From NCBI RefSeq assembly GCF_003335045.1, contig NZ_QOZG01000002.1:372001-436000 (forward strand): 64,000 nucleotides of DNA, given 5' to 3'. Each line of letters opens with the position of its first letter. The first letter of the stretch is position 1. Positions 1 through 64,000 of this stretch are shown here, in pieces. Both the position numbers and the translations under genes were made by a program. The DNA is from Paramesorhizobium salinisoli (GTDB lineage: Bacteria > Pseudomonadota > Alphaproteobacteria > Rhizobiales > Rhizobiaceae). A model generated the notes under the pieces. It was not told the origin of the DNA, did no database searches, and saw only the letters and a list, made by a program, of their open reading frames with translations.

Positions 1-909
1 CGCGCCTTTCGCGAGGGCATGGTTCAGCCGGTCCGGCACCACCATGCGGTGGAGCGGCCGCAGGGGACGGCTTCGACGCTGCTGCTGATGCCGGCATGGT
101 CCGATTTCTCTACGCTGAAGGATGCTTCCCCAGGATATATGGGCGTCAAGATCGTCACGGTCTCCCCTGACAATGGCGCTATCGGCAAGCCCGCCGTGAT
201 GGGTGTCTACCTCCTGCTCGATGGCACCACCGGCGAACCGAAAGCGCTGATCGACGGGCAGCGGCTGACCAACTGGCGCACCGCCGGCGCTTCGGCGCTT
301 GCCGCGCGCTATCTTGCCCGCGAGGATGCCGAACGGCTGGCGATCATCGGCGCCGGATCGCTCTCGGCCTTCATCGCCCGGGCGCACAGCGCCGTCCGCC
401 CGATCCGCGATATTGCCATCTGGAATCGCAACATGCAGGGCGCGGAGAATATCGTCAGGCAATTGACCGCCGAGGGTTTCAATGCCCGTGTCGCCGAGGA
501 TCGCGATGCGGCGATCGCCGAAGCCGACATTATCTCAGCCGCCACGCTTTCCACCATTCCGCTGATCCACGGCCGGTTTCTCAAACCCGGCGCGCATGTC
601 GATCTGATCGGCGCATTTTCTCCTTCCATGCGCGAGACGGACGATTCCTGTATCGAGCGCGCCCGGGTGTTCGTCGACACCAGGGAGGGCGCACTGAAAG
701 AGGGCGGCGATATCGTCCAGCCGCTCAAGGCCGGCGTCATTTCAGAAAGCCATGTGCTCGGCGATCTCTACGATTTGTCGCGCGGCAAGGTGCAGGGACG
801 CGGCTCGGCGGAGGAGATCACGCTGTTCAAGTCGGTCGGGGCCGCGCTCGAGGATCTCGCCGCCGGTATCCTGGTTTATGAAAAGGCGTCCGCAAAAAGC
901 GCAACGTGA
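1..909 (+). CDS. Ornithine cyclodeaminase / mu-crystallin family protein (5' partial)
   Basis: The reading frame is open from base 1, reading RAFREG before the first Met at base 19, so the gene is cut by the window edge. Family members are about 315-320 residues long, so roughly 20-25 N-terminal residues are missing. Visible family features are the early Lys in MGVKIVTVSP, the TNWRTAGASALAARYLA stretch, a Rossmann dinucleotide-binding motif (IIGAGSLSAF) and the late GDLYDL acidic site. Relatives convert ornithine to proline or reduce cyclic imines such as pyrroline-2-carboxylate with NAD(P)H. The family is functionally mixed and the sequence does not settle the substrate. The gene ends in a hairpin terminator at 922-947, so it is probably independent of the methyltransferase downstream. 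Confidence 0.85.
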   Translation, partial: RAFREGMVQPVRHHHAVERPQGTASTLLLMPAWSDFSTLKDASPGYMGVKIVTVSPDNGAIGKPAVMGVYLLLDGTTGEPKALIDGQRLTNWRTAGASALAARYLAREDAERLAIIGAGSLSAFIARAHSAVRPIRDIAIWNRNMQGAENIVRQLTAEGFNARVAEDRDAAIAEADIISAATLSTIPLIHGRFLKPGAHVDLIGAFSPSMRETDDSCIERARVFVDTREGALKEGGDIVQPLKAGVISESHVLGDLYDLSRGKVQGRGSAEEITLFKSVGAALEDLAAGILVYEKASAKSAT

Positions 910-921
910 CATTGCTCTCGT

Positions 922-947
922 GAAGCATTCCCCATGCTTTTTTCTTT
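922..947 (+). terminator. Intrinsic terminator after the cyclodeaminase gene
   Basis: The arms AAGCAT (923-928) and ATGCTT (934-939) enclose loop TCCCC and run straight into TTTTTCTTT. The site lies 14 bases after the stop codon of the upstream gene. The stem is short, but the U-tract is good. Confidence 0.6.
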
Positions 948-993
948 CGCGCGCCGGCGCTTTGTCCTAGGAGGAAGCTAAGGCAGAGGAAAT

Positions 994-2112
994 GTGTTGG
1001 TGAAACCACCGAAGCGAAGAGATAAACGGCCGCAGCGGGGCGAGCAACCGCGGGGCGACAAGGCATCTGGGGCGGCGGCAGGACCGCGCGCGCCGCATGC
1101 CAAAGCACCGGCAAAGCCGGTGCAAACGCCAATGCAAAAGCCAGGGCCGGAGAAACTGGCGCGTCCGGCGTCGGAACCCGTGCAGCCGCGCCAACTGAAG
1201 CGGCGCGAAGGCACGCGGCCTGATGAAAAGCTGGCGCTGATACTCGAAACCGAGCCATCGGAAGATTATGCTTTGCTCGACAGCGGCAATGGCCAGAAGC
1301 TCGAGCAATACGGGCCTTATCGCATCGTGCGGCCGGAGGGCCAGGCGATCTGGCTTCCCGCATGTGACCAGGCAGAATGGGCCAAGGCCGATGCCGTCTT
1401 CACCGGCAATACCGACGAGGAGGGTATCGGCCGGTGGCACTTTCCGCGCCAACCGCTCGGTGAGACTTGGCCGATGGCCTATGACGGCATCCCCTTTCTG
1501 GGGCGGTTCACCTCGTTTCGCCATGTTGGCGTCTTTCCCGAGCAGGCCGCGCATTGGGCCACCATGGACCACCTCATCCGCAATGCCGGACGTCCGGTCC
1601 GGGTGCTGAACCTCTTCGGCTATACCGGCGTCGCCTCGCTAGTCGCGGCGAGGGCCGGGGCGGAAGTCACCCATGTGGACGCCTCCAAGAAGGCGATCCT
1701 CTGGGCACGCGAGAATCAGGAGATGGCGGGCCTGTCGGCCAAGCCGATCCGCTGGATCTGCGACGATGCGACCAAATTCGTCGCCCGCGAGGAGCGCCGC
1801 GACAGCCGTTACGACATCATCCTGCTCGATCCGCCCGCCTATGGCCGCGGCCCGAATGGCGAGATCTGGCAATTGTTCGACAATCTGCCTGAGATAGTCG
1901 ATCTCTGCCGCTCGATCCTCACGCCGAAGCCATTGGCCGTGGTGCTGACGGCCTATTCGATCCGCGCTTCGTTCTTCGCTATTCATGAGTTGATGCGCGA
2001 CGCCTTTACCGGGCTTGGGGGACGGGTCGAATCGGGCGAACTCATTTTACGCGAACGCTCCGCCGGGCGCGCGCTTTCCACATCGCTTTTCAGCCGCTGG
2101 GTGGCGCAATGA
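994..2112 (+). CDS. Class I SAM-dependent rRNA methyltransferase (RlmI-like)
   Basis: The roughly 370-residue protein has a basic Lys/Pro/Ala-rich N-terminal tail (about residues 1-70) followed by a Rossmann methyltransferase fold. SAM motif I is VLNLFGYTGVASL, the acidic loop is THVDASKKAI and the catalytic DPPAYGRG lies near residue 285. This organisation fits the COG1092/RlmI-type 23S rRNA cytosine methyltransferases, although the exact target base cannot be told. The start is uncertain: GTG 994, TTG 997 and GTG 1000 are in frame, and the SD-like AGAGGA at 985-990 gives the best spacing to 997 or 1000. The stop codon overlaps the next ATG (ATGA), indicating translational coupling with the TrmH-type gene. 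Confidence 0.85.
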   Translation: MLVKPPKRRDKRPQRGEQPRGDKASGAAAGPRAPHAKAPAKPVQTPMQKPGPEKLARPASEPVQPRQLKRREGTRPDEKLALILETEPSEDYALLDSGNGQKLEQYGPYRIVRPEGQAIWLPACDQAEWAKADAVFTGNTDEEGIGRWHFPRQPLGETWPMAYDGIPFLGRFTSFRHVGVFPEQAAHWATMDHLIRNAGRPVRVLNLFGYTGVASLVAARAGAEVTHVDASKKAILWARENQEMAGLSAKPIRWICDDATKFVAREERRDSRYDIILLDPPAYGRGPNGEIWQLFDNLPEIVDLCRSILTPKPLAVVLTAYSIRASFFAIHELMRDAFTGLGGRVESGELILRERSAGRALSTSLFSRWVAQ

Positions 2113-2984
2113 GCCGCAACGACGATTTTTCGCAAACACATATCCCAAGAACGGGCAAGGTGAAGGAAGTCACCAGCCTAACCAATCCGATCATCAAGGA
2201 TCTGCGCGCGCTGTCGATGAAGAAGTTCCGCGACCAGCAGGGCGTTTTTCTGGCAGAGGGGCTGAAGCTCGTCATCGACGCGCTCGATCTTGGCTGGCGC
2301 ATCCGCACACTGGTCTTTGCCAAGGCGGGCAAGGGCAACAATCTCGTCGAGCAGGTGGCGGCGCGCACGGTGGCCAAGGGCGGCCTCGTGCTGGAAGTGA
2401 GCGAAAAGGTCATTTCAGCCATCACCAGGCGCGATAACCCGCAGATGGTCGTCGGCGTCTTCGAACAGAGATATGAGCCGCTTGCGAACCTCAAGCCACA
2501 AGGCAACGACGTCTATGTCGCGCTCGACCGGGTGCGCGATCCCGGCAATCTCGGCACCGTCATCCGCACCGCCGACGCGGTGGGTGCAAAGGGCATCATA
2601 TTGGTCGGCGACACCACCGACCCTTTCTCCATCGAGACGGTGCGCGCGACGATGGGCTCCGTCTTCGCCCTGCCGCTCTACCGGGCGAACGAGGCTGATT
2701 TCCTGAGTTGGCGGAAGAGCTTTTCCGGTCTCGTCGTCGGCACGCATCTTAAGGGCGCCGTCGACTACCGCAGCATCCCCTATGGGAACAAGCCCGTCAT
2801 TCTTTTGATGGGCAACGAGCAGCAGGGATTGCCGGACAGTCTCGCTTTCGCCTGCAGCAAGCTTGCCCGCATCCCGCAGGCGGGTCGCGCCGACTCGCTC
2901 AATCTAGCAATCGCCACCGCAGTCATGCTGTTCGAGATCAGGCGCGAGGCGCTGATCCTTGATGAAAGGCCAACCGGCAAATGA
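2109..2984 (+). CDS. TrmH/SpoU-family RNA 2'-O-methyltransferase
   Basis: The 291-residue protein has an N-terminal substrate-binding domain of the L30e-like type (residues about 15-115) and a C-terminal SPOUT domain. The three SpoU motifs are clear: [23 protein letters not shown] and the motif-3 region [16 protein letters not shown]. Relatives 2'-O-methylate ribose in 23S rRNA or tRNA using SAM bound in a trefoil knot; the target here is not determined. The gene starts inside the stop of the preceding rRNA methyltransferase and its own stop overlaps the lspA start, so three genes form a tight coupled operon. Two RNA-modifying enzymes side by side suggests a ribosome-maturation role. Confidence 0.9.
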
Positions 2985-3478
2985 CCCGAAAAGCCGTGCT
3001 GTCCTATTCACTTGTGGTGATATTTGCCATCATTGCCGACCAGATCATCAAATATTGGGTCGAAACGGGCATGGAATATCATCAGCAGATCGATATCCTG
3101 CCGTTTCTCGCGCTGTTTCGCACGCACAATAACGGCATCGCCTTCTCCATGCTTTCTTCGCTAGGCGATACCGGCCTGATCGCCATGACGGTCATCGTCA
3201 TTGGTTTCGTACTCTATCTCTGGTGGACGAGTTCGCCGGAGCGGCGGGTGGCGCGGTTCGGATTCGCGCTGATCATCGGCGGGGCCGTGGGTAACCTGAT
3301 CGATCGCAGCCTGCACGGCTATGTGATAGATTATGTGCTGTTCCACACCGCGACATGGTCCTTCGCCGTGTTCAATCTTGCGGATGCCTTCATCACCATC
3401 GGCGCGGGATTGATCATCCTTGACGAACTCATCGCCTGGAAAAACGACCGGGGCGCCGGCAAGGTCAACGACGGATAA
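2981..3478 (+). CDS. lspA: Lipoprotein signal peptidase (signal peptidase II)
   Basis: The 165-residue inner-membrane protein has four predicted transmembrane segments. It carries the family signatures: [10 protein letters not shown] in the first segment, [10 protein letters not shown], then [16 protein letters not shown] and [11 protein letters not shown]. The last two hold the two catalytic aspartates of this aspartyl protease. LspA removes the signal peptide from diacylglyceryl-modified prolipoproteins in front of the lipobox Cys. A likely client in this window is the L,D-transpeptidase lipoprotein at 19731-20348. The start codon overlaps the stop of the TrmH-type gene (ATGA). The length is normal for the family. 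Confidence 0.97.
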
Positions 3479-3558
3479 TGGACAAAGCGCCGATGATTCG
3501 GTGAAAATTTGAGCGTTTCCGGAAACCGTGCCTGAACATCTCTGTGATAAGGCGGGTC

Positions 3559-5553
3559 ATGAGCATAGCCGGCCAGACTGCCCATAAATCTCCACCGCCT
3601 GCCCGGAAGCGCCCGCCGGCGCATCATGAGGCTATGCGGGGGGAGGCTGCGAGCCCCAGCCCGGCTAAATCATTCCGCGAATTGCGAAGAGGCGTGGTCA
3701 CGACGAAAGCGGCCCTCATTCTCTGCCCGCTTCTCGGTATCGTCGCCACCGCATCGGCGCTGGCGCATTGGCCTCTGCCGATGACAATCCTGTCCGCGGG
3801 CCTGGCGGTTGTGACCGGCGCGTTCGGCTGGCACCGCTTTGCCCGCGCGCCGGAAACCCGCGGCATCCTTACGCTCGAAGAGAAGATCGAAGCCCAGCAC
3901 CGCAAGATCGAGGAATTGGCCGACCGGCTTTGGGAGGCCACCGAAAAACTTGAATCGGAAGCCTTTCTGATCCAGGCGCGCGAACGGGCAGAAAATGCCA
4001 ACCGGGCGAAATCGCGCTTTCTCGCCACCGTGAGCCACGAAATCCGCACGCCGCTGAACGGCATCATCGGCATGGCGAAGCTACTCGCCGGGACGGGCCT
4101 GACCGGCGAACAGCGTGCCTATACCGACGCCGTCCTGCAATCGGGCGACGCGCTTCTTCTCCTGATCGAGGATCTTCTGGATTTCTCGAAAATCGAGGCC
4201 GGGCATTTCGAGCCAAAATCCGTGGAAACGGAGATCGTGCCGCTTTGCGAATCGGTCACCGAACTCCTGGCATCGCGGGCCTATGCGAAAGGGATCAGCC
4301 TCGGCTGTCATGTTTCAAGCAGCGTGCCGACAAGAATAGGCATCGACCAGGCGCGCGTCCGGCAGGTGCTGCTCAACCTGATCGGCAACGCCGTCAAGTT
4401 CACTGATGAAGGCGGCGTGCTTCTCGATGTCTCGGTGGATGGCAATTCGCTGGTCTTCTGCGTTACCGACAGCGGGCCCGGCCTCAGACCGGGCGACAAG
4501 GAGCGCATCTTCAGGGAGTTCGAACAGGCCGACGACGCCTCGCTGGAATCGCGTGACGGCGCCGGGTTGGGGCTGGCCATCTCGCAAAAGATCGCGGTGG
4601 CTATGGGCGGCGCCATCACGGTCGAAAGCCAATGGAAAGAGGGCTGCCGCTTCTTCTTCACGCTGCCGTTCAACGGCGCATTGCCCCCGGAAGGAAATCC
4701 CTGCCTCGCAGGCCGGAGATATCTTCTCCTCAGCGCCAACCGGCATGAAGCCGATGCCCTGGCCGAAACGCTCGGCGATCATGGCGCCGATGTGCTCTTC
4801 GCCAGCGATGGACCGGCGGCGCTGAAAATGGCGGGAAGACAGCAATTCGACGCGATATTGGCCGACATGGCCTTCGCCGAGGCGCTTTCTCCACTTTTCA
4901 ATGCCCAGACACCCTCCATATCGCCTTCCAAGCCGCGTAAAACCGGCGTGCACAAAGCTGTGATCCTGATAAAGCCCGAGGAAAAGAACGCCCTGCCCGA
5001 TATCATGCGGCAGGGCTTCGATGCGTTTCTCGTGCGCCCGATCCGCTCGGCTAGCCTTTTGCGCATCCTGACCGCCGAATTGCCGGAACCCTTATGGAAG
5101 GCCATCCGGGCGCCGCAGGTGCCTACATCCCCGAGGGGATCCGCGGACGCGGCGCCGTTGCGGGTTCTCATTGCCGATGACAATGAAATCAATCTGCAAC
5201 TCGCGCGCGCCGTTCTCCTGCGCGCCGGACATCAGGCCTCCATCACCGCCGACGGCGAGGCCGCCGTGGCTGCCTTCCGCCGCGCCGAGCTCGAAGGCAT
5301 GCGATTCGATATCGTCCTCATGGACCTGCATATGCCGCGCATGAACGGCGGCGCCGCTATCACCGCGATCCGCATGTTCGAGGCGGCACAGGGCGCGCCA
5401 GCGGTTCCCATCCTGGTGCTCACCGCCGACGACCAGGCCGAAACGCGGGCAAAATTGATGAAACTCGGCGCAACCGGCTTCATCGCCAAGCCAGTCGATC
5501 CGACGGAACTGGCGCTGGCCATCACCGAACATGCCGCACAGGGAAGGACCTAG
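3559..5553 (+). CDS. Hybrid sensor histidine kinase with pseudo-receiver and receiver domains
   Basis: I chose ATG 3559 (664 residues) because AAGG lies 6 bases upstream; an in-frame GTG exists at 3544. The order is: short cytoplasmic N-terminus, two hydrophobic segments (about residues 50-90), coiled coil, HisKA with the phospho-acceptor in [10 protein letters not shown] (about residue 160), and HATPase with N box [10 protein letters not shown] plus GAGLGLAIS. Two receiver-like domains follow. The first (about 390-505) lacks the acidic pair and has R in place of the conserved Lys, so it looks inactive. The last (about 535-660) is complete: [17 protein letters not shown] and IAKPVD. No periplasmic sensor domain of any size is present, so the signal is unknown. 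It lies 80 bases after lspA and may share its transcript. Confidence 0.9.
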
Positions 5554-5560
5554 CCATATT

Positions 5561-5580
5561 CATGTCACCATGCTGTCATC
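5561..5580 (+). promoter_or_regulatory. Pho-box-like site upstream of olsB
   Basis: The sequence ATGTCAC-CATG-CTGTCAT places two TGTCA cores exactly 11 bases apart (5563 and 5574), as in the PhoB box consensus CTGTCAT-N4-CTGTCAT. It starts 8 bases after the hybrid kinase stop and about 160 bases before olsB. A further single half-site CTGTCAA lies at 5658-5664. In Sinorhizobium meliloti ornithine-lipid synthesis rises under phosphate limitation through PhoB, which fits the position. Binding is inferred, not shown. Confidence 0.5.
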
Positions 5581-5739
5581 GTGATGTAGCAGTCTCACGC
5601 TATCTCCCTCGCTTGAACGTTGAACTGACCGCGCGTTCTGCCGATAAGCGCGGAATACTGTCAACTTGTTGGAATTTTAAGGTTTTGTTCCGCCTTCTAT
5701 TGAAAAAAGGTGGGAAAAGCACAACGGGAGAAGATTGCC

Positions 5740-6633
5740 ATGAGCACATTGCTTGGAATTTCCCGGCAAATCATCAATGATGCAGGTATGTCGAGCATTG
5801 AAGCACATACGGCTCTTTTCACGCCCCCCGACAGCCCGGGAGTTCTAGGGCGGATGGGATCGCTGGAAGTTCGGCTCGCCCAGACAGCCGTCGACATAGC
5901 CGCCGCACAGGAATTGCGGTTCAAGGTCTTCTTCGATGAGCTGGGCGCCCGGCAGGAAAGCGCAGCGATCCTGGAAGAGCGCGATGCCGACCGGTTCGAT
6001 GCCGCCTGCGACCATCTTCTCGTCTACGATACGGCCCTTCCGGAACCGGAACACCGGCAGATCGTCGGCACCTACAGGCTGTTGCGCGGTGAAAAGGCCC
6101 GTGAGGCCCATGGCTTCTATTCGGCCGGCGAATATGACGTCGATCGGCTGACGCTCGCCAAGCCGGAGCTCAATTTCCTCGAACTCGGCCGCTCCTGTGT
6201 CAAGCCGGAATACCGGTCGAAACGGACCGTGGAACTTTTGTGGCACGGCATATGGGCCTATTGCCGCCGCAACCGTATCGACGCGATGTTCGGCTGCGCC
6301 TCTTTCAGCGGCACGATCCCGGCGGCGCATGCGCTCGCTCTATCGTTCCTGCACCACCATTGCCGCGCCGATGCGGACTGGGACGTGCGCGCCCTGCCAC
6401 AGCACTATCAGCCGATGGACCTGATGCCGCTCGAGGCGATCAATCCGAAAGTGGCCATGTTCTCCATGCCGCCGCTCATCAAAGGCTATGTGAGGCTCGG
6501 CGCCATGATCGGAGATGGCGCGGTCGTGGATCACGCGTTCGGCACGACCGATGTGTTCATCATCCTGCCGGTTTCGCACATATCCAGCCGGTACATCACT
6601 TATTATGGGGCGGAAGCCGACAGGTTCATGTGA
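5740..6633 (+). CDS. olsB: L-ornithine N(alpha)-acyltransferase
   Basis: From ATG 5740 the protein has 297 residues, matching the usual OlsB length of about 296. GGGAGA about 10 bases upstream supports this start over the in-frame GTG at 5710. The fold is GNAT-like. Recognisable stretches are AQELRFKVFFDE, YRLL, ELGRSCVKPEYRS (acetyl-CoA/acyl-ACP-binding region) and FGCASFSG. OlsB transfers a 3-hydroxyacyl group from acyl carrier protein to the alpha-amino group of ornithine, the first step to ornithine lipids, which replace phospholipids when phosphate is scarce. No olsA neighbour is present; the next gene, mutS, is convergent. A Pho-box-like site lies upstream at 5561-5580. Confidence 0.9.
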   Translation: MSTLLGISRQIINDAGMSSIEAHTALFTPPDSPGVLGRMGSLEVRLAQTAVDIAAAQELRFKVFFDELGARQESAAILEERDADRFDAACDHLLVYDTALPEPEHRQIVGTYRLLRGEKAREAHGFYSAGEYDVDRLTLAKPELNFLELGRSCVKPEYRSKRTVELLWHGIWAYCRRNRIDAMFGCASFSGTIPAAHALALSFLHHHCRADADWDVRALPQHYQPMDLMPLEAINPKVAMFSMPPLIKGYVRLGAMIGDGAVVDHAFGTTDVFIILPVSHISSRYITYYGAEADRFM

Positions 6634-6635
6634 GG

Positions 6636-6709
6636 GATTGGGGGGCGAAGGGATTGGGGGGCCGAGGGATTGCTTGAGAGCCGTGGTTCTCTTCGATCTC
6701 CCCCCAATC
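6636..6709. terminator. Hairpin with repeated G-tracts between convergent olsB and mutS
   Basis: GATTGGGGGG occurs twice (6636-6645 and 6652-6661), with a third partial copy GGGATTG near 6666. The exact inverse CCCCCCAATC lies at 6700-6709. Either left copy can pair with the right arm over 10 bases. The position between two convergent stop codons suggests a bidirectional transcription end. No U-tract is present, so the mechanism is unproven. Confidence 0.35.
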
Positions 6710-6719
6710 AGCACCCACC

Positions 6720-9476
6720 CTACGATTTTCCCGCCAGCGCCTTCAGCCGATAGAGCTCGTCCATCGCCTCGCGCGGGGTCATTTCATCGGGGTTGAGCGC
6801 CAGGACAGCTTGTTGCAGCGCGCTGTCGCCCTTCTGCTTCGGCTGCTCGCGCTTCACCTCGACCGAGAAAAGCGGCAAATCGTCGATCAGCTTGTCGGCC
6901 TTCCCGGAGGTTTCACCGGCTTCCAACTGGTGCAGCACGTCGCGCGCGCGGTTGACCACCGCCTCTGGCAGGCCGGCGAGGCGGGCGACCTGCACGCCGT
7001 AGGATCGGTCTGCGGCACCCCTGGCGATCTCGTGCAGGAACACCACGTCGCCATCCCATTCCTTGACCCGCATGGTGACATTCGCCAGCCGGGCAAGCTT
7101 TTCCGACAGGGCGGTCATCTCATGAAAGTGCGTGGCGAAAAGCGCCCGGCAACGGTTCTTCTCATGGAGATATTCGACGGCCGCCCAGGCGATGGAGAGC
7201 CCGTCAAAGGTAGCCGTGCCGCGGCCGATCTCGTCGAGGATCACCAGCGAGCGCTCTCCCGCCAGATTGAGAATGGCCGCGGTCTCGACCATCTCGACCA
7301 TAAAGGTGGAGCGGCCGCGCGCCAGATCGTCCGACGCGCCGACGCGGCTGAACAGCCGGTCGACCACGCCGATATGAGCTGAGCCGGCGGGCACGAAAGA
7401 CCCCATCTGGGCGAGGATGGCGATCAACGCGTTCTGGCGCAGAAAGGTCGACTTGCCGCCCATGTTGGGGCCGGTCAGGAGCCAGATGGCTCCATGGTAC
7501 TCGTCACCCTGCGGTGACAGATCGCAATCGTTCGCCACGAAGGGATTGGCCGCCTGGCGGCGCAGCGCCTGCTCGACCACCGGATGGCGACCGGCGACGA
7601 TGTTGAAAGCAAGGCTCGCATCGACCAGCGGGCGGCAATAGCCCTGCTCCTCGGCAAGGGTCGCCAGTGCCGAGGAAACATCGAGCAAGGCAAGGGCCGC
7701 CGCGCCAGCGCGGATCGCTTGCGCCTGGACGACGGTCTCGTTCGTCAGTTCGTCGAAGATCGCAAGCTCGATGGAGAGCGCCCGGTCGGCGGCATTGGCG
7801 ATCTTCGATTCCAGTTCCGCCAGCTCGGTGGTGGTGAAGCGCATGGCGCTCGCCATGGTCTGGCGGTGGATAAAGCGGCCCTTCGCCTCGTCGCTGCTTG
7901 TCATGGTGGCGTGATGGCTCGCCGGCACCTCGATGAAATAGCCAAGCACATTGTTGTGCTTGATCTTCAGCGATTTGATGCCGGTCTCGTCGGTGTAGCG
8001 GGCCTGCAGGCCCGCGATGACCCGGCGCGACTGGTCGCGCAAGGCCCGCATTTCGTCGAGCTCGGGATGATAGCCCGAGCGGACAAAGCCGCCGTCGCGT
8101 TTGAGAAGCGGCAATTCATCGTGGAGAGCGCGGTCGAGATGTTCGGCGTAATCCTGTGGCAGACTGGCCAGGGCGATGCGTGCGGCTTCGAGTTCCGGCG
8201 GCAGGACAACATGACCTGAAAGCAGCGCCGCAATACCCCGTGCAGCCTCAAGGCCCCGCTGCAGCGCGCCCAGATCGCGCGGTCCGCCGCGACCGACCGC
8301 AAGGCGAGAGAGGGCGCGCGGCATGTCGGGCACACCCTTCAGCTCCTGGCGCAGGTCCTCAGTCAATTGATGTTCGCTCAGGAAAAACGAAACCGCGTCC
8401 TGGCGCATGGCGATGGCAGCGGGATCGGTGAGCGGCGAGGTCAGCCGTTCGGCGAGGAGCCGCGCGCCCCCACCGGTCACCGTGCGGTCGATGGACTTGA
8501 GCAGGCTTCCCTCGCGGCTGCCGGAAAGCGTGCGCACCAGCTCCAGATTGGCGCGGGTCGCCTGATCGATGAAAAGAGCGGAACCCTCCTCCTCGCGCTC
8601 CGGATGCATCAGCGGCGGGCGTTCGGCAAGCTGGGTCTTCTCGATATAGGCGATCGCGCCTGATATGGCGGAAAGCTCGCAGCGCGAGAACTGGCCGAAA
8701 CCATCGAGCGCCGCCACGTCGAAATAGCGCTTTATGCGCGCCTCGGCGATGGCGCTGTCGAAAAGGCTTGCCGGCTGCGGCGTCACCGCGCGTCCGATCA
8801 TGTCGAAGACCGGGCGCAGTTCCGGGTCGTGGAAAACCGGCTCGGCAACGATCAACTCACGCGGATCGATCCGCATGATATCGGCGAGGAGTCTACCCGG
8901 CGCCGTTTCGGCGACGCGGAAGGTGCCGGTGGAGATATCGATCCAGGCGAGCGCCATGCGCCCCTCCTCCGCTCCCTTGACGCGGCCGAGCGTCATCAGG
9001 AAATTGGCCTCGGAGGGATCGAGCAGCTTTTCCTCGGTGAGCGTGCCGGGGGTGACAAGGCGGATGACGTCGCGGCGCACCACCGATTTCGAGCCGCGCT
9101 TCCTCGCCTCGGCCGGATCCTCGGTCTGCTCGCAGACGGCGACGCGAAACCCCTTGGAGATCAGCTTCTGCAGATAATCGTCGGCGGCATGGACCGGCAC
9201 GCCGCACATCGGGATATCCTCGCCCAGATGCTTGCCGCGCTTGGTCAGCGTGATGCCGAGCGCCTTCGACGCCTCGACGGCATCGGCAAAGAAAAGCTCG
9301 TAGAAATCGCCCATGCGGTAGAACAGGAGCGAACCCTCGTTCGCAGCCTTGATCTCGATATATTGCTCCATCATCGGCGTCGGGCGCGAGCCCATGTCGA
9401 ACGTCTCCGCGACGGTATCGAGATCGTCGGTGATTTGCGGCTGATCGTTCAATGCGGCTTCCTGGAATTGGTCCAT
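6720..9476 (-). CDS. mutS: DNA mismatch repair protein MutS
   Basis: The 918-residue protein has the usual bacterial MutS length. The N-terminal mismatch-recognition domain holds the Phe-x-Glu motif in MGDFYELF (about residue 57). The C-terminal ABC-type ATPase holds Walker [10 protein letters not shown] (about residue 669), the signature region (RSTFMVEM), Walker B LDEIGRG (about 745) and FATHFHE. MutS binds mismatches and recruits MutL; mutL is not in this window. About 25 acidic residues precede the conserved core, a modest N-terminal extension. The gene is convergent with olsB and divergent from maeB, with 133 bases between the mutS and maeB starts. Confidence 0.98.
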
Positions 9477-9609
9477 GGCGGTTTATGGGCGGCTTTGAAT
9501 AGAGGGGTCTTTGCTGCGGTATAAATATCTATTCCCTGTTGCGCTGTTTACACACTGCCGCGCTAGCGGTATCGGACATTTCTCCACAGAACAAAGCACC
9601 GGAGGGAAT

Positions 9610-11907
9610 ATGCCCGTCGAATCGTCCACCAACAAGACCAACAGCCGGACTGCACCTTCGGTTACCGACAAGGAAGCGCTGGATTTCCACGCCAATGGCC
9701 GTCCAGGCAAGCTGGAGATCAACCCGACGAAGCCGATGGCGACGCAGCGTGACCTTTCGCTCGCCTATTCGCCCGGCGTCGCCGTTCCGGTGAAGGCCAT
9801 CGCCGAAGACCCGGCGCGCGCCTATGATTATACGTCGAAAGGCAACATGGTCGCGGTCATTTCCAACGGCACGGCGATCCTCGGCCTCGGCAATCTGGGC
9901 GCTCTTGCCTCCAAGCCGGTCATGGAAGGCAAGGCGGTGCTGTTCAAGCGTTTTGCCGATGTCGATTCCATCGACCTGGAAGTCGATACCTCAGACATAG
10001 ACGCCTTCATCAATGCGGTGCGCTATCTCGGCCCTTCCTTCGGCGGCATCAATCTGGAAGACATCAAGGCGCCCGACTGCTTCATCATCGAAAGCCGCCT
10101 GCGCGAACTGATGGACATTCCGGTTTTCCATGACGACCAGCACGGCACGGCGATCATCGCGGTGGCCGGGCTCATCAACGCGCTGCACCTGACGGGACGC
10201 GACATGACGACGACGAAGCTCGTCTGCAACGGCGCGGGTGCCGCCGGCATTGCCTGCATCGAGCTCGTCAAGGCCATGGGCTTTGCGCCGGAGAACGTCA
10301 TCCTCTGCGATACCAAGGGCGTCGTCTACCAGGGCCGCGAAGAGGGCATGAACCAGTGGAAGTCGGCGCATGCGGTGAAAACCGACAGGCGCTCGCTCGC
10401 GGAGGCCATGGATGGCGCGGATGTCTTCTTCGGTGTTTCCGCCAAGGGCGCGCTGACGGAGGAGATGGTGCGCTCCATGGCAGAGAGCCCGATCATCTTC
10501 GCCATGGCCAATCCAGATCCCGAGATCACGCCGGAGGAAGTCGCGCGCATCCGTTCCGATGCCATCATGGCGACCGGCCGGTCGGACTATCCCAACCAGG
10601 TCAACAACGTTCTGGGCTTCCCTTACATTTTCCGTGGCGCGCTCGACGTGCGCGCCACCACCATCAACGAGGATATGAAGGTGGCCGCCGCCAATGCGCT
10701 TGCAGCGCTCGCGCGTGAAGACGTGCCGGATGACGTGGCCGCCGCCTATCAGGGCAACCGGCCGCGCTTCGGCCCGAACTACATCATCCCCGTGCCTTTC
10801 GATCCGCGCCTGATTTCGGCCATTCCCGTGGCGGTGGCGAAGGCTGCGATGGAATCGGGCGTGGCCGGCAAGCCTATCGCCAACCTCGAAGCCTATGCGC
10901 GCGAGCTTTCCGCCCGGCGCGACCCGATCGCCTCGACGTTGCAGGGTATTTACGAGCGCGTGCGGCGCCAGCCCAAGCGCATCGTCTTCGCCGAGGGCGA
11001 GGAAGAGCAGGTCATGCGCGCCGCCGTCTCCTATGCCAACCAGCGCCTGGGCACCGCCATCCTGCTGGGTCGTGAGGAGCGCATCCGCGAAACAGCGGAG
11101 AATGCCGGCGTCGATCTCGCCAAGGCGGGCATCGAGATCATCAATGCACGGCTGTCGAGCCGCAACACGGTCTATGCCGACTATCTCTACGAGAGGCTGC
11201 AGCGGAAGGGCTATCTCTTCCGCGACTGCCACCGCATCATCAACAACGACCGCAACCATTTCGCCGCCTGCATGGTGGCGCTGGGCGATGCCGACGGCAT
11301 GGTGACCGGGGTCACGCGCAATTACGCGACGGGCCTCGACGACGTGCGCCACGTCATTGACGCCAAGCCGGGGCACCGGGTGATCGGCGTCTCGATTGCG
11401 CTCTGCCGCGGCCGCACGGTGTTCATCGCCGATACTGCGGTTCACGAGATGCCGAATGCCGAGGAACTGGCGGACATCGCCGAAGAAGCGGCGGGCATGG
11501 CGCGGCGCATGGGCTATGTGCCGCGCGTGGCGCTGCTCGCCTATTCCACCTTCGGCCATATGGGCGGCGAGCGCTCGGAGCGCATCCAGGAGGCGGTCAC
11601 GATCCTCGACAAGCGCCGGGTCGATTTCGAATATGACGGCGAGATGGGTGCCGATGTGGCGCTCAACCCGGCGCTGATGGAGCAATATCCCTTCATCCGC
11701 CTGTCCGGTCCGGCAAATGTGCTCGTCATGCCGGCCTTCCACTCCGCCTCGATCTCGACCAAGATGCTTCAGGAGCTGGGCGGCTCGACCGTCATCGGTC
11801 CGCTGCTGGTCGGCCTCGACAAGCCGGTACAGATCGTCTCGCTGGGCGCGAAGGATTCCGACATCGTCAACATGGCCGCGATCGCGGCTTATAACGCGAC
11901 GAATTGA
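9610..11907 (+). CDS. maeB: NAD(P)-dependent malic enzyme with phosphotransacetylase-like domain
   Basis: Start ATG 9610 follows GGAGGG at 9601-9606 and gives 765 residues, the size of rhizobial chimeric malic enzymes. Residues 1 to about 430 form the malic enzyme: SPGVAVP, the substrate-site stretch IPVFHDDQHGTAI and the Rossmann motif GAGAAGIACIEL (about 208). Residues from about 455 to the end form a phosphotransacetylase-like domain beginning FAEGEEEQVMRAA, which in this family is generally regulatory rather than catalytic. The enzyme decarboxylates malate to pyruvate, feeding C4-dicarboxylate carbon to acetyl-CoA. NAD versus NADP preference cannot be read with confidence. A TATAAATAT stretch at 9520-9528 may be part of its promoter. 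A repeat fragment follows the gene. Confidence 0.95.
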   Translation: MPVESSTNKTNSRTAPSVTDKEALDFHANGRPGKLEINPTKPMATQRDLSLAYSPGVAVPVKAIAEDPARAYDYTSKGNMVAVISNGTAILGLGNLGALASKPVMEGKAVLFKRFADVDSIDLEVDTSDIDAFINAVRYLGPSFGGINLEDIKAPDCFIIESRLRELMDIPVFHDDQHGTAIIAVAGLINALHLTGRDMTTTKLVCNGAGAAGIACIELVKAMGFAPENVILCDTKGVVYQGREEGMNQWKSAHAVKTDRRSLAEAMDGADVFFGVSAKGALTEEMVRSMAESPIIFAMANPDPEITPEEVARIRSDAIMATGRSDYPNQVNNVLGFPYIFRGALDVRATTINEDMKVAAANALAALAREDVPDDVAAAYQGNRPRFGPNYIIPVPFDPRLISAIPVAVAKAAMESGVAGKPIANLEAYARELSARRDPIASTLQGIYERVRRQPKRIVFAEGEEEQVMRAAVSYANQRLGTAILLGREERIRETAENAGVDLAKAGIEIINARLSSRNTVYADYLYERLQRKGYLFRDCHRIINNDRNHFAACMVALGDADGMVTGVTRNYATGLDDVRHVIDAKPGHRVIGVSIALCRGRTVFIADTAVHEMPNAEELADIAEEAAGMARRMGYVPRVALLAYSTFGHMGGERSERIQEAVTILDKRRVDFEYDGEMGADVALNPALMEQYPFIRLSGPANVLVMPAFHSASISTKMLQELGGSTVIGPLLVGLDKPVQIVSLGAKDSDIVNMAAIAAYNATN

Positions 11908-11924
11908 GCGCAGAGAATATATCA

Positions 11925-11993
11925 GCCAATCTCCCCCACATGGGGGAGATACCCGGCTGGACAGAGGGGCACTGTCCCGCCAGCGTTTCCATC
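11925..11993. repeat. Half copy of a RIME-like intergenic palindromic repeat
   Basis: The segment consists of AATCTCCCCCACATGGGGGAGAT, a degenerate CCCGGCTGGACAGAGGGGC arm and the tail CTGTCCCGCCAGCGTTTCCA. It matches the right arm and tail of the full copy at 14898-15076. The left arm is absent. It lies between maeB and glnD and includes a strong local hairpin (CTCCCCC/GGGGGAG). Confidence 0.75.
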
Positions 11994-12060
11994 TTCCCCA
12001 TACCCACGCTATGGAAAACGCGCTATAGGAAGCCTCCATTCACCGGCGGAACCCGTCTTC

Positions 12061-14868
12061 ATGAGCTTATCAGACCTGAAGCTTGAACAGATCGTCAGTG
12101 CGGAAAAGCTGCGCCGGAATCTGGACCTGCTCACCAGCCAGGCGGAGGCCGAAGGGGCTAGCCACGCGGTGCGCGGGCTGGTGCTGCAGACGCTGAAGGA
12201 CACGATGGCGCGCGGACGCGCCAGCGCGGAAGCCATGCTGATGAAGGATGGCGGCGGAAGGCGCTGCGCCGCCCGCCTCTGCCACCTGATGGACGTCATC
12301 ATCGAGACACTCTACGATTTCGCCACCACAACCGTCTATCCCGCGACCAATCCATCGACGGCCGAGCGGATGGCCATCGTCGCCGTCGGCGGCTACGGGC
12401 GCGGGGCGCTGGCGCCGGGCTCCGACATCGACCTCCTGTTCCTTCTGCCCTACAAGCAGACGCCATGGGGCGAGCAGGTTGTCGAATATGTGCTCTATAT
12501 GCTGTGGGACATGGGGCTGAAGGTCGGGCATGCGACGCGTAACCTCGACGAGACGGTCCGCCTGTCGCGCGAGGACATGACCATCCGCACCGCTGTCCTG
12601 GAGGCGCGTTATCTCTGCGGAAGCCGCGAACTCTATGACGAGATGACCCGACGTTTCGCTGAAGAAGTGGTCAAGGGAACGGCGCCGCAATTCATCCAGG
12701 CCAAGCTCACCGAGCGCGACAATCGCCACCGCAAGACCGGCGAGACGCGCTATCTGGTCGAGCCGAACGTCAAGGAAGGCAAGGGCGGCCAGCGCGACCT
12801 GCACACGCTGTTCTGGATCGCCAAATACTTCTATCGCGTGCATACCAGCGAGGAACTGGTCAAGGCGGGCGTGCTGTCGCGCGACGAGCACAAGCTGTTC
12901 CGCAAGGCGGAGGATTTCCTGTGGGCGGTGCGCTGCCACATGCATTTCCTCACCGGCAAGGCAGAGGAGCGGCTGTCCTTCGACATCCAGCGCGATATCG
13001 CCCATCGGCTGGGCTATACGGCGCATCCCGGCCAGCACGATGTCGAGCGTTTCATGAAGCACTATTTCCTTGTCGCCAAGGATGTGGGCGACCTGACGCG
13101 CATCATCTGCGCGGCGCTGGAGGAAGAGCAGGCCAAGCACGTTCCGGGCTTCAACCGGATTTTCCTTACCTTCTCGCGGCGCAAGCGCAAGCTCGCCGGC
13201 ACGCAGGATTTCATCGCCGACAATCACCGCATCAATATCGCCGATGAAGGGGTATTCGAGCGCGATCCCGTCAACATCATCCGGTTGTTCCATCTGGCCG
13301 ACAAAAACGGCCTCGAGTTTCACCCGCAGGCGATGCAGCAGGTCACCCGCTCGCTGAAACTGATCAATGGCGAACTGCGCGAGAGCCCGGAAGCCAACCG
13401 GCTGTTCGTCGAAATCCTGACGTCGCCGCGAAATCCCGAGCTCATCCTGCGGCGTATGAACGAGTCCGGCGTGCTCGGCCGCTTCATCCCGGATTTCGGC
13501 AAGATCGTCGCGATGATGCAGTTCAACATGTACCACCATTATACGGTGGACGAGCATCTCCTGCGCTGCATCGCCATCCTCTCGGAGATCGAGCACGGCG
13601 AACTGGAGCACGAGCACCCGCTTTCCAACACGCTGATGCCGGCGCTGAAGAAGGACCGCAATCTCCTCTATATCGCGCTGCTTCTGCACGATATCGCCAA
13701 GGGGCGGCCGGAGGACCATTCGGAGGCCGGCGCCCGCATCGCGCGCAGGCTCTGCCCGCGCCTAGGACTGACGCCTGCCGAGACCGAGACGGTGGCATGG
13801 CTGGTGCAGCAGCACCTGACCATGAGCATGGTCGCCCAGTCACGCGATTTGAACGACCGCAAGACCATCGAGGATTTCGCCGCTACCGTGCAGACGCTGG
13901 AGCGGCTGAAGCTGCTGCTGATCCTGACGGTCTGCGACATCAAGGCGGTTGGCCCCGGCGTCTGGAACGGTTGGAAGGGCCAGCTCCTGCGCACGCTCTT
14001 CTATGAAACCGAACTGCTCCTGACCGGCGGCTTTTCGGAAGTCTCGCGCCAGGACCGCTTCGAAGATGCCCGCACGCAGCTTTCGACCGCGCTTTCCTCC
14101 TGGCCTCAGGCGGAGCGGGAAGCCTATCTCAATCTGCACTACCAGAACTATTTCCTCACCGTCAGCCTGGACGACCAGATGCGGCACGCCGATTTCATCC
14201 GCGAGACGGATGCATCGGGCAAGGCCCTTGCGACGATGGTGCAGCCGCACGCCTTCGAGGCGGTGACCGAGATCACCGTGCTTTCGCCCGACCATCCGCG
14301 CCTGCTCTCTGTGATCGCCGGCGCCTGCGCCGGCGCCGGCGCCAATATCGTCGATGCGCAGATCTTCACGACGAGCGACGGGCGGGCGCTCGATACGATC
14401 CTGATCAATCGTGAATTCGAGACGGATGATGACGAGAAAAGGCGGGCCGAGCGTGTCGGCAAGCTGATCGAGGACGTGCTGTCCGGCCGCTCCCACCTGC
14501 CTGACATGCTCGCCAAGCGCACCAAGCCGAAGCGCGCGGCCAAGGCCTTCCACCTCGAGCCGCGTGTCGAGATCAACAACACGCTGTCGAACAAGTTCAC
14601 CGTCGTCGAGGTCGAGGGGCTCGATAGGCCCGGCCTTTTGTCCGAGCTTACCGGCGTGATTTCGGATCTCTCGCTCGACATCGCCTCTGCGCATATCACC
14701 ACGTTCGGCGAGAAGGTGATCGACGCCTTCTACGTCACCGATCTGGTAGGTCACAAGATTTCCAGCTCCACCCGGCAGGCCAATGTCAGGCGGAAGCTTC
14801 TGGCGCTGTTAGGCAAGGAAGACGGCCACGCACGCGCCGGTAGCCGCTCGCACCAGGCGGCGGAATAG
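12061..14868 (+). CDS. glnD: Bifunctional [protein-PII] uridylyltransferase / uridylyl-removing enzyme
   Basis: The 935-residue protein shows the full GlnD domain series. The nucleotidyltransferase domain has [19 protein letters not shown] (about residues 112-130). The HD hydrolase domain has [14 protein letters not shown] (about 541). Two C-terminal ACT domains follow (about 735-810 and 845-920), which bind glutamine. GlnD uridylylates PII proteins when nitrogen is short and removes UMP when glutamine is plentiful, thereby controlling NtrB/NtrC and glutamine synthetase. The length agrees with other members of this order. The gene is flanked on both sides by palindromic repeats (11925-11993 and 14898-15076), and no PII gene is nearby. 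Confidence 0.97.
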
Positions 14869-14897
14869 GAACGGTTGTTGTTTTGATGGAATCGCTA

Positions 14898-15076
14898 GGC
14901 GCCCCCCTCTGCCCTGCCGGGCATCTCCCCCGCAAGGGGGGAGATTATGCCTTCATCAAGCTGCGGCACCAATCGCAAACCTTGCAGAAGCAAGGCGATA
15001 GGCTCCGTCAGCCAATCTCCCCTCTTGCGGGGGAGATGCCCGGCAGGGCAGAGGGGGGCGCTGTCCCGCCAGCGTT
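14898..15076. repeat. Full RIME-like intergenic palindromic repeat
   Basis: The left arm (about 14899-14946) and right arm (about 15014-15061) are nearly perfect inverse copies of each other, each about 48 bases. Each arm also contains its own hairpin (CCCCCGC AAG GGGGG type). About 67 bases separate them. The tail CTGTCCCGCCAGCGTTTCCA follows. It fills most of the 238 bases between glnD and murJ. The form resembles the rhizobial intergenic mosaic elements (RIME); I use the name by resemblance only. Confidence 0.85.
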
Positions 15077-15106
15077 TCCATTTCCAGAGAACAAGAAGAT
15101 CAACCC

Positions 15107-16705
15107 ATGAGCCTCGTCAAGAAGTTCGCCACGGTCGCATCGGGCACGCTGATGAGCCGCATCTTCGGCTTTACCCGCGAAATGCTGATGGCGGCGGCGC
15201 TTGGCACCGGGCCTGTTGCCGATGCGTTCAACGCGGCGTTCCGGTTTCCCAACACGTTCCGGCGGCTTTTTGCCGAAGGTGCGTTCAACTCCGCCTTCGT
15301 GCCGCTCTTCGCCAAGGAAATCGAGAAGCACGGCATGGATGGAGCCAAGCGCTTCTCCGAGGAGGTTTTCGGGGTTCTTTTCACGGTGCTGCTCTGCCTC
15401 ACCATCGTCATGGAACTGTCGATGCCTTTCCTCGTGCGTTACGTGATAGCGCCGGGTTTTGCCAACGATCCACAAAAATTCGAGAGTACGGTAAAGCTCG
15501 CAATCATCATGTTTCCCTATCTCGCCTGCATGTCGCTTGCGGCGATGATGAGCGGAATGTTGAACTCCTTGCATCGCTATTTCGCTGCCGCCGTTGCGCC
15601 TGTTTTTCTCAATATCATCCTCATCGGCGTCCTCGCCTATGCCTGGTATCGGGGCCATGATGCGCTGGCGGTTGGTTATGGCTTGTCCTGGGGCGTCATG
15701 GCGGCGGGGCTGGTGCAACTCGCCATCGTCTGGATCGCCGTGCGCAATGCAGGCATCGCCATAGGGTTTCGGCGCCCGCGCCTCACGCCCAATGTCAAGC
15801 GCCTGCTCATCCTCGCGCTTCCGGCGGCAGTGACCGGCGGCATCACCCAGATCAATCTCCTGATCAACACCAATATCGCGTCGGCCAAGGCAGGCGCTGT
15901 TTCCTCGCTGGTCTATGCCGACCGGGTGTATCAACTGCCACTCGGCGTTGTCGGCATCGCGGTGGCAACCGTGCTCCTGCCCGAACTTTCGCGGGCGCTG
16001 CGCTCCGGCAATCTGAAGGAAGCCGCCAATCTGCAGAACCGCTCGGTCGAGTTCACGCTGTTCCTGACGCTACCGGCGGCGGCGGCATTGCTCGTCATGT
16101 CGGAGCCGATCGTGCGACTCCTTTTCGAGCGCGGCCAGTTCTCCCCCGACGCGACGCGCATCGTGGCCGACGTCCTCGCCATCTATGGGCTTGGGCTGCC
16201 GGCTTTCGTGCTGATCAAGGCTTTCATTCCGGGCTTCTTTGCCCGTGAGGATACCCGCACACCGATGGTGTTCGCGGGAGTTTCGGTTGCGGTGAACGTC
16301 ACGCTCGCCCTGACGCTTTTTCCGATCTATGCAGCAGCGGGCATCGCGACGGCGGAAATCGTCGCGGGATGGGTCAATGTCATCCTGCTTTTCTACACGC
16401 TGGTCTGGCGCAAGCATTGGGGCAAGGACATTCCGCTCCTGACCCGCATTCCGCGTCTCATCCTGGCAGCGGCCATCATGGCGGCGGGCCTGCATTATGC
16501 AACGCAATGGCTCGGCCATCTGCTCGCCTCGGGCGTCCCTCTCCTGGTTCGCGCGACGACACTGGGTAGCTTGGTGATCGCGGCCATGGTGATCTATTTC
16601 GCCCTCGCCTTCGGTCTTGGCGGCGCCAACGCCGGCATGATCAAGCGCAACCTGAAGCGCAAGCGGGCGGCAGCCAGCAACGAGACAGAGAAGACTGCCG
16701 AATGA
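15107..16705 (+). CDS. murJ: Lipid II flippase MurJ (MviN)
   Basis: The 532-residue, strongly hydrophobic protein has about 14 membrane segments of the MOP exporter superfamily. Diagnostic stretches are SRIFGFTREMLMAAALG near the N-terminus, FPNTFRRLFAEGAFNSAFVP, and GVVGIAVATVLLPELS. MurJ moves the lipid II peptidoglycan precursor across the inner membrane, and the class A PBP at 46567-48831 would be one user of it. A short basic tail (KRNLKRKRAAASN) ends in the cytoplasm. The stop overlaps the ATG of the VOC gene by 4 bases. No strong SD is visible; AGAAGA lies about 9 bases before the ATG. Confidence 0.96.
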   Translation: MSLVKKFATVASGTLMSRIFGFTREMLMAAALGTGPVADAFNAAFRFPNTFRRLFAEGAFNSAFVPLFAKEIEKHGMDGAKRFSEEVFGVLFTVLLCLTIVMELSMPFLVRYVIAPGFANDPQKFESTVKLAIIMFPYLACMSLAAMMSGMLNSLHRYFAAAVAPVFLNIILIGVLAYAWYRGHDALAVGYGLSWGVMAAGLVQLAIVWIAVRNAGIAIGFRRPRLTPNVKRLLILALPAAVTGGITQINLLINTNIASAKAGAVSSLVYADRVYQLPLGVVGIAVATVLLPELSRALRSGNLKEAANLQNRSVEFTLFLTLPAAAALLVMSEPIVRLLFERGQFSPDATRIVADVLAIYGLGLPAFVLIKAFIPGFFAREDTRTPMVFAGVSVAVNVTLALTLFPIYAAAGIATAEIVAGWVNVILLFYTLVWRKHWGKDIPLLTRIPRLILAAAIMAAGLHYATQWLGHLLASGVPLLVRATTLGSLVIAAMVIYFALAFGLGGANAGMIKRNLKRKRAAASNETEKTAE

Positions 16706-17091
16706 CCCGGTCAGTCGCCCTCGTTACGATCGTTGTCCGTGACTATGACGAAGCCGTTGCCTGGTATACGGAAAAGCTTGAATTTGAACTGGTGGAGGAT
16801 ACCGCGCTTAGCGGCGGAAAGCGCTGGGTCGTGGTCAGTTCAGCCGGTGCGACGACAAGGCTTCTTCTTGCAAAAGCCGATGGCGTCGAGCAGGAAGCGT
16901 ATATCGGGAACCAGACGGGCGGCCGCGTCGCTTTTTTCCTCGATACCGACGATTTCAGCCGGGACCACTCGTCCATGCTGGAGGCAGGCGTTCACTTTCT
17001 TGAAGAGCCCCGGCACGAGAAATACGGGACCGTGGCTGTTTTCGAGGACCTCTACGGCAACAAGTGGGATCTTATCGAACATCGAGGCTGA
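16702..17091 (+). CDS. VOC (glyoxalase/bleomycin-resistance fold) family protein
   Basis: The 129-residue protein has the paired beta-alpha-beta-beta-beta repeat of the vicinal oxygen chelate fold. It opens VALVTIVVRDYDEAVAWYTEKLEFEL and ends VAVFEDLYGNKWDLIEHRG, where the final Glu is at a usual metal-ligand position. Some members isomerise methylglyoxal adducts, cleave aromatic rings or bind drugs; many have no known function, and the substrate here is unknown. The start overlaps the murJ stop (ATGA), so it is translated from the same message. Confidence 0.85.
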   Translation: MTRSVALVTIVVRDYDEAVAWYTEKLEFELVEDTALSGGKRWVVVSSAGATTRLLLAKADGVEQEAYIGNQTGGRVAFFLDTDDFSRDHSSMLEAGVHFLEEPRHEKYGTVAVFEDLYGNKWDLIEHRG

Positions 17092-17099
17092 ACCGGCTT

Positions 17100-17128
17100 C
17101 CCTGCCAATTGCCGCTTGATTGGCGGGC
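17100..17128. terminator. Hairpin after the VOC gene
   Basis: CCTGCCAAT and ATTGGCGGG can pair over 9 bases with one G-U pair around a 9-base loop, shortly after the VOC stop codon. There is no U-tract, so this is only a possible transcription end. Confidence 0.3.
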
Positions 17129-17160
17129 ATCGCTCTGCCAAAAGCCCACGATATCTAGCC

Positions 17161-17270
17161 GCATGATCTTATCCGGAAAGCCCGCAACTTTTCGGGATCA
17201 TGTTTGAATTTAACCGCATGATCTTGCCCGATAAAGTCTACAACTTTTCGGGATCATGCTTAAACAACCC
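17161..17270. repeat. Two tandem 55-bp palindrome-ended elements
   Basis: Unit 1 (17161-17215) and unit 2 (17216-17270) both begin GCATGATCTT and contain CAACTTTTCGGGATCATG at the same offset. Each has terminal inverted repeats of the form GCATGATC/GATCATGC. They abut exactly, with a period of 55 bases, directly upstream of trpS. Similar ATGATC palindromes are common between genes in rhizobia. An in-frame GTG-less extension of trpS through this DNA is spurious. Confidence 0.8.
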
Positions 17271-17298
17271 GGCTCTCCACCAGCTTCAGGGAACCATC

Positions 17299-18366
17299 AT
17301 GGATAGTTTCAAACCGCTCGTCTTTTCCGGCATTCAACCGACCGGAAATCTGCATCTCGGCAATTATCTCGGGGCGATCAAGCGCTGGCTGGATTTGCAG
17401 GACAGCCATAATTGCCTCTACTGCGTTGTCGACATGCATGCCCTGACGGTCAATCCCGATCCGGTGGAACTGATGCAATCGACCCGTGAAGTGACGGCGG
17501 CGTTTCTCGCTTCAGGCATCGATCCCAAGAAGAGCATCGTCTTCAACCAGAGCCGTGTGCGCCAGCACGCCGAGCTTGCCTGGGTGTTCAACTGCGTGGC
17601 GCGCATGGGCTGGCTCAACCGCATGACCCAGTTCAAGGACAAGGCCGGCAAGGATCGCGAAAACGCCTCCGCCGGGCTGTTCGTCTATCCAAACCTGATG
17701 GCCGCCGACATTCTCGTCTACCGGGCAACGCATGTGCCCGTGGGCGAAGATCAAAAGCAGCATCTGGAACTGACCCGGGATATCGCGCAGAAATTCAACA
17801 ATGATTATTCCGACCGTATAGCCTCGCTCGGGATAGGCGTCGAGACGGCGGTGGGCGAGGAAACCGTCACCGGCTTCTTTCCGCTGACCGAGCCGATGAT
17901 TTCCGGCCCAGCCATGCGGATCATGTCACTGCGTGACGGAACGAAGAAGATGTCGAAATCCGATCCTTCAGACCTTTCGCGGATCAATCTCGTCGACGAT
18001 GCCGATACGATCGCCAAGAAGATCCGCAAGGCGAAAACCGATCCGGAGGCCTTGCCGTCAGATGTGGAAGGGCTCGCCAACCGGCCGGAGGCGGACAATC
18101 TCGTTGGCATCTTTGCCGCACTTTCCAGCACGGACAAGGAGACGGTCATCCGCGATTTCGGCGGCCGGCAGTTTTCGGAATTCAAGCCGGCGCTGGCCGA
18201 TCTCGCCGTGGCGCGGCTTTCACCGATCACCGGTGAAATGCGCCGCATCTCGGCCGACCAGGCCTATGTCGATGCGGTTCTGAAGGACGGAGGCGAGCGC
18301 GCAAGCGTTCTGGCCGAAGCTACCATGCGCAACGTGCGCAATATCATCGGCTTCCTGCAGGATTGA
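17299..18366 (+). CDS. trpS: Tryptophan--tRNA ligase
   Basis: Start ATG 17299 follows CAGGGA with good spacing and gives 355 residues, the normal length. Upstream in-frame codons run through a repeat and are not coding. The HIGH-type motif is [10 protein letters not shown] (about residues 15-25). The KMSKS loop is intact as KKMSKSD (about 216). It is a class I aminoacyl-tRNA synthetase that charges tRNA-Trp. The core sequence [12 protein letters not shown] is typical of bacterial TrpS. A probable terminator follows at 18375-18399. Confidence 0.98.
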
Positions 18367-18374
18367 TATCCCTT

Positions 18375-18416
18375 GGAGACGGTGCCGCGCGCCGTTTCCA
18401 GACTTTCTCCCATTTC
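18375..18416 (+). terminator. Probable terminator after trpS
   Basis: GGAGACGGTGC (18375-18385) and GCGCCGTTTCC (18389-18399) pair over 11 bases, with two G-U pairs and a 3-base loop. T-rich DNA (CTTTCTCCCATTTCTTTTTC) follows after a few bases. The imperfect U-tract lowers confidence. Confidence 0.5.
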
Positions 18417-18485
18417 TTTTTCGAAACCGCAGGGCGGAAAAATCCCCTCCTTGCGGGTCCCCTCTTGCAATGGCACATTGATCGC

Positions 18486-18977
18486 ATGGTTTCAAAACGT
18501 CTCAGCCGGGAAGCCGGACATCGCCGCAAATTCCTCGCCGTCATCGACGAGACGCCGGAATGCGATCGCGCGGTCGCCTATGCCTCGCGACGCGCCAAGA
18601 ACACAGGCGGCGGGCTGGTACTCCTGTTCGTGATCGATTCGGCGGATTTCCAGCATTTTCTGGGAGTGGGCGACATCATGCGCGCGGAAGCCGAGGAGCG
18701 CGCGCACGGCACGCTCAACAAATTCGCCGCCAAGGTGCGCGAGGAACAGGGCCTCGAGCCGGAACTCGTGGTGCGCGAGGGACAGACGGCGGAGGAAATC
18801 CACGGGCTGATCGAGGAAGACCAGGATATTGCCATCCTGGTGCTGGCGGCGGGCGCCGGCAATGAAGGGCCAGGGCCGCTGGTGCAGTCGATCGCCGGGC
18901 GCGGCGCGGTCTTTTCCGTGCCGGTCACGGTGGTGCCGCACAGCCTGACCGACGAAGACATTGATGCCGTCGCGTGA
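18486..18977 (+). CDS. Universal stress protein family protein
   Basis: From ATG 18486 the protein has 163 residues and a single UspA-type fold. It begins with basic residues, then FLAVIDETPECDRAVAYASRRAK (first strand and helix). Later it has a LVVREGQTAEEIHGLIEED segment and ends in SIAGRGAVFSVPVTVVP. That final segment takes the place of the family ATP-binding G-x2-G-x9-G-S loop but is only a loose match, so nucleotide binding is doubtful. Family members help survival under starvation or oxidative stress, but a specific role cannot be assigned. The frame is open further upstream to 18363, though that part overlaps the trpS terminator region. No clear SD is seen. Confidence 0.8.
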   Translation: MVSKRLSREAGHRRKFLAVIDETPECDRAVAYASRRAKNTGGGLVLLFVIDSADFQHFLGVGDIMRAEAEERAHGTLNKFAAKVREEQGLEPELVVREGQTAEEIHGLIEEDQDIAILVLAAGAGNEGPGPLVQSIAGRGAVFSVPVTVVPHSLTDEDIDAVA

Positions 18978-19081
18978 TATCCTTATATAGGTCACACAGA
19001 CGTCATCGATGCCGGGCTTGAAGCGGCCGGCCGACAGGCTTACTTTCGAACAGTTCCAGAATTCCAGCGCGGGAGAACGCG

Positions 19082-19651
19082 ATGTTCATCCAGACAGAGA
19101 CAACGCCCAACCCGGCGACCCTGAAATTCCTGCCCGGAAAGGTGGTCATGCCTGAAGGCACAGCGGATTTCCGCGATGCCGACACGGCGGGACATACATC
19201 CCCGCTTGCCGCCAAGCTTTTTTCGGTGCCGGGCGTGACGGGCGTGTTCTTCGGCTTTGATTTCATCACCATCACCAAGGACGGCGCGGACTGGCAGCAT
19301 CTCAAGCCTGCCATTCTCGGCACGATCATGGAACATTTCATGGCTGGCGCGCCTGTCATGGCCGCCACCGACAGCAATGCTGCGTCCGAGCATGACGAGG
19401 CCGAGTTCTTCGACGAGGCCGATACCGAGATCGTCGGCACCATCAAGGAACTGATCGAAACGCGGGTGCGCCCTGCCGTCGCGCAGGATGGCGGCGACAT
19501 CACCTTCCGCGGTTTCGAAAAGGGAACAGTCTATCTGCACATGAAGGGCGCCTGTTCCGGCTGCCCGTCCTCGACGGCAACGCTGAAGCACGGCATCCAG
19601 AACCTGCTGCGCCATTTCGTTCCGGAAGTGCAGCACGTCGAATCGGTCTGA
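19082..19651 (+). CDS. NifU-like (Nfu-type) iron-sulfur cluster carrier protein
   Basis: The 189-residue protein has an N-terminal Nfu_N domain opening MFIQTETTPNPATLKFLPG, and a C-terminal NifU domain with the cluster-ligand motif CSGCPSS (about residues 158-164). An acidic linker (about 95-120) joins them. It is of the Nfu kind, which carries or delivers Fe-S clusters to target enzymes, rather than an IscU scaffold. GGGAGAA precedes the ATG with good spacing. It is a single-gene unit ended by the strong hairpin at 19683-19710. Confidence 0.93.
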   Translation: MFIQTETTPNPATLKFLPGKVVMPEGTADFRDADTAGHTSPLAAKLFSVPGVTGVFFGFDFITITKDGADWQHLKPAILGTIMEHFMAGAPVMAATDSNAASEHDEAEFFDEADTEIVGTIKELIETRVRPAVAQDGGDITFRGFEKGTVYLHMKGACSGCPSSTATLKHGIQNLLRHFVPEVQHVESV

Positions 19652-19682
19652 AAAGACCCACGTTTCCTGATCTATCGAATGT

Positions 19683-19710
19683 AAAAAGGCCGCTTTTCAG
19701 CGGCCTTTTT
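19683..19710. terminator. Bidirectional intrinsic terminator
   Basis: AAAAAGGCCGC (19683-19693) and GCGGCCTTTTT (19700-19710) form a perfect 11-base-pair stem around loop TTTTCA. T-tracts are read from both strands. It lies between the convergent NifU-like and L,D-transpeptidase genes and serves both. Confidence 0.9.
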
Positions 19711-19730
19711 GTCATTTCTCGTGCCCAGAA

Positions 19731-20348
19731 TTACTTCACGATCACCTTCGCGCCGATATCCACGCGGTTGTAGAGATCGACGATATCCTGGTTCAGCAGA
19801 CGGATGCAGCCGGATGACATCGCCTTGCCGATCGACCACCATTCCGGCGTGCCGTGCAGGCGATAACCCGTATCGTGGCCGCCCCTGAACAGGTAAAGCG
19901 CGCGTGCGCCCAGCGGATTCTGCAGGCCCGGCTGCATGCCTCCGCGATATTCCGCCAGTTCCGGGCGGCGCTTTATCATCGCTGCGGGGGGCGTCCACAT
20001 CGGCCATTCGCGCTTCATCGCGACACGCGCCGTGCCCTGCCACTCGAAGCCCTGCTTGCCCACGCCGATGCCGTAGCGCATGGCCTTGCCGTCGGGCATG
20101 ACGAAATAAAGGAATTTCGCTCCCGTATCGACGATCACCGTGCCGGGCGCTTCCCTGGTTTCGTAGCTCACGACCTGACGGTGGAACTGGGAAGGAACCT
20201 TTGTCCTCGGAATCGCGGGGAGCCTATAGCCCGCATCCGTGACAGAGGCGTATGACGCGGTATAGGTGGGACCGCCAATCGATGAACACCCGGCAAGGGC
20301 GGTTGCGGCCATCATCGCTGAAGCCACTAGCAACGGCTTGATATGCAT
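19731..20348 (-). CDS. L,D-transpeptidase lipoprotein (YkuD/ErfK family)
   Basis: I chose the start at 20348 (205 residues): it is preceded by GAGGGG and begins a lipoprotein signal peptide with lipobox LAGC. The frame is open to 20399, but those residues would bury the signal. The YkuD domain follows, with HGTPEW and the catalytic motif SSGCIR (about residues 176-181, Cys nucleophile). These enzymes make 3-3 peptidoglycan cross-links or attach proteins to meso-diaminopimelate. In Brucella and Agrobacterium such enzymes have been linked to anchoring of outer-membrane beta-barrels. LspA (2981-3478) would process this protein. It is monocistronic and convergent with the NifU-like gene. Confidence 0.93.
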   Translation of the reverse strand: MHIKPLLVASAMMAATALAGCSSIGGPTYTASYASVTDAGYRLPAIPRTKVPSQFHRQVVSYETREAPGTVIVDTGAKFLYFVMPDGKAMRYGIGVGKQGFEWQGTARVAMKREWPMWTPPAAMIKRRPELAEYRGGMQPGLQNPLGARALYLFRGGHDTGYRLHGTPEWWSIGKAMSSGCIRLLNQDIVDLYNRVDIGAKVIVK

Positions 20349-20635
20349 ATATTTCCCCTCGTCTGCGATATCCGGTTCGAGCGAATCACACTTAATCACT
20401 GCAATGTATTGGTTGTTTTCTTAACCATGGATTAACCGTAATGCGAGTTTTTTCACCGTTTTGACTTTTTTGAACTTCAGCTGGCGCAAAAAAGACACAT
20501 TTTGTTCTGTCGGAAGTGCAACTCTTTGACACGCCGACCCAAACGGCAATTTGCACTTTTCGTGGACTTGCCTGCCTACCACGCGGTGTGCTTGCGCACT
20601 GGACGGGCGGTGTTTCAATAGCGCAAAATAGCGCC
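20349..20635. other. Intergenic region between divergent L,D-transpeptidase and mmcB genes
   Basis: These 287 bases hold no convincing gene. The 80 bases nearest the transpeptidase are AT-rich, so they probably carry its promoter. An inverted repeat AAGTGCAA (20514-20521) / TTGCACTT (20551-20558) encloses 29 bases. GCGCAAAATAGCGC sits just before the mmcB start. No alphaproteobacterial SOS box (GTTC-N7-GTTC) was found. Confidence 0.5.
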
Positions 20636-21133
20636 ATGCCGATCGTGATTCCCCATCAGACCCATCCGCTCGCCGATGGCCGCCAGTCGGAAAACGCCAT
20701 GCTGGTGCGGCGCGGCGTGCAGCGCCTGTTCCTGGAAATGGGGCTGACGGTTGCGCCGGAACTGCCGCTCGCCTCGGGACGGCGCGCCGATCTCGTCGCG
20801 CTGACGCGCAGCGGCGACATCTGGATCGTCGAGATCAAATCCTCGATCGAGGACTGGAAGGCGGATCGCAAATGGCCGATCTACCGGGCGCATTGCGACC
20901 GGCTGTTCTTCGCCACGCATCCCGGCGTGCCGCGCGAAATCTTCCCCGAGGAATGCGGCTTCATCCTCTCCGACGGTTATGGCGCGGAAATCCTGCGGGA
21001 TGCGCCGGAGCACCGGCTGGCGGCGGCAACGCGCAAGGCGATGACCCTGCGCTTCGCCCGCATCAGCGCGGCGCGGCTGATGCTTGCCGAGCTTTCAGGC
21101 TTCAGCGTGCCGGATGTGGATATGGGGGAATAG
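20636..21133 (+). CDS. mmcB: MmcB family DNA repair protein
   Basis: From ATG 20636 the protein has 165 residues and matches the MmcB (former DUF1052) family of alphaproteobacteria. The nuclease-like core RRADLVALTRSGDIWIVEIK has the D...E-x-K pattern of the PD-(D/E)xK superfamily, followed by KSSIEDWKADRKW. In Caulobacter MmcB belongs to the LexA regulon and contributes to resistance to DNA crosslinking agents. The frame is open upstream to 20516, but that part lacks family similarity. No SOS box is visible upstream, so damage induction is uncertain. It is convergent with actR, 14 bases apart. Confidence 0.85.
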   Translation: MPIVIPHQTHPLADGRQSENAMLVRRGVQRLFLEMGLTVAPELPLASGRRADLVALTRSGDIWIVEIKSSIEDWKADRKWPIYRAHCDRLFFATHPGVPREIFPEECGFILSDGYGAEILRDAPEHRLAAATRKAMTLRFARISAARLMLAELSGFSVPDVDMGE

Positions 21134-21147
21134 GAGATCCCCCTACC

Positions 21148-21711
21148 TCACCTTGGGGCGCGCTTGGCCAGGATGCGCTGCAGGGTGCGGCGATGCATGT
21201 TGAGACGGCGGGCGGTTTCCGAGACGTTGCGGTCGCACATTTCGTAGACCCGCTGGATATGCTCCCATCGCACGCGGTCGGCCGACATCGGGTTTTCCGG
21301 TGGGGCGACTTTTTCGCCGACGCGCCGGGTGAGTGCGGCAAAGACCTCGTCGGCATCGGCGGGCTTGGAGAGATAATCGATCGCGCCGAGTTTCACCGCG
21401 TTCACCGCCGTGGCGATGTTGCCATAACCGGTCAGCACGATGGCGCGGGTATCCTCGCGGCGGCTGCGGATCGCCTCGATGATGTCGAGGCCGTTGCCAT
21501 CGGCAAGGCGCATGTCGACCACCGCATAGGCCGGCGCCGAAGTCCTGACCGCCGCAATCCCTTCCTCGACGGATTCGGCTGTCGTCACCTGGAAACCACG
21601 GCTCTCCATGGCGCGCGCAAGGCGTTGCAGAAACGGCTTGTCATCATCGACCAGAAGAAGGGAAGGATCGCTGCCGATCACGCCGACATTATCCTGATCT
21701 GCATCTTCCAT
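21148..21711 (-). CDS. actR: Redox response regulator ActR/RegA/PrrA
   Basis: The 187-residue regulator has an N-terminal receiver: LLVDDDKPF acidic pair, phospho-acceptor in VVDMRLADGNG (about residue 65), T in VLTGYG and K in LSKPAD. A short proline-rich linker leads to a Fis-type helix-turn-helix (SETARRLNMHRRTLQRI) at the C-terminus. Only about 25 residues separate linker and helix-turn-helix, as is normal in this family. Phosphorylated by ActS, it controls respiration, nitrogen and redox balance genes at low oxygen. It lies 89 bases downstream of actS on the same strand. Orthologues are called ActR, RegA or PrrA depending on genus. Confidence 0.95.
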   Translation of the reverse strand: MEDADQDNVGVIGSDPSLLLVDDDKPFLQRLARAMESRGFQVTTAESVEEGIAAVRTSAPAYAVVDMRLADGNGLDIIEAIRSRREDTRAIVLTGYGNIATAVNAVKLGAIDYLSKPADADEVFAALTRRVGEKVAPPENPMSADRVRWEHIQRVYEMCDRNVSETARRLNMHRRTLQRILAKRAPR

Positions 21712-21800
21712 CAGGTTATTTCCTACTTGTCTTTTCTTTCGCCCCTTATTGATGGCCCTGCGTCAAAAAGTCAAATAGGCATTGAATTTCGGGCAGAATT

Positions 21801-23102
21801 TCAGGCGATATTTCCTTCCAGTGCGGCGCGGGGCCAGATCACCCTTATCTCGGCCCCCTGGCCCGGATCGCTGCGGTTATGGAAGCTGATCTGGGCGCCG
21901 GAGCGCTCCAGCAGTGTCTTGGCGATGAACAGGCCGAGCCCGAGACCACCGCCATTCTGGCTCGCCTCGCGGCTCGTCGTATAGGGCTCGCCGATTCGAT
22001 CGAGAATATCCGGCGTGAAGCCCTTTCCGTCGTCGAGGATGATGATTTCCACCGTGCTATCCGTCCAGCCCCATGCGACGCTTGCTCTGACCCGGGCGAA
22101 ATCGACGGCGTTCTCGATCAGATTGCCCAGGCCGTAGATGACGCCGGGATTGCGCCGCGCCACCGGCTCCGGCCCTTCTCCGCCTGTTTTTCTGACGTCG
22201 ATGACGATGCCGAAATTGCGGTGCGGCGCGATCACCTCCTCGATCAACGATGAGAGCGGCAGCCGCGACATATGCTCCTCGCCCTCTGACGACAGGCTGG
22301 TCAGTCGCTGCAGGATTTCGCGGCAGCGCTGCGCCTGCGAGCGCAGAAGCTCCACATCGTCGGCCATGCGGTCGTCCTTGGGAAGGGCGCGCTGCATTTC
22401 CTTGACCACCAAGGCGATCGTGGCGAGCGGCGTGCCCAATTCGTGCGCGGCGGCGGCGGCGAGACCGTCCAGCGCGGAGAGGTGCTGCTCGCGCTGCAAG
22501 ATCAGTTCCGTCGCGGTCAGGGCATCGGCCAAAAGCCGCGCCTCCTCGGCGACGCGGTAGACATGGACGCCGGTGAAAACCAGCGCCGAGACGATTGCGC
22601 ACCACACGCCCGCGACCAGCAGGAAGGGCAGCGTCATCTCCACGCCCGGATACCAGGGCAGCGGGCGATGCTCGATTGCCAGCAGCGTGGTGCAGACGAT
22701 GACGAAAACGCCGAGCGCCATGGTGCTGCGTCCCGGCAGCGAGGTGGCGGAAATGATGACCGGCACGATCATCAGGACGGCGAAGGGATTTTGCAGGCCC
22801 CCCGTCAGGTAAAGCAGGCCCGCCAGTTGGAACAGGTCGAAGGCCAGAACGGTAATCGCCGCACCCGGCTCAAGACGGTGATTAACGGGATAGCGAAAGG
22901 AGAGAAACAGGTTCAGCCATGCCGACGCCGCTATCAGCACGAAGCAGACGCTGACCGGAAACGGAAACTGCAGATACAGCATCACGAACAGGATAGCCGC
23001 CGTCTGCCCGGCAATCGCCAGCCAGCGCAGGCGCACCAGCGTCGTCAGCCGCAGCCGGCGCGAGAGGTAGGAAGCGCGATTGTTGAAATCAGGATTCATC
23101 AT
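21801..23102 (-). CDS. actS: Redox sensor histidine kinase ActS/RegB/PrrB
   Basis: The 433-residue membrane kinase has six N-terminal transmembrane segments (about residues 20-185). The quinone-site heptapeptide GGLQNPF lies near residue 100. The phospho-acceptor is in AAAHELGTPLAT (about 219). The redox-active Cys equivalent is present in QRCREIL (about 259). The ATPase domain has NLIENAVDFA and GLGLGLFIAKTLL. These features together identify the RegB/ActS family, which reads the ubiquinone pool and cysteine redox state and phosphorylates ActR. Two adjacent ATGs occur at the start (23102, 23099). The senC/hypothetical genes often found with regBA elsewhere are absent here. Confidence 0.95.
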   Translation of the reverse strand: MMNPDFNNRASYLSRRLRLTTLVRLRWLAIAGQTAAILFVMLYLQFPFPVSVCFVLIAASAWLNLFLSFRYPVNHRLEPGAAITVLAFDLFQLAGLLYLTGGLQNPFAVLMIVPVIISATSLPGRSTMALGVFVIVCTTLLAIEHRPLPWYPGVEMTLPFLLVAGVWCAIVSALVFTGVHVYRVAEEARLLADALTATELILQREQHLSALDGLAAAAAHELGTPLATIALVVKEMQRALPKDDRMADDVELLRSQAQRCREILQRLTSLSSEGEEHMSRLPLSSLIEEVIAPHRNFGIVIDVRKTGGEGPEPVARRNPGVIYGLGNLIENAVDFARVRASVAWGWTDSTVEIIILDDGKGFTPDILDRIGEPYTTSREASQNGGGLGLGLFIAKTLLERSGAQISFHNRSDPGQGAEIRVIWPRAALEGNIA

Positions 23103-23187
23103 TCATCTTTCTGGCATTTCTTATGCGGGAAAGCATTCCTCTCGCGCAAGAATATACCGTGCGCCCCTCGACCGTGCGTTTCCGTGA

Positions 23188-25659
23188 TCACTGCCCGCGC
23201 GGCTTGGCGCGCCTTGTGGGGTCGGCTGCGAGCGGGTCCTCGGGCCAGACATGCCTTGGATATCGCCCGCGCATGTCGGTGCGAACATCCGCCCAGGAGC
23301 CGCGCCAGAAGCCGGGCAGGTCGCGGGTGATCTGGATCGGGCGATGGGCGGGCGAGAGCAGTTCGAGCAGTAGCGGCACCGTGCCGCCGGCGATGGCCGG
23401 ATGGGTTGCGAGTCCGAAAAGCTCCTGCACGCGGACGGCGATCACCGGCTCGTCGGCATCGTAGCGGATGGGGATATGCGAACCCGTCGGCACCTCGAAA
23501 TGGGTGGGCGCCAATGCGTCGATCCGCCTTTGCAGATCGTATGGCACGAGGGAACGCAGGCCATTGATCAGTACCTGAGGCGGAATGCGGTCGAGCCGCG
23601 CTTCTCCGGTGAGGAACGGCAAAAGCCAGTCCTCAAGGGTTGTGAGGAGATGATCGTCCTGCATCGACGGCCAGGGATCGCCCAGGCCACGGTGCAGCCA
23701 GCCGAGCCGGCGGCGCAGGATTTCCGCTTCCTTGCTCCATGGCAGGATGGCAAGCCCGTGCTGGCGCACCGCTTCGACGACGCCCCTATCCGCGTCCTCG
23801 CCCGACGGCGCGGGCAATTGCCGTTCCGAAAGCGCTATGGCGCCGATGCGGGTCGCCTCGCGGGCGCGCAGCGCATTCTTCTCGGGATCATAAACGATCT
23901 GGCGTCCGCTTTCGATGCGGGGTCCCAGCACCGCGCGGATGTCGTCCTCGCTTACCTCGGCCGCGGCCATAATACGGGTTCGCTCCGCCCGCCCGGTGAG
24001 ATCGGCGACGACCAGCCATCTGGCGCGCGACAGCGGCAGAGCGGGGTCGACCTCGCCTCCCCGGCCGTTCGCCAGCACAAATTGCCCCGTGGCGCCGCGC
24101 GCCTTGGCGATCCGGTCGGGATAGGCGTCGAGCAGAAGGCGCCCGGCGGAGGAAGGCTCCCCCGCAGGAGCGGCGGAGCGCACCGCCGAGGCGAGGCGTT
24201 TTGCCAGCCCTTTGGCCCGCACGGCGCGATCACTGCGGTCGCGATGGAAACGGGAAAGCCTGACATCGAGATCGACATCGTTGCCGCCAAGTCCACGCTC
24301 GGTCAGGAGCATCGCAAGTTCCGCCGCACGTCCGCCCTCGCCCTGCCTTGCGGCGGCAACGATCATATGTGCGAGCCGGGCAGGCAGCGCCAGCGCGCGC
24401 ATCGCCTCGCCATCAGCGGTCAGCCGGCCATTTTCGTCGAGCGCGCCGAGGCGCTTCAACAACGCTTTCGCTTCAGTCAGCGCGGGCGCCGGCGGCGGAT
24501 CGAGAAAGGCAAGCGTCGCGGGATCCGATACGCCCCAGGCAGCGCAATCGAGCACCAGGCCGGAAAGGTCCGCTTCAAGGATTTCGGGTGGGGCAAAGGG
24601 CGGCAGGGCAGCGGTCTGGCCCGAATGCCACAGACGGATAGCGATGCCCGGTTCGGTGCGGCCCGCACGGCCGGCGCGCTGGTCGGCGGCGGCGCGCGCG
24701 GCGCGCACCGTCTCAAGCCGTGTCAGCCCGGTGGAAGGCTCATATTTCGGCAGCCGCGCCAAGCCGGAATCGATCACCACACGAACGCCGTCGATGGTGA
24801 TCGAGGTTTCGGCCACGGACGTCGCCAGCACCACCTTGCGCTTGCCCGCCGGCGCGGGGCGGATGGCGGCATCCTGATCGCGGCCCTCCATCGCGCCATA
24901 GAGCGGCGCTAGCAGCACATTGGCGGGCAGACGATCTTCCAGAAGCCGCGCCGTGCGCTCGATCTCGCCCTGACCGGGCAGGAAGGCGAGGATGCTGCCC
25001 ATCTCCTCGGCCAAGAGTTCACGGACGGCGCGTGCCATCGCATCCTCAATGCGCTCGTCGGGTTTGCGCTCGCGGTAGCGTATATCGATCGGAAAGGAGC
25101 GGCCGGCGCTCTCGATCACCGGCGCATCGTTCAGAAGCCTTGCGACGCGCGCGCCGTCGAGCGTTGCGGACATGACGATCAGCTTCAAATCGGGCCGGAG
25201 CGCGGCCTGCACGTCGAGCGCTAGCGCCAGGCCGAAATCCGCATCGAGGCTGCGTTCGTGGAACTCGTCGAAGAGGACGGCGGATACGCTTTTGAGGTCA
25301 GGATCGTCGAGGATCATCCGGGCGAAGACACCCTCGGTGACGACGAGAATGCGCGTGCGGGCGGAGGTCTTGGTTTCAAGCCGCATGCGATAGCCGACCG
25401 TTTCTCCCGGCTCCTCGCCCATCAGCGCGGCCATGCGGCGCGCGGCCGCACGCGCGGCGATACGGCGCGGCTCCAGAAGCACGATGGTCCCCTCGCCGCG
25501 CCATTCCGCCTGGAGCAGATGGATCGGCACCAGCGTCGTCTTGCCCGCGCCGGGTGGGGCGACGAGCACCGCCGCATTGCCGCTTTCCAGCGCTTTGTCG
25601 AGCGCGGGCAAGGCTTCGGTTACAGGCAGGCTCGGCAGGTCTGGCAAACCGTGCTCCAT
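23188..25659 (-). CDS. hrpB: ATP-dependent helicase HrpB (DExH box)
   Basis: The start at 25659 gives 824 residues and the family-typical opening LPVTEALPALDKALESG. The frame is open to 25797, but that segment overlaps the frmR promoter and coding start. Motifs are Walker A APPGAGKTT, the DExH box as FDEFHERS, motif III SATLDGARV and the helicase C domain with QRAGRAGRTEPG. The HrpB C-terminal domain fills the rest. HrpB is a DEAH-like helicase of largely unknown role in most bacteria; an RNA-processing or ribosome role is inferred from relatives. It is divergent from frmR. Confidence 0.95.
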   Translation of the reverse strand: MEHGLPDLPSLPVTEALPALDKALESGNAAVLVAPPGAGKTTLVPIHLLQAEWRGEGTIVLLEPRRIAARAAARRMAALMGEEPGETVGYRMRLETKTSARTRILVVTEGVFARMILDDPDLKSVSAVLFDEFHERSLDADFGLALALDVQAALRPDLKLIVMSATLDGARVARLLNDAPVIESAGRSFPIDIRYRERKPDERIEDAMARAVRELLAEEMGSILAFLPGQGEIERTARLLEDRLPANVLLAPLYGAMEGRDQDAAIRPAPAGKRKVVLATSVAETSITIDGVRVVIDSGLARLPKYEPSTGLTRLETVRAARAAADQRAGRAGRTEPGIAIRLWHSGQTAALPPFAPPEILEADLSGLVLDCAAWGVSDPATLAFLDPPPAPALTEAKALLKRLGALDENGRLTADGEAMRALALPARLAHMIVAAARQGEGGRAAELAMLLTERGLGGNDVDLDVRLSRFHRDRSDRAVRAKGLAKRLASAVRSAAPAGEPSSAGRLLLDAYPDRIAKARGATGQFVLANGRGGEVDPALPLSRARWLVVADLTGRAERTRIMAAAEVSEDDIRAVLGPRIESGRQIVYDPEKNALRAREATRIGAIALSERQLPAPSGEDADRGVVEAVRQHGLAILPWSKEAEILRRRLGWLHRGLGDPWPSMQDDHLLTTLEDWLLPFLTGEARLDRIPPQVLINGLRSLVPYDLQRRIDALAPTHFEVPTGSHIPIRYDADEPVIAVRVQELFGLATHPAIAGGTVPLLLELLSPAHRPIQITRDLPGFWRGSWADVRTDMRGRYPRHVWPEDPLAADPTRRAKPRGQ

Positions 25660-25734
25660 GGATGCATCGACGGGCGGATATACCGTGCACCGATACAACA
25701 GTTCTGTCCGGAATGGAAAGGTGGGACAAGCCCG

Positions 25735-25763
25735 TTGACATACTCCCCCATAGTACTTACCGT
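25735..25763 (+). promoter_or_regulatory. frmR promoter with overlapping FrmR-type operator
   Basis: A perfect -35 TTGACA (25735-25740) is followed after 17 bases by a weak -10 (TACCGT, 25758-25763). The spacer is occupied by ATACTCCCCCATAGTACT (25740-25757): a C-tract flanked by AT-rich inverse ends. That is the layout of operators bound by the CsoR/RcnR/FrmR repressor family. Repressor bound here would block polymerase, giving autoregulation of the operon. The ATG of frmR is at 25785. Confidence 0.65.
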
Positions 25764-25784
25764 TTACTGCATTCGGGAGGTCCA

Positions 25785-26075
25785 ATGCCGCATTCACTGG
25801 CCGATAAAAAGCGCGCGCTGACGCGTCTGCGCCGCATCAAGGGCCAGGCCGAGGCGCTTGAGCGCGCGGTGGAGGCAGGCACCGAATGCAGCGCGCTTCT
25901 CCAGCAGATCGCGGCATTGCGCGGCGCGGCCAACGGGCTGATGACGGAAGTGCTGGAAAGCCATTTCCGCGAAACGTTTGGGAAAGCCCGGGAGGCGATA
26001 GCGGAACGCGCGGTGATCGACCCCGATGCCGAAATCGATGAAATCATGCGCATCTTGCGCACCTATCTCAAATAA
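25785..26075 (+). CDS. frmR: Formaldehyde-responsive transcriptional repressor FrmR
   Basis: The 96-residue all-alpha protein belongs to the CsoR/RcnR/FrmR (DUF156) family. It starts [21 protein letters not shown] and contains [19 protein letters not shown] and LESHFRETF. Pro2, Cys35 and His60, the residues used by FrmR to form the formaldehyde cross-link, are all present at the same numbering. That favours FrmR over nickel or copper sensors. GGAGG precedes the ATG. It is the first gene of a four-gene operon with frmA, an acetyltransferase and fghA, and its own operator-like site lies in the promoter. An upstream in-frame extension to 25554 overlaps hrpB and is spurious. Confidence 0.93.
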
Positions 26076-26112
26076 AAGCCTGAAACAGGCAGAACTGAAA
26101 GGGAATATCGCC

Positions 26113-27224
<1,112 letters not shown>

Positions 27225-27225
<1 letters not shown>

Positions 27226-27680
27226 TGAGCGGGGCGCAATTGCAGTTCGTCTGGAGCGGGCTCGACGGGCTCAGCCCCCGCGATCTCTATGCCATGCTGA
27301 AATTGCGCGTGGATATTTTTGTCGTCGAGCAGAAATGCCCCTATCCGGAGATCGACGGCCGGGATCTGGACGCACTGCACCTGCGGGTGCTGGATAAGGG
27401 CAGCCTTGCCGCCTATCTGCGCGTTTTGCCACCTGCAGGCGAGGGTTCGGCACGCATCGGCCGTGTGGTCGTCGCGCCCAGCCATCGCGGCAGGAAGCTC
27501 GGCGAGCAGATCATGCTCGCGGCGATCGCGCATTGCCGGGAATGTTTTCCGGGTCACGATATCGAGCTCGGCGCGCAGAGCCATCTCAAGACATTCTACG
27601 GCTCATTCGGTTTTGTGCCCGTCTCGGATGAATATCTCGAAGATAGCATCCCGCATATCGACATGCGCCTCGCCGCTTAG
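27225..27680 (+). CDS. ElaA-like GNAT family N-acetyltransferase
   Basis: The 151-residue protein has the ElaA-type layout: LSPRDLYAMLKLRVDIFVVEQKCPYPE at the N-terminus and DLDALHLRV next. The acetyl-CoA loop is IGRVVVAPSHRGRKLGEQIM, and FYGSFGFVPVSDEYLEDSIPHI closes the fold. The substrate of ElaA is not established. The start overlaps the frmA stop (TGATG) and fghA begins 17 bases later, so it is translated as part of the formaldehyde operon. Its place between the two pathway enzymes suggests a linked role, for example acetylating a formaldehyde- or glutathione-derived product, but this is speculation. Confidence 0.88.
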
Positions 27681-27697
27681 GATCAGGAAGAACTCCG

Positions 27698-28540
27698 ATG
27701 ACACTCGAAACCATCTCGACCCCGAAGAGCTTCGAAGGCACGCAAGGCGTCTACCGCCACAAGAGCGAGGCTTGCGCCTGCGACATGACATTTGCCGTGT
27801 TCCTGCCACCACAGGCGGCGGAGGGCCCGGTGCCTGTGGTGTGGTATCTCTCAGGCCTCACCTGCACGCACCAGAACGTCATGGACAAGGGCGAATATCG
27901 CCGGACGGCGGCGGAACTCGGCCTCGCCATCGTCTGCCCCGACACGAGCCCGCGCGGTGAGAATATTCCCGACGAGAAGGACAATTGGCAGTTCGGCTGC
28001 GGCGCCGGCTTCTATCTCGATGCAACGCAGGCACCCTATGCCGCCCATTACCGGATGGCCACCTATATTGCCGACGAATTGCCCGCGCTGGTGGCGCAAA
28101 ACTTTCCGATCGATCTGACGCGCCAGGGCATTTTCGGCCATTCCATGGGCGGACATGGCGCGATCACGCTCGCGCTGAAGCATCCCGGCCGCTTCAAATC
28201 GGTTTCAGCCTTTGCGCCGATCGTCCAGCCCTCGACCGCCGGCTGGTCGCGGCCCGCTTTTGAGAAATATCTGGGACCGAACGAGTTGGCCTGGCGTGCC
28301 TATGATGCAACGCTTCTGATCGAGGATGGCTACCGCGTGCCGGAACTGCTGGTCGATCAGGGCACGGCAGACGGCTTCCTCGATGACGGCCTGCGTCCAT
28401 GGCTGCTGGAGGATGCATGCCGCAAGGCAGGCATTCCGCTGACACTCAACATGCGGGACGGCTATGACCATTCCTACTTCTTCATCTCGACCTTCATGGC
28501 CGATCATCTGCGCTGGCATGCCGAGCGGCTAAAGGGGTAA
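27698..28540 (+). CDS. fghA: S-formylglutathione hydrolase
   Basis: The 280-residue esterase-D family alpha/beta hydrolase has the nucleophile elbow GHSMGGHGA (Ser near residue 150). The oxyanion region is WYLSGLTCTHQN, and the closing His is in DGYDHSYFFI. It hydrolyses S-formylglutathione to formate and glutathione, finishing the glutathione-dependent formaldehyde route begun by FrmA. A GAAGAA stretch just before the ATG is the likely SD. It is the last gene of the frmR operon; the convergent P450 gene ends only 4 bases away. Confidence 0.96.
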   Translation: MTLETISTPKSFEGTQGVYRHKSEACACDMTFAVFLPPQAAEGPVPVVWYLSGLTCTHQNVMDKGEYRRTAAELGLAIVCPDTSPRGENIPDEKDNWQFGCGAGFYLDATQAPYAAHYRMATYIADELPALVAQNFPIDLTRQGIFGHSMGGHGAITLALKHPGRFKSVSAFAPIVQPSTAGWSRPAFEKYLGPNELAWRAYDATLLIEDGYRVPELLVDQGTADGFLDDGLRPWLLEDACRKAGIPLTLNMRDGYDHSYFFISTFMADHLRWHAERLKG

Positions 28541-28544
28541 CGCC

Positions 28545-29957
28545 TCAGCGTCGCGGCGTCACCTTCATCGGCAAGCCGCCCTCCGGCTGCGTGGTCAGTT
28601 TCTGCACCGGCCAGGGCTTGGTCTGGCTCACCGTATCGAAGCGATAGCGCGAGAGGAGAATGGCGAGCGCTATGACGCCTTCCTGCAGCGCGAAGGTCGC
28701 GCCGATGCAGACGCGCGGACCGGCCCCGAAGGGCAGATACTGGAAGCGATCGATCTTGCCGCGATTTTCCGGATGGAAGCGCGCCGGAATAAAAGCGTCG
28801 GGGTTTTCCCAGTAAAGACGGTGGCGGTGAATGGTCCACGGCATGGCGAGCACCGTCGAACCCTTTTCGATTGTCAGGTCGCCATATCGATCGTCTTCCA
28901 CCGCTTCGCGGTTGAGGGAGGGCGCGGGCGGATAGAGCCGCATCGCCTCCTCGAAGGCAGCGCGCGTCAGCGGCAGCCTGTCCAGCCATTGATGCGGGGG
29001 CACGGGGCCTTCGCGCATGAAGCTGTCGATCTCCGCCTCGACGATATCTCGTTCCCAGGGCGCTTCGGCCAGGAGATAGAGCGTCCAGCCGAGCGCGCGG
29101 GCGGTCGTCTCGTGTCCGGCGCCGATGAAGGTGATGATATTATCCTCGATCTCGGCGCGCGACAGGCCATCCGGACCTTCGGTCTTCAGAAGCAGCGTCA
29201 GGAAATCACTGGGAACGTCCTCACCCTTTGCCATGCGGTCCTTTCGCATCGCGACGGTATCGGCGACGATCTTGCGGAAGAAGGCGAGCGAGCGACGACC
29301 CCTGATCTGGGTAAAGCGCGGCAGCCATTGCGGCGCGCCCAGGAGATCGAGCGGATCGACGCGGCCCATGGTCTCGAACAGATTGTCGATTTCCTTGGCG
29401 AACTGGCCCGGCTCGCCGGCGATCTCGCCCGAGAAAAGCGTCGCGGCCAGAATGTCATAGGTCAGCAGCGTCATGTCGCGGGCCACGTCGCTTACCACCC
29501 CAGGCGTTTGGTAGCGGCCGGCAAAAGCTTCGGAGCGCTCCTGCATCGCGCTAGCGAAACCATGAATGTGGCGCGGCGTGAAGACGGGCGCCATCGCCTT
29601 GCGCGACCGCTTCCAGACCTCGCCTTCCGCCGTCAGAAGGCCGTCGCGCAGGATCGGGCGCAGGATGCGCTGGCGCACCGCCGCCATGCGATAATTCTTC
29701 GCGTTGTCGACCAGCACGTGGCGGATCAGTCCTGGGTCATTGGCGATGATGGTACGCATGCCCATCCAGTCAACCTCGACCCATGGCTCGTTATAGGAGG
29801 GCTCGCCCCACAGTTCGAGCGGATTGCGGTAGATGATGCGGATGAGTTCGAGACGGCCGACCCGCTTCGTCCGCGGAACAGGCGCAGGTGGAACGAACGG
29901 ATTTTCGGGGCCGGCCGCCCTTATGCATCCCGTGCCACCCATCACCATATCGCTCAT
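28545..29957 (-). CDS. Cytochrome P450
   Basis: The 470-residue protein has all P450 hallmarks: I-helix oxygen site GAGHETTAR (about residue 279), the K-helix ExxR in EEAMRLYPP (about 337) and the heme-thiolate loop FGAGPRVCIG (Cys about 415). A proline-rich N-terminus (FVPPAPVPRTKRVG) replaces a membrane anchor, so it is probably soluble and needs ferredoxin-type partners, none of which are adjacent. The CYP family and substrate cannot be read from sequence alone; its overall look (EEAMRLYPPAPS, long-chain hydroxylase-like) suggests a fatty acid or similar lipid. Its stop is 4 bases from the fghA stop. It is divergent from gyrB. Confidence 0.93.
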   Translation of the reverse strand: MSDMVMGGTGCIRAAGPENPFVPPAPVPRTKRVGRLELIRIIYRNPLELWGEPSYNEPWVEVDWMGMRTIIANDPGLIRHVLVDNAKNYRMAAVRQRILRPILRDGLLTAEGEVWKRSRKAMAPVFTPRHIHGFASAMQERSEAFAGRYQTPGVVSDVARDMTLLTYDILAATLFSGEIAGEPGQFAKEIDNLFETMGRVDPLDLLGAPQWLPRFTQIRGRRSLAFFRKIVADTVAMRKDRMAKGEDVPSDFLTLLLKTEGPDGLSRAEIEDNIITFIGAGHETTARALGWTLYLLAEAPWERDIVEAEIDSFMREGPVPPHQWLDRLPLTRAAFEEAMRLYPPAPSLNREAVEDDRYGDLTIEKGSTVLAMPWTIHRHRLYWENPDAFIPARFHPENRGKIDRFQYLPFGAGPRVCIGATFALQEGVIALAILLSRYRFDTVSQTKPWPVQKLTTQPEGGLPMKVTPRR

Positions 29958-30068
29958 GAACGAAACTCCGATAAAACCATGATATAGGCGTGGAAATACC
30001 CTCGCGCCACATGGCGGCCCACACGACTATCCACAATGGCATGTTTCCCCGCAAAAACGCCGCAAAGA

Positions 30069-32617
<2,549 letters not shown>

Positions 32618-32648
32618 TTTTGTCCATTTCTAAGTAGTGGGCTGGAAT

Positions 32649-32803
32649 ACCCCCTCTGGCCTGCCGGATATCTCCCCTCAAGGGGAGATCAGGCTATGGC
32701 TTCCGTCTGCGCCAGTCCGTGACGTAGCAGAATAAAGCTCCCGCCCAATGACAGCAAATCTCCCCCTTGAGGGGGAGATGCCCGGCAGGGTAGAGGGGGG
32801 TGA
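32649..32803. repeat. RIME-like palindromic repeat, tail-less copy
   Basis: The left arm begins ACCCCCTCTGGCCTGCCGG and includes TCTCCCCTCAAGGGGAGA. The right arm includes TCTCCCCCTTGAGGGGGAGA and GCCCGGCAGGGTAGAGGGGGGT. The arms are inverse copies about 65 bases apart, as in the copy at 14898, but the CTGTCCCGCC tail is missing. It lies in the 245 bases between convergent gyrB and the phytase-like gene and probably also ends transcription. Confidence 0.8.
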
Positions 32804-32862
32804 GAAGAAGCACACCGCCCTATCCGTCTGGCTGGACTTCGGGCGGACCCCTTCCGAAGCTT

Positions 32863-34236
32863 TTACTTCGCTTTCAGAAAATCCCCAACTTCAAGAAGAA
32901 CAAACTCATTATCATCAGCCTTGTCGAGCGCGCGGCCGGCGGAGAACGGTAAATTGTTGTCGTTGCCCACGACGATGTGGTTCTCGTCGATGACATCGAC
33001 GTTTTCGATGGTGACGAAGGGCATGTCGTAGAAGCCTTCTCCGCCACCCTGGCGCGCCTTGCCCTCGGGATCCCTGATCGCCATCAGATCGATGTAACCG
33101 ATCTTGCGGACAGGGCCGCCGACATTGGCATCGCTCATTTCGATCTTGTAGATGCGCTTCAACTTGGCCGGCGTCGAGAAACAATCCGGCTGCGGGTTCT
33201 TGGAATCGGCGCAAGCCTTTTCCGAAATGCCCGCGCCGTTGTCGCGCTCGATGACGAGGCCGGTGGTCGCGTCGATCATGTTGAAATCACCGATCGCCTG
33301 GCCGCCCTCGCTCAGGGGATAGAGCCAGCTGCGGCCCGTCCATTTTTTTCCTGCAATGTCGAACTCGACGATGCGCAATGCCGGGTTGTCGCCTGATTTT
33401 TCAACCGAACCGTCGGCGAGATAGCGCGGACCTTCAAGAAGCGCATAAAGCTTGCTTCCGTCCTTCGAGCGCGCCATGCCCTCGAAGCCGCCGGAGCGCT
33501 TCAGGTTGAAGGCCGGGTTCTTCATCGTCGGATTGGCGGGAAGCGTGAAGGAGGGATAATCCGGCGAGCGGACGGGCTCGCCTTCGACCATCGTCTCCAC
33601 CACGTCCGTCACCTTGCCGGCGCGATCAACATGGATCAGGAAGGGACCGAATTCCTCCCCGATCCAGAATCCGTCCTCGACCGGCTGGATCGATTCCACA
33701 TCGAAATCGGAACCGGCCAGATAGCGCTTGTCTGTGCCTTCGAGCACGATCGGGAACGGCACCTTCATTTCGGAATCGGAGAGGAAGAGAGTTTCGACCC
33801 GCTCGACCTTGCCGGCATCCCAGTCGAACTTGATCTGATGCAGCATCAGAGCGGCGTCGGGCGAATTGAGCTTGCTGCCGAAGCCATTGTCAGAGAGCGT
33901 CCAGAACGTGCCGTCGTCCATTGCCTTGATGCCCGAGAAGCCCTGCAGCGGCTGTCCGTCCAGAGGCAGCGCCAGCCCGGTCGGACGGTTTTCGTCCATG
34001 CCGGGCACGGTGCCGACGCCGGCGGCGCGATTGCGGTTCTTCGCGGTGAATTTGCCCGACGTCCTGAGATGTTCCGGCGCGTCCTCCGGCGCCTTGATCA
34101 TCGAGTTCGCCGGCAGGATAGCCTGCGCTTCGAGCGTGGCCGGGAACTGCGTCTCCTCGGAAAGGGCGGAAGTGGAGACCAGCGCGACAACCGCCATAGT
34201 TGCCGCCGCGGTTGTCGACAGAAGAAGCGCTTTCAT
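32863..34236 (-). CDS. Secreted esterase-like activity of phytase family protein
   Basis: The start at 34236 gives 457 residues with a classical signal peptide (MKALLLSTTAAATMAVV, likely cut after STSALS). AGGG lies about 7 bases upstream. The frame is open to 34461, but that part crosses the intergenic region. The mature protein is a beta-propeller-like phytase-esterase domain with FSGIKAMDDGTFWTLSDNGFG, DGFWIGEEFGPFLIHVD, GFEGMARSKDGSKLYALLEG and NVDVIDENHIVVGNDNN. The Asp/Asn/Glu-rich loops suggest calcium or phosphate-ester binding. The true substrate is unknown; the family name does not prove phytase activity. It is periplasmic or extracellular. Confidence 0.88.
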   Translation of the reverse strand: MKALLLSTTAAATMAVVALVSTSALSEETQFPATLEAQAILPANSMIKAPEDAPEHLRTSGKFTAKNRNRAAGVGTVPGMDENRPTGLALPLDGQPLQGFSGIKAMDDGTFWTLSDNGFGSKLNSPDAALMLHQIKFDWDAGKVERVETLFLSDSEMKVPFPIVLEGTDKRYLAGSDFDVESIQPVEDGFWIGEEFGPFLIHVDRAGKVTDVVETMVEGEPVRSPDYPSFTLPANPTMKNPAFNLKRSGGFEGMARSKDGSKLYALLEGPRYLADGSVEKSGDNPALRIVEFDIAGKKWTGRSWLYPLSEGGQAIGDFNMIDATTGLVIERDNGAGISEKACADSKNPQPDCFSTPAKLKRIYKIEMSDANVGGPVRKIGYIDLMAIRDPEGKARQGGGEGFYDMPFVTIENVDVIDENHIVVGNDNNLPFSAGRALDKADDNEFVLLEVGDFLKAK

Positions 34237-34356
34237 TGAAGAACCCTGCGTCTGGAGTTTATCGGTGCTTCCCCGATAGAGCCCTTCGGTGTCGGCTGGT
34301 TGACGCTCAGATGAAGCTTTGATGAACCGGCTCGGGTTACCGCGGTCGGGGTGTGG

Positions 34357-34385
34357 CTTGACTTGCGGACGGCGCTTTCTACTTA
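34357..34385 (+). promoter_or_regulatory. Putative housekeeping promoter of the BA14K gene
   Basis: CTTGAC (34357-34362) equals the rhizobial -35 consensus. After 16 bases comes CTACTT (34379-34384), four of six with CTATAT. The BA14K start codon is 75 bases further, after a good SD. Confidence 0.5.
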
Positions 34386-34459
34386 GCCTTCTATGGAGGT
34401 GGCGGAAAAGCTGGATGGACTTTCCAGCAAAAAACGATCCAGGGAGTGAAGGAGGCATC

Positions 34460-34921
34460 ATGAAAAAGCTTTTCGTAGCAATATGCGCCGCGCTGATGGC
34501 CGTTTCCCCGGCCGAATTCGCTGCGCCGGCTCTTGCAGGCCCGGCTCAGCCCCTGAAGGTGGAAGCACCGGGCGCGGATGTGCAGACTATCCAGTACCGC
34601 CGCTGGCGTGACAGGCGGGACATGCGCTGGCGGGACAGGAGGGATGCGCGGCGCGGTTTCTATCGCGACCGCGGCGGCTATTATCGCGGCCATCGCGGCT
34701 ATCGCCGCTATCGTCCGGGCTGGCGCCGGCACAATGGCTGGTGGTTCCCGCCGGCGGCTTTCCTGGGCGGTGCCATCATCGGCGGCGCGATCGCCAACCA
34801 GAATCGCGGCGGCTCGCATACGCAGTGGTGCTACAACCGGTACCGGTCCTACAGGGCTTACGACAATACCTACCAGCCCTATAACGGCCCGCGCCGCCAG
34901 TGTGTTTCACCCTATAGGTGA
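34460..34921 (+). CDS. BA14K family protein
   Basis: Start ATG 34460 follows AAGGAGG and gives 153 residues. A signal peptide ([17 protein letters not shown], cut near ALAG) leads to an Arg/Tyr/Gly-rich region (about 45-95) in which RWRDRRD is repeated. Next come a Gly-rich hydrophobic stretch ([15 protein letters not shown]) and the BA14K signature [20 protein letters not shown] ending GPRRQC.SPYR. BA14K proteins are immunoreactive in Brucella and have reported lectin-like or adhesion properties; the mechanism is unclear. The two C-terminal cysteines may pair. The gene is divergent from the phytase-like gene and stands alone. Confidence 0.88.
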
Positions 34922-34975
34922 GTGCTCGCTGATATCGCAGAAGCTGAAGAGCGATCAAGCTCTTCAGCCCATGGC

Positions 34976-36682
34976 TCAGGCGGCCATGCCGGTGCTTTTC
35001 TCCATGTGGAGATGATCGCGCAAGAGGATCGCAACATCCTCGACTGTCATCGGCTTTGCGTAATAGAAGCCCTGCACTTCTGTCGCTCCCTCGTTGCGGG
35101 CGAAAGCGAGTTGGGTCTCGTTTTCGACGCCCTCCAGGGTCGCTTCCATCCGCAGCGCCTTCGACAGGCTGATCATCGACTTGATGATTTCGGCGCTGTC
35201 GTTCTTGTCGAGGTCGCGGGTGAAGGACCGGTCGATCTTCAGGCGATCGAAACGGAAGCGGCGCAGATTGTTGAGGCTGGAGAAGCCCGTTCCGAAATCG
35301 TCCATGGTGAGATGAATGCCGAGCTCGCGCACCCGTTCAATGGCGCTGACCACGCGCGGCGAAGGCTCCAGCAGCAGGCTTTCGGTAATTTCCAGGTCGA
35401 GCCGGTCGGGCGCGAGGCCGCTTTCCCGCAACGCCTCCTCGATCTTGTCGACAAGCCCGCCATCCTTGAACTGGACCGCCGACAGATTGACCGCCACGCC
35501 TATGAGGTCGGGCCATGAGGCGGCGGCACGGCAGGCATCACGCAGAACCTGATGGCCGATCGGGATGATCATTCCCGAGCGTTCGGCTATCGGGATGAAC
35601 TCGACCGGCGAAATCATGCCGCGCTCAGGGTGTTTCCAACGCAAAAGCGCTTCGAAACTGCGCAGTTTTCCCGTCGAAACGGAATAAATCGGCTGGTAAT
35701 AAACCTCGAATTCCTTTTGGGCGATGCCCCTGCGCATCTCCGTTTCGAGCGCCGCCTGACGATCGCTGACGAGCTTCAGTTCGGCGCTGTAGAAGCGATA
35801 GGTGCTGGTCGGCTCGCCCTTCGCTTCGTAGAGGGCGAGATCGGCGCAGCGCAGGATATCGGATCGCGTCTTGCCGTCTCGGCCAACCAGGGCAATGCCG
35901 ATGCTGGCATTCGGCGTTATCTGGGCGTCGCCGAAAGAGATGGATTGTGTCACGGCCGCGATCATCCGCTCGGCAAAGTCGCCCGGATCCTGGTCTCCCT
36001 CAAGAAAATGCACCACGAAAAATTCGTCGCCGCCCAGCCTGACCACGATATCGCCATCGGCGGCCGTCTGCTTCAACCGCGTGGCGACAGCGATGAGGAC
36101 ATGGTCGCCCGCGGCATGGCCCATAGTGTCATTGATATGCTTGAAATCATCGAGATCGAGGAGATAGGCATAGGCCCGGCGCGTTTCCCACTGGCCGGTC
36201 GAAAGCCCCTCCTCCATCATTTTGGCCAGATAGGTGCGATTGAAGAGCCCGGTCAGCGTGTCGCTGTGCGCCTGCTTGCGCGTCAGCGCCTCCGCCTGTT
36301 CGTACCGGTGCATCTGGTCGAGAAAGCGCTGCTGGCGACGGCCGAGTTCGAGAAATATGCCGCCCATGATGAAGGGCAGGAACAGCATGAGAAAATGCAT
36401 GATCGTGCCAGTGAAGGTCGCCCAGGCATCGTTGCCGAGCCCCACGAACAGCCTGAAACGCGTGTCGAGAACGAAGCCTGAAACTGAAATCGCCGCACCG
36501 AGCGCCGCACCCCAGACGAGATAAATGCGCTCAATCCGGCGCAGCCGGTTTCTATTGGATGCCTTTAAGAACATCGCCACAAATCCCCCAATTTGCACCC
36601 GCCGCATTTCCCCCTGCGACGGATTTCCCCATTGGGTTGTAGCTTCCACGAAGTTCTTAAAAATTGAATTAACCGGCATCAT
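34976..36682 (-). CDS. Membrane GGDEF-EAL protein (cyclic di-GMP metabolism)
   Basis: The protein is up to 568 residues; a second plausible start at 36607 (MRRVQIGG, with AGGGG just upstream) would remove 25 residues. Two transmembrane segments (about 52-72 and 88-110) with a short periplasmic loop precede a coiled linker. The GGDEF domain keeps the active-site motif RLGGDEFFVV (about residue 217). The EAL domain keeps FEALLRWKHPE (about 341), and later DDFGTGFSSL. Both domains look catalytically intact, so it could make or degrade cyclic di-GMP. No sensory domain is obvious. It lies downstream of the DEAD-box gene on the same strand, 101 bases away. Confidence 0.92.
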   Translation of the reverse strand: MMPVNSIFKNFVEATTQWGNPSQGEMRRVQIGGFVAMFLKASNRNRLRRIERIYLVWGAALGAAISVSGFVLDTRFRLFVGLGNDAWATFTGTIMHFLMLFLPFIMGGIFLELGRRQQRFLDQMHRYEQAEALTRKQAHSDTLTGLFNRTYLAKMMEEGLSTGQWETRRAYAYLLDLDDFKHINDTMGHAAGDHVLIAVATRLKQTAADGDIVVRLGGDEFFVVHFLEGDQDPGDFAERMIAAVTQSISFGDAQITPNASIGIALVGRDGKTRSDILRCADLALYEAKGEPTSTYRFYSAELKLVSDRQAALETEMRRGIAQKEFEVYYQPIYSVSTGKLRSFEALLRWKHPERGMISPVEFIPIAERSGMIIPIGHQVLRDACRAAASWPDLIGVAVNLSAVQFKDGGLVDKIEEALRESGLAPDRLDLEITESLLLEPSPRVVSAIERVRELGIHLTMDDFGTGFSSLNNLRRFRFDRLKIDRSFTRDLDKNDSAEIIKSMISLSKALRMEATLEGVENETQLAFARNEGATEVQGFYYAKPMTVEDVAILLRDHLHMEKSTGMAA

Positions 36683-36783
36683 ATGCGCGGCGGGCCGAAA
36701 ATTCTCCCTGGCTTTGAATATTCCACACCCTCTCTACTGCCGCAGCGGTGTAGAAAGGACTCAAGTTAGCAATGAAAGTCGCG

Positions 36784-38583
36784 TCAGCGGGGCTTCTTGG
36801 CCTTTGCCGGCTTGTCACTGCGATAAGCCTTGGCGGAATCGTCCTTCTTTTTCCAGGTTTTCGCCTTGGGCTCGAAGCGCTCCTGCGAAGATGTTTTCGG
36901 CGGGCGAGGGGCCGATGCCCCGGGCGCGGCGCCATCGGCGACGGGGCGGATGGTGACGCCCTTTTCACCGCTGCCGCGTTCCCTGAGATTGGCCAGATAT
37001 TCGCCGGCCTTCGACGCCGTGATCTCGAAATGCGTCTCGGTTTCCAGAATGCGGATCGAGCCGACCTCGCGCTTCGTCACGTCTCCGGCCTTGCAGATCA
37101 TCGGCAGGAGCCAGCGTGGGTCGGCGCGCTGCTTGCGGCCGATGGAAAGTGAAAACCAGACACCGCCCCCGTCGAATTTCTCGAACCGGCCCTCATTGTC
37201 GCCGCGTTCCGGGCGATTCGGCCGGCCGGTTCTTTCGCTGCTCTGCCTTCCACCGTCGAGTGGACGGACAGGCGCGTCGGAAAGCTCTTCCGGCGCCGGA
37301 CGCGCGGCAATCTCGCGGCGCAGATAGGCGGCGGCGATCTGTTCGGGCGTATAAAGCGCCTGAAGCTCCTGGATCAATTCCAGCTCGTCTTCGCCCGGGG
37401 CTTCCGACAGCGCCGGATCCTGCAGGATGCGCTCGCGGTTCCTCTTCTGAATGGCGGCGATGCCGGGCGCGCTGACCGTTACCGCTTCCAGCTTGGCCAT
37501 CTGCAGCAGCCGCTCGGCGCTGCGGCGGCGCGAGTAGGGAACCACCAGGACACAGGTTCCCTTGCGGCCCGCACGACCCGTGCGCCCGCTGCGGTGAAGC
37601 AGCGTTTCCGGATTGGTCGGCAGATCGGCATGGATGACGAGATCGAGATTGGGCAGGTCGATGCCGCGCGCCGCAACGTCGGTCGCCACGCAGACGCGGG
37701 CGCGCCCGTCGCGCATCGATTGCAGCGCGTTGGTGCGTTCCGCCTGGCTGAGCTCGCCCGAAAGCGACACAACCGAAAAGCCGCGATTAGACAGGCGGCT
37801 GGTGAGATGCTTCACCGCCTCGCGCGTCGAGCAGAAGATGATCGTGTTCTGCGCGTCGAACAGCAGCAGCGTATTGATGATGGCGTTTTCGCGCTCGCGC
37901 GGCTGGACGACCATCGCCTGATAGCTGATATCGCCGTGCTGCTCTTTTTCATTGGCCGCGGAAATGCGCAGCGCATTGCGCTGAAAGCGCTTGGCGAGCA
38001 GGGCAATGGGTTTTGGAACCGTGGCGGAGAAAAGCAGCGTGCGGCGGTCTTCCGGCGCTTCGCCCAGGATGAATTCGAGGTCTTCGCGGAAGCCGAGATC
38101 GAGCATCTCGTCGGCTTCATCGAGAACCACAGCCCGTAAGGACGACATATCGAGCGCGTTGCGCGTGATGTGGTCGCGCAGGCGGCCAGGCGTGCCGACG
38201 ACGATATGCGCGCCCTGTTCGAGCGCCCGGCGCTCAGTACGGATATCCATGCCGCCGACGCAGGATGCAATCCGCCCGCCGGTATCGGCATAGAGCCATT
38301 CCAGTTCGCGGCGGACCTGCAATGCCAGTTCGCGTGTCGGGGCAATGACCAGCGCCAGGGGGGCGCGCGCCGCGCCGAAGCGCTCGGCGCCATCAAGCAA
38401 TGTCGGCGCGATAGCCATGCCGAAGGCAACGGTCTTGCCGGAACCGGTCTGGGCCGAGACCAGGAGGTCGGCGCCCTCGGCCTCGGGCGCGAGAACGGCG
38501 GTCTGGACGGAGGTGAGCGCCGTATAACCACGAGCGGCAAGAGCGCCGGACAGTGCCGGAGCGATGGAAGCAGGCAGAGACAT
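36784..38583 (-). CDS. DEAD-box RNA helicase with DbpA-type RNA-binding domain
   Basis: The 599-residue protein begins with the Q motif region (YTALTSVQTAVL) and Walker A AQTGSGKT. Further motifs are PTRELALQV, VLDEADEMLDLGF (DEAD, about 154), SAT, RGIDLPNLDLVIH and HRSGRTGRAGRKG. A low-complexity linker is followed by a DbpA/CsdA-like RNA-binding domain (about 480-555) including SIGRKQRADPRWLLPMIC. The Lys/Pro-rich tail ends KAKKPR. This domain pairing fits ribosome assembly or cold-shock RNA unwinding as in DbpA/DeaD; the precise orthologue is not certain. It is downstream of polA on the same strand. Confidence 0.93.
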   Translation of the reverse strand: MSLPASIAPALSGALAARGYTALTSVQTAVLAPEAEGADLLVSAQTGSGKTVAFGMAIAPTLLDGAERFGAARAPLALVIAPTRELALQVRRELEWLYADTGGRIASCVGGMDIRTERRALEQGAHIVVGTPGRLRDHITRNALDMSSLRAVVLDEADEMLDLGFREDLEFILGEAPEDRRTLLFSATVPKPIALLAKRFQRNALRISAANEKEQHGDISYQAMVVQPRERENAIINTLLLFDAQNTIIFCSTREAVKHLTSRLSNRGFSVVSLSGELSQAERTNALQSMRDGRARVCVATDVAARGIDLPNLDLVIHADLPTNPETLLHRSGRTGRAGRKGTCVLVVPYSRRRSAERLLQMAKLEAVTVSAPGIAAIQKRNRERILQDPALSEAPGEDELELIQELQALYTPEQIAAAYLRREIAARPAPEELSDAPVRPLDGGRQSSERTGRPNRPERGDNEGRFEKFDGGGVWFSLSIGRKQRADPRWLLPMICKAGDVTKREVGSIRILETETHFEITASKAGEYLANLRERGSGEKGVTIRPVADGAAPGASAPRPPKTSSQERFEPKAKTWKKKDDSAKAYRSDKPAKAKKPR

Positions 38584-38627
38584 TGATGACTTTCGCTAAA
38601 TCACCGCTACCGCTCGATGGCATGAAA

Positions 38628-38647
38628 CATGATCCTTCCGGATCGTG
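38628..38647. terminator. Hairpin between polA and the DEAD-box gene
   Basis: CATGATCC (38628-38635) and GGATCGTG (38640-38647) pair over 8 bases around loop TTCC. It lies in the 169 bases between the two same-strand genes. It resembles an end of the ATGATC elements at 17161-17270 and may be a relic of one. There is no U-tract. Confidence 0.35.
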
Positions 38648-38752
38648 CGATTGCGCGGCGGGCGGTACGGGAAACAAATTGCGTGTTTCGCGCTGTTTAA
38701 CGCTTCATCGACCATGCGTCAATTGCGGCCTTCCAACTCTGCGAGCCATTCG

Positions 38753-41713
38753 TCAGTGCGCCTCGTCCCAATTCTGCGCCGCGCGCGCGTCCACCTGCAA
38801 TGGAACGGAGAGCGAAACGGCGGGCATGGCGGCGTTTTCCATGATCCGGCGGACCACGGGAATGGTATCTTCCACCTCGTTCTCCGGCGCCTCGAAGACC
38901 AGTTCGTCATGGACCTGCAGGAGCATGCGCGCCGACAGCCTTGCCTCGGCGAGCGCGTCGTCCATGCGGATCATGGCGCGGCGGATGATATCGGCGGCCG
39001 CTCCTTGAATCGGCGCGTTGATCGCGGCGCGCTCGTTGAAGGCGCGCATCTGCGGGTTGGACGAGCGGATTTCCGGATAATGCGCGCGCCGTCCGAAGAT
39101 CGTCTCGACATAGCCATGCTCGCGGGCAAACGCCTTAGTCGCCTCCATATAATCGCGAATGCCGGGGAAGCGCTGGAAATAGGTGCGGATATACTGCCCT
39201 GCCTCCTCGCGCGGAATCGACAGCTGGTTAGCCAGACCGAAGGCCGAAATGCCGTAGATAATGCCGAAATTGATCGCTTTTGCGCGGCGCCGCACCTCGC
39301 TCGGCATATCCTTGACGGGCACGCCGAACATTTCGGATGCGGTCATGGCATGAATGTCCATGCCCTCGGCGAAAGCGTGCTTCAATTGCGGGATATCGGC
39401 GACATGGGCGAGCACGCGCAGCTCGATCTGGCTGTAATCGGCGGAGATAAGCCTGTTGCCCGGCTCTGCGATGAACGCCGTCCTGATCTTGCGGCCTTCC
39501 GCCGTGCGGATAGGAATGTTCTGCAGATTGGGGTCTGAAGACGAAAGCCTGCCGGTTGAGGTGGCGGCCATCGCATAACAGGTATGGACGCGCTTGGTCT
39601 CGCGGTTGATATAGCCCGGCAACGCATCCGTATAGGTGGATTTGAGCTTGGTGAGCTGGCGCCAGTCGACGATCTTGCGTGGCAACTCATGGCCTGTCGC
39701 GGCTAAATCCTCCAGCGCCTGAGCTGATGTCGACCATTGGCCGGTTTTGGTTTTGGAGCCGCCGGGGAAGCCCATCCTGCCGAACAGGATATCGCCCAGT
39801 TGCTTCGGCGAGCCGATGTTGAAGCGTTCGCCGGCGAGCTTGTAGATCTCATCCTCGATCGCCGCCGCCGATTGCGCCAGATCGCCGGAAAGACGCGACA
39901 ATATCTGCCGGTCGACGGAGATGCCGCGCGCCTCCATGCGCGCCAGCACCGTCACCAGCGGCCGCTCCAGCCGCTCGTAAACGGACGCTGCTCCTTCCGC
40001 CGCAAGACGGGGCTTCAGAACACGCCAGAGCCGCAGCGTTACATCGGCATCCTCGCCGGCATAGGCGGTGGCGCGCTCGATATCCACCATGTCGAAGCTG
40101 ACCGCGGATTTGCCGCTGCCGGCCACTTCCTTGTAGTGGATGGTCTTGTGGCCGAGCCAGCGCTCCGACAGGCTGTCCATGCCATGTCCACCGGGACCGG
40201 CGTCCAACGCATAGGAAATCAGCATCGTATCGTCGAAAGGCGCGACATCGATGCCGTAGCGGTGCATGAGCAACCAGTCGAACTTCATGTTCTGGGCGAT
40301 CTTGAGGACCGCGCCGTCCTCCAGCATGGGCTTCAGCGCGGCAAGCGCCTGATCGAGCGGGATCTGGTTTTCCACCATCCCGCCGCCCAAGAGATCGCCC
40401 GCGCCCGATTTATGCGCCAGCGGCACATAGGCGGCGCGGCCCGGCGCAAGCGCCAGGGAAAGGCCGATCAGTTCGGCTTCCATCGGAAAGAGCGAATTGG
40501 TCTCGGTATCAAAAGCGACGATCCCATTCTCGGTCGCCTCATCGATCCATTGCTGCAGGGTGGCAAGATCGCGGATGCAGACATAGGCCGTGGTGTCGAT
40601 CTTTTCTGCCAGGGCCGCATCGGCGCGGGATTTAGCGAGATCGGCGGGTGTCATACCCCCCTCTGCGCTGCCGGGCAACTCCCCATCGACGAGAGAGACT
40701 ACACCGTCTTTTGACGCCGGCGAGGGCGATATCCCCGGCAGGCCCCTGGTTTCCATATCCGGCCCATGCGCTTGCGCGCCCCATTGCGTCTCGACGGGGA
40801 CCGGTTCGATTTCGGCCGCGTCGGTTCCGGTCGTCTCGGCAACACGTCGGGTGAGCGAGGTGAACTCCATCGCCTTGAGGAAGCCGATGAGCTTCGGCCC
40901 GTCCTGCGGCTCCAGCACCAGCGCCTCCAGGCCGACATCGATCGGCGTATCCTTCTTCAGCGTCACCAACTGGCGCGACAGACGCGCCTGTTCGGTGAAG
41001 GCGATGATGTTCTCGCGGCGCTTCTGCTGCTTGATTTCAGACGCACGGGCCAGAAGTGTATCGAGATCACCATACTCGCCAAGGAGCTGCGCTGCCGTCT
41101 TCGGCCCGATGCCGGGAATGCCAGGGATATTGTCGGTACTGTCGCCGGTGAGTGACTGCAGGTCGATCATCTTTTCCGGCGGCACGCCCCATTTCTCGAT
41201 CACTTCCGGAACCGAGATCTGCTTGTCCTTCATGCCGTCATACATCGACACCTTGCCGTTGACGAGCTGCATCAGATCCTTGTCGGAGGAGACGATCGTC
41301 ACGTCGCCGCCCGCCTCCACGGCAAGCCGGGCATAGGTGGCGATCAGATCGTCGGCCTCATAGCCCTCCTTCTCGATGCAGGGCAGGTTGAATGCCTTCG
41401 TCGCCTGGCGGATGAGGCCGAACTGCGGAATGAGGTCTTCCGGCGGGGCGCTGCGATTGGCCTTGTATTCGGGATAGATCGTGTTGCGGAAGGTCTTCGA
41501 GGAATAGTCGAAGATGACGGCGAAATGGGTCGGCACCACACCCACGTCAGTATTGCGGGCATCCTTCAGGAGCTTCCACAGCATATTACAGAAGCCGGAA
41601 ACCGCGCCGATGGGCAGGCCGTCGCTCTTGCGGGTGAGCGGGGGAAGAGCGTGATAGGCGCGGAAAATATAGCCCGAACCGTCAACGAGAAAGAGATGAT
41701 CGCCGTTTTTCAT
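38753..41713 (-). CDS. polA: DNA polymerase I
   Basis: The 986-residue protein has three domains: 5'-3' nuclease (residues 1 to about 290, opening LFLVDGSGYIFRAYHALPPL), 3'-5' exonuclease (about 385-560, with the catalytic AFDTETN) and family A polymerase (about 590-986, with DYSQIELRVLAHV and QVHDELVFEAP). Proofreading residues D and E are present. Residues about 323-353 (LPGISP...GELPGSAEGG) are the in-frame translation of a repeat described at 40654-40748 and are not part of the usual fold. It fills Okazaki gaps and repair patches. Upstream lies a 475-base intergenic region containing a candidate small RNA. Confidence 0.98.
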   Translation of the reverse strand: MKNGDHLFLVDGSGYIFRAYHALPPLTRKSDGLPIGAVSGFCNMLWKLLKDARNTDVGVVPTHFAVIFDYSSKTFRNTIYPEYKANRSAPPEDLIPQFGLIRQATKAFNLPCIEKEGYEADDLIATYARLAVEAGGDVTIVSSDKDLMQLVNGKVSMYDGMKDKQISVPEVIEKWGVPPEKMIDLQSLTGDSTDNIPGIPGIGPKTAAQLLGEYGDLDTLLARASEIKQQKRRENIIAFTEQARLSRQLVTLKKDTPIDVGLEALVLEPQDGPKLIGFLKAMEFTSLTRRVAETTGTDAAEIEPVPVETQWGAQAHGPDMETRGLPGISPSPASKDGVVSLVDGELPGSAEGGMTPADLAKSRADAALAEKIDTTAYVCIRDLATLQQWIDEATENGIVAFDTETNSLFPMEAELIGLSLALAPGRAAYVPLAHKSGAGDLLGGGMVENQIPLDQALAALKPMLEDGAVLKIAQNMKFDWLLMHRYGIDVAPFDDTMLISYALDAGPGGHGMDSLSERWLGHKTIHYKEVAGSGKSAVSFDMVDIERATAYAGEDADVTLRLWRVLKPRLAAEGAASVYERLERPLVTVLARMEARGISVDRQILSRLSGDLAQSAAAIEDEIYKLAGERFNIGSPKQLGDILFGRMGFPGGSKTKTGQWSTSAQALEDLAATGHELPRKIVDWRQLTKLKSTYTDALPGYINRETKRVHTCYAMAATSTGRLSSSDPNLQNIPIRTAEGRKIRTAFIAEPGNRLISADYSQIELRVLAHVADIPQLKHAFAEGMDIHAMTASEMFGVPVKDMPSEVRRRAKAINFGIIYGISAFGLANQLSIPREEAGQYIRTYFQRFPGIRDYMEATKAFAREHGYVETIFGRRAHYPEIRSSNPQMRAFNERAAINAPIQGAAADIIRRAMIRMDDALAEARLSARMLLQVHDELVFEAPENEVEDTIPVVRRIMENAAMPAVSLSVPLQVDARAAQNWDEAH
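40654..40748. repeat. RIME-like palindromic repeat inserted in frame in polA
   Basis: The plus-strand left arm ACCCCCCTCTGCGCTGCCGG and the following GCAACTCCCC differ from the 14898 copy at only 3 of 30 positions. The right end has GATATCCCCGGCAGGCCCC, a degenerate inverse copy. The element keeps the polA frame and supplies about 31 codons. Read on the minus strand it gives LPGISP and GELPGSAEGG; intergenic copies give LPGISPARGEI and GEMPGRAEGG in the same frames. Confidence 0.8.
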
Positions 41714-41874
41714 GGCGAAGACTTAGAACAAACCCGCGAAAAATGGAATGAAGTCTCTGTCAGGAGATGAGACGATCCACCAAATTGCATCGTCAAATGC
41801 TGGGCCAACGTGGACAGCGGCCGCTGCGAACACCCGTATCACGCTTTTGTTACAAACATGTAATGTTCCGCGCC

Positions 41875-41903
41875 CTTGAATCGCCACGTTCGCCTCGCCA
41901 AAT
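41875..41903 (+). promoter_or_regulatory. Putative promoter of the candidate small RNA
   Basis: CTTGAA (41875-41880) matches the rhizobial -35 CTTGAC at five of six positions. After exactly 17 bases, CCAAAT (41898-41903) matches CTATAT at four of six. The predicted start, about 7 bases downstream, coincides with the first base of hairpin 1 of the RNA. Confidence 0.45.
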
Positions 41904-41909
41904 CACACC

Positions 41910-42056
41910 CATCGACGACATGTCGATATCTGGTCTTCCGGCCCGTCCCCCGCTGGATTTCCGGATCAGGCGGCAGCCTCATCCCCCCTCTCCGGGCTGC
42001 CGCTTAAAGTATCTGGCCGCTGTGGTATCCCCCTCACCGCAGCGGCCAAATCTTTT
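41910..42056 (+). ncRNA. Candidate trans-acting small RNA with C-rich hairpin loops
   Basis: Within the 475-base gap between polA and the M20 peptidase gene, four hairpins follow each other. They are ATCGAC/GTCGAT (41911-41927); TCCGGC/GCTGGA with loop CCGTCCCCC (41937-41957); CGGCAGCC/GGCTGCCG with loop TCATCCCCCCTCTCCG (41971-42002); and a 12-base-pair stem with loop ATCCCCCTC (42015-42047). The last is followed by AAATCTTTT, making a terminator. Three loops are C-rich and could pair with Shine-Dalgarno sequences, a design known from alphaproteobacterial small RNA families with CCUCC-type loops. No reading frame of note is present. The minus-strand polA promoter must share the 41714-41874 part of this gap. 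Confidence 0.6.
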
Positions 42057-42188
42057 CCGGCCAGCCTGCGGTTCTTTCGCAATGCGCGCTCCGGATGGCC
42101 TTGTGCACACTCCCGCAAAACAGATAGTCTGGCCCGCAAAATAGAATAGTCTGCGGTTCTCTTTACGAATCGAAAACAGGTAATGCGC

Positions 42189-43580
42189 ATGTCCACGCTC
42201 GATCCCGTCCTTTCCCATCTAGACGCCAATCTCGACAATAGCCTCGACAGGCTGTTCGAACTCCTGAAGATCAAGTCGATTTCGACCGACCCCGCCTACA
42301 AGGCCGAATGCCGCAGGGCGGCGGAGTGGCTGGTGGAGGATCTGAAGGCAATAGGCTTCGAGGCGAGCGTTCGCGACACGTCAGGCCATCCGATGGTCGT
42401 CGCGCATCATGAGGGCGCTACACCCGATGCGCCGCATGCGCTCTTCTACGGCCATTACGACGTGCAGCCGGTCGATCCCCTGGAACTCTGGGAAAACGAT
42501 CCGTTTGCTCCCGCGATCAAGGATATGGGCGAGGGCCGCAAGATCATCACCGGGCGCGGGTCATCCGACGACAAGGGCCAGTTGATGACCTTCGTCGAGG
42601 CCTGCCGCGCTTACAAGGCGGTTCACGGCCATCTGCCCTGCCGCGTCACCATTCTCTTCGAGGGCGAGGAAGAATCGGGTTCGCCGTCGCTGAAGCCTTT
42701 CCTCGAAAGCCATGCCGCCGAATTGAAAGCGGATTTCGCACTTGTCTGCGATACCGGCATGTGGAACCGCGAGACGCCTGCCATTTCGGTCGGCCTGCGC
42801 GGAATGGTGGGCGAGGAAATCACCGTCAAGGCCGCAAACCGCGACCTGCATTCCGGTTTCTTCGGCGGCGCAGCGGCGAACCCCATCCATATCCTCTCGC
42901 GCATCATCGCCGATCTCCATGACGAGAACGGGCGCGTTACCCTGCCGGGTTTTTATGACGGCGTGGAGGAAACCCCGACGCAGATCCTGGCAGTTTGGGA
43001 AGGGCTCGGCCGCACGGCGGAGAGCTTTCTCGGTCCGATCGGTCTTTCCATCCCATCGGGCGAAAAGGGCAGGAGCGTACTCGAACTGACCTGGGCGCGG
43101 CCGACGGCGGAGGTCAACGGCATCACAGGCGGCTATACCGGCCAGGGCTTCAAGACGGTGATCGCGGCTGAGGCCTCGGCCAAGATCTCGTTCCGCCTCG
43201 TCCACAAGCAGGACCCGGACAAGATCCGCGCGGCCTTCCAGGAATTCGTCAAGGCGCGCATTCCCGCCGACTGTTCGGTAGAGTTCCATCCGCATGGTGG
43301 ATCGCCGGCCATCCAGCTTTCCTACGATTCGCCACTTCTCGCCAAGGCCAAGGACGCGCTTTCGGACGAATGGCCAAAGCCGGCCGTGCTGATCGCCATG
43401 GGCGGCTCGATCCCGATCGTTGGCGATTTCCAGTCGATGCTCGGTATGGAATCGCTGCTCGTCGGCTTCGGACTCGAGGACGACCGCATCCATTCGCCCA
43501 ACGAAAAATACGAACTTCAATCCTTCCACAAGGGCCAGCGCTCATGGGCGCGCATCCTTGCCGCCCTCGCTACTGCATAA
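42189..43580 (+). CDS. M20 family metallopeptidase (dipeptidase-like)
   Basis: ATG 42189 (463 residues) is preferred over ATG 42183 because AGG at 42178-42180 gives 8 bases of spacing. The zinc-binding motifs are FYGHYDVQPVDP (His, Asp; about residue 87), GRGSSDDKGQ (bridging Asp) and EGEEESGSPS (general base Glu and ligand Glu; about 157). A dimerisation domain (about 190-340) is inserted, as in PepV/CNDP-type dipeptidases. It is expected to hydrolyse dipeptides or N-acyl amino acids in the cytoplasm; the substrate is unknown. Its stop codon TAA lies inside the left arm of the repeat at 43575-43676. Confidence 0.93.
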   Translation: MSTLDPVLSHLDANLDNSLDRLFELLKIKSISTDPAYKAECRRAAEWLVEDLKAIGFEASVRDTSGHPMVVAHHEGATPDAPHALFYGHYDVQPVDPLELWENDPFAPAIKDMGEGRKIITGRGSSDDKGQLMTFVEACRAYKAVHGHLPCRVTILFEGEEESGSPSLKPFLESHAAELKADFALVCDTGMWNRETPAISVGLRGMVGEEITVKAANRDLHSGFFGGAAANPIHILSRIIADLHDENGRVTLPGFYDGVEETPTQILAVWEGLGRTAESFLGPIGLSIPSGEKGRSVLELTWARPTAEVNGITGGYTGQGFKTVIAAEASAKISFRLVHKQDPDKIRAAFQEFVKARIPADCSVEFHPHGGSPAIQLSYDSPLLAKAKDALSDEWPKPAVLIAMGGSIPIVGDFQSMLGMESLLVGFGLEDDRIHSPNEKYELQSFHKGQRSWARILAALATA

Positions 43581-43676
43581 TTCCTTAAATCGGAATCGAT
43601 TTAAGGATGAAATTATGCAGAATTTAAAAGTGTTAGAGTGTCCTTTGCGCGTCCAATTGGACGCGCGGCGCTCTAA
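43575..43676. repeat. Double-palindrome intergenic element
   Basis: The first palindrome has arms GCATAATT (43575-43582) with CCTTAAATCG (43583-43592), loop GAAT, CGATTTAAGG (43597-43606) and AATTATGC (43611-43618). The second has TTAGAG (43633) ... GCGCGTCC AATT GGACGCGC (43647-43666) ... CTCTAA (43671-43676). Both inner stems are perfect. Elements of this look recur between genes in Hyphomicrobiales. It fills the gap between the M20 and RNase D-like genes. Confidence 0.75.
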
Positions 43677-43696
43677 TAATTAACGGAACCCGCCGC

Positions 43697-44314
43697 ATGA
43701 GCATTCGCTTTCACAAAAACGACCTGCCAGACCTTTCGCATTATCAGGTCGATGCCGTCGCCATCGACACCGAAACGCTCGGCCTCAAGCCGCATCGCGA
43801 CCGGTTATGCCTGGTGCAGATCTCGCCCGGCGATGGCACCGCCGATGTGATCCAGATCGAGCCGGGACAAAAGAAGGCGCCCAATCTGGTGCGCCTCCTC
43901 AAGGACCGCTCAATCACCAAGATCTTCCATTTCGGCCGGTTCGACCTGGCGGTGCTGGCCCATACGTTCGGCGTCATGCCGCAGCCGGTCTTCTGCACCA
44001 AGATCGCCTCGCGATTGACCCGCACCTATACGGATCGGCACGGGCTTAAGGAGCTTTGCGGCGAGTTGCTCGACGTGACGATCTCCAAACAGCAGCAATC
44101 CTCGGATTGGGCGGCGGACGTGCTTTCCCCCGCGCAGCTCGAATACGCCGCTTCGGATGTGCTTTACCTGCATCGCCTGAAGACCGTGCTGGAGGCACGG
44201 CTTACGCGCGACGGACGGGCAAAAGAAGCCGAGGCTTGCTTCCGCTTCCTGCCGACCCGGGCGAAGCTCGACCTGATGGGCTGGGACGAGGAAGACATCT
44301 TCGCGCATAGTTAG
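43697..44314 (+). CDS. RNase D-like 3'-5' exonuclease (no HRDC domain)
   Basis: The 205-residue protein consists of a single DEDDy exonuclease domain. Motif I is AIDTETLGL (about residues 21-29), motif II is in FHFGRFDLAVLAH, and motif III is YAASDVLYLHRL. Classical E. coli RNase D is about 375 residues with HRDC domains, which are lacking here; short RNase D-like proteins are common in alphaproteobacteria. It probably trims tRNA or other small RNA 3' ends. An element at 43575-43676 precedes it, and the stop codon TAG is part of a hairpin that ends transcription. Confidence 0.92.
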   Translation: MSIRFHKNDLPDLSHYQVDAVAIDTETLGLKPHRDRLCLVQISPGDGTADVIQIEPGQKKAPNLVRLLKDRSITKIFHFGRFDLAVLAHTFGVMPQPVFCTKIASRLTRTYTDRHGLKELCGELLDVTISKQQQSSDWAADVLSPAQLEYAASDVLYLHRLKTVLEARLTRDGRAKEAEACFRFLPTRAKLDLMGWDEEDIFAHS

Positions 44315-44354
44315 TGAGTAGGAGGAAACTCCCTTCGCTAATAACTATTCACTA
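44312..44354. terminator. Bidirectional hairpin between convergent genes
   Basis: TAGTGAGTAG (44312-44321) pairs with CTATTCACTA (44345-44354) at 9 of 10 positions. An inner hairpin GGAG-GAAA-CTCC lies within. The left arm begins with the stop codon of the RNase D-like gene. TCTCATTCTTATTC follows. It probably ends both convergent transcripts. Confidence 0.5.
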
Positions 44355-44362
44355 TCTCATTC

Positions 44363-45466
44363 TTATTCGGCGGCGACAGCCGCCGTTTTCTTTTCAGGCG
44401 CAGGATCAACGATGGCCCATGCCGGACGCCGGAACAGGAAGCCGCCATAGCCGCTCCATTGCACCAGTGCATAAAGGATGACCGGCCCCACCACGGCGGA
44501 AGCGGTCGTCAGGAGCGAGATCGTGCCGATATCGGTGATGATGCCGCTCCTGAGCAGCACCGTGCGGGCGATGGCCATCGGCAGGAAAAAGGCGAGATAG
44601 ACGACGATCGAATGGGCCCCGAGCCAGCCCAACGCCCGGTGTAGCGGATTGGTCTCGGCCAGACGCGAGAGGAGCGCCGAAGTGGCAATGATGGCGAGCG
44701 CACCGGCAAGGCCGAGGATGAGCGAGATGAAGGGCAGTTCGCTCCAGCCGCCGCTCGCACCTGCTATGAAGGCTTCGGGTGTAAGGAGAGGGCTGAGCCT
44801 CGCGGGCACGGGCGTGAACACCAGCGCGTATTCGGCTACGGCCCAGGCGGCAAGCCCGGCAAGCCCGATGAGCGGCCGCTGGCGCAGCCAGTCGGCGACG
44901 CGGAAGATGGCGGGGGCAAAGGCATAGCCGGCGAAGAAATAGACGAAACGTCCGCAGAATTCATCGAGCATGACCCAGCCGGTGTGGATGGGCAATATCT
45001 CGAGAGCCGCAAGCACCGAGAAGACAGGCCAGGCCGGCACGCGCCGGACAAGCCGCGTCACCAGAAAGAATACCGGCAGGATATAGATGAACCAGAGCGT
45101 GCCGAAGGGTTCGACGAACGCCAGGAGATAGGCGGAGACCACGCCGCGCGCGCCTTCATCGGCGGCAATGCCCGGCGCCTTGAACACGAACTGGATCGTC
45201 AGCCACAGAACGTAAAAATACAGGAAATGCACCACCTTACGATCGAAATAGCGACGCCAGGGGCGGTCGATCACAAGGCCCAGGAACAAGCCTGAGATCA
45301 GGAAGAAATCAGGCATCCGAAAGGGTTTGGCGAAGGCGACCACATAATGCATCCAGCCTTCCGCGCCAGCGGCTTTCTCAACACCCAGCGTGGAATGCAT
45401 CATCACGACAAAGATGATGCACATACCCTTGGCGATATCTACCCAGTCGATCCGCTGCTTTTCCAT
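44363..45466 (-). CDS. Acyltransferase 3 family membrane protein
   Basis: From the start at 45466 (367 residues) it opens KQRIDWVDIAKGMCIIFVVMMHS, the classic start of acyltransferase 3 proteins. That includes the conserved His near the end of segment one. About ten transmembrane segments follow, with FRMPDFFLISGLFLG and a C-terminal basic tail. Such proteins move acyl groups (acetyl, succinyl) to carbohydrates at the membrane, for example on O-antigen, exopolysaccharide or periplasmic glucans. Cyclic glucans made by the synthase at the end of this window are possible acceptors, but nothing in the sequence proves it. The frame is open to 45535 without conservation. Confidence 0.9.
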   Translation of the reverse strand: MEKQRIDWVDIAKGMCIIFVVMMHSTLGVEKAAGAEGWMHYVVAFAKPFRMPDFFLISGLFLGLVIDRPWRRYFDRKVVHFLYFYVLWLTIQFVFKAPGIAADEGARGVVSAYLLAFVEPFGTLWFIYILPVFFLVTRLVRRVPAWPVFSVLAALEILPIHTGWVMLDEFCGRFVYFFAGYAFAPAIFRVADWLRQRPLIGLAGLAAWAVAEYALVFTPVPARLSPLLTPEAFIAGASGGWSELPFISLILGLAGALAIIATSALLSRLAETNPLHRALGWLGAHSIVVYLAFFLPMAIARTVLLRSGIITDIGTISLLTTASAVVGPVILYALVQWSGYGGFLFRRPAWAIVDPAPEKKTAAVAAE

Positions 45467-45561
45467 GGTTCTCTTCGCGTGTTGGCGGCGGACAAATAGC
45501 AAATCCGCCGATATAGATGAGTCCTGCTCGGCCAAGTGCTTAAGCAGCGCCCGTCCGGAAG

Positions 45562-45575
45562 AAGTAAAGTTACTT
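45562..45575. promoter_or_regulatory. Small palindrome upstream of the omp gene
   Basis: AAGTAA-AG-TTACTT is a perfect palindrome with 6-base arms, 139 bases before the omp start and just upstream of the acyltransferase start. It could be a repressor or activator site for either divergent gene. Confidence 0.35.
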
Positions 45576-45713
45576 TTCGTTCACCTTTCAGCTCCGATAT
45601 TCAGAGCCTCTATCAACCAAAGGTGCTTTTATCGGGGTTGTGTCCTTTACGCTACAGACAGACTGCTATGGCCGCGTTTATATGGGTTACAACATCAGTT
45701 TTGGAGAAACGCC

Positions 45714-46400
45714 ATGAAGATTTCGCATTTCATCGCAGCTTCCGCAATCGCCCTCTTCGCAGCGACAAGCGCGAATGCAGCCGACGCCATTATGGCTCAG
45801 GAACCGACCCCGGAATATACACCTCCGGCCTTCACCTGGTCAGGTGGATATATCGGTGCCCAGGTCGGTTATGGATGGGGTAAGTCGGAAGGCGAATTCA
45901 CCGATTTTTCCACGGAGCTGAAGCCGGACGGTTTCCTCGGCGGCATCTATGGCGGCTATAATTTCGAAACCGGCAGCAATGTCGTTCTTGGTATCGACGC
46001 CGACATCAACTACGCCAATCTCAAGGAAGAAGCCGACTTCTTCGATGGCCCCGACTATGTCTTCACCGGCGAAACCAAACTGCGCTGGGAAGGTGCGGTA
46101 CGCGCCCGTGCCGGTTATGCGGTTGACCGCTTCCTGCCTTACATCGCCGGCGGTTTCGCCTTCGGTGAAGTCGAGCATAGCGCTAACTTCGACGGTCTCG
46201 GCCTCTTCGAGGAAAAGAAGACCCGGACGGGCTGGACGGCAGGCGCCGGCGTGGATTACGCCGCCACGGATAATTTGATCCTGCGCCTCGAATATCGCTA
46301 TACCGATCTCGGGGACGAGGATTACACCTTCGCCGGCAACGACTTCAACGTCGACTTCAAGTCGCACGAGGTTCGTCTCGGCGTCGCCTACAAGTTCTGA
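45714..46400 (+). CDS. Omp25/Omp31 family outer-membrane beta-barrel protein
   Basis: Start ATG 45714 follows GGAG at good spacing and gives 228 residues. The signal peptide (MKISHFIAASAIALFAATSA) is cut after SANA, so the mature protein begins ADAIMAQEP. The barrel opens FTWSGGYIGAQVGYGWG and has alternating polar/hydrophobic strands. It ends VRLGVAYKF with the C-terminal Phe that outer-membrane barrels need. It belongs to the group 3 Omp25/31 proteins of Brucella and relatives, which stabilise the envelope and affect host interaction. The mature Ala-Asp N-terminus is of interest for anchoring to peptidoglycan. A strong terminator follows. Confidence 0.93.
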   Translation: MKISHFIAASAIALFAATSANAADAIMAQEPTPEYTPPAFTWSGGYIGAQVGYGWGKSEGEFTDFSTELKPDGFLGGIYGGYNFETGSNVVLGIDADINYANLKEEADFFDGPDYVFTGETKLRWEGAVRARAGYAVDRFLPYIAGGFAFGEVEHSANFDGLGLFEEKKTRTGWTAGAGVDYAATDNLILRLEYRYTDLGDEDYTFAGNDFNVDFKSHEVRLGVAYKF

Positions 46401-46422
46401 TCGCAGTCGCAATACTTGATAG

Positions 46423-46455
46423 AAAAGCCCCGCGGCGATCGCGGGGCTTTTTCTT
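46423..46455 (+). terminator. Intrinsic terminator after the omp gene
   Basis: AAAAGCCCCGC (46423-46433) and GCGGGGCTTTT (46441-46451) form a perfect 11-base-pair stem around GGCGATC, followed by TTCTTT. It is a textbook Rho-independent terminator 23 bases after the stop codon. Confidence 0.92.
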
Positions 46456-46566
46456 TATGGGCTATCGGCGAAGAATTGCTGCTTAACGGCCCTTTAAACC
46501 GCCGCATTTACCCTGCAATCCGATGTCAATTAGGACAAAAAATCAATAAGCAGGTTTTTAAAGGGC

Positions 46567-48831
46567 ATGGCTTCAGGCGGAGACAACGGCAAGCGCATCG
46601 AACCATCGTTCGGCGGCGATTCCCGCGGGGAAAAGGATGACGATGATTTTCATGTCGATGAGGATGATCGCGCCGCGCCTGCGCCTGCACGACGCAAATC
46701 CGCTATGAAGCCCGGATCGAAACGCAGCCGCAGGAATTCCGGCCGGGGCCAGCGTCGCGGCTTTTTCGGTCTTCTGCGCCGCATGGTCTATTGGTCGCTG
46801 GTGCTCGGCCTCTGGGGCGGTATCGCCCTTGGCGGAATTGTCATCTATTTCGCGGCGCAGATGCCGCAGACCACCAGTTGGGCGATCCCCGACAGGCCGC
46901 CCAACGTCAAAATCGTCGACGTCAACGACAAGCTCATCGCCAATCGCGGTACGACGGGCGGCGAGGCGATCGGTCTCCATGATATGTCGCCTTATATCCC
47001 CCAGGCGGTTATCGCCATCGAGGACCGGCGCTTCTATTCGCATTTCGGCGTCGATCCGATCGGCCTTACCCGCGCCATTCTCGCCAACATCGTGAGCGGG
47101 CGCACCGTGCAGGGCGGCTCGACGATAACCCAGCAGTTGGCGAAGAACCTGTTCCTGACACCTGAGCGGACCATAGAGCGCAAGGTCCAGGAAGTGCTTC
47201 TGGCGCTTTGGCTGGAGCACAAATATTCCAAGGACCAGATCCTCGAAATGTATCTGAACCGGGTGTATCTCGGATCCGGCTCCTATGGCGTCGCTGCCGC
47301 CTCGCGGCGTTACTTCGACAAATCGGCGCGCGACGTCAACCTGATGGAGGCGGCGACGCTGGCGGGACTGCTGAAAGCGCCGTCGCGCCTTTCGCCAGCA
47401 CGCGACCCGGAAGCCGCAGCGGAACGAGCCAAGCTGGTTTTGAATGCCATGCGCGAGCAAGGCATGATCAAGGATACCCAGTTGGCCGAAGCGATGAGCG
47501 AACCCGCCACACGCGCCGCCGCCTACTGGTCCGGCTCGGAAAACTATGTCGCCGACCGCGTCATGCAGGAATTGCCGGCGCTGATCGGCGTGACGAAGAA
47601 CGATGTCACGGTCGAAACCACCATCGATCTGCATCTGCAGAAGATCGGCGAGGAGTCCATCCGCGATCTCATCTCCGCCAACGGCAAGAAGGTGAGTGTC
47701 TCGCAGGGCGCGCTGGTCTCCATAGACGGGACGGGCGCAGTGCGCGCCATGGTCGGCGGCTACGACTATGCCAACAGCCAGTTTGACCGTGCCACGGAAG
47801 CCAAGCGCCAGCCTGGCTCGACGTTCAAGCCGTTCGTCTATCTCGCCGCGCTCGAACAGGGCCGTACGCCGGATTCGGTGCGTAACGACGCTCCTATCAA
47901 GATCGGAAAATGGACGCCCGGCAATTATAACGGCAAATATTTCGGCGAGGTGACGCTGGCGACCGCGCTCTCGCATTCGCTCAACTCCGTTGCCGCCCAG
48001 TTGGTCATGGAGGTCGGCCCGCAGACCGTTGTCGATACAGCCCACCGTCTCGGCATCGAGTCAAAGCTGACGCCCAATGCGTCGCTGGCGCTTGGCACGT
48101 CCGAAGTCACGCTGCTCGAACTGACGGATGCCTTTGCTCCCTTCGCCAATGGCGGCTACAGGGCGCCGGTGCACCTCATCAAGCGCGTGACGGATTCAAA
48201 TGGCAAGGTGCTTTACGAATACAAACAGGCTGACAGCGAACGCGTCATCGATCCCCGAAATGTCGGCATGATGAACGCCATGTTGCGCCGGACGGTGGAA
48301 GACGGAACGGCGAAAAGCGGCCAGTTCGGCTGGCCTGCTGCGGGCAAGACCGGCACCAGCCAGAATTTTCGCGATGCCTGGTTCATCGGTTATACGGCGA
48401 ACCTCACAACGGGCGTGTGGTTCGGCAATGACGACGGCAAGCCCATGAAGCATGTCAGCGGCGGCTCGCTTCCCGTGAAGGCCTGGCGGGAATTCATGGT
48501 CGCGGCGCACAAGGGCGTCCCGATCGCCGAACTCCCCGGCCACTACGACATCGAAAACGTCATACCCGGCGGCAGCGACGAACTGCCCGATACCAATACG
48601 CCGTCACCCTATGATCCGAATGGACCGGCAGCGACCATGCCCATGGCCAACGGCGATGACGGCTATTGGCCGCCCGCCCCGGACGTAGCCCCCACCGGCT
48701 CGACAGATATCATCGACAGGGCCCCCGTCGCCGCGCGCGGCCCCGTCCCGCCCGCCGATGTCGGCGGCGGCCCGCAGCCCAACCGCAAGACGACCACGCT
48801 GCTGGACTTGATCATGGGGAATTCGCAGTAG
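46567..48831 (+). CDS. Class A penicillin-binding protein (PBP1A family)
   Basis: The 754-residue bifunctional enzyme has a charged cytoplasmic N-terminus (DDDDFHVDEDD, then Lys/Arg-rich) and one membrane anchor (about 75-97). The GT51 glycosyltransferase has the catalytic Glu in IAIEDRRFYSHFGVD (about 150). The transpeptidase has SxxK as PGSTFKPF (about 416), SxN as SLNSVAA and KTGTSQNF (about 594). The Pro-rich tail ends in a short hydrophobic segment LLDLIMGNSQ. It polymerises and cross-links peptidoglycan from lipid II flipped by MurJ. TTAAAGGG precedes the ATG. The gene stands alone behind the omp terminator. Confidence 0.96.
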   Translation: MASGGDNGKRIEPSFGGDSRGEKDDDDFHVDEDDRAAPAPARRKSAMKPGSKRSRRNSGRGQRRGFFGLLRRMVYWSLVLGLWGGIALGGIVIYFAAQMPQTTSWAIPDRPPNVKIVDVNDKLIANRGTTGGEAIGLHDMSPYIPQAVIAIEDRRFYSHFGVDPIGLTRAILANIVSGRTVQGGSTITQQLAKNLFLTPERTIERKVQEVLLALWLEHKYSKDQILEMYLNRVYLGSGSYGVAAASRRYFDKSARDVNLMEAATLAGLLKAPSRLSPARDPEAAAERAKLVLNAMREQGMIKDTQLAEAMSEPATRAAAYWSGSENYVADRVMQELPALIGVTKNDVTVETTIDLHLQKIGEESIRDLISANGKKVSVSQGALVSIDGTGAVRAMVGGYDYANSQFDRATEAKRQPGSTFKPFVYLAALEQGRTPDSVRNDAPIKIGKWTPGNYNGKYFGEVTLATALSHSLNSVAAQLVMEVGPQTVVDTAHRLGIESKLTPNASLALGTSEVTLLELTDAFAPFANGGYRAPVHLIKRVTDSNGKVLYEYKQADSERVIDPRNVGMMNAMLRRTVEDGTAKSGQFGWPAAGKTGTSQNFRDAWFIGYTANLTTGVWFGNDDGKPMKHVSGGSLPVKAWREFMVAAHKGVPIAELPGHYDIENVIPGGSDELPDTNTPSPYDPNGPAATMPMANGDDGYWPPAPDVAPTGSTDIIDRAPVAARGPVPPADVGGGPQPNRKTTTLLDLIMGNSQ

Positions 48832-48920
48832 AAAACCCGCTTATCCATGCGTTTGATGGTGATCTATTTTAACCGCAGCGGCCGCGGCAAAAGAGATCGA
48901 AACCCAGGCCGCATCCAGCT

Positions 48921-50411
48921 CTACGCCGTCAGCGTTCGGCGGACGGCGTCTTTCCAGCCGGCAATCTTGGCTTTGCGGGTTTTGCCGTCCATCTCAGGCA
49001 CGAAGCGAGTATCCAGGGCCCAGCTTTTTGAAAACTCCGTCCGCTTCGGCCAGATGCCCGCCCTCGACGCGGCAAGCCAGGCGGCACCCAGCGCTGTCGT
49101 CTCGAGGATGACCGGGCGGTCGACAGGTGCGTCCAGAATATCGGCGAGGCGCTGCATGGTCCAGTCGGAGGCGACCATGCCGCCATCGGCGCGCAGCACT
49201 GTCTTGCTGCCGGAGGATTTCCAGTCCTTCTTCATGGCTTCGAGCAGATCACGGGTCTGGTAGGCGACCGATTCTAGCGCCGCGCGGGAAAACTCCGCCG
49301 GGCCGGAATTACGTGTCAGGCCAAAAATCGCACCCCGCGCATCGGCATCCCAATGCGGCGCACCGAGGCCCACGAAGGCCGGGACCATATAGACCTCCTG
49401 GCTTGGATCGGCGCTGTCGGCGAGCTTGCCTGATTCTGCCGCCGTGCCGATGATCTTCAACCCGTCGCGCAGCCATTGCACCGCCGCGCCAGCGATAAAG
49501 ATCGAGCCTTCCAGCGCGTAGGTGGTGCGCCCGTTGAGGCGATAGGCGATGGTGGTCAGGAGCCGGTTCTTCGAGAGCACCATCTCCGATCCGGTGTTGA
49601 GCAGGGCGAAACAGCCGGTGCCGTAGGTTGACTTGATCATGCCCGGCTCGAAGCAGGCCTGCCCGATGATGGCGGCGTGCTGATCGCCTGCAACGCCGAG
49701 AATCGGGATCGCCGCGCCCAGGATTTCCGCATCGGTGCTGCCGAAATCGGCGGCGCAATCCTTCACCTCAGGCAGCATCGCCTCGGGAATGTCGAAGAGC
49801 TCGAGCAATTCCCGGTCCCAGCGGTTTTCAGCAATGTTGAAGAGAAGCGTGCGCGCAGCGTTGGTCGCATCCGTCACATGATTCTTGCCGCCCGTAAGGC
49901 GCCAGATGAGGAAGCTGTCGATCGTGCCGAAGAGAAGCTCGCCCTTGCGCGCCCGCGCCCGCGCGCCTGGCACATTGCTCAGCAGCCACGAAAGTTTGGT
50001 GCCTGAAAAATACGGGTCGAGCAGGAGGCCGGTCTTGCCTCTGACCATCTTTTCCAGGCCCAGCTTCTTCAGCTTGCGGCACATGGTGGCGGTGCGGCGG
50101 TCCTGCCAGACGATGGCGTTATGGATCGGCTTGCCGGTCGCTTTTTCCCAAACGACAACAGTCTCGCGCTGGTTGGTAATTCCAAGCGCACCCACCTGCC
50201 CCGCCTCGATATGGGCGTTGCGGATCGCCTCACCGCAGGTTGCCACGACCGACCGCCATATGTCCTCCGGGTCGTGCTCGACCCAGCCCGATCGGGGGTA
50301 GATCTGTGGAAACTCCTGCTGTCCGATGCCCACGACACGGCGATCGCGATCAAAGACGATGGCCCTGCTCGATGTGGTTCCCTGGTCGATTGCGAGTACG
50401 TAGTCCGGCAT
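48921..50411 (-). CDS. glpK: Glycerol kinase
   Basis: The start at 50411 is preceded by GGAGGAGGAAT and gives 496 residues, the usual length. The FGGY fold opens [18 protein letters not shown], with the GlpK-specific SGWVEHDP and later [14 protein letters not shown]. It phosphorylates glycerol to glycerol-3-phosphate with ATP. No glpF, glpD or glpR lies nearby, so it is an isolated glycerol gene; a palindromic site upstream at 50463-50487 may regulate it. It converges with the PBP gene and diverges from the SDR gene. Confidence 0.97.
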
Positions 50412-50462
50412 GATTCCTCCTCCATTCGGGAGCACAAACTAGCGCATTGGCCAGAAAACCGG

Positions 50463-50487
50463 AATCGCAAACGTGCGGTTTACGATT
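50463..50487. promoter_or_regulatory. Palindromic operator candidate between glpK and the SDR gene
   Basis: AATCGCAAAC (50463-50472) and GTTTACGATT (50478-50487) are inverse at 9 of 10 positions, with spacer GTGCG. It is 52 bases from the glpK start and 68 bases from the SDR start, inside the 143-base divergent region. Size and symmetry fit a dimeric repressor. No regulator gene is adjacent. Confidence 0.5.
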
Positions 50488-50554
50488 TACAATCAATAGC
50501 CTCGAAATCTTGAGCCGCATCGTCTATTAAAAGACACCAACGAGGCACCCTTAC

Positions 50555-51304
50555 ATGACCGACACCACCACCAAGAAGACGCTTGTGCTGACCGGAGCGA
50601 GCCGCGGGATCGGGCATGCGACTGTCAAACGCTTCTCGCGCGCGGGATGGCGCGTCATCACCTGCTCGCGACAGGACTTTTCCGAGAACTGTCCGTGGCC
50701 CGCCGGACCGGATGATCACATCAAGATCGATCTCGCCGATGCCGAGGATATCGGCCGCGGCATTTCGCAGATTCGCCGGCGCCTCGAAGCCGAAGGCAGC
50801 AAGCTGCACGCACTGGTCAACAATGCGGGCATTTCGCCGAAAGCGGAGGGCGGACGGCGGCTCAACTCCATCGAGACCCCGATGCAGGTCTGGCGCGATG
50901 TGTTCCAGGTAAATTTTTTCGCGCCGATCATGCTGGCGCGTGGCCTTTTCAAGGAACTGGAAGCGGCGCAGGGATCGGTCGTCAACGTCACCTCAATTGC
51001 CGGAAGCCGGGTGCATCCTTTTGCCGGGACTGCCTATTCAACGTCGAAGGCGGCGCTCGCCGGGCTGACGCGCGAAATGGCATCGGATTTCGGGCCCCAC
51101 GGCATCCGCGTCAACGCTATCGCGCCGGGCGAGATTGAAACCTCGATCCTCTCGCCGGGCACAGAAAAGCTGATCGAACATCTGCCGCTACGCCGCCTCG
51201 GCCAGACATCGGAAGTTGCCGATACGATCTTTTTCCTGTGCACGGAAGCGTCCTCCTACGTCACCGGGTCGGAAATCCACATCAATGGCGGGCAGCACGT
51301 ATAA
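50555..51304 (+). CDS. SDR family NAD(P)-dependent oxidoreductase
   Basis: The 249-residue classical short-chain dehydrogenase has the cofactor motif TGASRGIGHATV and NNAGISP. The catalytic Ser lies in NVTSIAGS, YSTSK is the Tyr-Lys pair, and GIRVNAIAPGEIETSI closes the fold. It ends with the common FLCTEASSYVTGSEIHINGG stretch. The substrate is not predictable; sugar alcohols or 3-oxoacyl groups are typical. It is the first of two same-strand genes with the PfkB kinase 89 bases downstream, which suggests sugar metabolism. Confidence 0.93.
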   Translation: MTDTTTKKTLVLTGASRGIGHATVKRFSRAGWRVITCSRQDFSENCPWPAGPDDHIKIDLADAEDIGRGISQIRRRLEAEGSKLHALVNNAGISPKAEGGRRLNSIETPMQVWRDVFQVNFFAPIMLARGLFKELEAAQGSVVNVTSIAGSRVHPFAGTAYSTSKAALAGLTREMASDFGPHGIRVNAIAPGEIETSILSPGTEKLIEHLPLRRLGQTSEVADTIFFLCTEASSYVTGSEIHINGGQHV

Positions 51305-51393
51305 ACGCTTCCGTACTTGCCAGAGAGGCGCAGACAGGTTAGCGCTTCTTCAAATTCAATCGGTTTAGGTATGTATCGGAGAGGAGACCTTGC

Positions 51394-52320
51394 ATGATCG
51401 TGGCCTGCGGTGAAGCGCTGATCGACATGCTGCCGCGCGAGACGGCGGATGGTCAGTCGGCTTTCGTGCCCCATGCGGGCGGAGCCTTGTTCAACACGGC
51501 CATCGCCATGGGCAGGCTGGGTGCGCCAGCGGGCTTCTTCTCCGGGCTCTCCTCGGATTTTCTCGGCGATATCCTGCGCGAGGCGCTCAAGCGCTCGAAT
51601 GTGGATACGTCCTTCTGCGCCACCGCCGACCGCCCGACGACGCTTGCCTTCGTGCGTCTCGTCAATGGCCAGGCGAGCTATGCCTTCTATGATGAGAGCA
51701 CCGCCGGCCGGATGTTGACCGAGGCCGATTTACCGCAACTCGACGACCGTGTTTCGGCGCTGCTTTTCGGTGCGATCAGCCTTATCCCCGAACCTTGCGG
51801 CAACACCTTTGAGACATTGATGGCGCGCGAGGCGGGACGCCGGGTCATCATGCTCGACCCGAACATCCGGCCGGGCTTCATCCCCGACCGTGAAAAGCAC
51901 CTGGCCCGGCTGCGTCGCATGATTGCGATGGCCGATATCGTGAAGATGTCCGACGAGGACATCGCCTGGTTCGGGGAAGGAACCGAACACGACAAGATCG
52001 CCGCCGACTGGCTGACACGCGGGCCGAAGCTCGTCATCATCACCCGTGGCGCATCGGGCGCGGATGCCTACACGCTGCGTGGCAAGATCAGCGTGCCGGG
52101 CGTCAAGGTCACCGTGGCCGACACGGTGGGCGCCGGCGATACGGTCAATGCCGGCGTGCTGGTGGGCCTCTACCGGCAAGGGCTTCTCACCAAGGAAGCC
52201 GTCGCCAATCTTGGGGAAGACCAGGTTCATTCCTGCGTGGCGCTGGGCGTGCGCGCTGCCGCAATAACGGTGTCGCGCGCGGGGGCCAACCCTCCATGGC
52301 AGAGCGAGATGGCGGATTAA
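51394..52320 (+). CDS. PfkB family carbohydrate kinase (fructokinase-like)
   Basis: The 308-residue protein has both PfkB signatures: the glycine-rich GGALFNTAIAMGRLG (about residues 28-42) and the anion-hole motif DTVGAGDTVNAGVL near the C-terminus with its catalytic Asp. Its opening IVACGEALIDMLP is typical of rhizobial fructokinases. It most likely makes fructose-6-phosphate, though other hexose or nucleoside substrates are possible. GGAGAGGAG is upstream. With the SDR gene it may convert a sugar alcohol to a sugar and then phosphorylate it. A strong hairpin at 52339-52372 follows. Confidence 0.9.
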   Translation: MIVACGEALIDMLPRETADGQSAFVPHAGGALFNTAIAMGRLGAPAGFFSGLSSDFLGDILREALKRSNVDTSFCATADRPTTLAFVRLVNGQASYAFYDESTAGRMLTEADLPQLDDRVSALLFGAISLIPEPCGNTFETLMAREAGRRVIMLDPNIRPGFIPDREKHLARLRRMIAMADIVKMSDEDIAWFGEGTEHDKIAADWLTRGPKLVIITRGASGADAYTLRGKISVPGVKVTVADTVGAGDTVNAGVLVGLYRQGLLTKEAVANLGEDQVHSCVALGVRAAAITVSRAGANPPWQSEMAD

Positions 52321-52338
52321 TTACGCCCAGCCGTTCAG

Positions 52339-52372
52339 CACCCTCCTCTGCCTTGCCGGGCAGGGGGAGGTG
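52339..52372. terminator. Hairpin between the PfkB kinase and xylB
   Basis: CACCCTCCTCTGCC and GGGCAGGGGGAGGTG can form a GC-rich stem of about a dozen pairs around TTGCC. The sequence CCTCCTCTGCCTTGCCGGGCA is close to one RIME-like arm, so this may be a repeat relic now ending two convergent genes. Confidence 0.55.
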
Positions 52373-52413
52373 AAGTGCTCAGGGACATGTGGGAAGAGTA
52401 TCGCCTCTCTCCT

Positions 52414-53859
52414 TCAGTTGCGAAGCGCGGGGTAGAGCGAGCGGTAGCGGGCATAGGCGTCATCGAAGGCGCCCCGCAGGCGAGGCTCCGGCTCGATCGT
52501 CTCGGCGATGGCGGGCAAGGTGCAGACGGCCCACGGGTCGGCCTTTTCCGCCGCAATCAGCCCCAGGCGCGCCGCGCCAAACGAAGCGCCGAAATCACCA
52601 TCGGTGGGCACATCGATCGGTAGATCGAGCGCCGTCGCGATCGCCCGCAGCCAATAATCCGAACGCGAGCCGCCGCCGACTGCCGTCAGGCGGTCGAGTT
52701 TGGCGCCGGCGGTGGCGAGTGCTTCAAGATTGTCCCGAAAGGCAAAGGCGACACCTTCGACAACCGCCTGCGTCAGGGCGGCGCGATCGCTTTCATGGCC
52801 GAGGCCGACAAAGGCGCCACGTATCGCGGCATCATTGTAAGGCGTGCGCTCACCTGAAAGATAGGGCAGGAAGGTGACGCCCGAGGGCGCTTTCAGTCCC
52901 TCTCCCAGTTCCGCCGTGAGATTGGCTGCGTTGCTGCGGGCGATCCCGGCATACCAGTTGAGGGCGTCCGTCGCCGACAGGATGACGCCCATCTGGTGCC
53001 AGGTTTTCGGCAGCGCGTGGCAGAACGTATGAACGGCGCTTGCCGGATTGGGCAGATATGCGCCATTTGCCGCGAACAGAACACCTGAGGTGCCGAGCGA
53101 AATAAAGGCGTGGCCGGGCGATACGACGCCCATGCCGCAGGCGGATGCCGCATTGTCCCCCCCGCCGCCGGCTACCACAGCATCGCCGCGTATTCCCCAG
53201 CGCCGGGCAAGCTCGGGTTTCAGCACGGCGGAAATTTCGGTGCCCTCGACCAGGGAGGGCATATGGCTCTCGTCAAGATCAGTGGCAGCCAGAAGCTCCG
53301 GCGACCAACGGCGCTGGCCGACATCCAGCCAAGCCGTTCCCGCCGAATCCGACATATCAGAGACATATTCGCCGGTCAGCCAGAGGCGCAGGTAATCCTT
53401 GGGCAGCAGAACCCGCGCGACCTTGGCAAAAATTCCCGGTTCATTGTTCTTCACCCACAGGAGCTTCGGCGCCGTGAAGCCTGGAAAGACGATATTGCCT
53501 GTGATCTCGCGGAAGCGCGGATCGGCATCAAGTTCAGCGGCTTCCTTGTAGCTGCGCGTATCGTTCCACAAGATGCATGGCCGCAGCACCTTGCCGTTGC
53601 TGTCCAGCAATGTCGCCCCATGCATCTGGCCGGAGAGGCCGATGCCCCGCACGGCGGCGAGCCGCGCCGGGAACGTCGACTTCATCACGTCGAGCACGGT
53701 TTCCAGCGCATCGATCCAATGCGCCGGATTCTGCTCCGACCAGCCCGAATGCGGGCGCGAAACGTTCAAAGAGGCAGAGGCGGAGGCGGTTATGCGCTGA
53801 TTGTCGTCAATCAGCAGAGCCTTGATGCCCGAAGTGCCAAGATCAATTCCAAGATACAT
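52414..53859 (-). CDS. xylB: Xylulokinase
   Basis: The start at 53859 gives 481 residues, normal for XylB; GGAGGAG lies about 10 bases upstream. The FGGY-kinase fold opens YLGIDLGTSGIKALLIDD. Further marks are SGQMHGATLLD (sugar site), AGGGGDNAASACG and AVGGGSRSDYWLRA. It phosphorylates D-xylulose to enter the pentose phosphate pathway. No xylA or xylose transporter is present, so the physiological substrate could be xylulose from a xylitol- or arabitol-type route. It is downstream of pncB on the same strand (140 bases) and convergent with the PfkB gene. Confidence 0.94.
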   Translation of the reverse strand: MYLGIDLGTSGIKALLIDDNQRITASASASLNVSRPHSGWSEQNPAHWIDALETVLDVMKSTFPARLAAVRGIGLSGQMHGATLLDSNGKVLRPCILWNDTRSYKEAAELDADPRFREITGNIVFPGFTAPKLLWVKNNEPGIFAKVARVLLPKDYLRLWLTGEYVSDMSDSAGTAWLDVGQRRWSPELLAATDLDESHMPSLVEGTEISAVLKPELARRWGIRGDAVVAGGGGDNAASACGMGVVSPGHAFISLGTSGVLFAANGAYLPNPASAVHTFCHALPKTWHQMGVILSATDALNWYAGIARSNAANLTAELGEGLKAPSGVTFLPYLSGERTPYNDAAIRGAFVGLGHESDRAALTQAVVEGVAFAFRDNLEALATAGAKLDRLTAVGGGSRSDYWLRAIATALDLPIDVPTDGDFGASFGAARLGLIAAEKADPWAVCTLPAIAETIEPEPRLRGAFDDAYARYRSLYPALRN

Positions 53860-53999
53860 GATGTGCCATCTCCTCCCGCTGGCCAACACATTCTTTGCTT
53901 ATTTTGCTTGCACAAGCCCAGGCAGAAGGTAACCCGTACTTTCGTGGGAAACAGCACCTGCCTCCTCCGAAAAGCGTGACTTACCCTCCTTGGACCTGT

Positions 54000-55304
54000 C
54001 TAAACCTTCACGAGATGCTCCACGCGATCCTCGTTGCCGAAGAATTCGAGATAACGCTGAACCTCCTTCGGATCGCCCGTCGCCTTGCGCGGGTTGTCCG
54101 AAAGCTTGACCGCCGGGTGGCCATTCGCCTCGCTGACCTTGCAGACCAGCGAGATCGCGGTCAGGCCCTCGACATCCGTCGGGGCGCATCCGGCGAAATC
54201 ATTGGTGAGATTGGTGCCCCAGCCGAAACTCATCCGCACCCTGCCATGGAAATGGCGGTAGGTCTCCTCGATGGTATCGACATCGAGCGCATCGGAGAAG
54301 ATCAGAATCTTCTCACGCGGGTTCTTGCCCTTCTCCTTCCACCAGCGAATAATGCGTTCGCCGCCTTCGATCGGCGGGGCACTGTCCGGGCGAAAACCCG
54401 TCCAGTCGGCGACCCAATCCGGCGCATCGCGCAGGAAGGCGGTGGTGCCGAACGCATCGGGGAGCACGATCAGGAGATTGCCGCCGTAATAGCGGTTCCA
54501 TTCCTGCAGCACGCGATAGGGGGCGGTGCGCAACTCCTCGTCGTTCCTGGACAGGGCAGCGAGAACCATCGGCAGTTCATGCGCATTGGTGCCGAGGGCT
54601 TCGAGATCATTATCCATGGCGAGCAACACGTTGCTCGTGCCGGTGAAGGCCTCGCCGATCCCTTCCTTCAAGGCCTCGACGCACCAGCGCTGCCACAGGA
54701 AGGAATGGCGACGGCGCGTGCCGAAATCCGAAATCCTGAGATCGGGAAGCTGGCGCAGACGTTCGACCTTGCTCCACATCTTCGCCTTGGCGCGGGCGTA
54801 GAGCACATCGAGCGAAAAGGGACCGAGCGATTTCATCGCCGCGCGGGAGCGTAATTCGTTGATGATGGCGAGGGCCGGGATCTCCCACATGGTGGTGTGC
54901 ATCCACGGGCCATGGAAAGTCAGCTCGTACTGGCCATGGCGCCGGACCAGCTCATATTCCGGCAACTGGAAATCGGCGAGCCAGGCGAGAAATTCCGGCG
55001 CGAAGATCTGCTTGTGACCATAGAAGGTGTTACCCGCCAGCCAGATCATTTCCTTTTTGCCGAAGCGGAGCGTGCGCGCATGGTCGAGCTGGGCCCGCAA
55101 CTCCGCTTCCTCGATCTCATCGGCAAGGCGCACGGAGGTCGTGCGGTTGATAAGGGAGAATGTGGCGTCGACCTTGGGGTAGAGGCCCCAGATCATCTGC
55201 AGCATCAGGAGCTTGTAGAAATCCGTATCCAGCAGGCTGCGGATGATCGGGTCGAGTTTCCACGTGTGATTGTAGACACGCCGCGCGATATCAGTTTTGG
55301 CCAT
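54000..55304 (-). CDS. pncB: Nicotinate phosphoribosyltransferase
   Basis: The start at 55304 gives 434 residues, the usual size in this group; GGGGCAG precedes it. The protein opens with [17 protein letters not shown], the start of the PncB fold. The PRPP and product-binding regions [30 protein letters not shown] and [12 protein letters not shown] are clear. The enzyme converts nicotinate to NaMN for NAD salvage, using PRPP and ATP. It lies 188 bases downstream of the cyclic glucan synthase. The in-frame extension to 55394 is not conserved. Confidence 0.97.
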
Positions 55305-55465
55305 ACTGCCCCGATCTCCACCCAATGCCCCCATTTTGCCGGACCGGCATGGACGCGCGCTATCTGCTGACTGCCGGGCAGCGTTATCGAGCAACGCACC
55401 GGACTTGCTGTCGAAGGCAGCCCATCACCTTGCATGTGCAAGGACAATCAAAGCCGCCGCAAATG

Positions 55466-55488
55466 AGGAGCGGGAAAATCCCGCCTCT
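55466..55488 (-). terminator. Hairpin after the cyclic glucan synthase gene
   Basis: Read on the minus strand, GAGGCGGGA-TTT-TCCCGCTCCTC forms a stem of at least seven pairs just after the glucan synthase stop. There is no long U-tract, so read-through to pncB is possible. Confidence 0.4.
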
Positions 55489-55492
55489 TCGT

Positions 55493-58400
55493 TTAGCTTT
55501 TTGCGGTTGCTTTGGGAAGCTCCACCACGATTTCGTGATCGCCTGCTTTCTTCAGCGGAATACCCTCCTCAGGCTGAGGCACTTTCTTGCCGTCGAGCTT
55601 GACGGATTTGACCTTCGCGCCTGTTTTGACCGTAATGCGGTAGGTGGCTTCACCGATCCGCAGCGAGATCTTGCAGCCGTCCCATTCCGGCGGCAGCGCC
55701 GGATCGATGAACAGCCGGTCGGCACGCCGGTTCAGGCCGAGAATGCCTTCCGTCGCGACACGGTACAGCCAGCCGGCGGAGCCGGTGTACCAGGTCCAGC
55801 CGCCCTGCCCCCGCCGGGGCTCCACGGAATAGATATCGGCGGCAACCACATAGGGCTCGACACGGTAGCCGTCGGGATCGCTGCTGTGATGGATCGGGTT
55901 GATCATCTGGAACCAGCGATAGGCCTCTTCATTCTTGCCAAGCTTCGTCAACGCCAGGATCGCCCAGGTTGCGCCATGGGTATATTGGCCGCCATTCTCG
56001 CGCACGCCAGGCGGGTAGCCCTTGATATAGCCGGGTTCCTGCTCCGTCTTGTCGAAAGGCGGCGTGAACAGGCGCAGCAACTCACCTTCCTTATCGAGAA
56101 GATGCTCGCGCACCGATTGCATCGCTCGCTCGGCCCGCTTTGGATCGGCGATACCCGAGAGCACACCCCAGGACTGGGCAATGGCGTCGATGCGGCACTC
56201 GTCGCTTTCCTTCGAGCCAAGTGGCGTACCGTCGTCATAATAGCCCCGGCGGTACCACTCGCCGTCCCAGCCAGCCGCTTCGAGCGCAACCTTGAGGTCA
56301 GCGAAATGCTGGCGCCAGGCCTCGGCACGTGCCTGATCCTTGCGCGCCTCGGCGATCGGGATGAAGTTGCGCAGCGTATGGGCAAGGAACCAGCCGAGCC
56401 AGACGCTCTCGCCCTTGCCATGGATGCCGACGAGGTTCATGCCGTCGTTCCAGTCGCCGCCGAGCATCAGCGGCAAGCCGTTCTGGCCAGTTCGGGCGAT
56501 GGCAAGATCGAGCGCCAGCGCGCAATGCTCGTAAATGCCAACCGTGTCCTCGGAGACAGCCGGTTCATAGAAGGCGTCGTGTTCGCCCTCTGCGAGCGCC
56601 TTTCCTTCTAGGAACGGCACCTGTTCGTCGAGAACAGCGACGTCGCCCGTGACCTCGGTATAGAGGGCTGCGGCATAGCCGAGCCAGACGACATCGTCCG
56701 ATATCAGCGTGCGCACGCCCGCGCCCGTGGCAGGCAGCCACCAATGCTGCACATCGCCCTCGCGGAACTGCCGCGATGCAACGTTGACCAGTTGCTTGCG
56801 CGCCAGCGATGGATCGAGCGCCAGAAGCGCCAGCGTGTCCTGCAGCTGATCGCGGAAACCGAAGGCGCCACTTGCCTGATAGAACGCAGCGCGCGCCCAG
56901 ATACGGCAGGCTAGGCTCTGATAGGGCAGCCAGCGATTGACCATGAGGTCGAAGGACGGATCCGGCGTTTCCACCTGCAGTCCGCCGAGGAAATCCTTCC
57001 AGAAGGTCTGTGCCGCCTGAAGCGTCTTGTCGAAGGATTTCTTCTTCCCTTCCGCGATGAGGCGGCGCGCCTCATCCTCGCCGTCGGCGCTGCCGATGAA
57101 GAAGACGATCTCCTTCTCCGCACCGCCGGCTATATCGATATCGAAGGCGAGAGCCGCGCATGGATCGCGCCCGGCTTCAACCGTGTTCGAAAGGGTCCTG
57201 CCCTGAACGACGGTATCAGGCCGCTCGACCGAACCGGTGGCGCCGATGAACTCGACGCGGTCGGCTGTCACCGTCGCCGGTGCGATCGAACCGGCGAAGA
57301 AGGCGATCTGGTTCGATTTTTCCACATGATAGGGATTGCGGGCAAAGAGAGCGCCGAGCTTGGCATCATGCGAGGGCACGATGAACGGCGCATTCTTGGC
57401 GCGGACATTGCCCAAAACCCATTCGACATAGCCATAGACGCGCAGCCGCTTCGGCAGCTGGCTGCGGTTGGTGATCAGCAGCCGCGACAGCCGTACAGGG
57501 TTTTCCGTATCGACGATGTGGGTCAGCGTCATCGCCAGATTGTTCTGCTCGGAGGAGAAGCTGGAATAGCCGTGGCCGTGCTTCGCCTCATAGACCGCTG
57601 TTTCGTCGCGCAAGACAGCCGCGACCGGTGAGCAGGCGACGCCCGTTTCGAGATCGACGACATAGATCGCCTCTCCGGGACGGTTCGCCACCGGATCGTT
57701 GGCCCAGGGCGTCAGCTGATAATCGCGGCTGTTGCCGGCCCAGGTGAAGCCTGCGCCTTCGGCCGAGACATGGAAACCGAACGTCGGATTGGAGATGACG
57801 TTGATCCAAGGATGCGGTGTGGTGCGCAGTCCGTTGAGGCGGACGACATAGTCGCCTTCAGCGTCAAAGCCGCCATAGCCGTTCCAGAACTGCAGATCCC
57901 CGCCTTCCGGCAAGGCCATCTTTTTCGGCGATGTAGCGTTTGCGGGCGCTGGCAGCTTTGCCGTTTCGGCAGCGCGCTCGGCGGCGGCCGGTGCGCTTTC
58001 GGCTTCGGCGATGCTTTCGCTGCGCGCGGCGAGATCGCCTGATATCTCCTCGGTGCGGCGAAGCTGCTCGGCAAGCGAACCGTTCTGCGCGTGCATGACG
58101 ATGCGGGCGGAAGCGAGCAGCGTATTGTAGGTCTCGTCGCTCATCAGGTCGCGGCGCACCGCGAAGATGTGCTGGCGCGGACCGGCCCAGGCGCCGCGGG
58201 CGCGATAATTGTCGCAGACCCATTCGATACCGCGGTGGAAATCCTGGGCATAGGAGAACGAGCGTTCGTTGATGGCGACGACATCGACGACCAGTCCCTT
58301 GGCGCGCCAGTATTCCTGCGCCTTGAGCACATCGCGCAGCACGTCGAGTGCCGCTTCATTGTCCATGCGCAGGGCGAATATCGGGAAGTCGCCCGATATG

Positions 58401-61400
58401 CTGAGCGGCCAGAGTTCCGATTGCTTGCCGAGGCCGGTGGCGATTGCCTCCGGCGACTGGCGCAGCGCCCGATCGGGATAAAGGAGATAGGTCCCGACCT
58501 TCTGGTATTCGGCGGCCTCTGCCGGGCCGATGCCGATATGATGCAGGCGGACCTGCGAGCGGGTCCATGACAGGGAGAACTCGCGCGCGAAACATTCGGG
58601 ATGGCGATAGCGTGAGGCAGCTTCCTCGATGCCCTGGCGCGAATCGCTGGCGAGCGTCCAGAAGACCAGGCTCACCTTCTTGCGGGCGGGAACGCGCACG
58701 CGGCAGCGCACGGAGGCGACCGCATCAAGCACGCAGCCCTGGCTGCCCGTCAGGCGCGAACCGGGTTCGAAAGCGGCGGGGTTGCGCAGGCTGCGACCGC
58801 GCCCGATGAAGACGCGGCGGTCGGTCTCGGCCTCCGCCTCGCGCGCCGCGCCTGTCAGGTCGGCAACGAAATGCGCGACGTGAATATCGGGATCGGACGG
58901 CGCGCGCTTGCGCCTTGTGGCGTAGACCGTCGTGCCGTTGGCGGCGATCTCGGTCTCCACGAACATCTTGGAGAACGCCGGATGGGCGCTGTCCGTCTCA
59001 TCAGGGGCCAGCACCAGCTCGGCGTAGGACGTCACCTCGATGACGCGGTCGCGTGAACTGGTGTTGATGATGTCGATACGCCTGCCCTCGCCGTTGGATT
59101 CGGAGGCGACGACGCATTCGACGACAGTCTTGATATCGCCGACGGTCTTGAAGAACTCGGCCTTGTCGTCGGTGAAAACGGTCTTCGTCTCGTCCTCGAT
59201 GCTGCGGGTCGGCTCCCCTGTCGCGGACCACCAGTTGCCGCTTTCGACATCGCGCAGGAACAGGAAGGTTCCCTGCATGTCCTCGGCCGCATCCGGCTGG
59301 AAGCGGGTGATCGACAGATTATTCCAGCGGCTGTATCCCGCGCCGCTGGCGGTCAGCATCACGGCGTATTGGCCGTTCGACATCAGTTGCGTGGCGCGCG
59401 GCGCCCTGAGCGGCGTCTCGATGATCCGCATCGGCGCGTCGTCGAAGCCGCCATTGTCGACCCGCATCGGATTTTCCGTCTTGGCGTGAACCATCGGAAT
59501 TTCACGCGGCGCCTTTTCCTGGAGCAGCAGTTCCGCCGCCTCGATCACCGGATCGCTGTGGAAGCGCTCGCGCATGCGGCCGTCGAATATGACGTTGTCG
59601 ACGGCAATGATCGACATGCCGCTATGGTGGGCATAGTAGTTGCGCACGATGGCGCATTTCTCGCCCTCGCGAACACGCGACGGCGTGAAATCCACTGCAT
59701 CGTGGAAGCCATAGGGACCGAGCGCGCCCAGCGCCTTGAGGCGCTTGAGATTGGCCACGGCTTCCGCCGGCTGGTACTGCGCGGCCAGCAGGCTCGCATA
59801 GGGCGCGATCACCGCATTGCGGGAAAGACCGCGCTTCAGTCCAAGCGTCGGCACGCCGAAATTGGTGTACTGGTAGTTCATCTCGGAATCGCGCGCATTA
59901 TAGGCGGCTTCCGAAATGCCCCAGGGGAGTCCGCGCGAGGTCGCATATTCGATCTGGCGCTTGACGACCAGCTTGTTGGTCTGGTCCAGCATCGAGCCCA
60001 GCGGCTCGGTCATCACGAGCGGCGGCATCAGATATTCGAACATCGAGCCGGACCAGGACAGAAGTGCGCCCTTCCAGCCCACGGGAACGAGAAGCCGTCC
60101 GAGACGGAACCAGTGATCCACCGGAATATCGCCCTTGGCGATGGCGAACAGGCTTGCCAGGCGGGCTTCCGAAGCGAGCAGATCGTAGCAGCTCTCGTCC
60201 AATTCGTTTTCCTGCACACGATAGCCGATCGAAAGCAGGCGGCGTTCCTTGCGTTCGAGGAAATCGAACTGCATGTCGAAGGCAAGCTGGCGCGCGCGCG
60301 TGGCAAGGTTGCGCAGCCGCTCGCGCAATGCGTCCGTGTCATGCTCGCCGATAGCGTCGTCGGTATGCGCCTTGCAGGTATCGACCAGGATACGCGCCCA
60401 CTGGCTGGCGGCGAGGCTCTCGGGGCTGCCGATCTCACTGTTCAGTTCATCGGTCAGCCGGACAATGTCATTGGCGAAGAGCGAAAGGTTGATCGTGCGG
60501 AAGGAGGCGGTCTCGGGCTCCTCCTTCACCGACCGGACAGCGCGGCGGAAATTGGAAATCCGCTCTTCCAGCCGGCGGCGCAACGGACGCAGGATGCGCC
60601 GGTCGTCGGGGATTTCGGCGATCGTCTCCTCAAGGATATCGTTGACGTCGAGAATGCCATCGAGATCGCTGTGGATATAGACGGACGGTGCCTCCGCCCA
60701 TTCCTCGAGCGCCGAGGAAAGCGTGACCAGATGGCCCGCCAGATTGCCGCTGTCGACGGAGGAGACATAGAGCGGCATCAAGGGCTTGAGGCTGGTCGTG
60801 TCGTACCAGTTATAGAGATGGCCGCGATACTTCTCCATCTTCTCGACGGTCAAAAGCGTATTGTCGATACGGCCCAGCGTGTCGGCAAAGCCGATCCAGC
60901 CGAAATCGCGGGCAGCTACGACGGAGAGAAGATAGACGCCGATATTGGTCGGCGACGTGCGCGGGGCGACGATCGGGAACGGATCTTCCTGGAAATTGTC
61001 CGGCGGAAGATGATTGTGGTCCGCATTGGTAAAGGTCTCGAAATAACGCCAGGTGCGGCGGGCGAAGCGGCGCAGATCGCCCTTGTCGGAGGAACGGACC
61101 TCCAGCGTGTCCTGCGGCTTGGCAGAACGGCTGACGAGCCAGGCGATGAGTGGCGAGCAGAACCAGATGAGCACGAAGGGCAGCGCGATGAGAAGCCCCT
61201 TGCCTTCAAACAGAACCGGGATCAGCAGCGCTACGAGCGCGATGGCCATGGCGGGCCACATCAGCCTTGTATAATAGCCGAGCGTGTCGGGCGAGGACTT
61301 CGCCTGCGCCGCCGTGCGCCATTCCAGCAGATTGCGATGCGAGACGGTGAGGCGGTATAGCGTGCGCAAAATCGCATCAGCCATCAGGAAAGCCGAATGG

Positions 61401-64000
61401 GCGATGAAGGTCGTTCGCAGCGCCACATCCGCTGTTCCGAGCGTGATGTCGGTCAGGATCGACTGCAGATGGCCCTTCAGCGAATAGTCCATGCTGGCCG
61501 GGATGAGATTGGTGATCAGGCCGAAAGTCGGCGCGACGAACATGCTTGCCAGCAGGAAGAACTGCCACAGCGCCGCCGCGCCGAGCGGCAGGAACGACCA
61601 GCCGGCCACGGACGCGATGAGCCAGAGGATCGGATTGAGCGAGCGGCGCAGATTGTCCGCCATCTTCCAGCGTGTGATCGCGGTGACGCTGCGATCGGTC
61701 GAGAATAGATAGGGCAGAAGCTGCCAGTCGCCGCGCGCCCAGCGATGGTGGCGCGATATGTCGACATTGTATCCGGTCGGATAATCCTCGATGATTTCCA
61801 CGTCGCTGACCAGCGCGCTGCGCGCATAGCCGCCTTCAAGGAGATCGTGGCTGAGGATGGTGTTTTCCTCGATACGCCCGGCCAGCGCCTTTTCGAACGC
61901 ATCGATATCGTAGAGACCCTTGCCAGTGAAGGTGCCCTCACCCAGCATGTCCTGATAGACGTCGGAAACGGCAAAGACATAGGGATCGATGCCGCGATTG
62001 ACCGAGAAGACGCGCTGCAGGAAAGACGCATCGTCGCCCGTCGTCAGCGACGGTGTGACGCGTGGCTGCAGGATGCCGTAACCGCGCATCACAAGCCCCG
62101 TCTTTTCATCGACGACCGGACGGTTGAGCGGATGGCTGAGCTTGCCGGCGAGATAGGTGACGGATTCCGGCGTCAGGCGCGTGTCGGCGTCAAGCGTCAT
62201 GACGAATTTTATGCCAGACGGCAGTCGCTCGTCGGCAGGAAAGAAGCTGGTGTCCTGATCGCCGCGCAGGAGCAGGTTGAGTTCGTGCAGCTTGCCACGC
62301 TTGCGCTCCCAGCCCATCCAGCAACCCTGCTTGGGATTGTACAGGCGGCGGCGGTGCAGGACGAAGAAGCGCGGCTGGCTCTCGCCGGTATAGTGATAGT
62401 TCAGCTTGGCGATTTCGGCGCGCGCATATTCGAGCACCTCCATGTCGGCCGCCGTCATCTCCTGGTCCGAATCCATCCAGTCGCTGACCAGGGCGAAATA
62501 GACCTCGCCGCGCGGGTTGGTGAGGTAATGGACCTCGAGATTGCGGACATGCTCATCGACGGAATCACGCGAGGTGATGAAGGTCGGCACCGCCACCAGC
62601 GTGCGGGCTTCCGCCGGCAGGCCTTCCTTGTATTCGTAACCGATGAGCCGCGTCGGCTGGATGAACCATGGCACCAGCGAACTGAACAATGCATAGGCCG
62701 CATCGACCGCCGGGAAGACGGCAAGCAGGGTGAAGGCGGCGGCTGTGCCGTCCGACAGGCCCAGCCGGGTCAGGCAAAAATGGACGAGGGCCAGCGTGAT
62801 CAGCGTCAGGACGGCGATCGGCGTCGCAAGGCCCCAGAGGCCGAGGCCGCGGTAGAAGCGCAACAGGCGCAGCGACAGAGGCGGCTTGTAGCCGCAGATA
62901 CGCTCGAGCTCCCCCCGACCCTCACCCGCGAGATAATAGGCGACGGCTCCGGTGCCTTTGGCCTCTTCATGCCCGGCGACTTCGGCGCGATTGCCATCTT
63001 CGGCTAGCTTCAGCGCCGCCCATGTGATGTCGATCTCGCCCAGGCGGGAATGGCGCGCCATCTTTTCAATCGTGACGCGATAGGCATTGCGGGAGCGGAA
63101 ATCCAGTTTTTCGAAGTCACTGTGCTCGCGCAGAATGGCATCGACCTCGTTGACGGTCTCGAACCATGCCGTCCAATCCACGTCGTCGATCGACTTGAGG
63201 CTGCGGATGATATTGCCCATGGAAACGCCGCCGGTCGACTGGCGGGCGTGTTCCTGGATGATGGCATCCTCGGCATCGCTGCCGTGCTTTTCGAGTTCGC
63301 CTTCCAGCCAGTCGGCGGCAGCCCCGACATCGGTCGAGCTGTTGCGCAACCGGTAAAGGAGGTGGGTCGCAAAAGTGCTGTCGCAGGCCGCTTCGCCATA
63401 TTGGGACAGAACCTCGTTCATGTCCTCCTTGGACTGGGCAAGGGCGATCTTGTCGGCGACGATGTTGGCGAAATCACGCATCCCACGGGCGCGTTCGACG
63501 CGTAGCGCCAGACGGCGGGCATTCTCGATGAGGACGAAACGCACGGCGGAGGGCAGCGCCCACAATTCACCAATGCGCAGCGGCTCCACGGACTGGAAAC
63601 CATTGACAATCGCGGTGAGGGTCTTCAGCGAAAAAACACTGTCGGTGTGGGCCACATAGAGCCAGGCCAGAGCGAAGATGCGCGGCATTCCGTCGACCGG
63701 CGGAAAAGGCGGCAATTGCCGGAGGAAGCGCGTGGGGAAATCGCGGCGCACCTGCTGAATGTTCTTGTCTACGGTATAATGATTGTCGAGCAGCCATTGC
63801 GCCGCCGGCGTGATCGTTTCTCCGGCGCGAGCCGCGGCATCGGACGAACGGTAGACCTCCAGGATCAGCCCTGCATTTTCCGACAGCCGCCTTTCGAAGG
63901 CGAAAGGCTCGTATCCCGGCAGCCGGATATCCTCTTTCTGCGCAACCGCCGCCGCGAGCTCCTGCAGCTCTTCGGGGGATTTGTAGGCTGCACGAATGGG
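55493..64000 (-). CDS. ndvB: Cyclic beta-1,2-glucan synthase (N-terminus beyond the window)
   Basis: The frame is open to base 64000, giving 2,835 visible residues; the Brucella homologue Cgs has about 2,867, so about 30 are missing. A GTG at 63751 is internal. Near residue 320 lies the first of about six membrane segments. The glycosyltransferase domain has FVMTLDADTRL (about 603) and the RxxRW motif HHRWARGDWQ (about 752). The C-terminal third is a GH94-like phosphorylase domain with GGDWNDGMNLVG (about 2513), which trims chain length before cyclisation. The protein initiates, extends and closes periplasmic beta-1,2-glucans from UDP-glucose. These support osmoadaptation, symbiosis or virulence. 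The gene is called cgs in Brucella, chvB in Agrobacterium. Confidence 0.97.
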   Translation of the reverse strand, partial: PIRAAYKSPEELQELAAAVAQKEDIRLPGYEPFAFERRLSENAGLILEVYRSSDAAARAGETITPAAQWLLDNHYTVDKNIQQVRRDFPTRFLRQLPPFPPVDGMPRIFALAWLYVAHTDSVFSLKTLTAIVNGFQSVEPLRIGELWALPSAVRFVLIENARRLALRVERARGMRDFANIVADKIALAQSKEDMNEVLSQYGEAACDSTFATHLLYRLRNSSTDVGAAADWLEGELEKHGSDAEDAIIQEHARQSTGGVSMGNIIRSLKSIDDVDWTAWFETVNEVDAILREHSDFEKLDFRSRNAYRVTIEKMARHSRLGEIDITWAALKLAEDGNRAEVAGHEEAKGTGAVAYYLAGEGRGELERICGYKPPLSLRLLRFYRGLGLWGLATPIAVLTLITLALVHFCLTRLGLSDGTAAAFTLLAVFPAVDAAYALFSSLVPWFIQPTRLIGYEYKEGLPAEARTLVAVPTFITSRDSVDEHVRNLEVHYLTNPRGEVYFALVSDWMDSDQEMTAADMEVLEYARAEIAKLNYHYTGESQPRFFVLHRRRLYNPKQGCWMGWERKRGKLHELNLLLRGDQDTSFFPADERLPSGIKFVMTLDADTRLTPESVTYLAGKLSHPLNRPVVDEKTGLVMRGYGILQPRVTPSLTTGDDASFLQRVFSVNRGIDPYVFAVSDVYQDMLGEGTFTGKGLYDIDAFEKALAGRIEENTILSHDLLEGGYARSALVSDVEIIEDYPTGYNVDISRHHRWARGDWQLLPYLFSTDRSVTAITRWKMADNLRRSLNPILWLIASVAGWSFLPLGAAALWQFFLLASMFVAPTFGLITNLIPASMDYSLKGHLQSILTDITLGTADVALRTTFIAHSAFLMADAILRTLYRLTVSHRNLLEWRTAAQAKSSPDTLGYYTRLMWPAMAIALVALLIPVLFEGKGLLIALPFVLIWFCSPLIAWLVSRSAKPQDTLEVRSSDKGDLRRFARRTWRYFETFTNADHNHLPPDNFQEDPFPIVAPRTSPTNIGVYLLSVVAARDFGWIGFADTLGRIDNTLLTVEKMEKYRGHLYNWYDTTSLKPLMPLYVSSVDSGNLAGHLVTLSSALEEWAEAPSVYIHSDLDGILDVNDILEETIAEIPDDRRILRPLRRRLEERISNFRRAVRSVKEEPETASFRTINLSLFANDIVRLTDELNSEIGSPESLAASQWARILVDTCKAHTDDAIGEHDTDALRERLRNLATRARQLAFDMQFDFLERKERRLLSIGYRVQENELDESCYDLLASEARLASLFAIAKGDIPVDHWFRLGRLLVPVGWKGALLSWSGSMFEYLMPPLVMTEPLGSMLDQTNKLVVKRQIEYATSRGLPWGISEAAYNARDSEMNYQYTNFGVPTLGLKRGLSRNAVIAPYASLLAAQYQPAEAVANLKRLKALGALGPYGFHDAVDFTPSRVREGEKCAIVRNYYAHHSGMSIIAVDNVIFDGRMRERFHSDPVIEAAELLLQEKAPREIPMVHAKTENPMRVDNGGFDDAPMRIIETPLRAPRATQLMSNGQYAVMLTASGAGYSRWNNLSITRFQPDAAEDMQGTFLFLRDVESGNWWSATGEPTRSIEDETKTVFTDDKAEFFKTVGDIKTVVECVVASESNGEGRRIDIINTSSRDRVIEVTSYAELVLAPDETDSAHPAFSKMFVETEIAANGTTVYATRRKRAPSDPDIHVAHFVADLTGAAREAEAETDRRVFIGRGRSLRNPAAFEPGSRLTGSQGCVLDAVASVRCRVRVPARKKVSLVFWTLASDSRQGIEEAASRYRHPECFAREFSLSWTRSQVRLHHIGIGPAEAAEYQKVGTYLLYPDRALRQSPEAIATGLGKQSELWPLSISGDFPIFALRMDNEAALDVLRDVLKAQEYWRAKGLVVDVVAINERSFSYAQDFHRGIEWVCDNYRARGAWAGPRQHIFAVRRDLMSDETYNTLLASARIVMHAQNGSLAEQLRRTEEISGDLAARSESIAEAESAPAAAERAAETAKLPAPANATSPKKMALPEGGDLQFWNGYGGFDAEGDYVVRLNGLRTTPHPWINVISNPTFGFHVSAEGAGFTWAGNSRDYQLTPWANDPVANRPGEAIYVVDLETGVACSPVAAVLRDETAVYEAKHGHGYSSFSSEQNNLAMTLTHIVDTENPVRLSRLLITNRSQLPKRLRVYGYVEWVLGNVRAKNAPFIVPSHDAKLGALFARNPYHVEKSNQIAFFAGSIAPATVTADRVEFIGATGSVERPDTVVQGRTLSNTVEAGRDPCAALAFDIDIAGGAEKEIVFFIGSADGEDEARRLIAEGKKKSFDKTLQAAQTFWKDFLGGLQVETPDPSFDLMVNRWLPYQSLACRIWARAAFYQASGAFGFRDQLQDTLALLALDPSLARKQLVNVASRQFREGDVQHWWLPATGAGVRTLISDDVVWLGYAAALYTEVTGDVAVLDEQVPFLEGKALAEGEHDAFYEPAVSEDTVGIYEHCALALDLAIARTGQNGLPLMLGGDWNDGMNLVGIHGKGESVWLGWFLAHTLRNFIPIAEARKDQARAEAWRQHFADLKVALEAAGWDGEWYRRGYYDDGTPLGSKESDECRIDAIAQSWGVLSGIADPKRAERAMQSVREHLLDKEGELLRLFTPPFDKTEQEPGYIKGYPPGVRENGGQYTHGATWAILALTKLGKNEEAYRWFQMINPIHHSSDPDGYRVEPYVVAADIYSVEPRRGQGGWTWYTGSAGWLYRVATEGILGLNRRADRLFIDPALPPEWDGCKISLRIGEATYRITVKTGAKVKSVKLDGKKVPQPEEGIPLKKAGDHEIVVELPKATAKS

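Follow-up and report, generated by a model that had tools for sequence, protein, structure and literature searches.

Palindromic repeats in frame within conserved genes of Rhizobiaceae: a decayed copy in the DNA polymerase I linker and further repeats at shared loops

The 64,000-nucleotide stretch of the Paramesorhizobium salinisoli genome analysed here (“the window”) carries, inside its DNA polymerase I gene (polA), a palindromic repeat in decayed form, other copies of which are dispersed in the same genome. The copy is read in frame between the 5' nuclease domain (Pfam match to residue 271) and the 3'-5' exonuclease domain (from residue 377), and repeats of this family (type A) or of two other families (types B and C) recur in frame in the PolA linkers of relatives and in loops of other conserved genes, with several families occupying one and the same site. 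Probably these palindromes are mobile and, in the manner of Rickettsia palindromic elements (RPE), persist where a loop is permissive. The palindromic repeats dispersed in Rhizobiaceae genomes would keep moving, presumably by transposition, and would occasionally land inside a conserved gene. Most such insertions would be lost, and the survivors would be those in which the frame is kept, no stop is brought in and a disordered, exposed loop receives the repeat as extra or substitute linker. Suitable loops would be the PolA hinge that joins the 5' nuclease to the Klenow part, a loop of CobN, and a loop of a protein resembling penicillin-binding protein 1C (PBP1C-like). The host proteins would presumably remain in working state, and the repeats would persist through tolerance rather than benefit. 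After arrival a copy may drift as linker sequence and lose its palindrome, as appears to have happened in the window; the near-perfect copies in two other PolA linkers (L057 and L187) and in genome G004 would be younger.

Table 1. Coordinates of polA and of type A repeat copies in the window.
Feature	Position	Strand	Basis
polA (DNA polymerase I, 986 aa)	38753-41713	-	NCBIfam and Pfam
In-frame type A palindromic repeat, coding about aa 322-353 of PolA	40655-40748	-	Model and profile scores
Better kept arm of the PolA repeat, 37.1 bits	40655-40699	+	R1 model
Decayed second arm of the PolA repeat, 16/19 positions	about 40724-40742	-	Weak on its own
PolA aa 312-353, predicted disordered linker, pLDDT <50	40655-40780	-	AlphaFold2, moderate quality
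Full intergenic type A copy; arms 14901-14945 (+) and 15015-15059 (-)	14901-15059	+	R1
Full intergenic type A copy	32648-32801	+	R1
Single-arm intergenic type A copy	11929-11972	-	R1

The segment within polA was scored with a covariance model (R1), for which 57 arms from elsewhere in the same genome were used and the PolA copy was excluded. The model matched the better kept arm with an E value of 6.7e-7 in the window and 5.4e-5 genome-wide, and its score was equalled by none of 2970 random 52-mers of the window and by none of 2000 shuffles. On the type A profile, the PolA linker of the window scored 22.0 bits; 3540 dinucleotide shuffles made from 177 linkers reached at most 7.4 bits. The second arm is absent from the R1 matches at E<=10 in the window search, and its agreement with the repeat was equalled by 3 of the 2000 shuffles and by 22 of the 2970 random 52-mers. 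The weakness of this arm taken alone is what a chance likeness of GC-rich coding DNA would have in its favour; given the genome-wide E value of the first arm and its results against shuffles and random 52-mers, that explanation is ruled out, its probability being close to nil. The sequence-only reading had proposed that an intergenic repeat lies in frame inside the PolA linker, and these scores bear it out: the match that it reported between the plus-strand arm and the copy at 14901, 27 of 30 positions, is exact, and the segment does not behave like random DNA. The AlphaFold2 model from which the disorder of the linker is predicted has a mean pLDDT of 65.3 and contains other stretches of low confidence, residues 589-750 above all.

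Type A is a dispersed, multi-copy palindrome. The genome search with R1 placed 107 of the 114 listed arms at E<1e-3, with the next match at 24.4 bits; as 150 of 4836 first-look candidates were scored, this count may be low and is to be read as at least 107. By eye, type A arms mostly start with (A/G)CCCCCC, the ends of type B are GCCCC..GGGGC with varied flanks, and both lack a GTAG end. Type C is likewise present in many copies (38 rows in genome G521, 23 in G635 and 9 in G679), and no copy of it was detected in the window's genome. Type A may be similar to the Rhizobium-specific intergenic mosaic elements (RIME), reportedly described by Osteras in 1995. Both are rhizobial repeats; RIME is treated as intergenic in PMC2573895, whereas type A also lies inside genes. 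In the alignment of type A arms (A1), the small inner hairpin varies in a paired manner (CCC/GGG, TCC/GGA, GGC/GCC), as if pairing were kept.

The PolA linkers of relatives were collected from 80 named genome loci (the nearest relatives), the five other species of the genus and further genomes, giving 199 places including the window and 177 distinct linkers, all of which were placed for profile scoring. When the relatives are aligned (the nearest named one being Phyllobacterium leguminum, at 90%), their linkers are mostly variable and differ from that of the window, which rules out an ancestral conserved segment. Near relatives thus lack this segment, as had been anticipated from the sequence, and the 31 residues are not conserved among them. 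A simple ungapped palindrome score, for which 146 of the 199 linkers could be parsed, found L057, L187, L183 and L101, the palindromes of L057 and L187 being near perfect. Because this score missed the decayed copy of the window, profiles of the three families were used instead. These were built from dispersed copies; the PolA copy L316 was left out of the type C training set, and the type B set contains the dispersed twin of the PolA insert of G004 but not the insert itself.

In-frame palindromic repeats were found in 15 of the 177 distinct linkers, each scoring above all 3540 shuffles on at least one of the three profiles and each free of stop codons; 40 of the 60 added linkers were picked for long spans, so that this fraction describes a partly selected sample and is not a rate. 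Where linkers were not chosen by span, repeats were present in 3 of the 80 named loci and in 2 of the 6 species of the genus. Type A occurs in the window, in L057 (the metagenome-assembled Mesorhizobium sp. 61-13) and in L187; type B in L114 (G004, of the window's genus) and L177; and type C in ten linkers (L100, L101, L178, L182, L183, L185, L186, L191, L201 and L204). Among these ten, L185 is a marginal case (8.3 bits, with shuffles reaching 7.2), and L178 and L191 score on the A profile as well; L178 is counted as type C on the tree although its A score is slightly the higher (16.9 against 14.1 bits). Because the profiles cross-score weakly (type B gives 22 bits for L057 and 18 bits for L187, and type C gives 17 bits for L114), the three families, although distinct, are perhaps not wholly independent. 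No repeat was detected with the three profiles in the other 162 linkers. Among the 80 named loci, merged matches above 15 bits numbered 3 within the linkers (16 kb in total) and 8 in the flanks (237 kb), and the other polA sequence (220 kb) had none. A quick tree of the 177 rows, computed from the 120-140 residues after the linker, has at least 11 changes between presence and absence, and at least 12 when type is counted; the close relatives L183, L186 and L187 carry types C, C and A respectively.

The length of the linker is a poor guide to the presence of a repeat. Measured after the GPD motif, repeat-bearing linkers span 35-52 residues (median 45, n=15) and repeat-free ones 7-46 (median 32, n=149; 13 of the 177 were not placed by the GPD rule), and the linker of the window, at 35 residues, lies inside the repeat-free range; the comparison of PolA lengths among relatives, suggested in the sequence-only reading, consequently does not discriminate. 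Repeat-bearing linkers are about 13 residues longer, against the roughly 31-40 residues that an element encodes, and older linker sequence would therefore have been lost or replaced at arrival. Plain insertion alone is without power to explain the linker lengths.

The search for further in-frame copies that had been recommended for this genome succeeded in two genes, cobN and the PBP1C-like gene. In cobN, which was confirmed by Pfam, the compact repeat form TPPSGLPAISPTRGEMPGTAEGG lies in frame. Within the genus, the same CobN site holds type A in L267, L269 and L270 and type B in L271 and L272, and the sixth species, G001 (L377), has a weaker type A match there (17.3 bits). Parsing succeeded for 38 of 51 CobN loci, 13 being dropped, and repeats were present in 16 of the 38 loops, comprising all loops of at least 51 residues and 0 of the 22 loops of at most 37 residues. 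The sample is enriched for split matches, and 16/38 is accordingly not a rate: 15 of 17 added loci were chosen for such matches, and the 10 of these that could be parsed all had repeats (10/10). Three single loops (L361, L365 and L366, parsed at 128-169 residues) apparently contain more than one repeat.

Because different families share one site, these data point to more than one arrival at the CobN and PolA sites. Such sharing could also arise if a site already occupied by a repeat were prone to its replacement by another, whether through recombination or template switching at palindromes or through repeats inserting into repeats, in which case it would reflect the DNA of the site and not the tolerance of the protein alone. 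Several observations would agree with an exchange of this kind: one CobN site holds either type A or type B and shows no obvious sign of the one that is missing, close relatives have types A and C in PolA, the net gain in PolA length is small, the profiles cross-score weakly, and the three long CobN loops apparently contain multiple repeats. The 22 repeat-free CobN loops, however, are short and apparently unoccupied, which means that many arrivals do not require an earlier repeat, and the exchange of repeats as cassettes is considered possible but unlikely as the main account. It is comparably doubtful, though worth stating in its boldest form, that PolA, CobN and PBP1C of Rhizobiaceae contain fixed docking loops in which distinct repeat families arrive and, like interchangeable cassettes, displace one another in frame, so that selfish DNA would continually supply new protein linkers across the genome, with some preference for the site that goes beyond tolerance.

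The second gene encodes a transglycosylase/transpeptidase, confirmed by Pfam and named PBP1C-like from its domains. In all six species of the genus the corresponding loop carries repeats, which are read in more than one frame. Outside the genus 0 of 16 parsed loops have repeats, and a split match in G481 may mark one there; in all, 22 of 36 PBP1C-like loci could be parsed and 14 were dropped. The spacers of five full copies, with the compact L282 left out, were compared in ten pairs. Judged by these spacers, the copies of L277 and L278 share descent, because none of the 703 random pairs is as close as this one. The distances of the remaining nine pairs fall within the random range, and the PBP1C copies may still have a common descent accompanied by a change of frame. 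The tree of the genus has weak support (58-60 on inner branches).

A scan of the window's genome for copies inside genes examined 62 places, five of them weak (<=24.4 bits). Ten long open reading frames picked by eye from it were compared with Pfam; three had families (CobN, the PBP1C-like protein and CcmH), seven had none and were left uncounted, and CcmH (L242), where the repeat precedes the domain, was not counted either. Among ten open reading frames of relatives, picked by eye for type B or C repeats, five had Pfam families (UvrD, glycyl-tRNA synthetase beta, MmeI-like methyltransferase, ABC transporter and metal P-type ATPase) and five had none. In L302 (G004) the in-frame repeat falls within UvrD, and in L315 (G521) within glycyl-tRNA synthetase beta. 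The view of the PolA segment as a single insert was thus correct in that the copy is real and too narrow in that PolA proteins from other genera, and further genes of this genome, also carry repeats.

The peptides encoded at these sites are not constant. Depending on species and gene, type A arms are translated as PPSGLPAISP, TPLCPAGHLPLKGG or HPPLACQPSPPQGG. Averaged over 38 dispersed copies of the window's genome, the open share of the six reading frames is 33%; assuming a one-in-three chance of a suitable length, a gene would stay open after about 11% of arrivals. Because the repeats are read in different frames and three families are found at such sites, the comparison suggests that what is kept is an open frame in a tolerant loop and not a given peptide. 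If “domesticated” is taken to mean that the peptide is retained, the word consequently finds no support for the PolA copy. The idea behind it, that the repeat-coded peptide tunes PolA (for example the coupling of nuclease and polymerase) and is retained for that, can appeal to the persistence of the open frame in the decayed copy of the window, to the repeat in UvrD of G004 and to the repeats in repair genes elsewhere that PMC3733652 describes; set against the variation in family, frame and peptide at the same site and the 162 of 177 PolA linkers without a repeat, it appears improbable. Slightly less probable still is a role at the level of DNA or RNA, in which a hairpin in the polA gene or message would regulate polA or the palindrome would bind PolA itself. 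The near-perfect palindromes of L057 and L187 would suit it, and the REP of Escherichia coli is stated in PMC1525189 to bind DNA polymerase I; but the second arm of the window's copy is badly decayed, the position is in the middle of the gene, and other families and genes behave alike.

Survival of mobile palindromes in permissive loops presupposes that the repeats move, and a candidate for a recent movement is found in G004. Its type B polA insert and a dispersed copy in the same genome agree at 114 of 114 bases, including the spacer; they also share the element ends, starting with GCCCCTCATCC and finishing with GGTGAGGGGC. From this identity, the insertion looks recent. As regards a possible MITE nature, inverted ends are present, and no clear target-site duplication was seen by eye at the element ends. 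The Y1 transposase family (PF01797) was found in 2 of the 8 genomes searched, G002 and G004, with no match in the window's genome (G000), G521 or G679. A GTAG REP driven by a RAYT was rejected as an identification, PF01797 being absent from the window's genome and no GTAG end being visible by eye.

Coding palindromes are best known from Rickettsia and Wolbachia. Like RPE, the present repeats are multi-copy palindromes of about 100-150 bp, dispersed through the genome and read in frame in otherwise intact conserved genes (here polA, cobN and the PBP1C-like gene). PMC3767692 and PMC2229807 also describe RPE groups in Rickettsia genes that include penicillin-binding protein 1C; orthologues there can have different groups close to the same site. 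In-frame fusions are reviewed in PMC2229807 and PMC10969869. The differences are that the present repeats occur in Rhizobiaceae, whose genomes measure several megabases, and that three distinct families occur at one PolA loop. The analogy with RPE drawn in the sequence-only reading is therefore apt; the kinship is one of kind, a likeness by description and not by sequence, and no membership of an RPE or REP sequence family is claimed. GTAG/CGTC REPs provide a second comparison: according to PMC3733652, they too occur in genes of DNA synthesis and repair, including DNA polymerase I and the UvrD/REP helicase, different REPs lie at approximately the same site in Xanthomonas recB, and neutrality within flexible linkers or loops was considered for them. 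In contrast to these REPs, types A and B show by eye neither GTAG nor CGTC at their ends, and PF01797 is missing from the genome of the window. The claim of newness therefore holds in part, in that the literature searched on palindromes inside genes yielded no description of in-gene copies of these Rhizobiaceae repeats or of the shared loops, whereas PMC3733652 already reports DNA polymerase I genes of other organisms with palindromes in frame.

The present observations extend coding palindromes to the Rhizobiaceae, a family that allows comparison across many species. Sites shared by different repeats allow a direct test of whether selfish DNA persists in important genes through tolerance, exchange or usefulness, and with the two identical copies in G004 the movement itself might be caught. 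They also carry a caution for annotation: peptides encoded by repeats are not conserved domains.

Two minor observations concern the window outside the PolA repeat. A weak partial match to a type A arm lies at 52340-52371 (22.9 bits; E 0.0015 in the window and 0.11 genome-wide). The sole Rfam match in the window at the gathering threshold is the alphaproteobacterial sRNA ar7 (RF02342, 93 bits), at 41910-42051 on the plus strand, between polA and the open reading frame at 42183; it falls outside the repeat, and a regulatory RNA family was on this ground rejected as the identity of the repeat.
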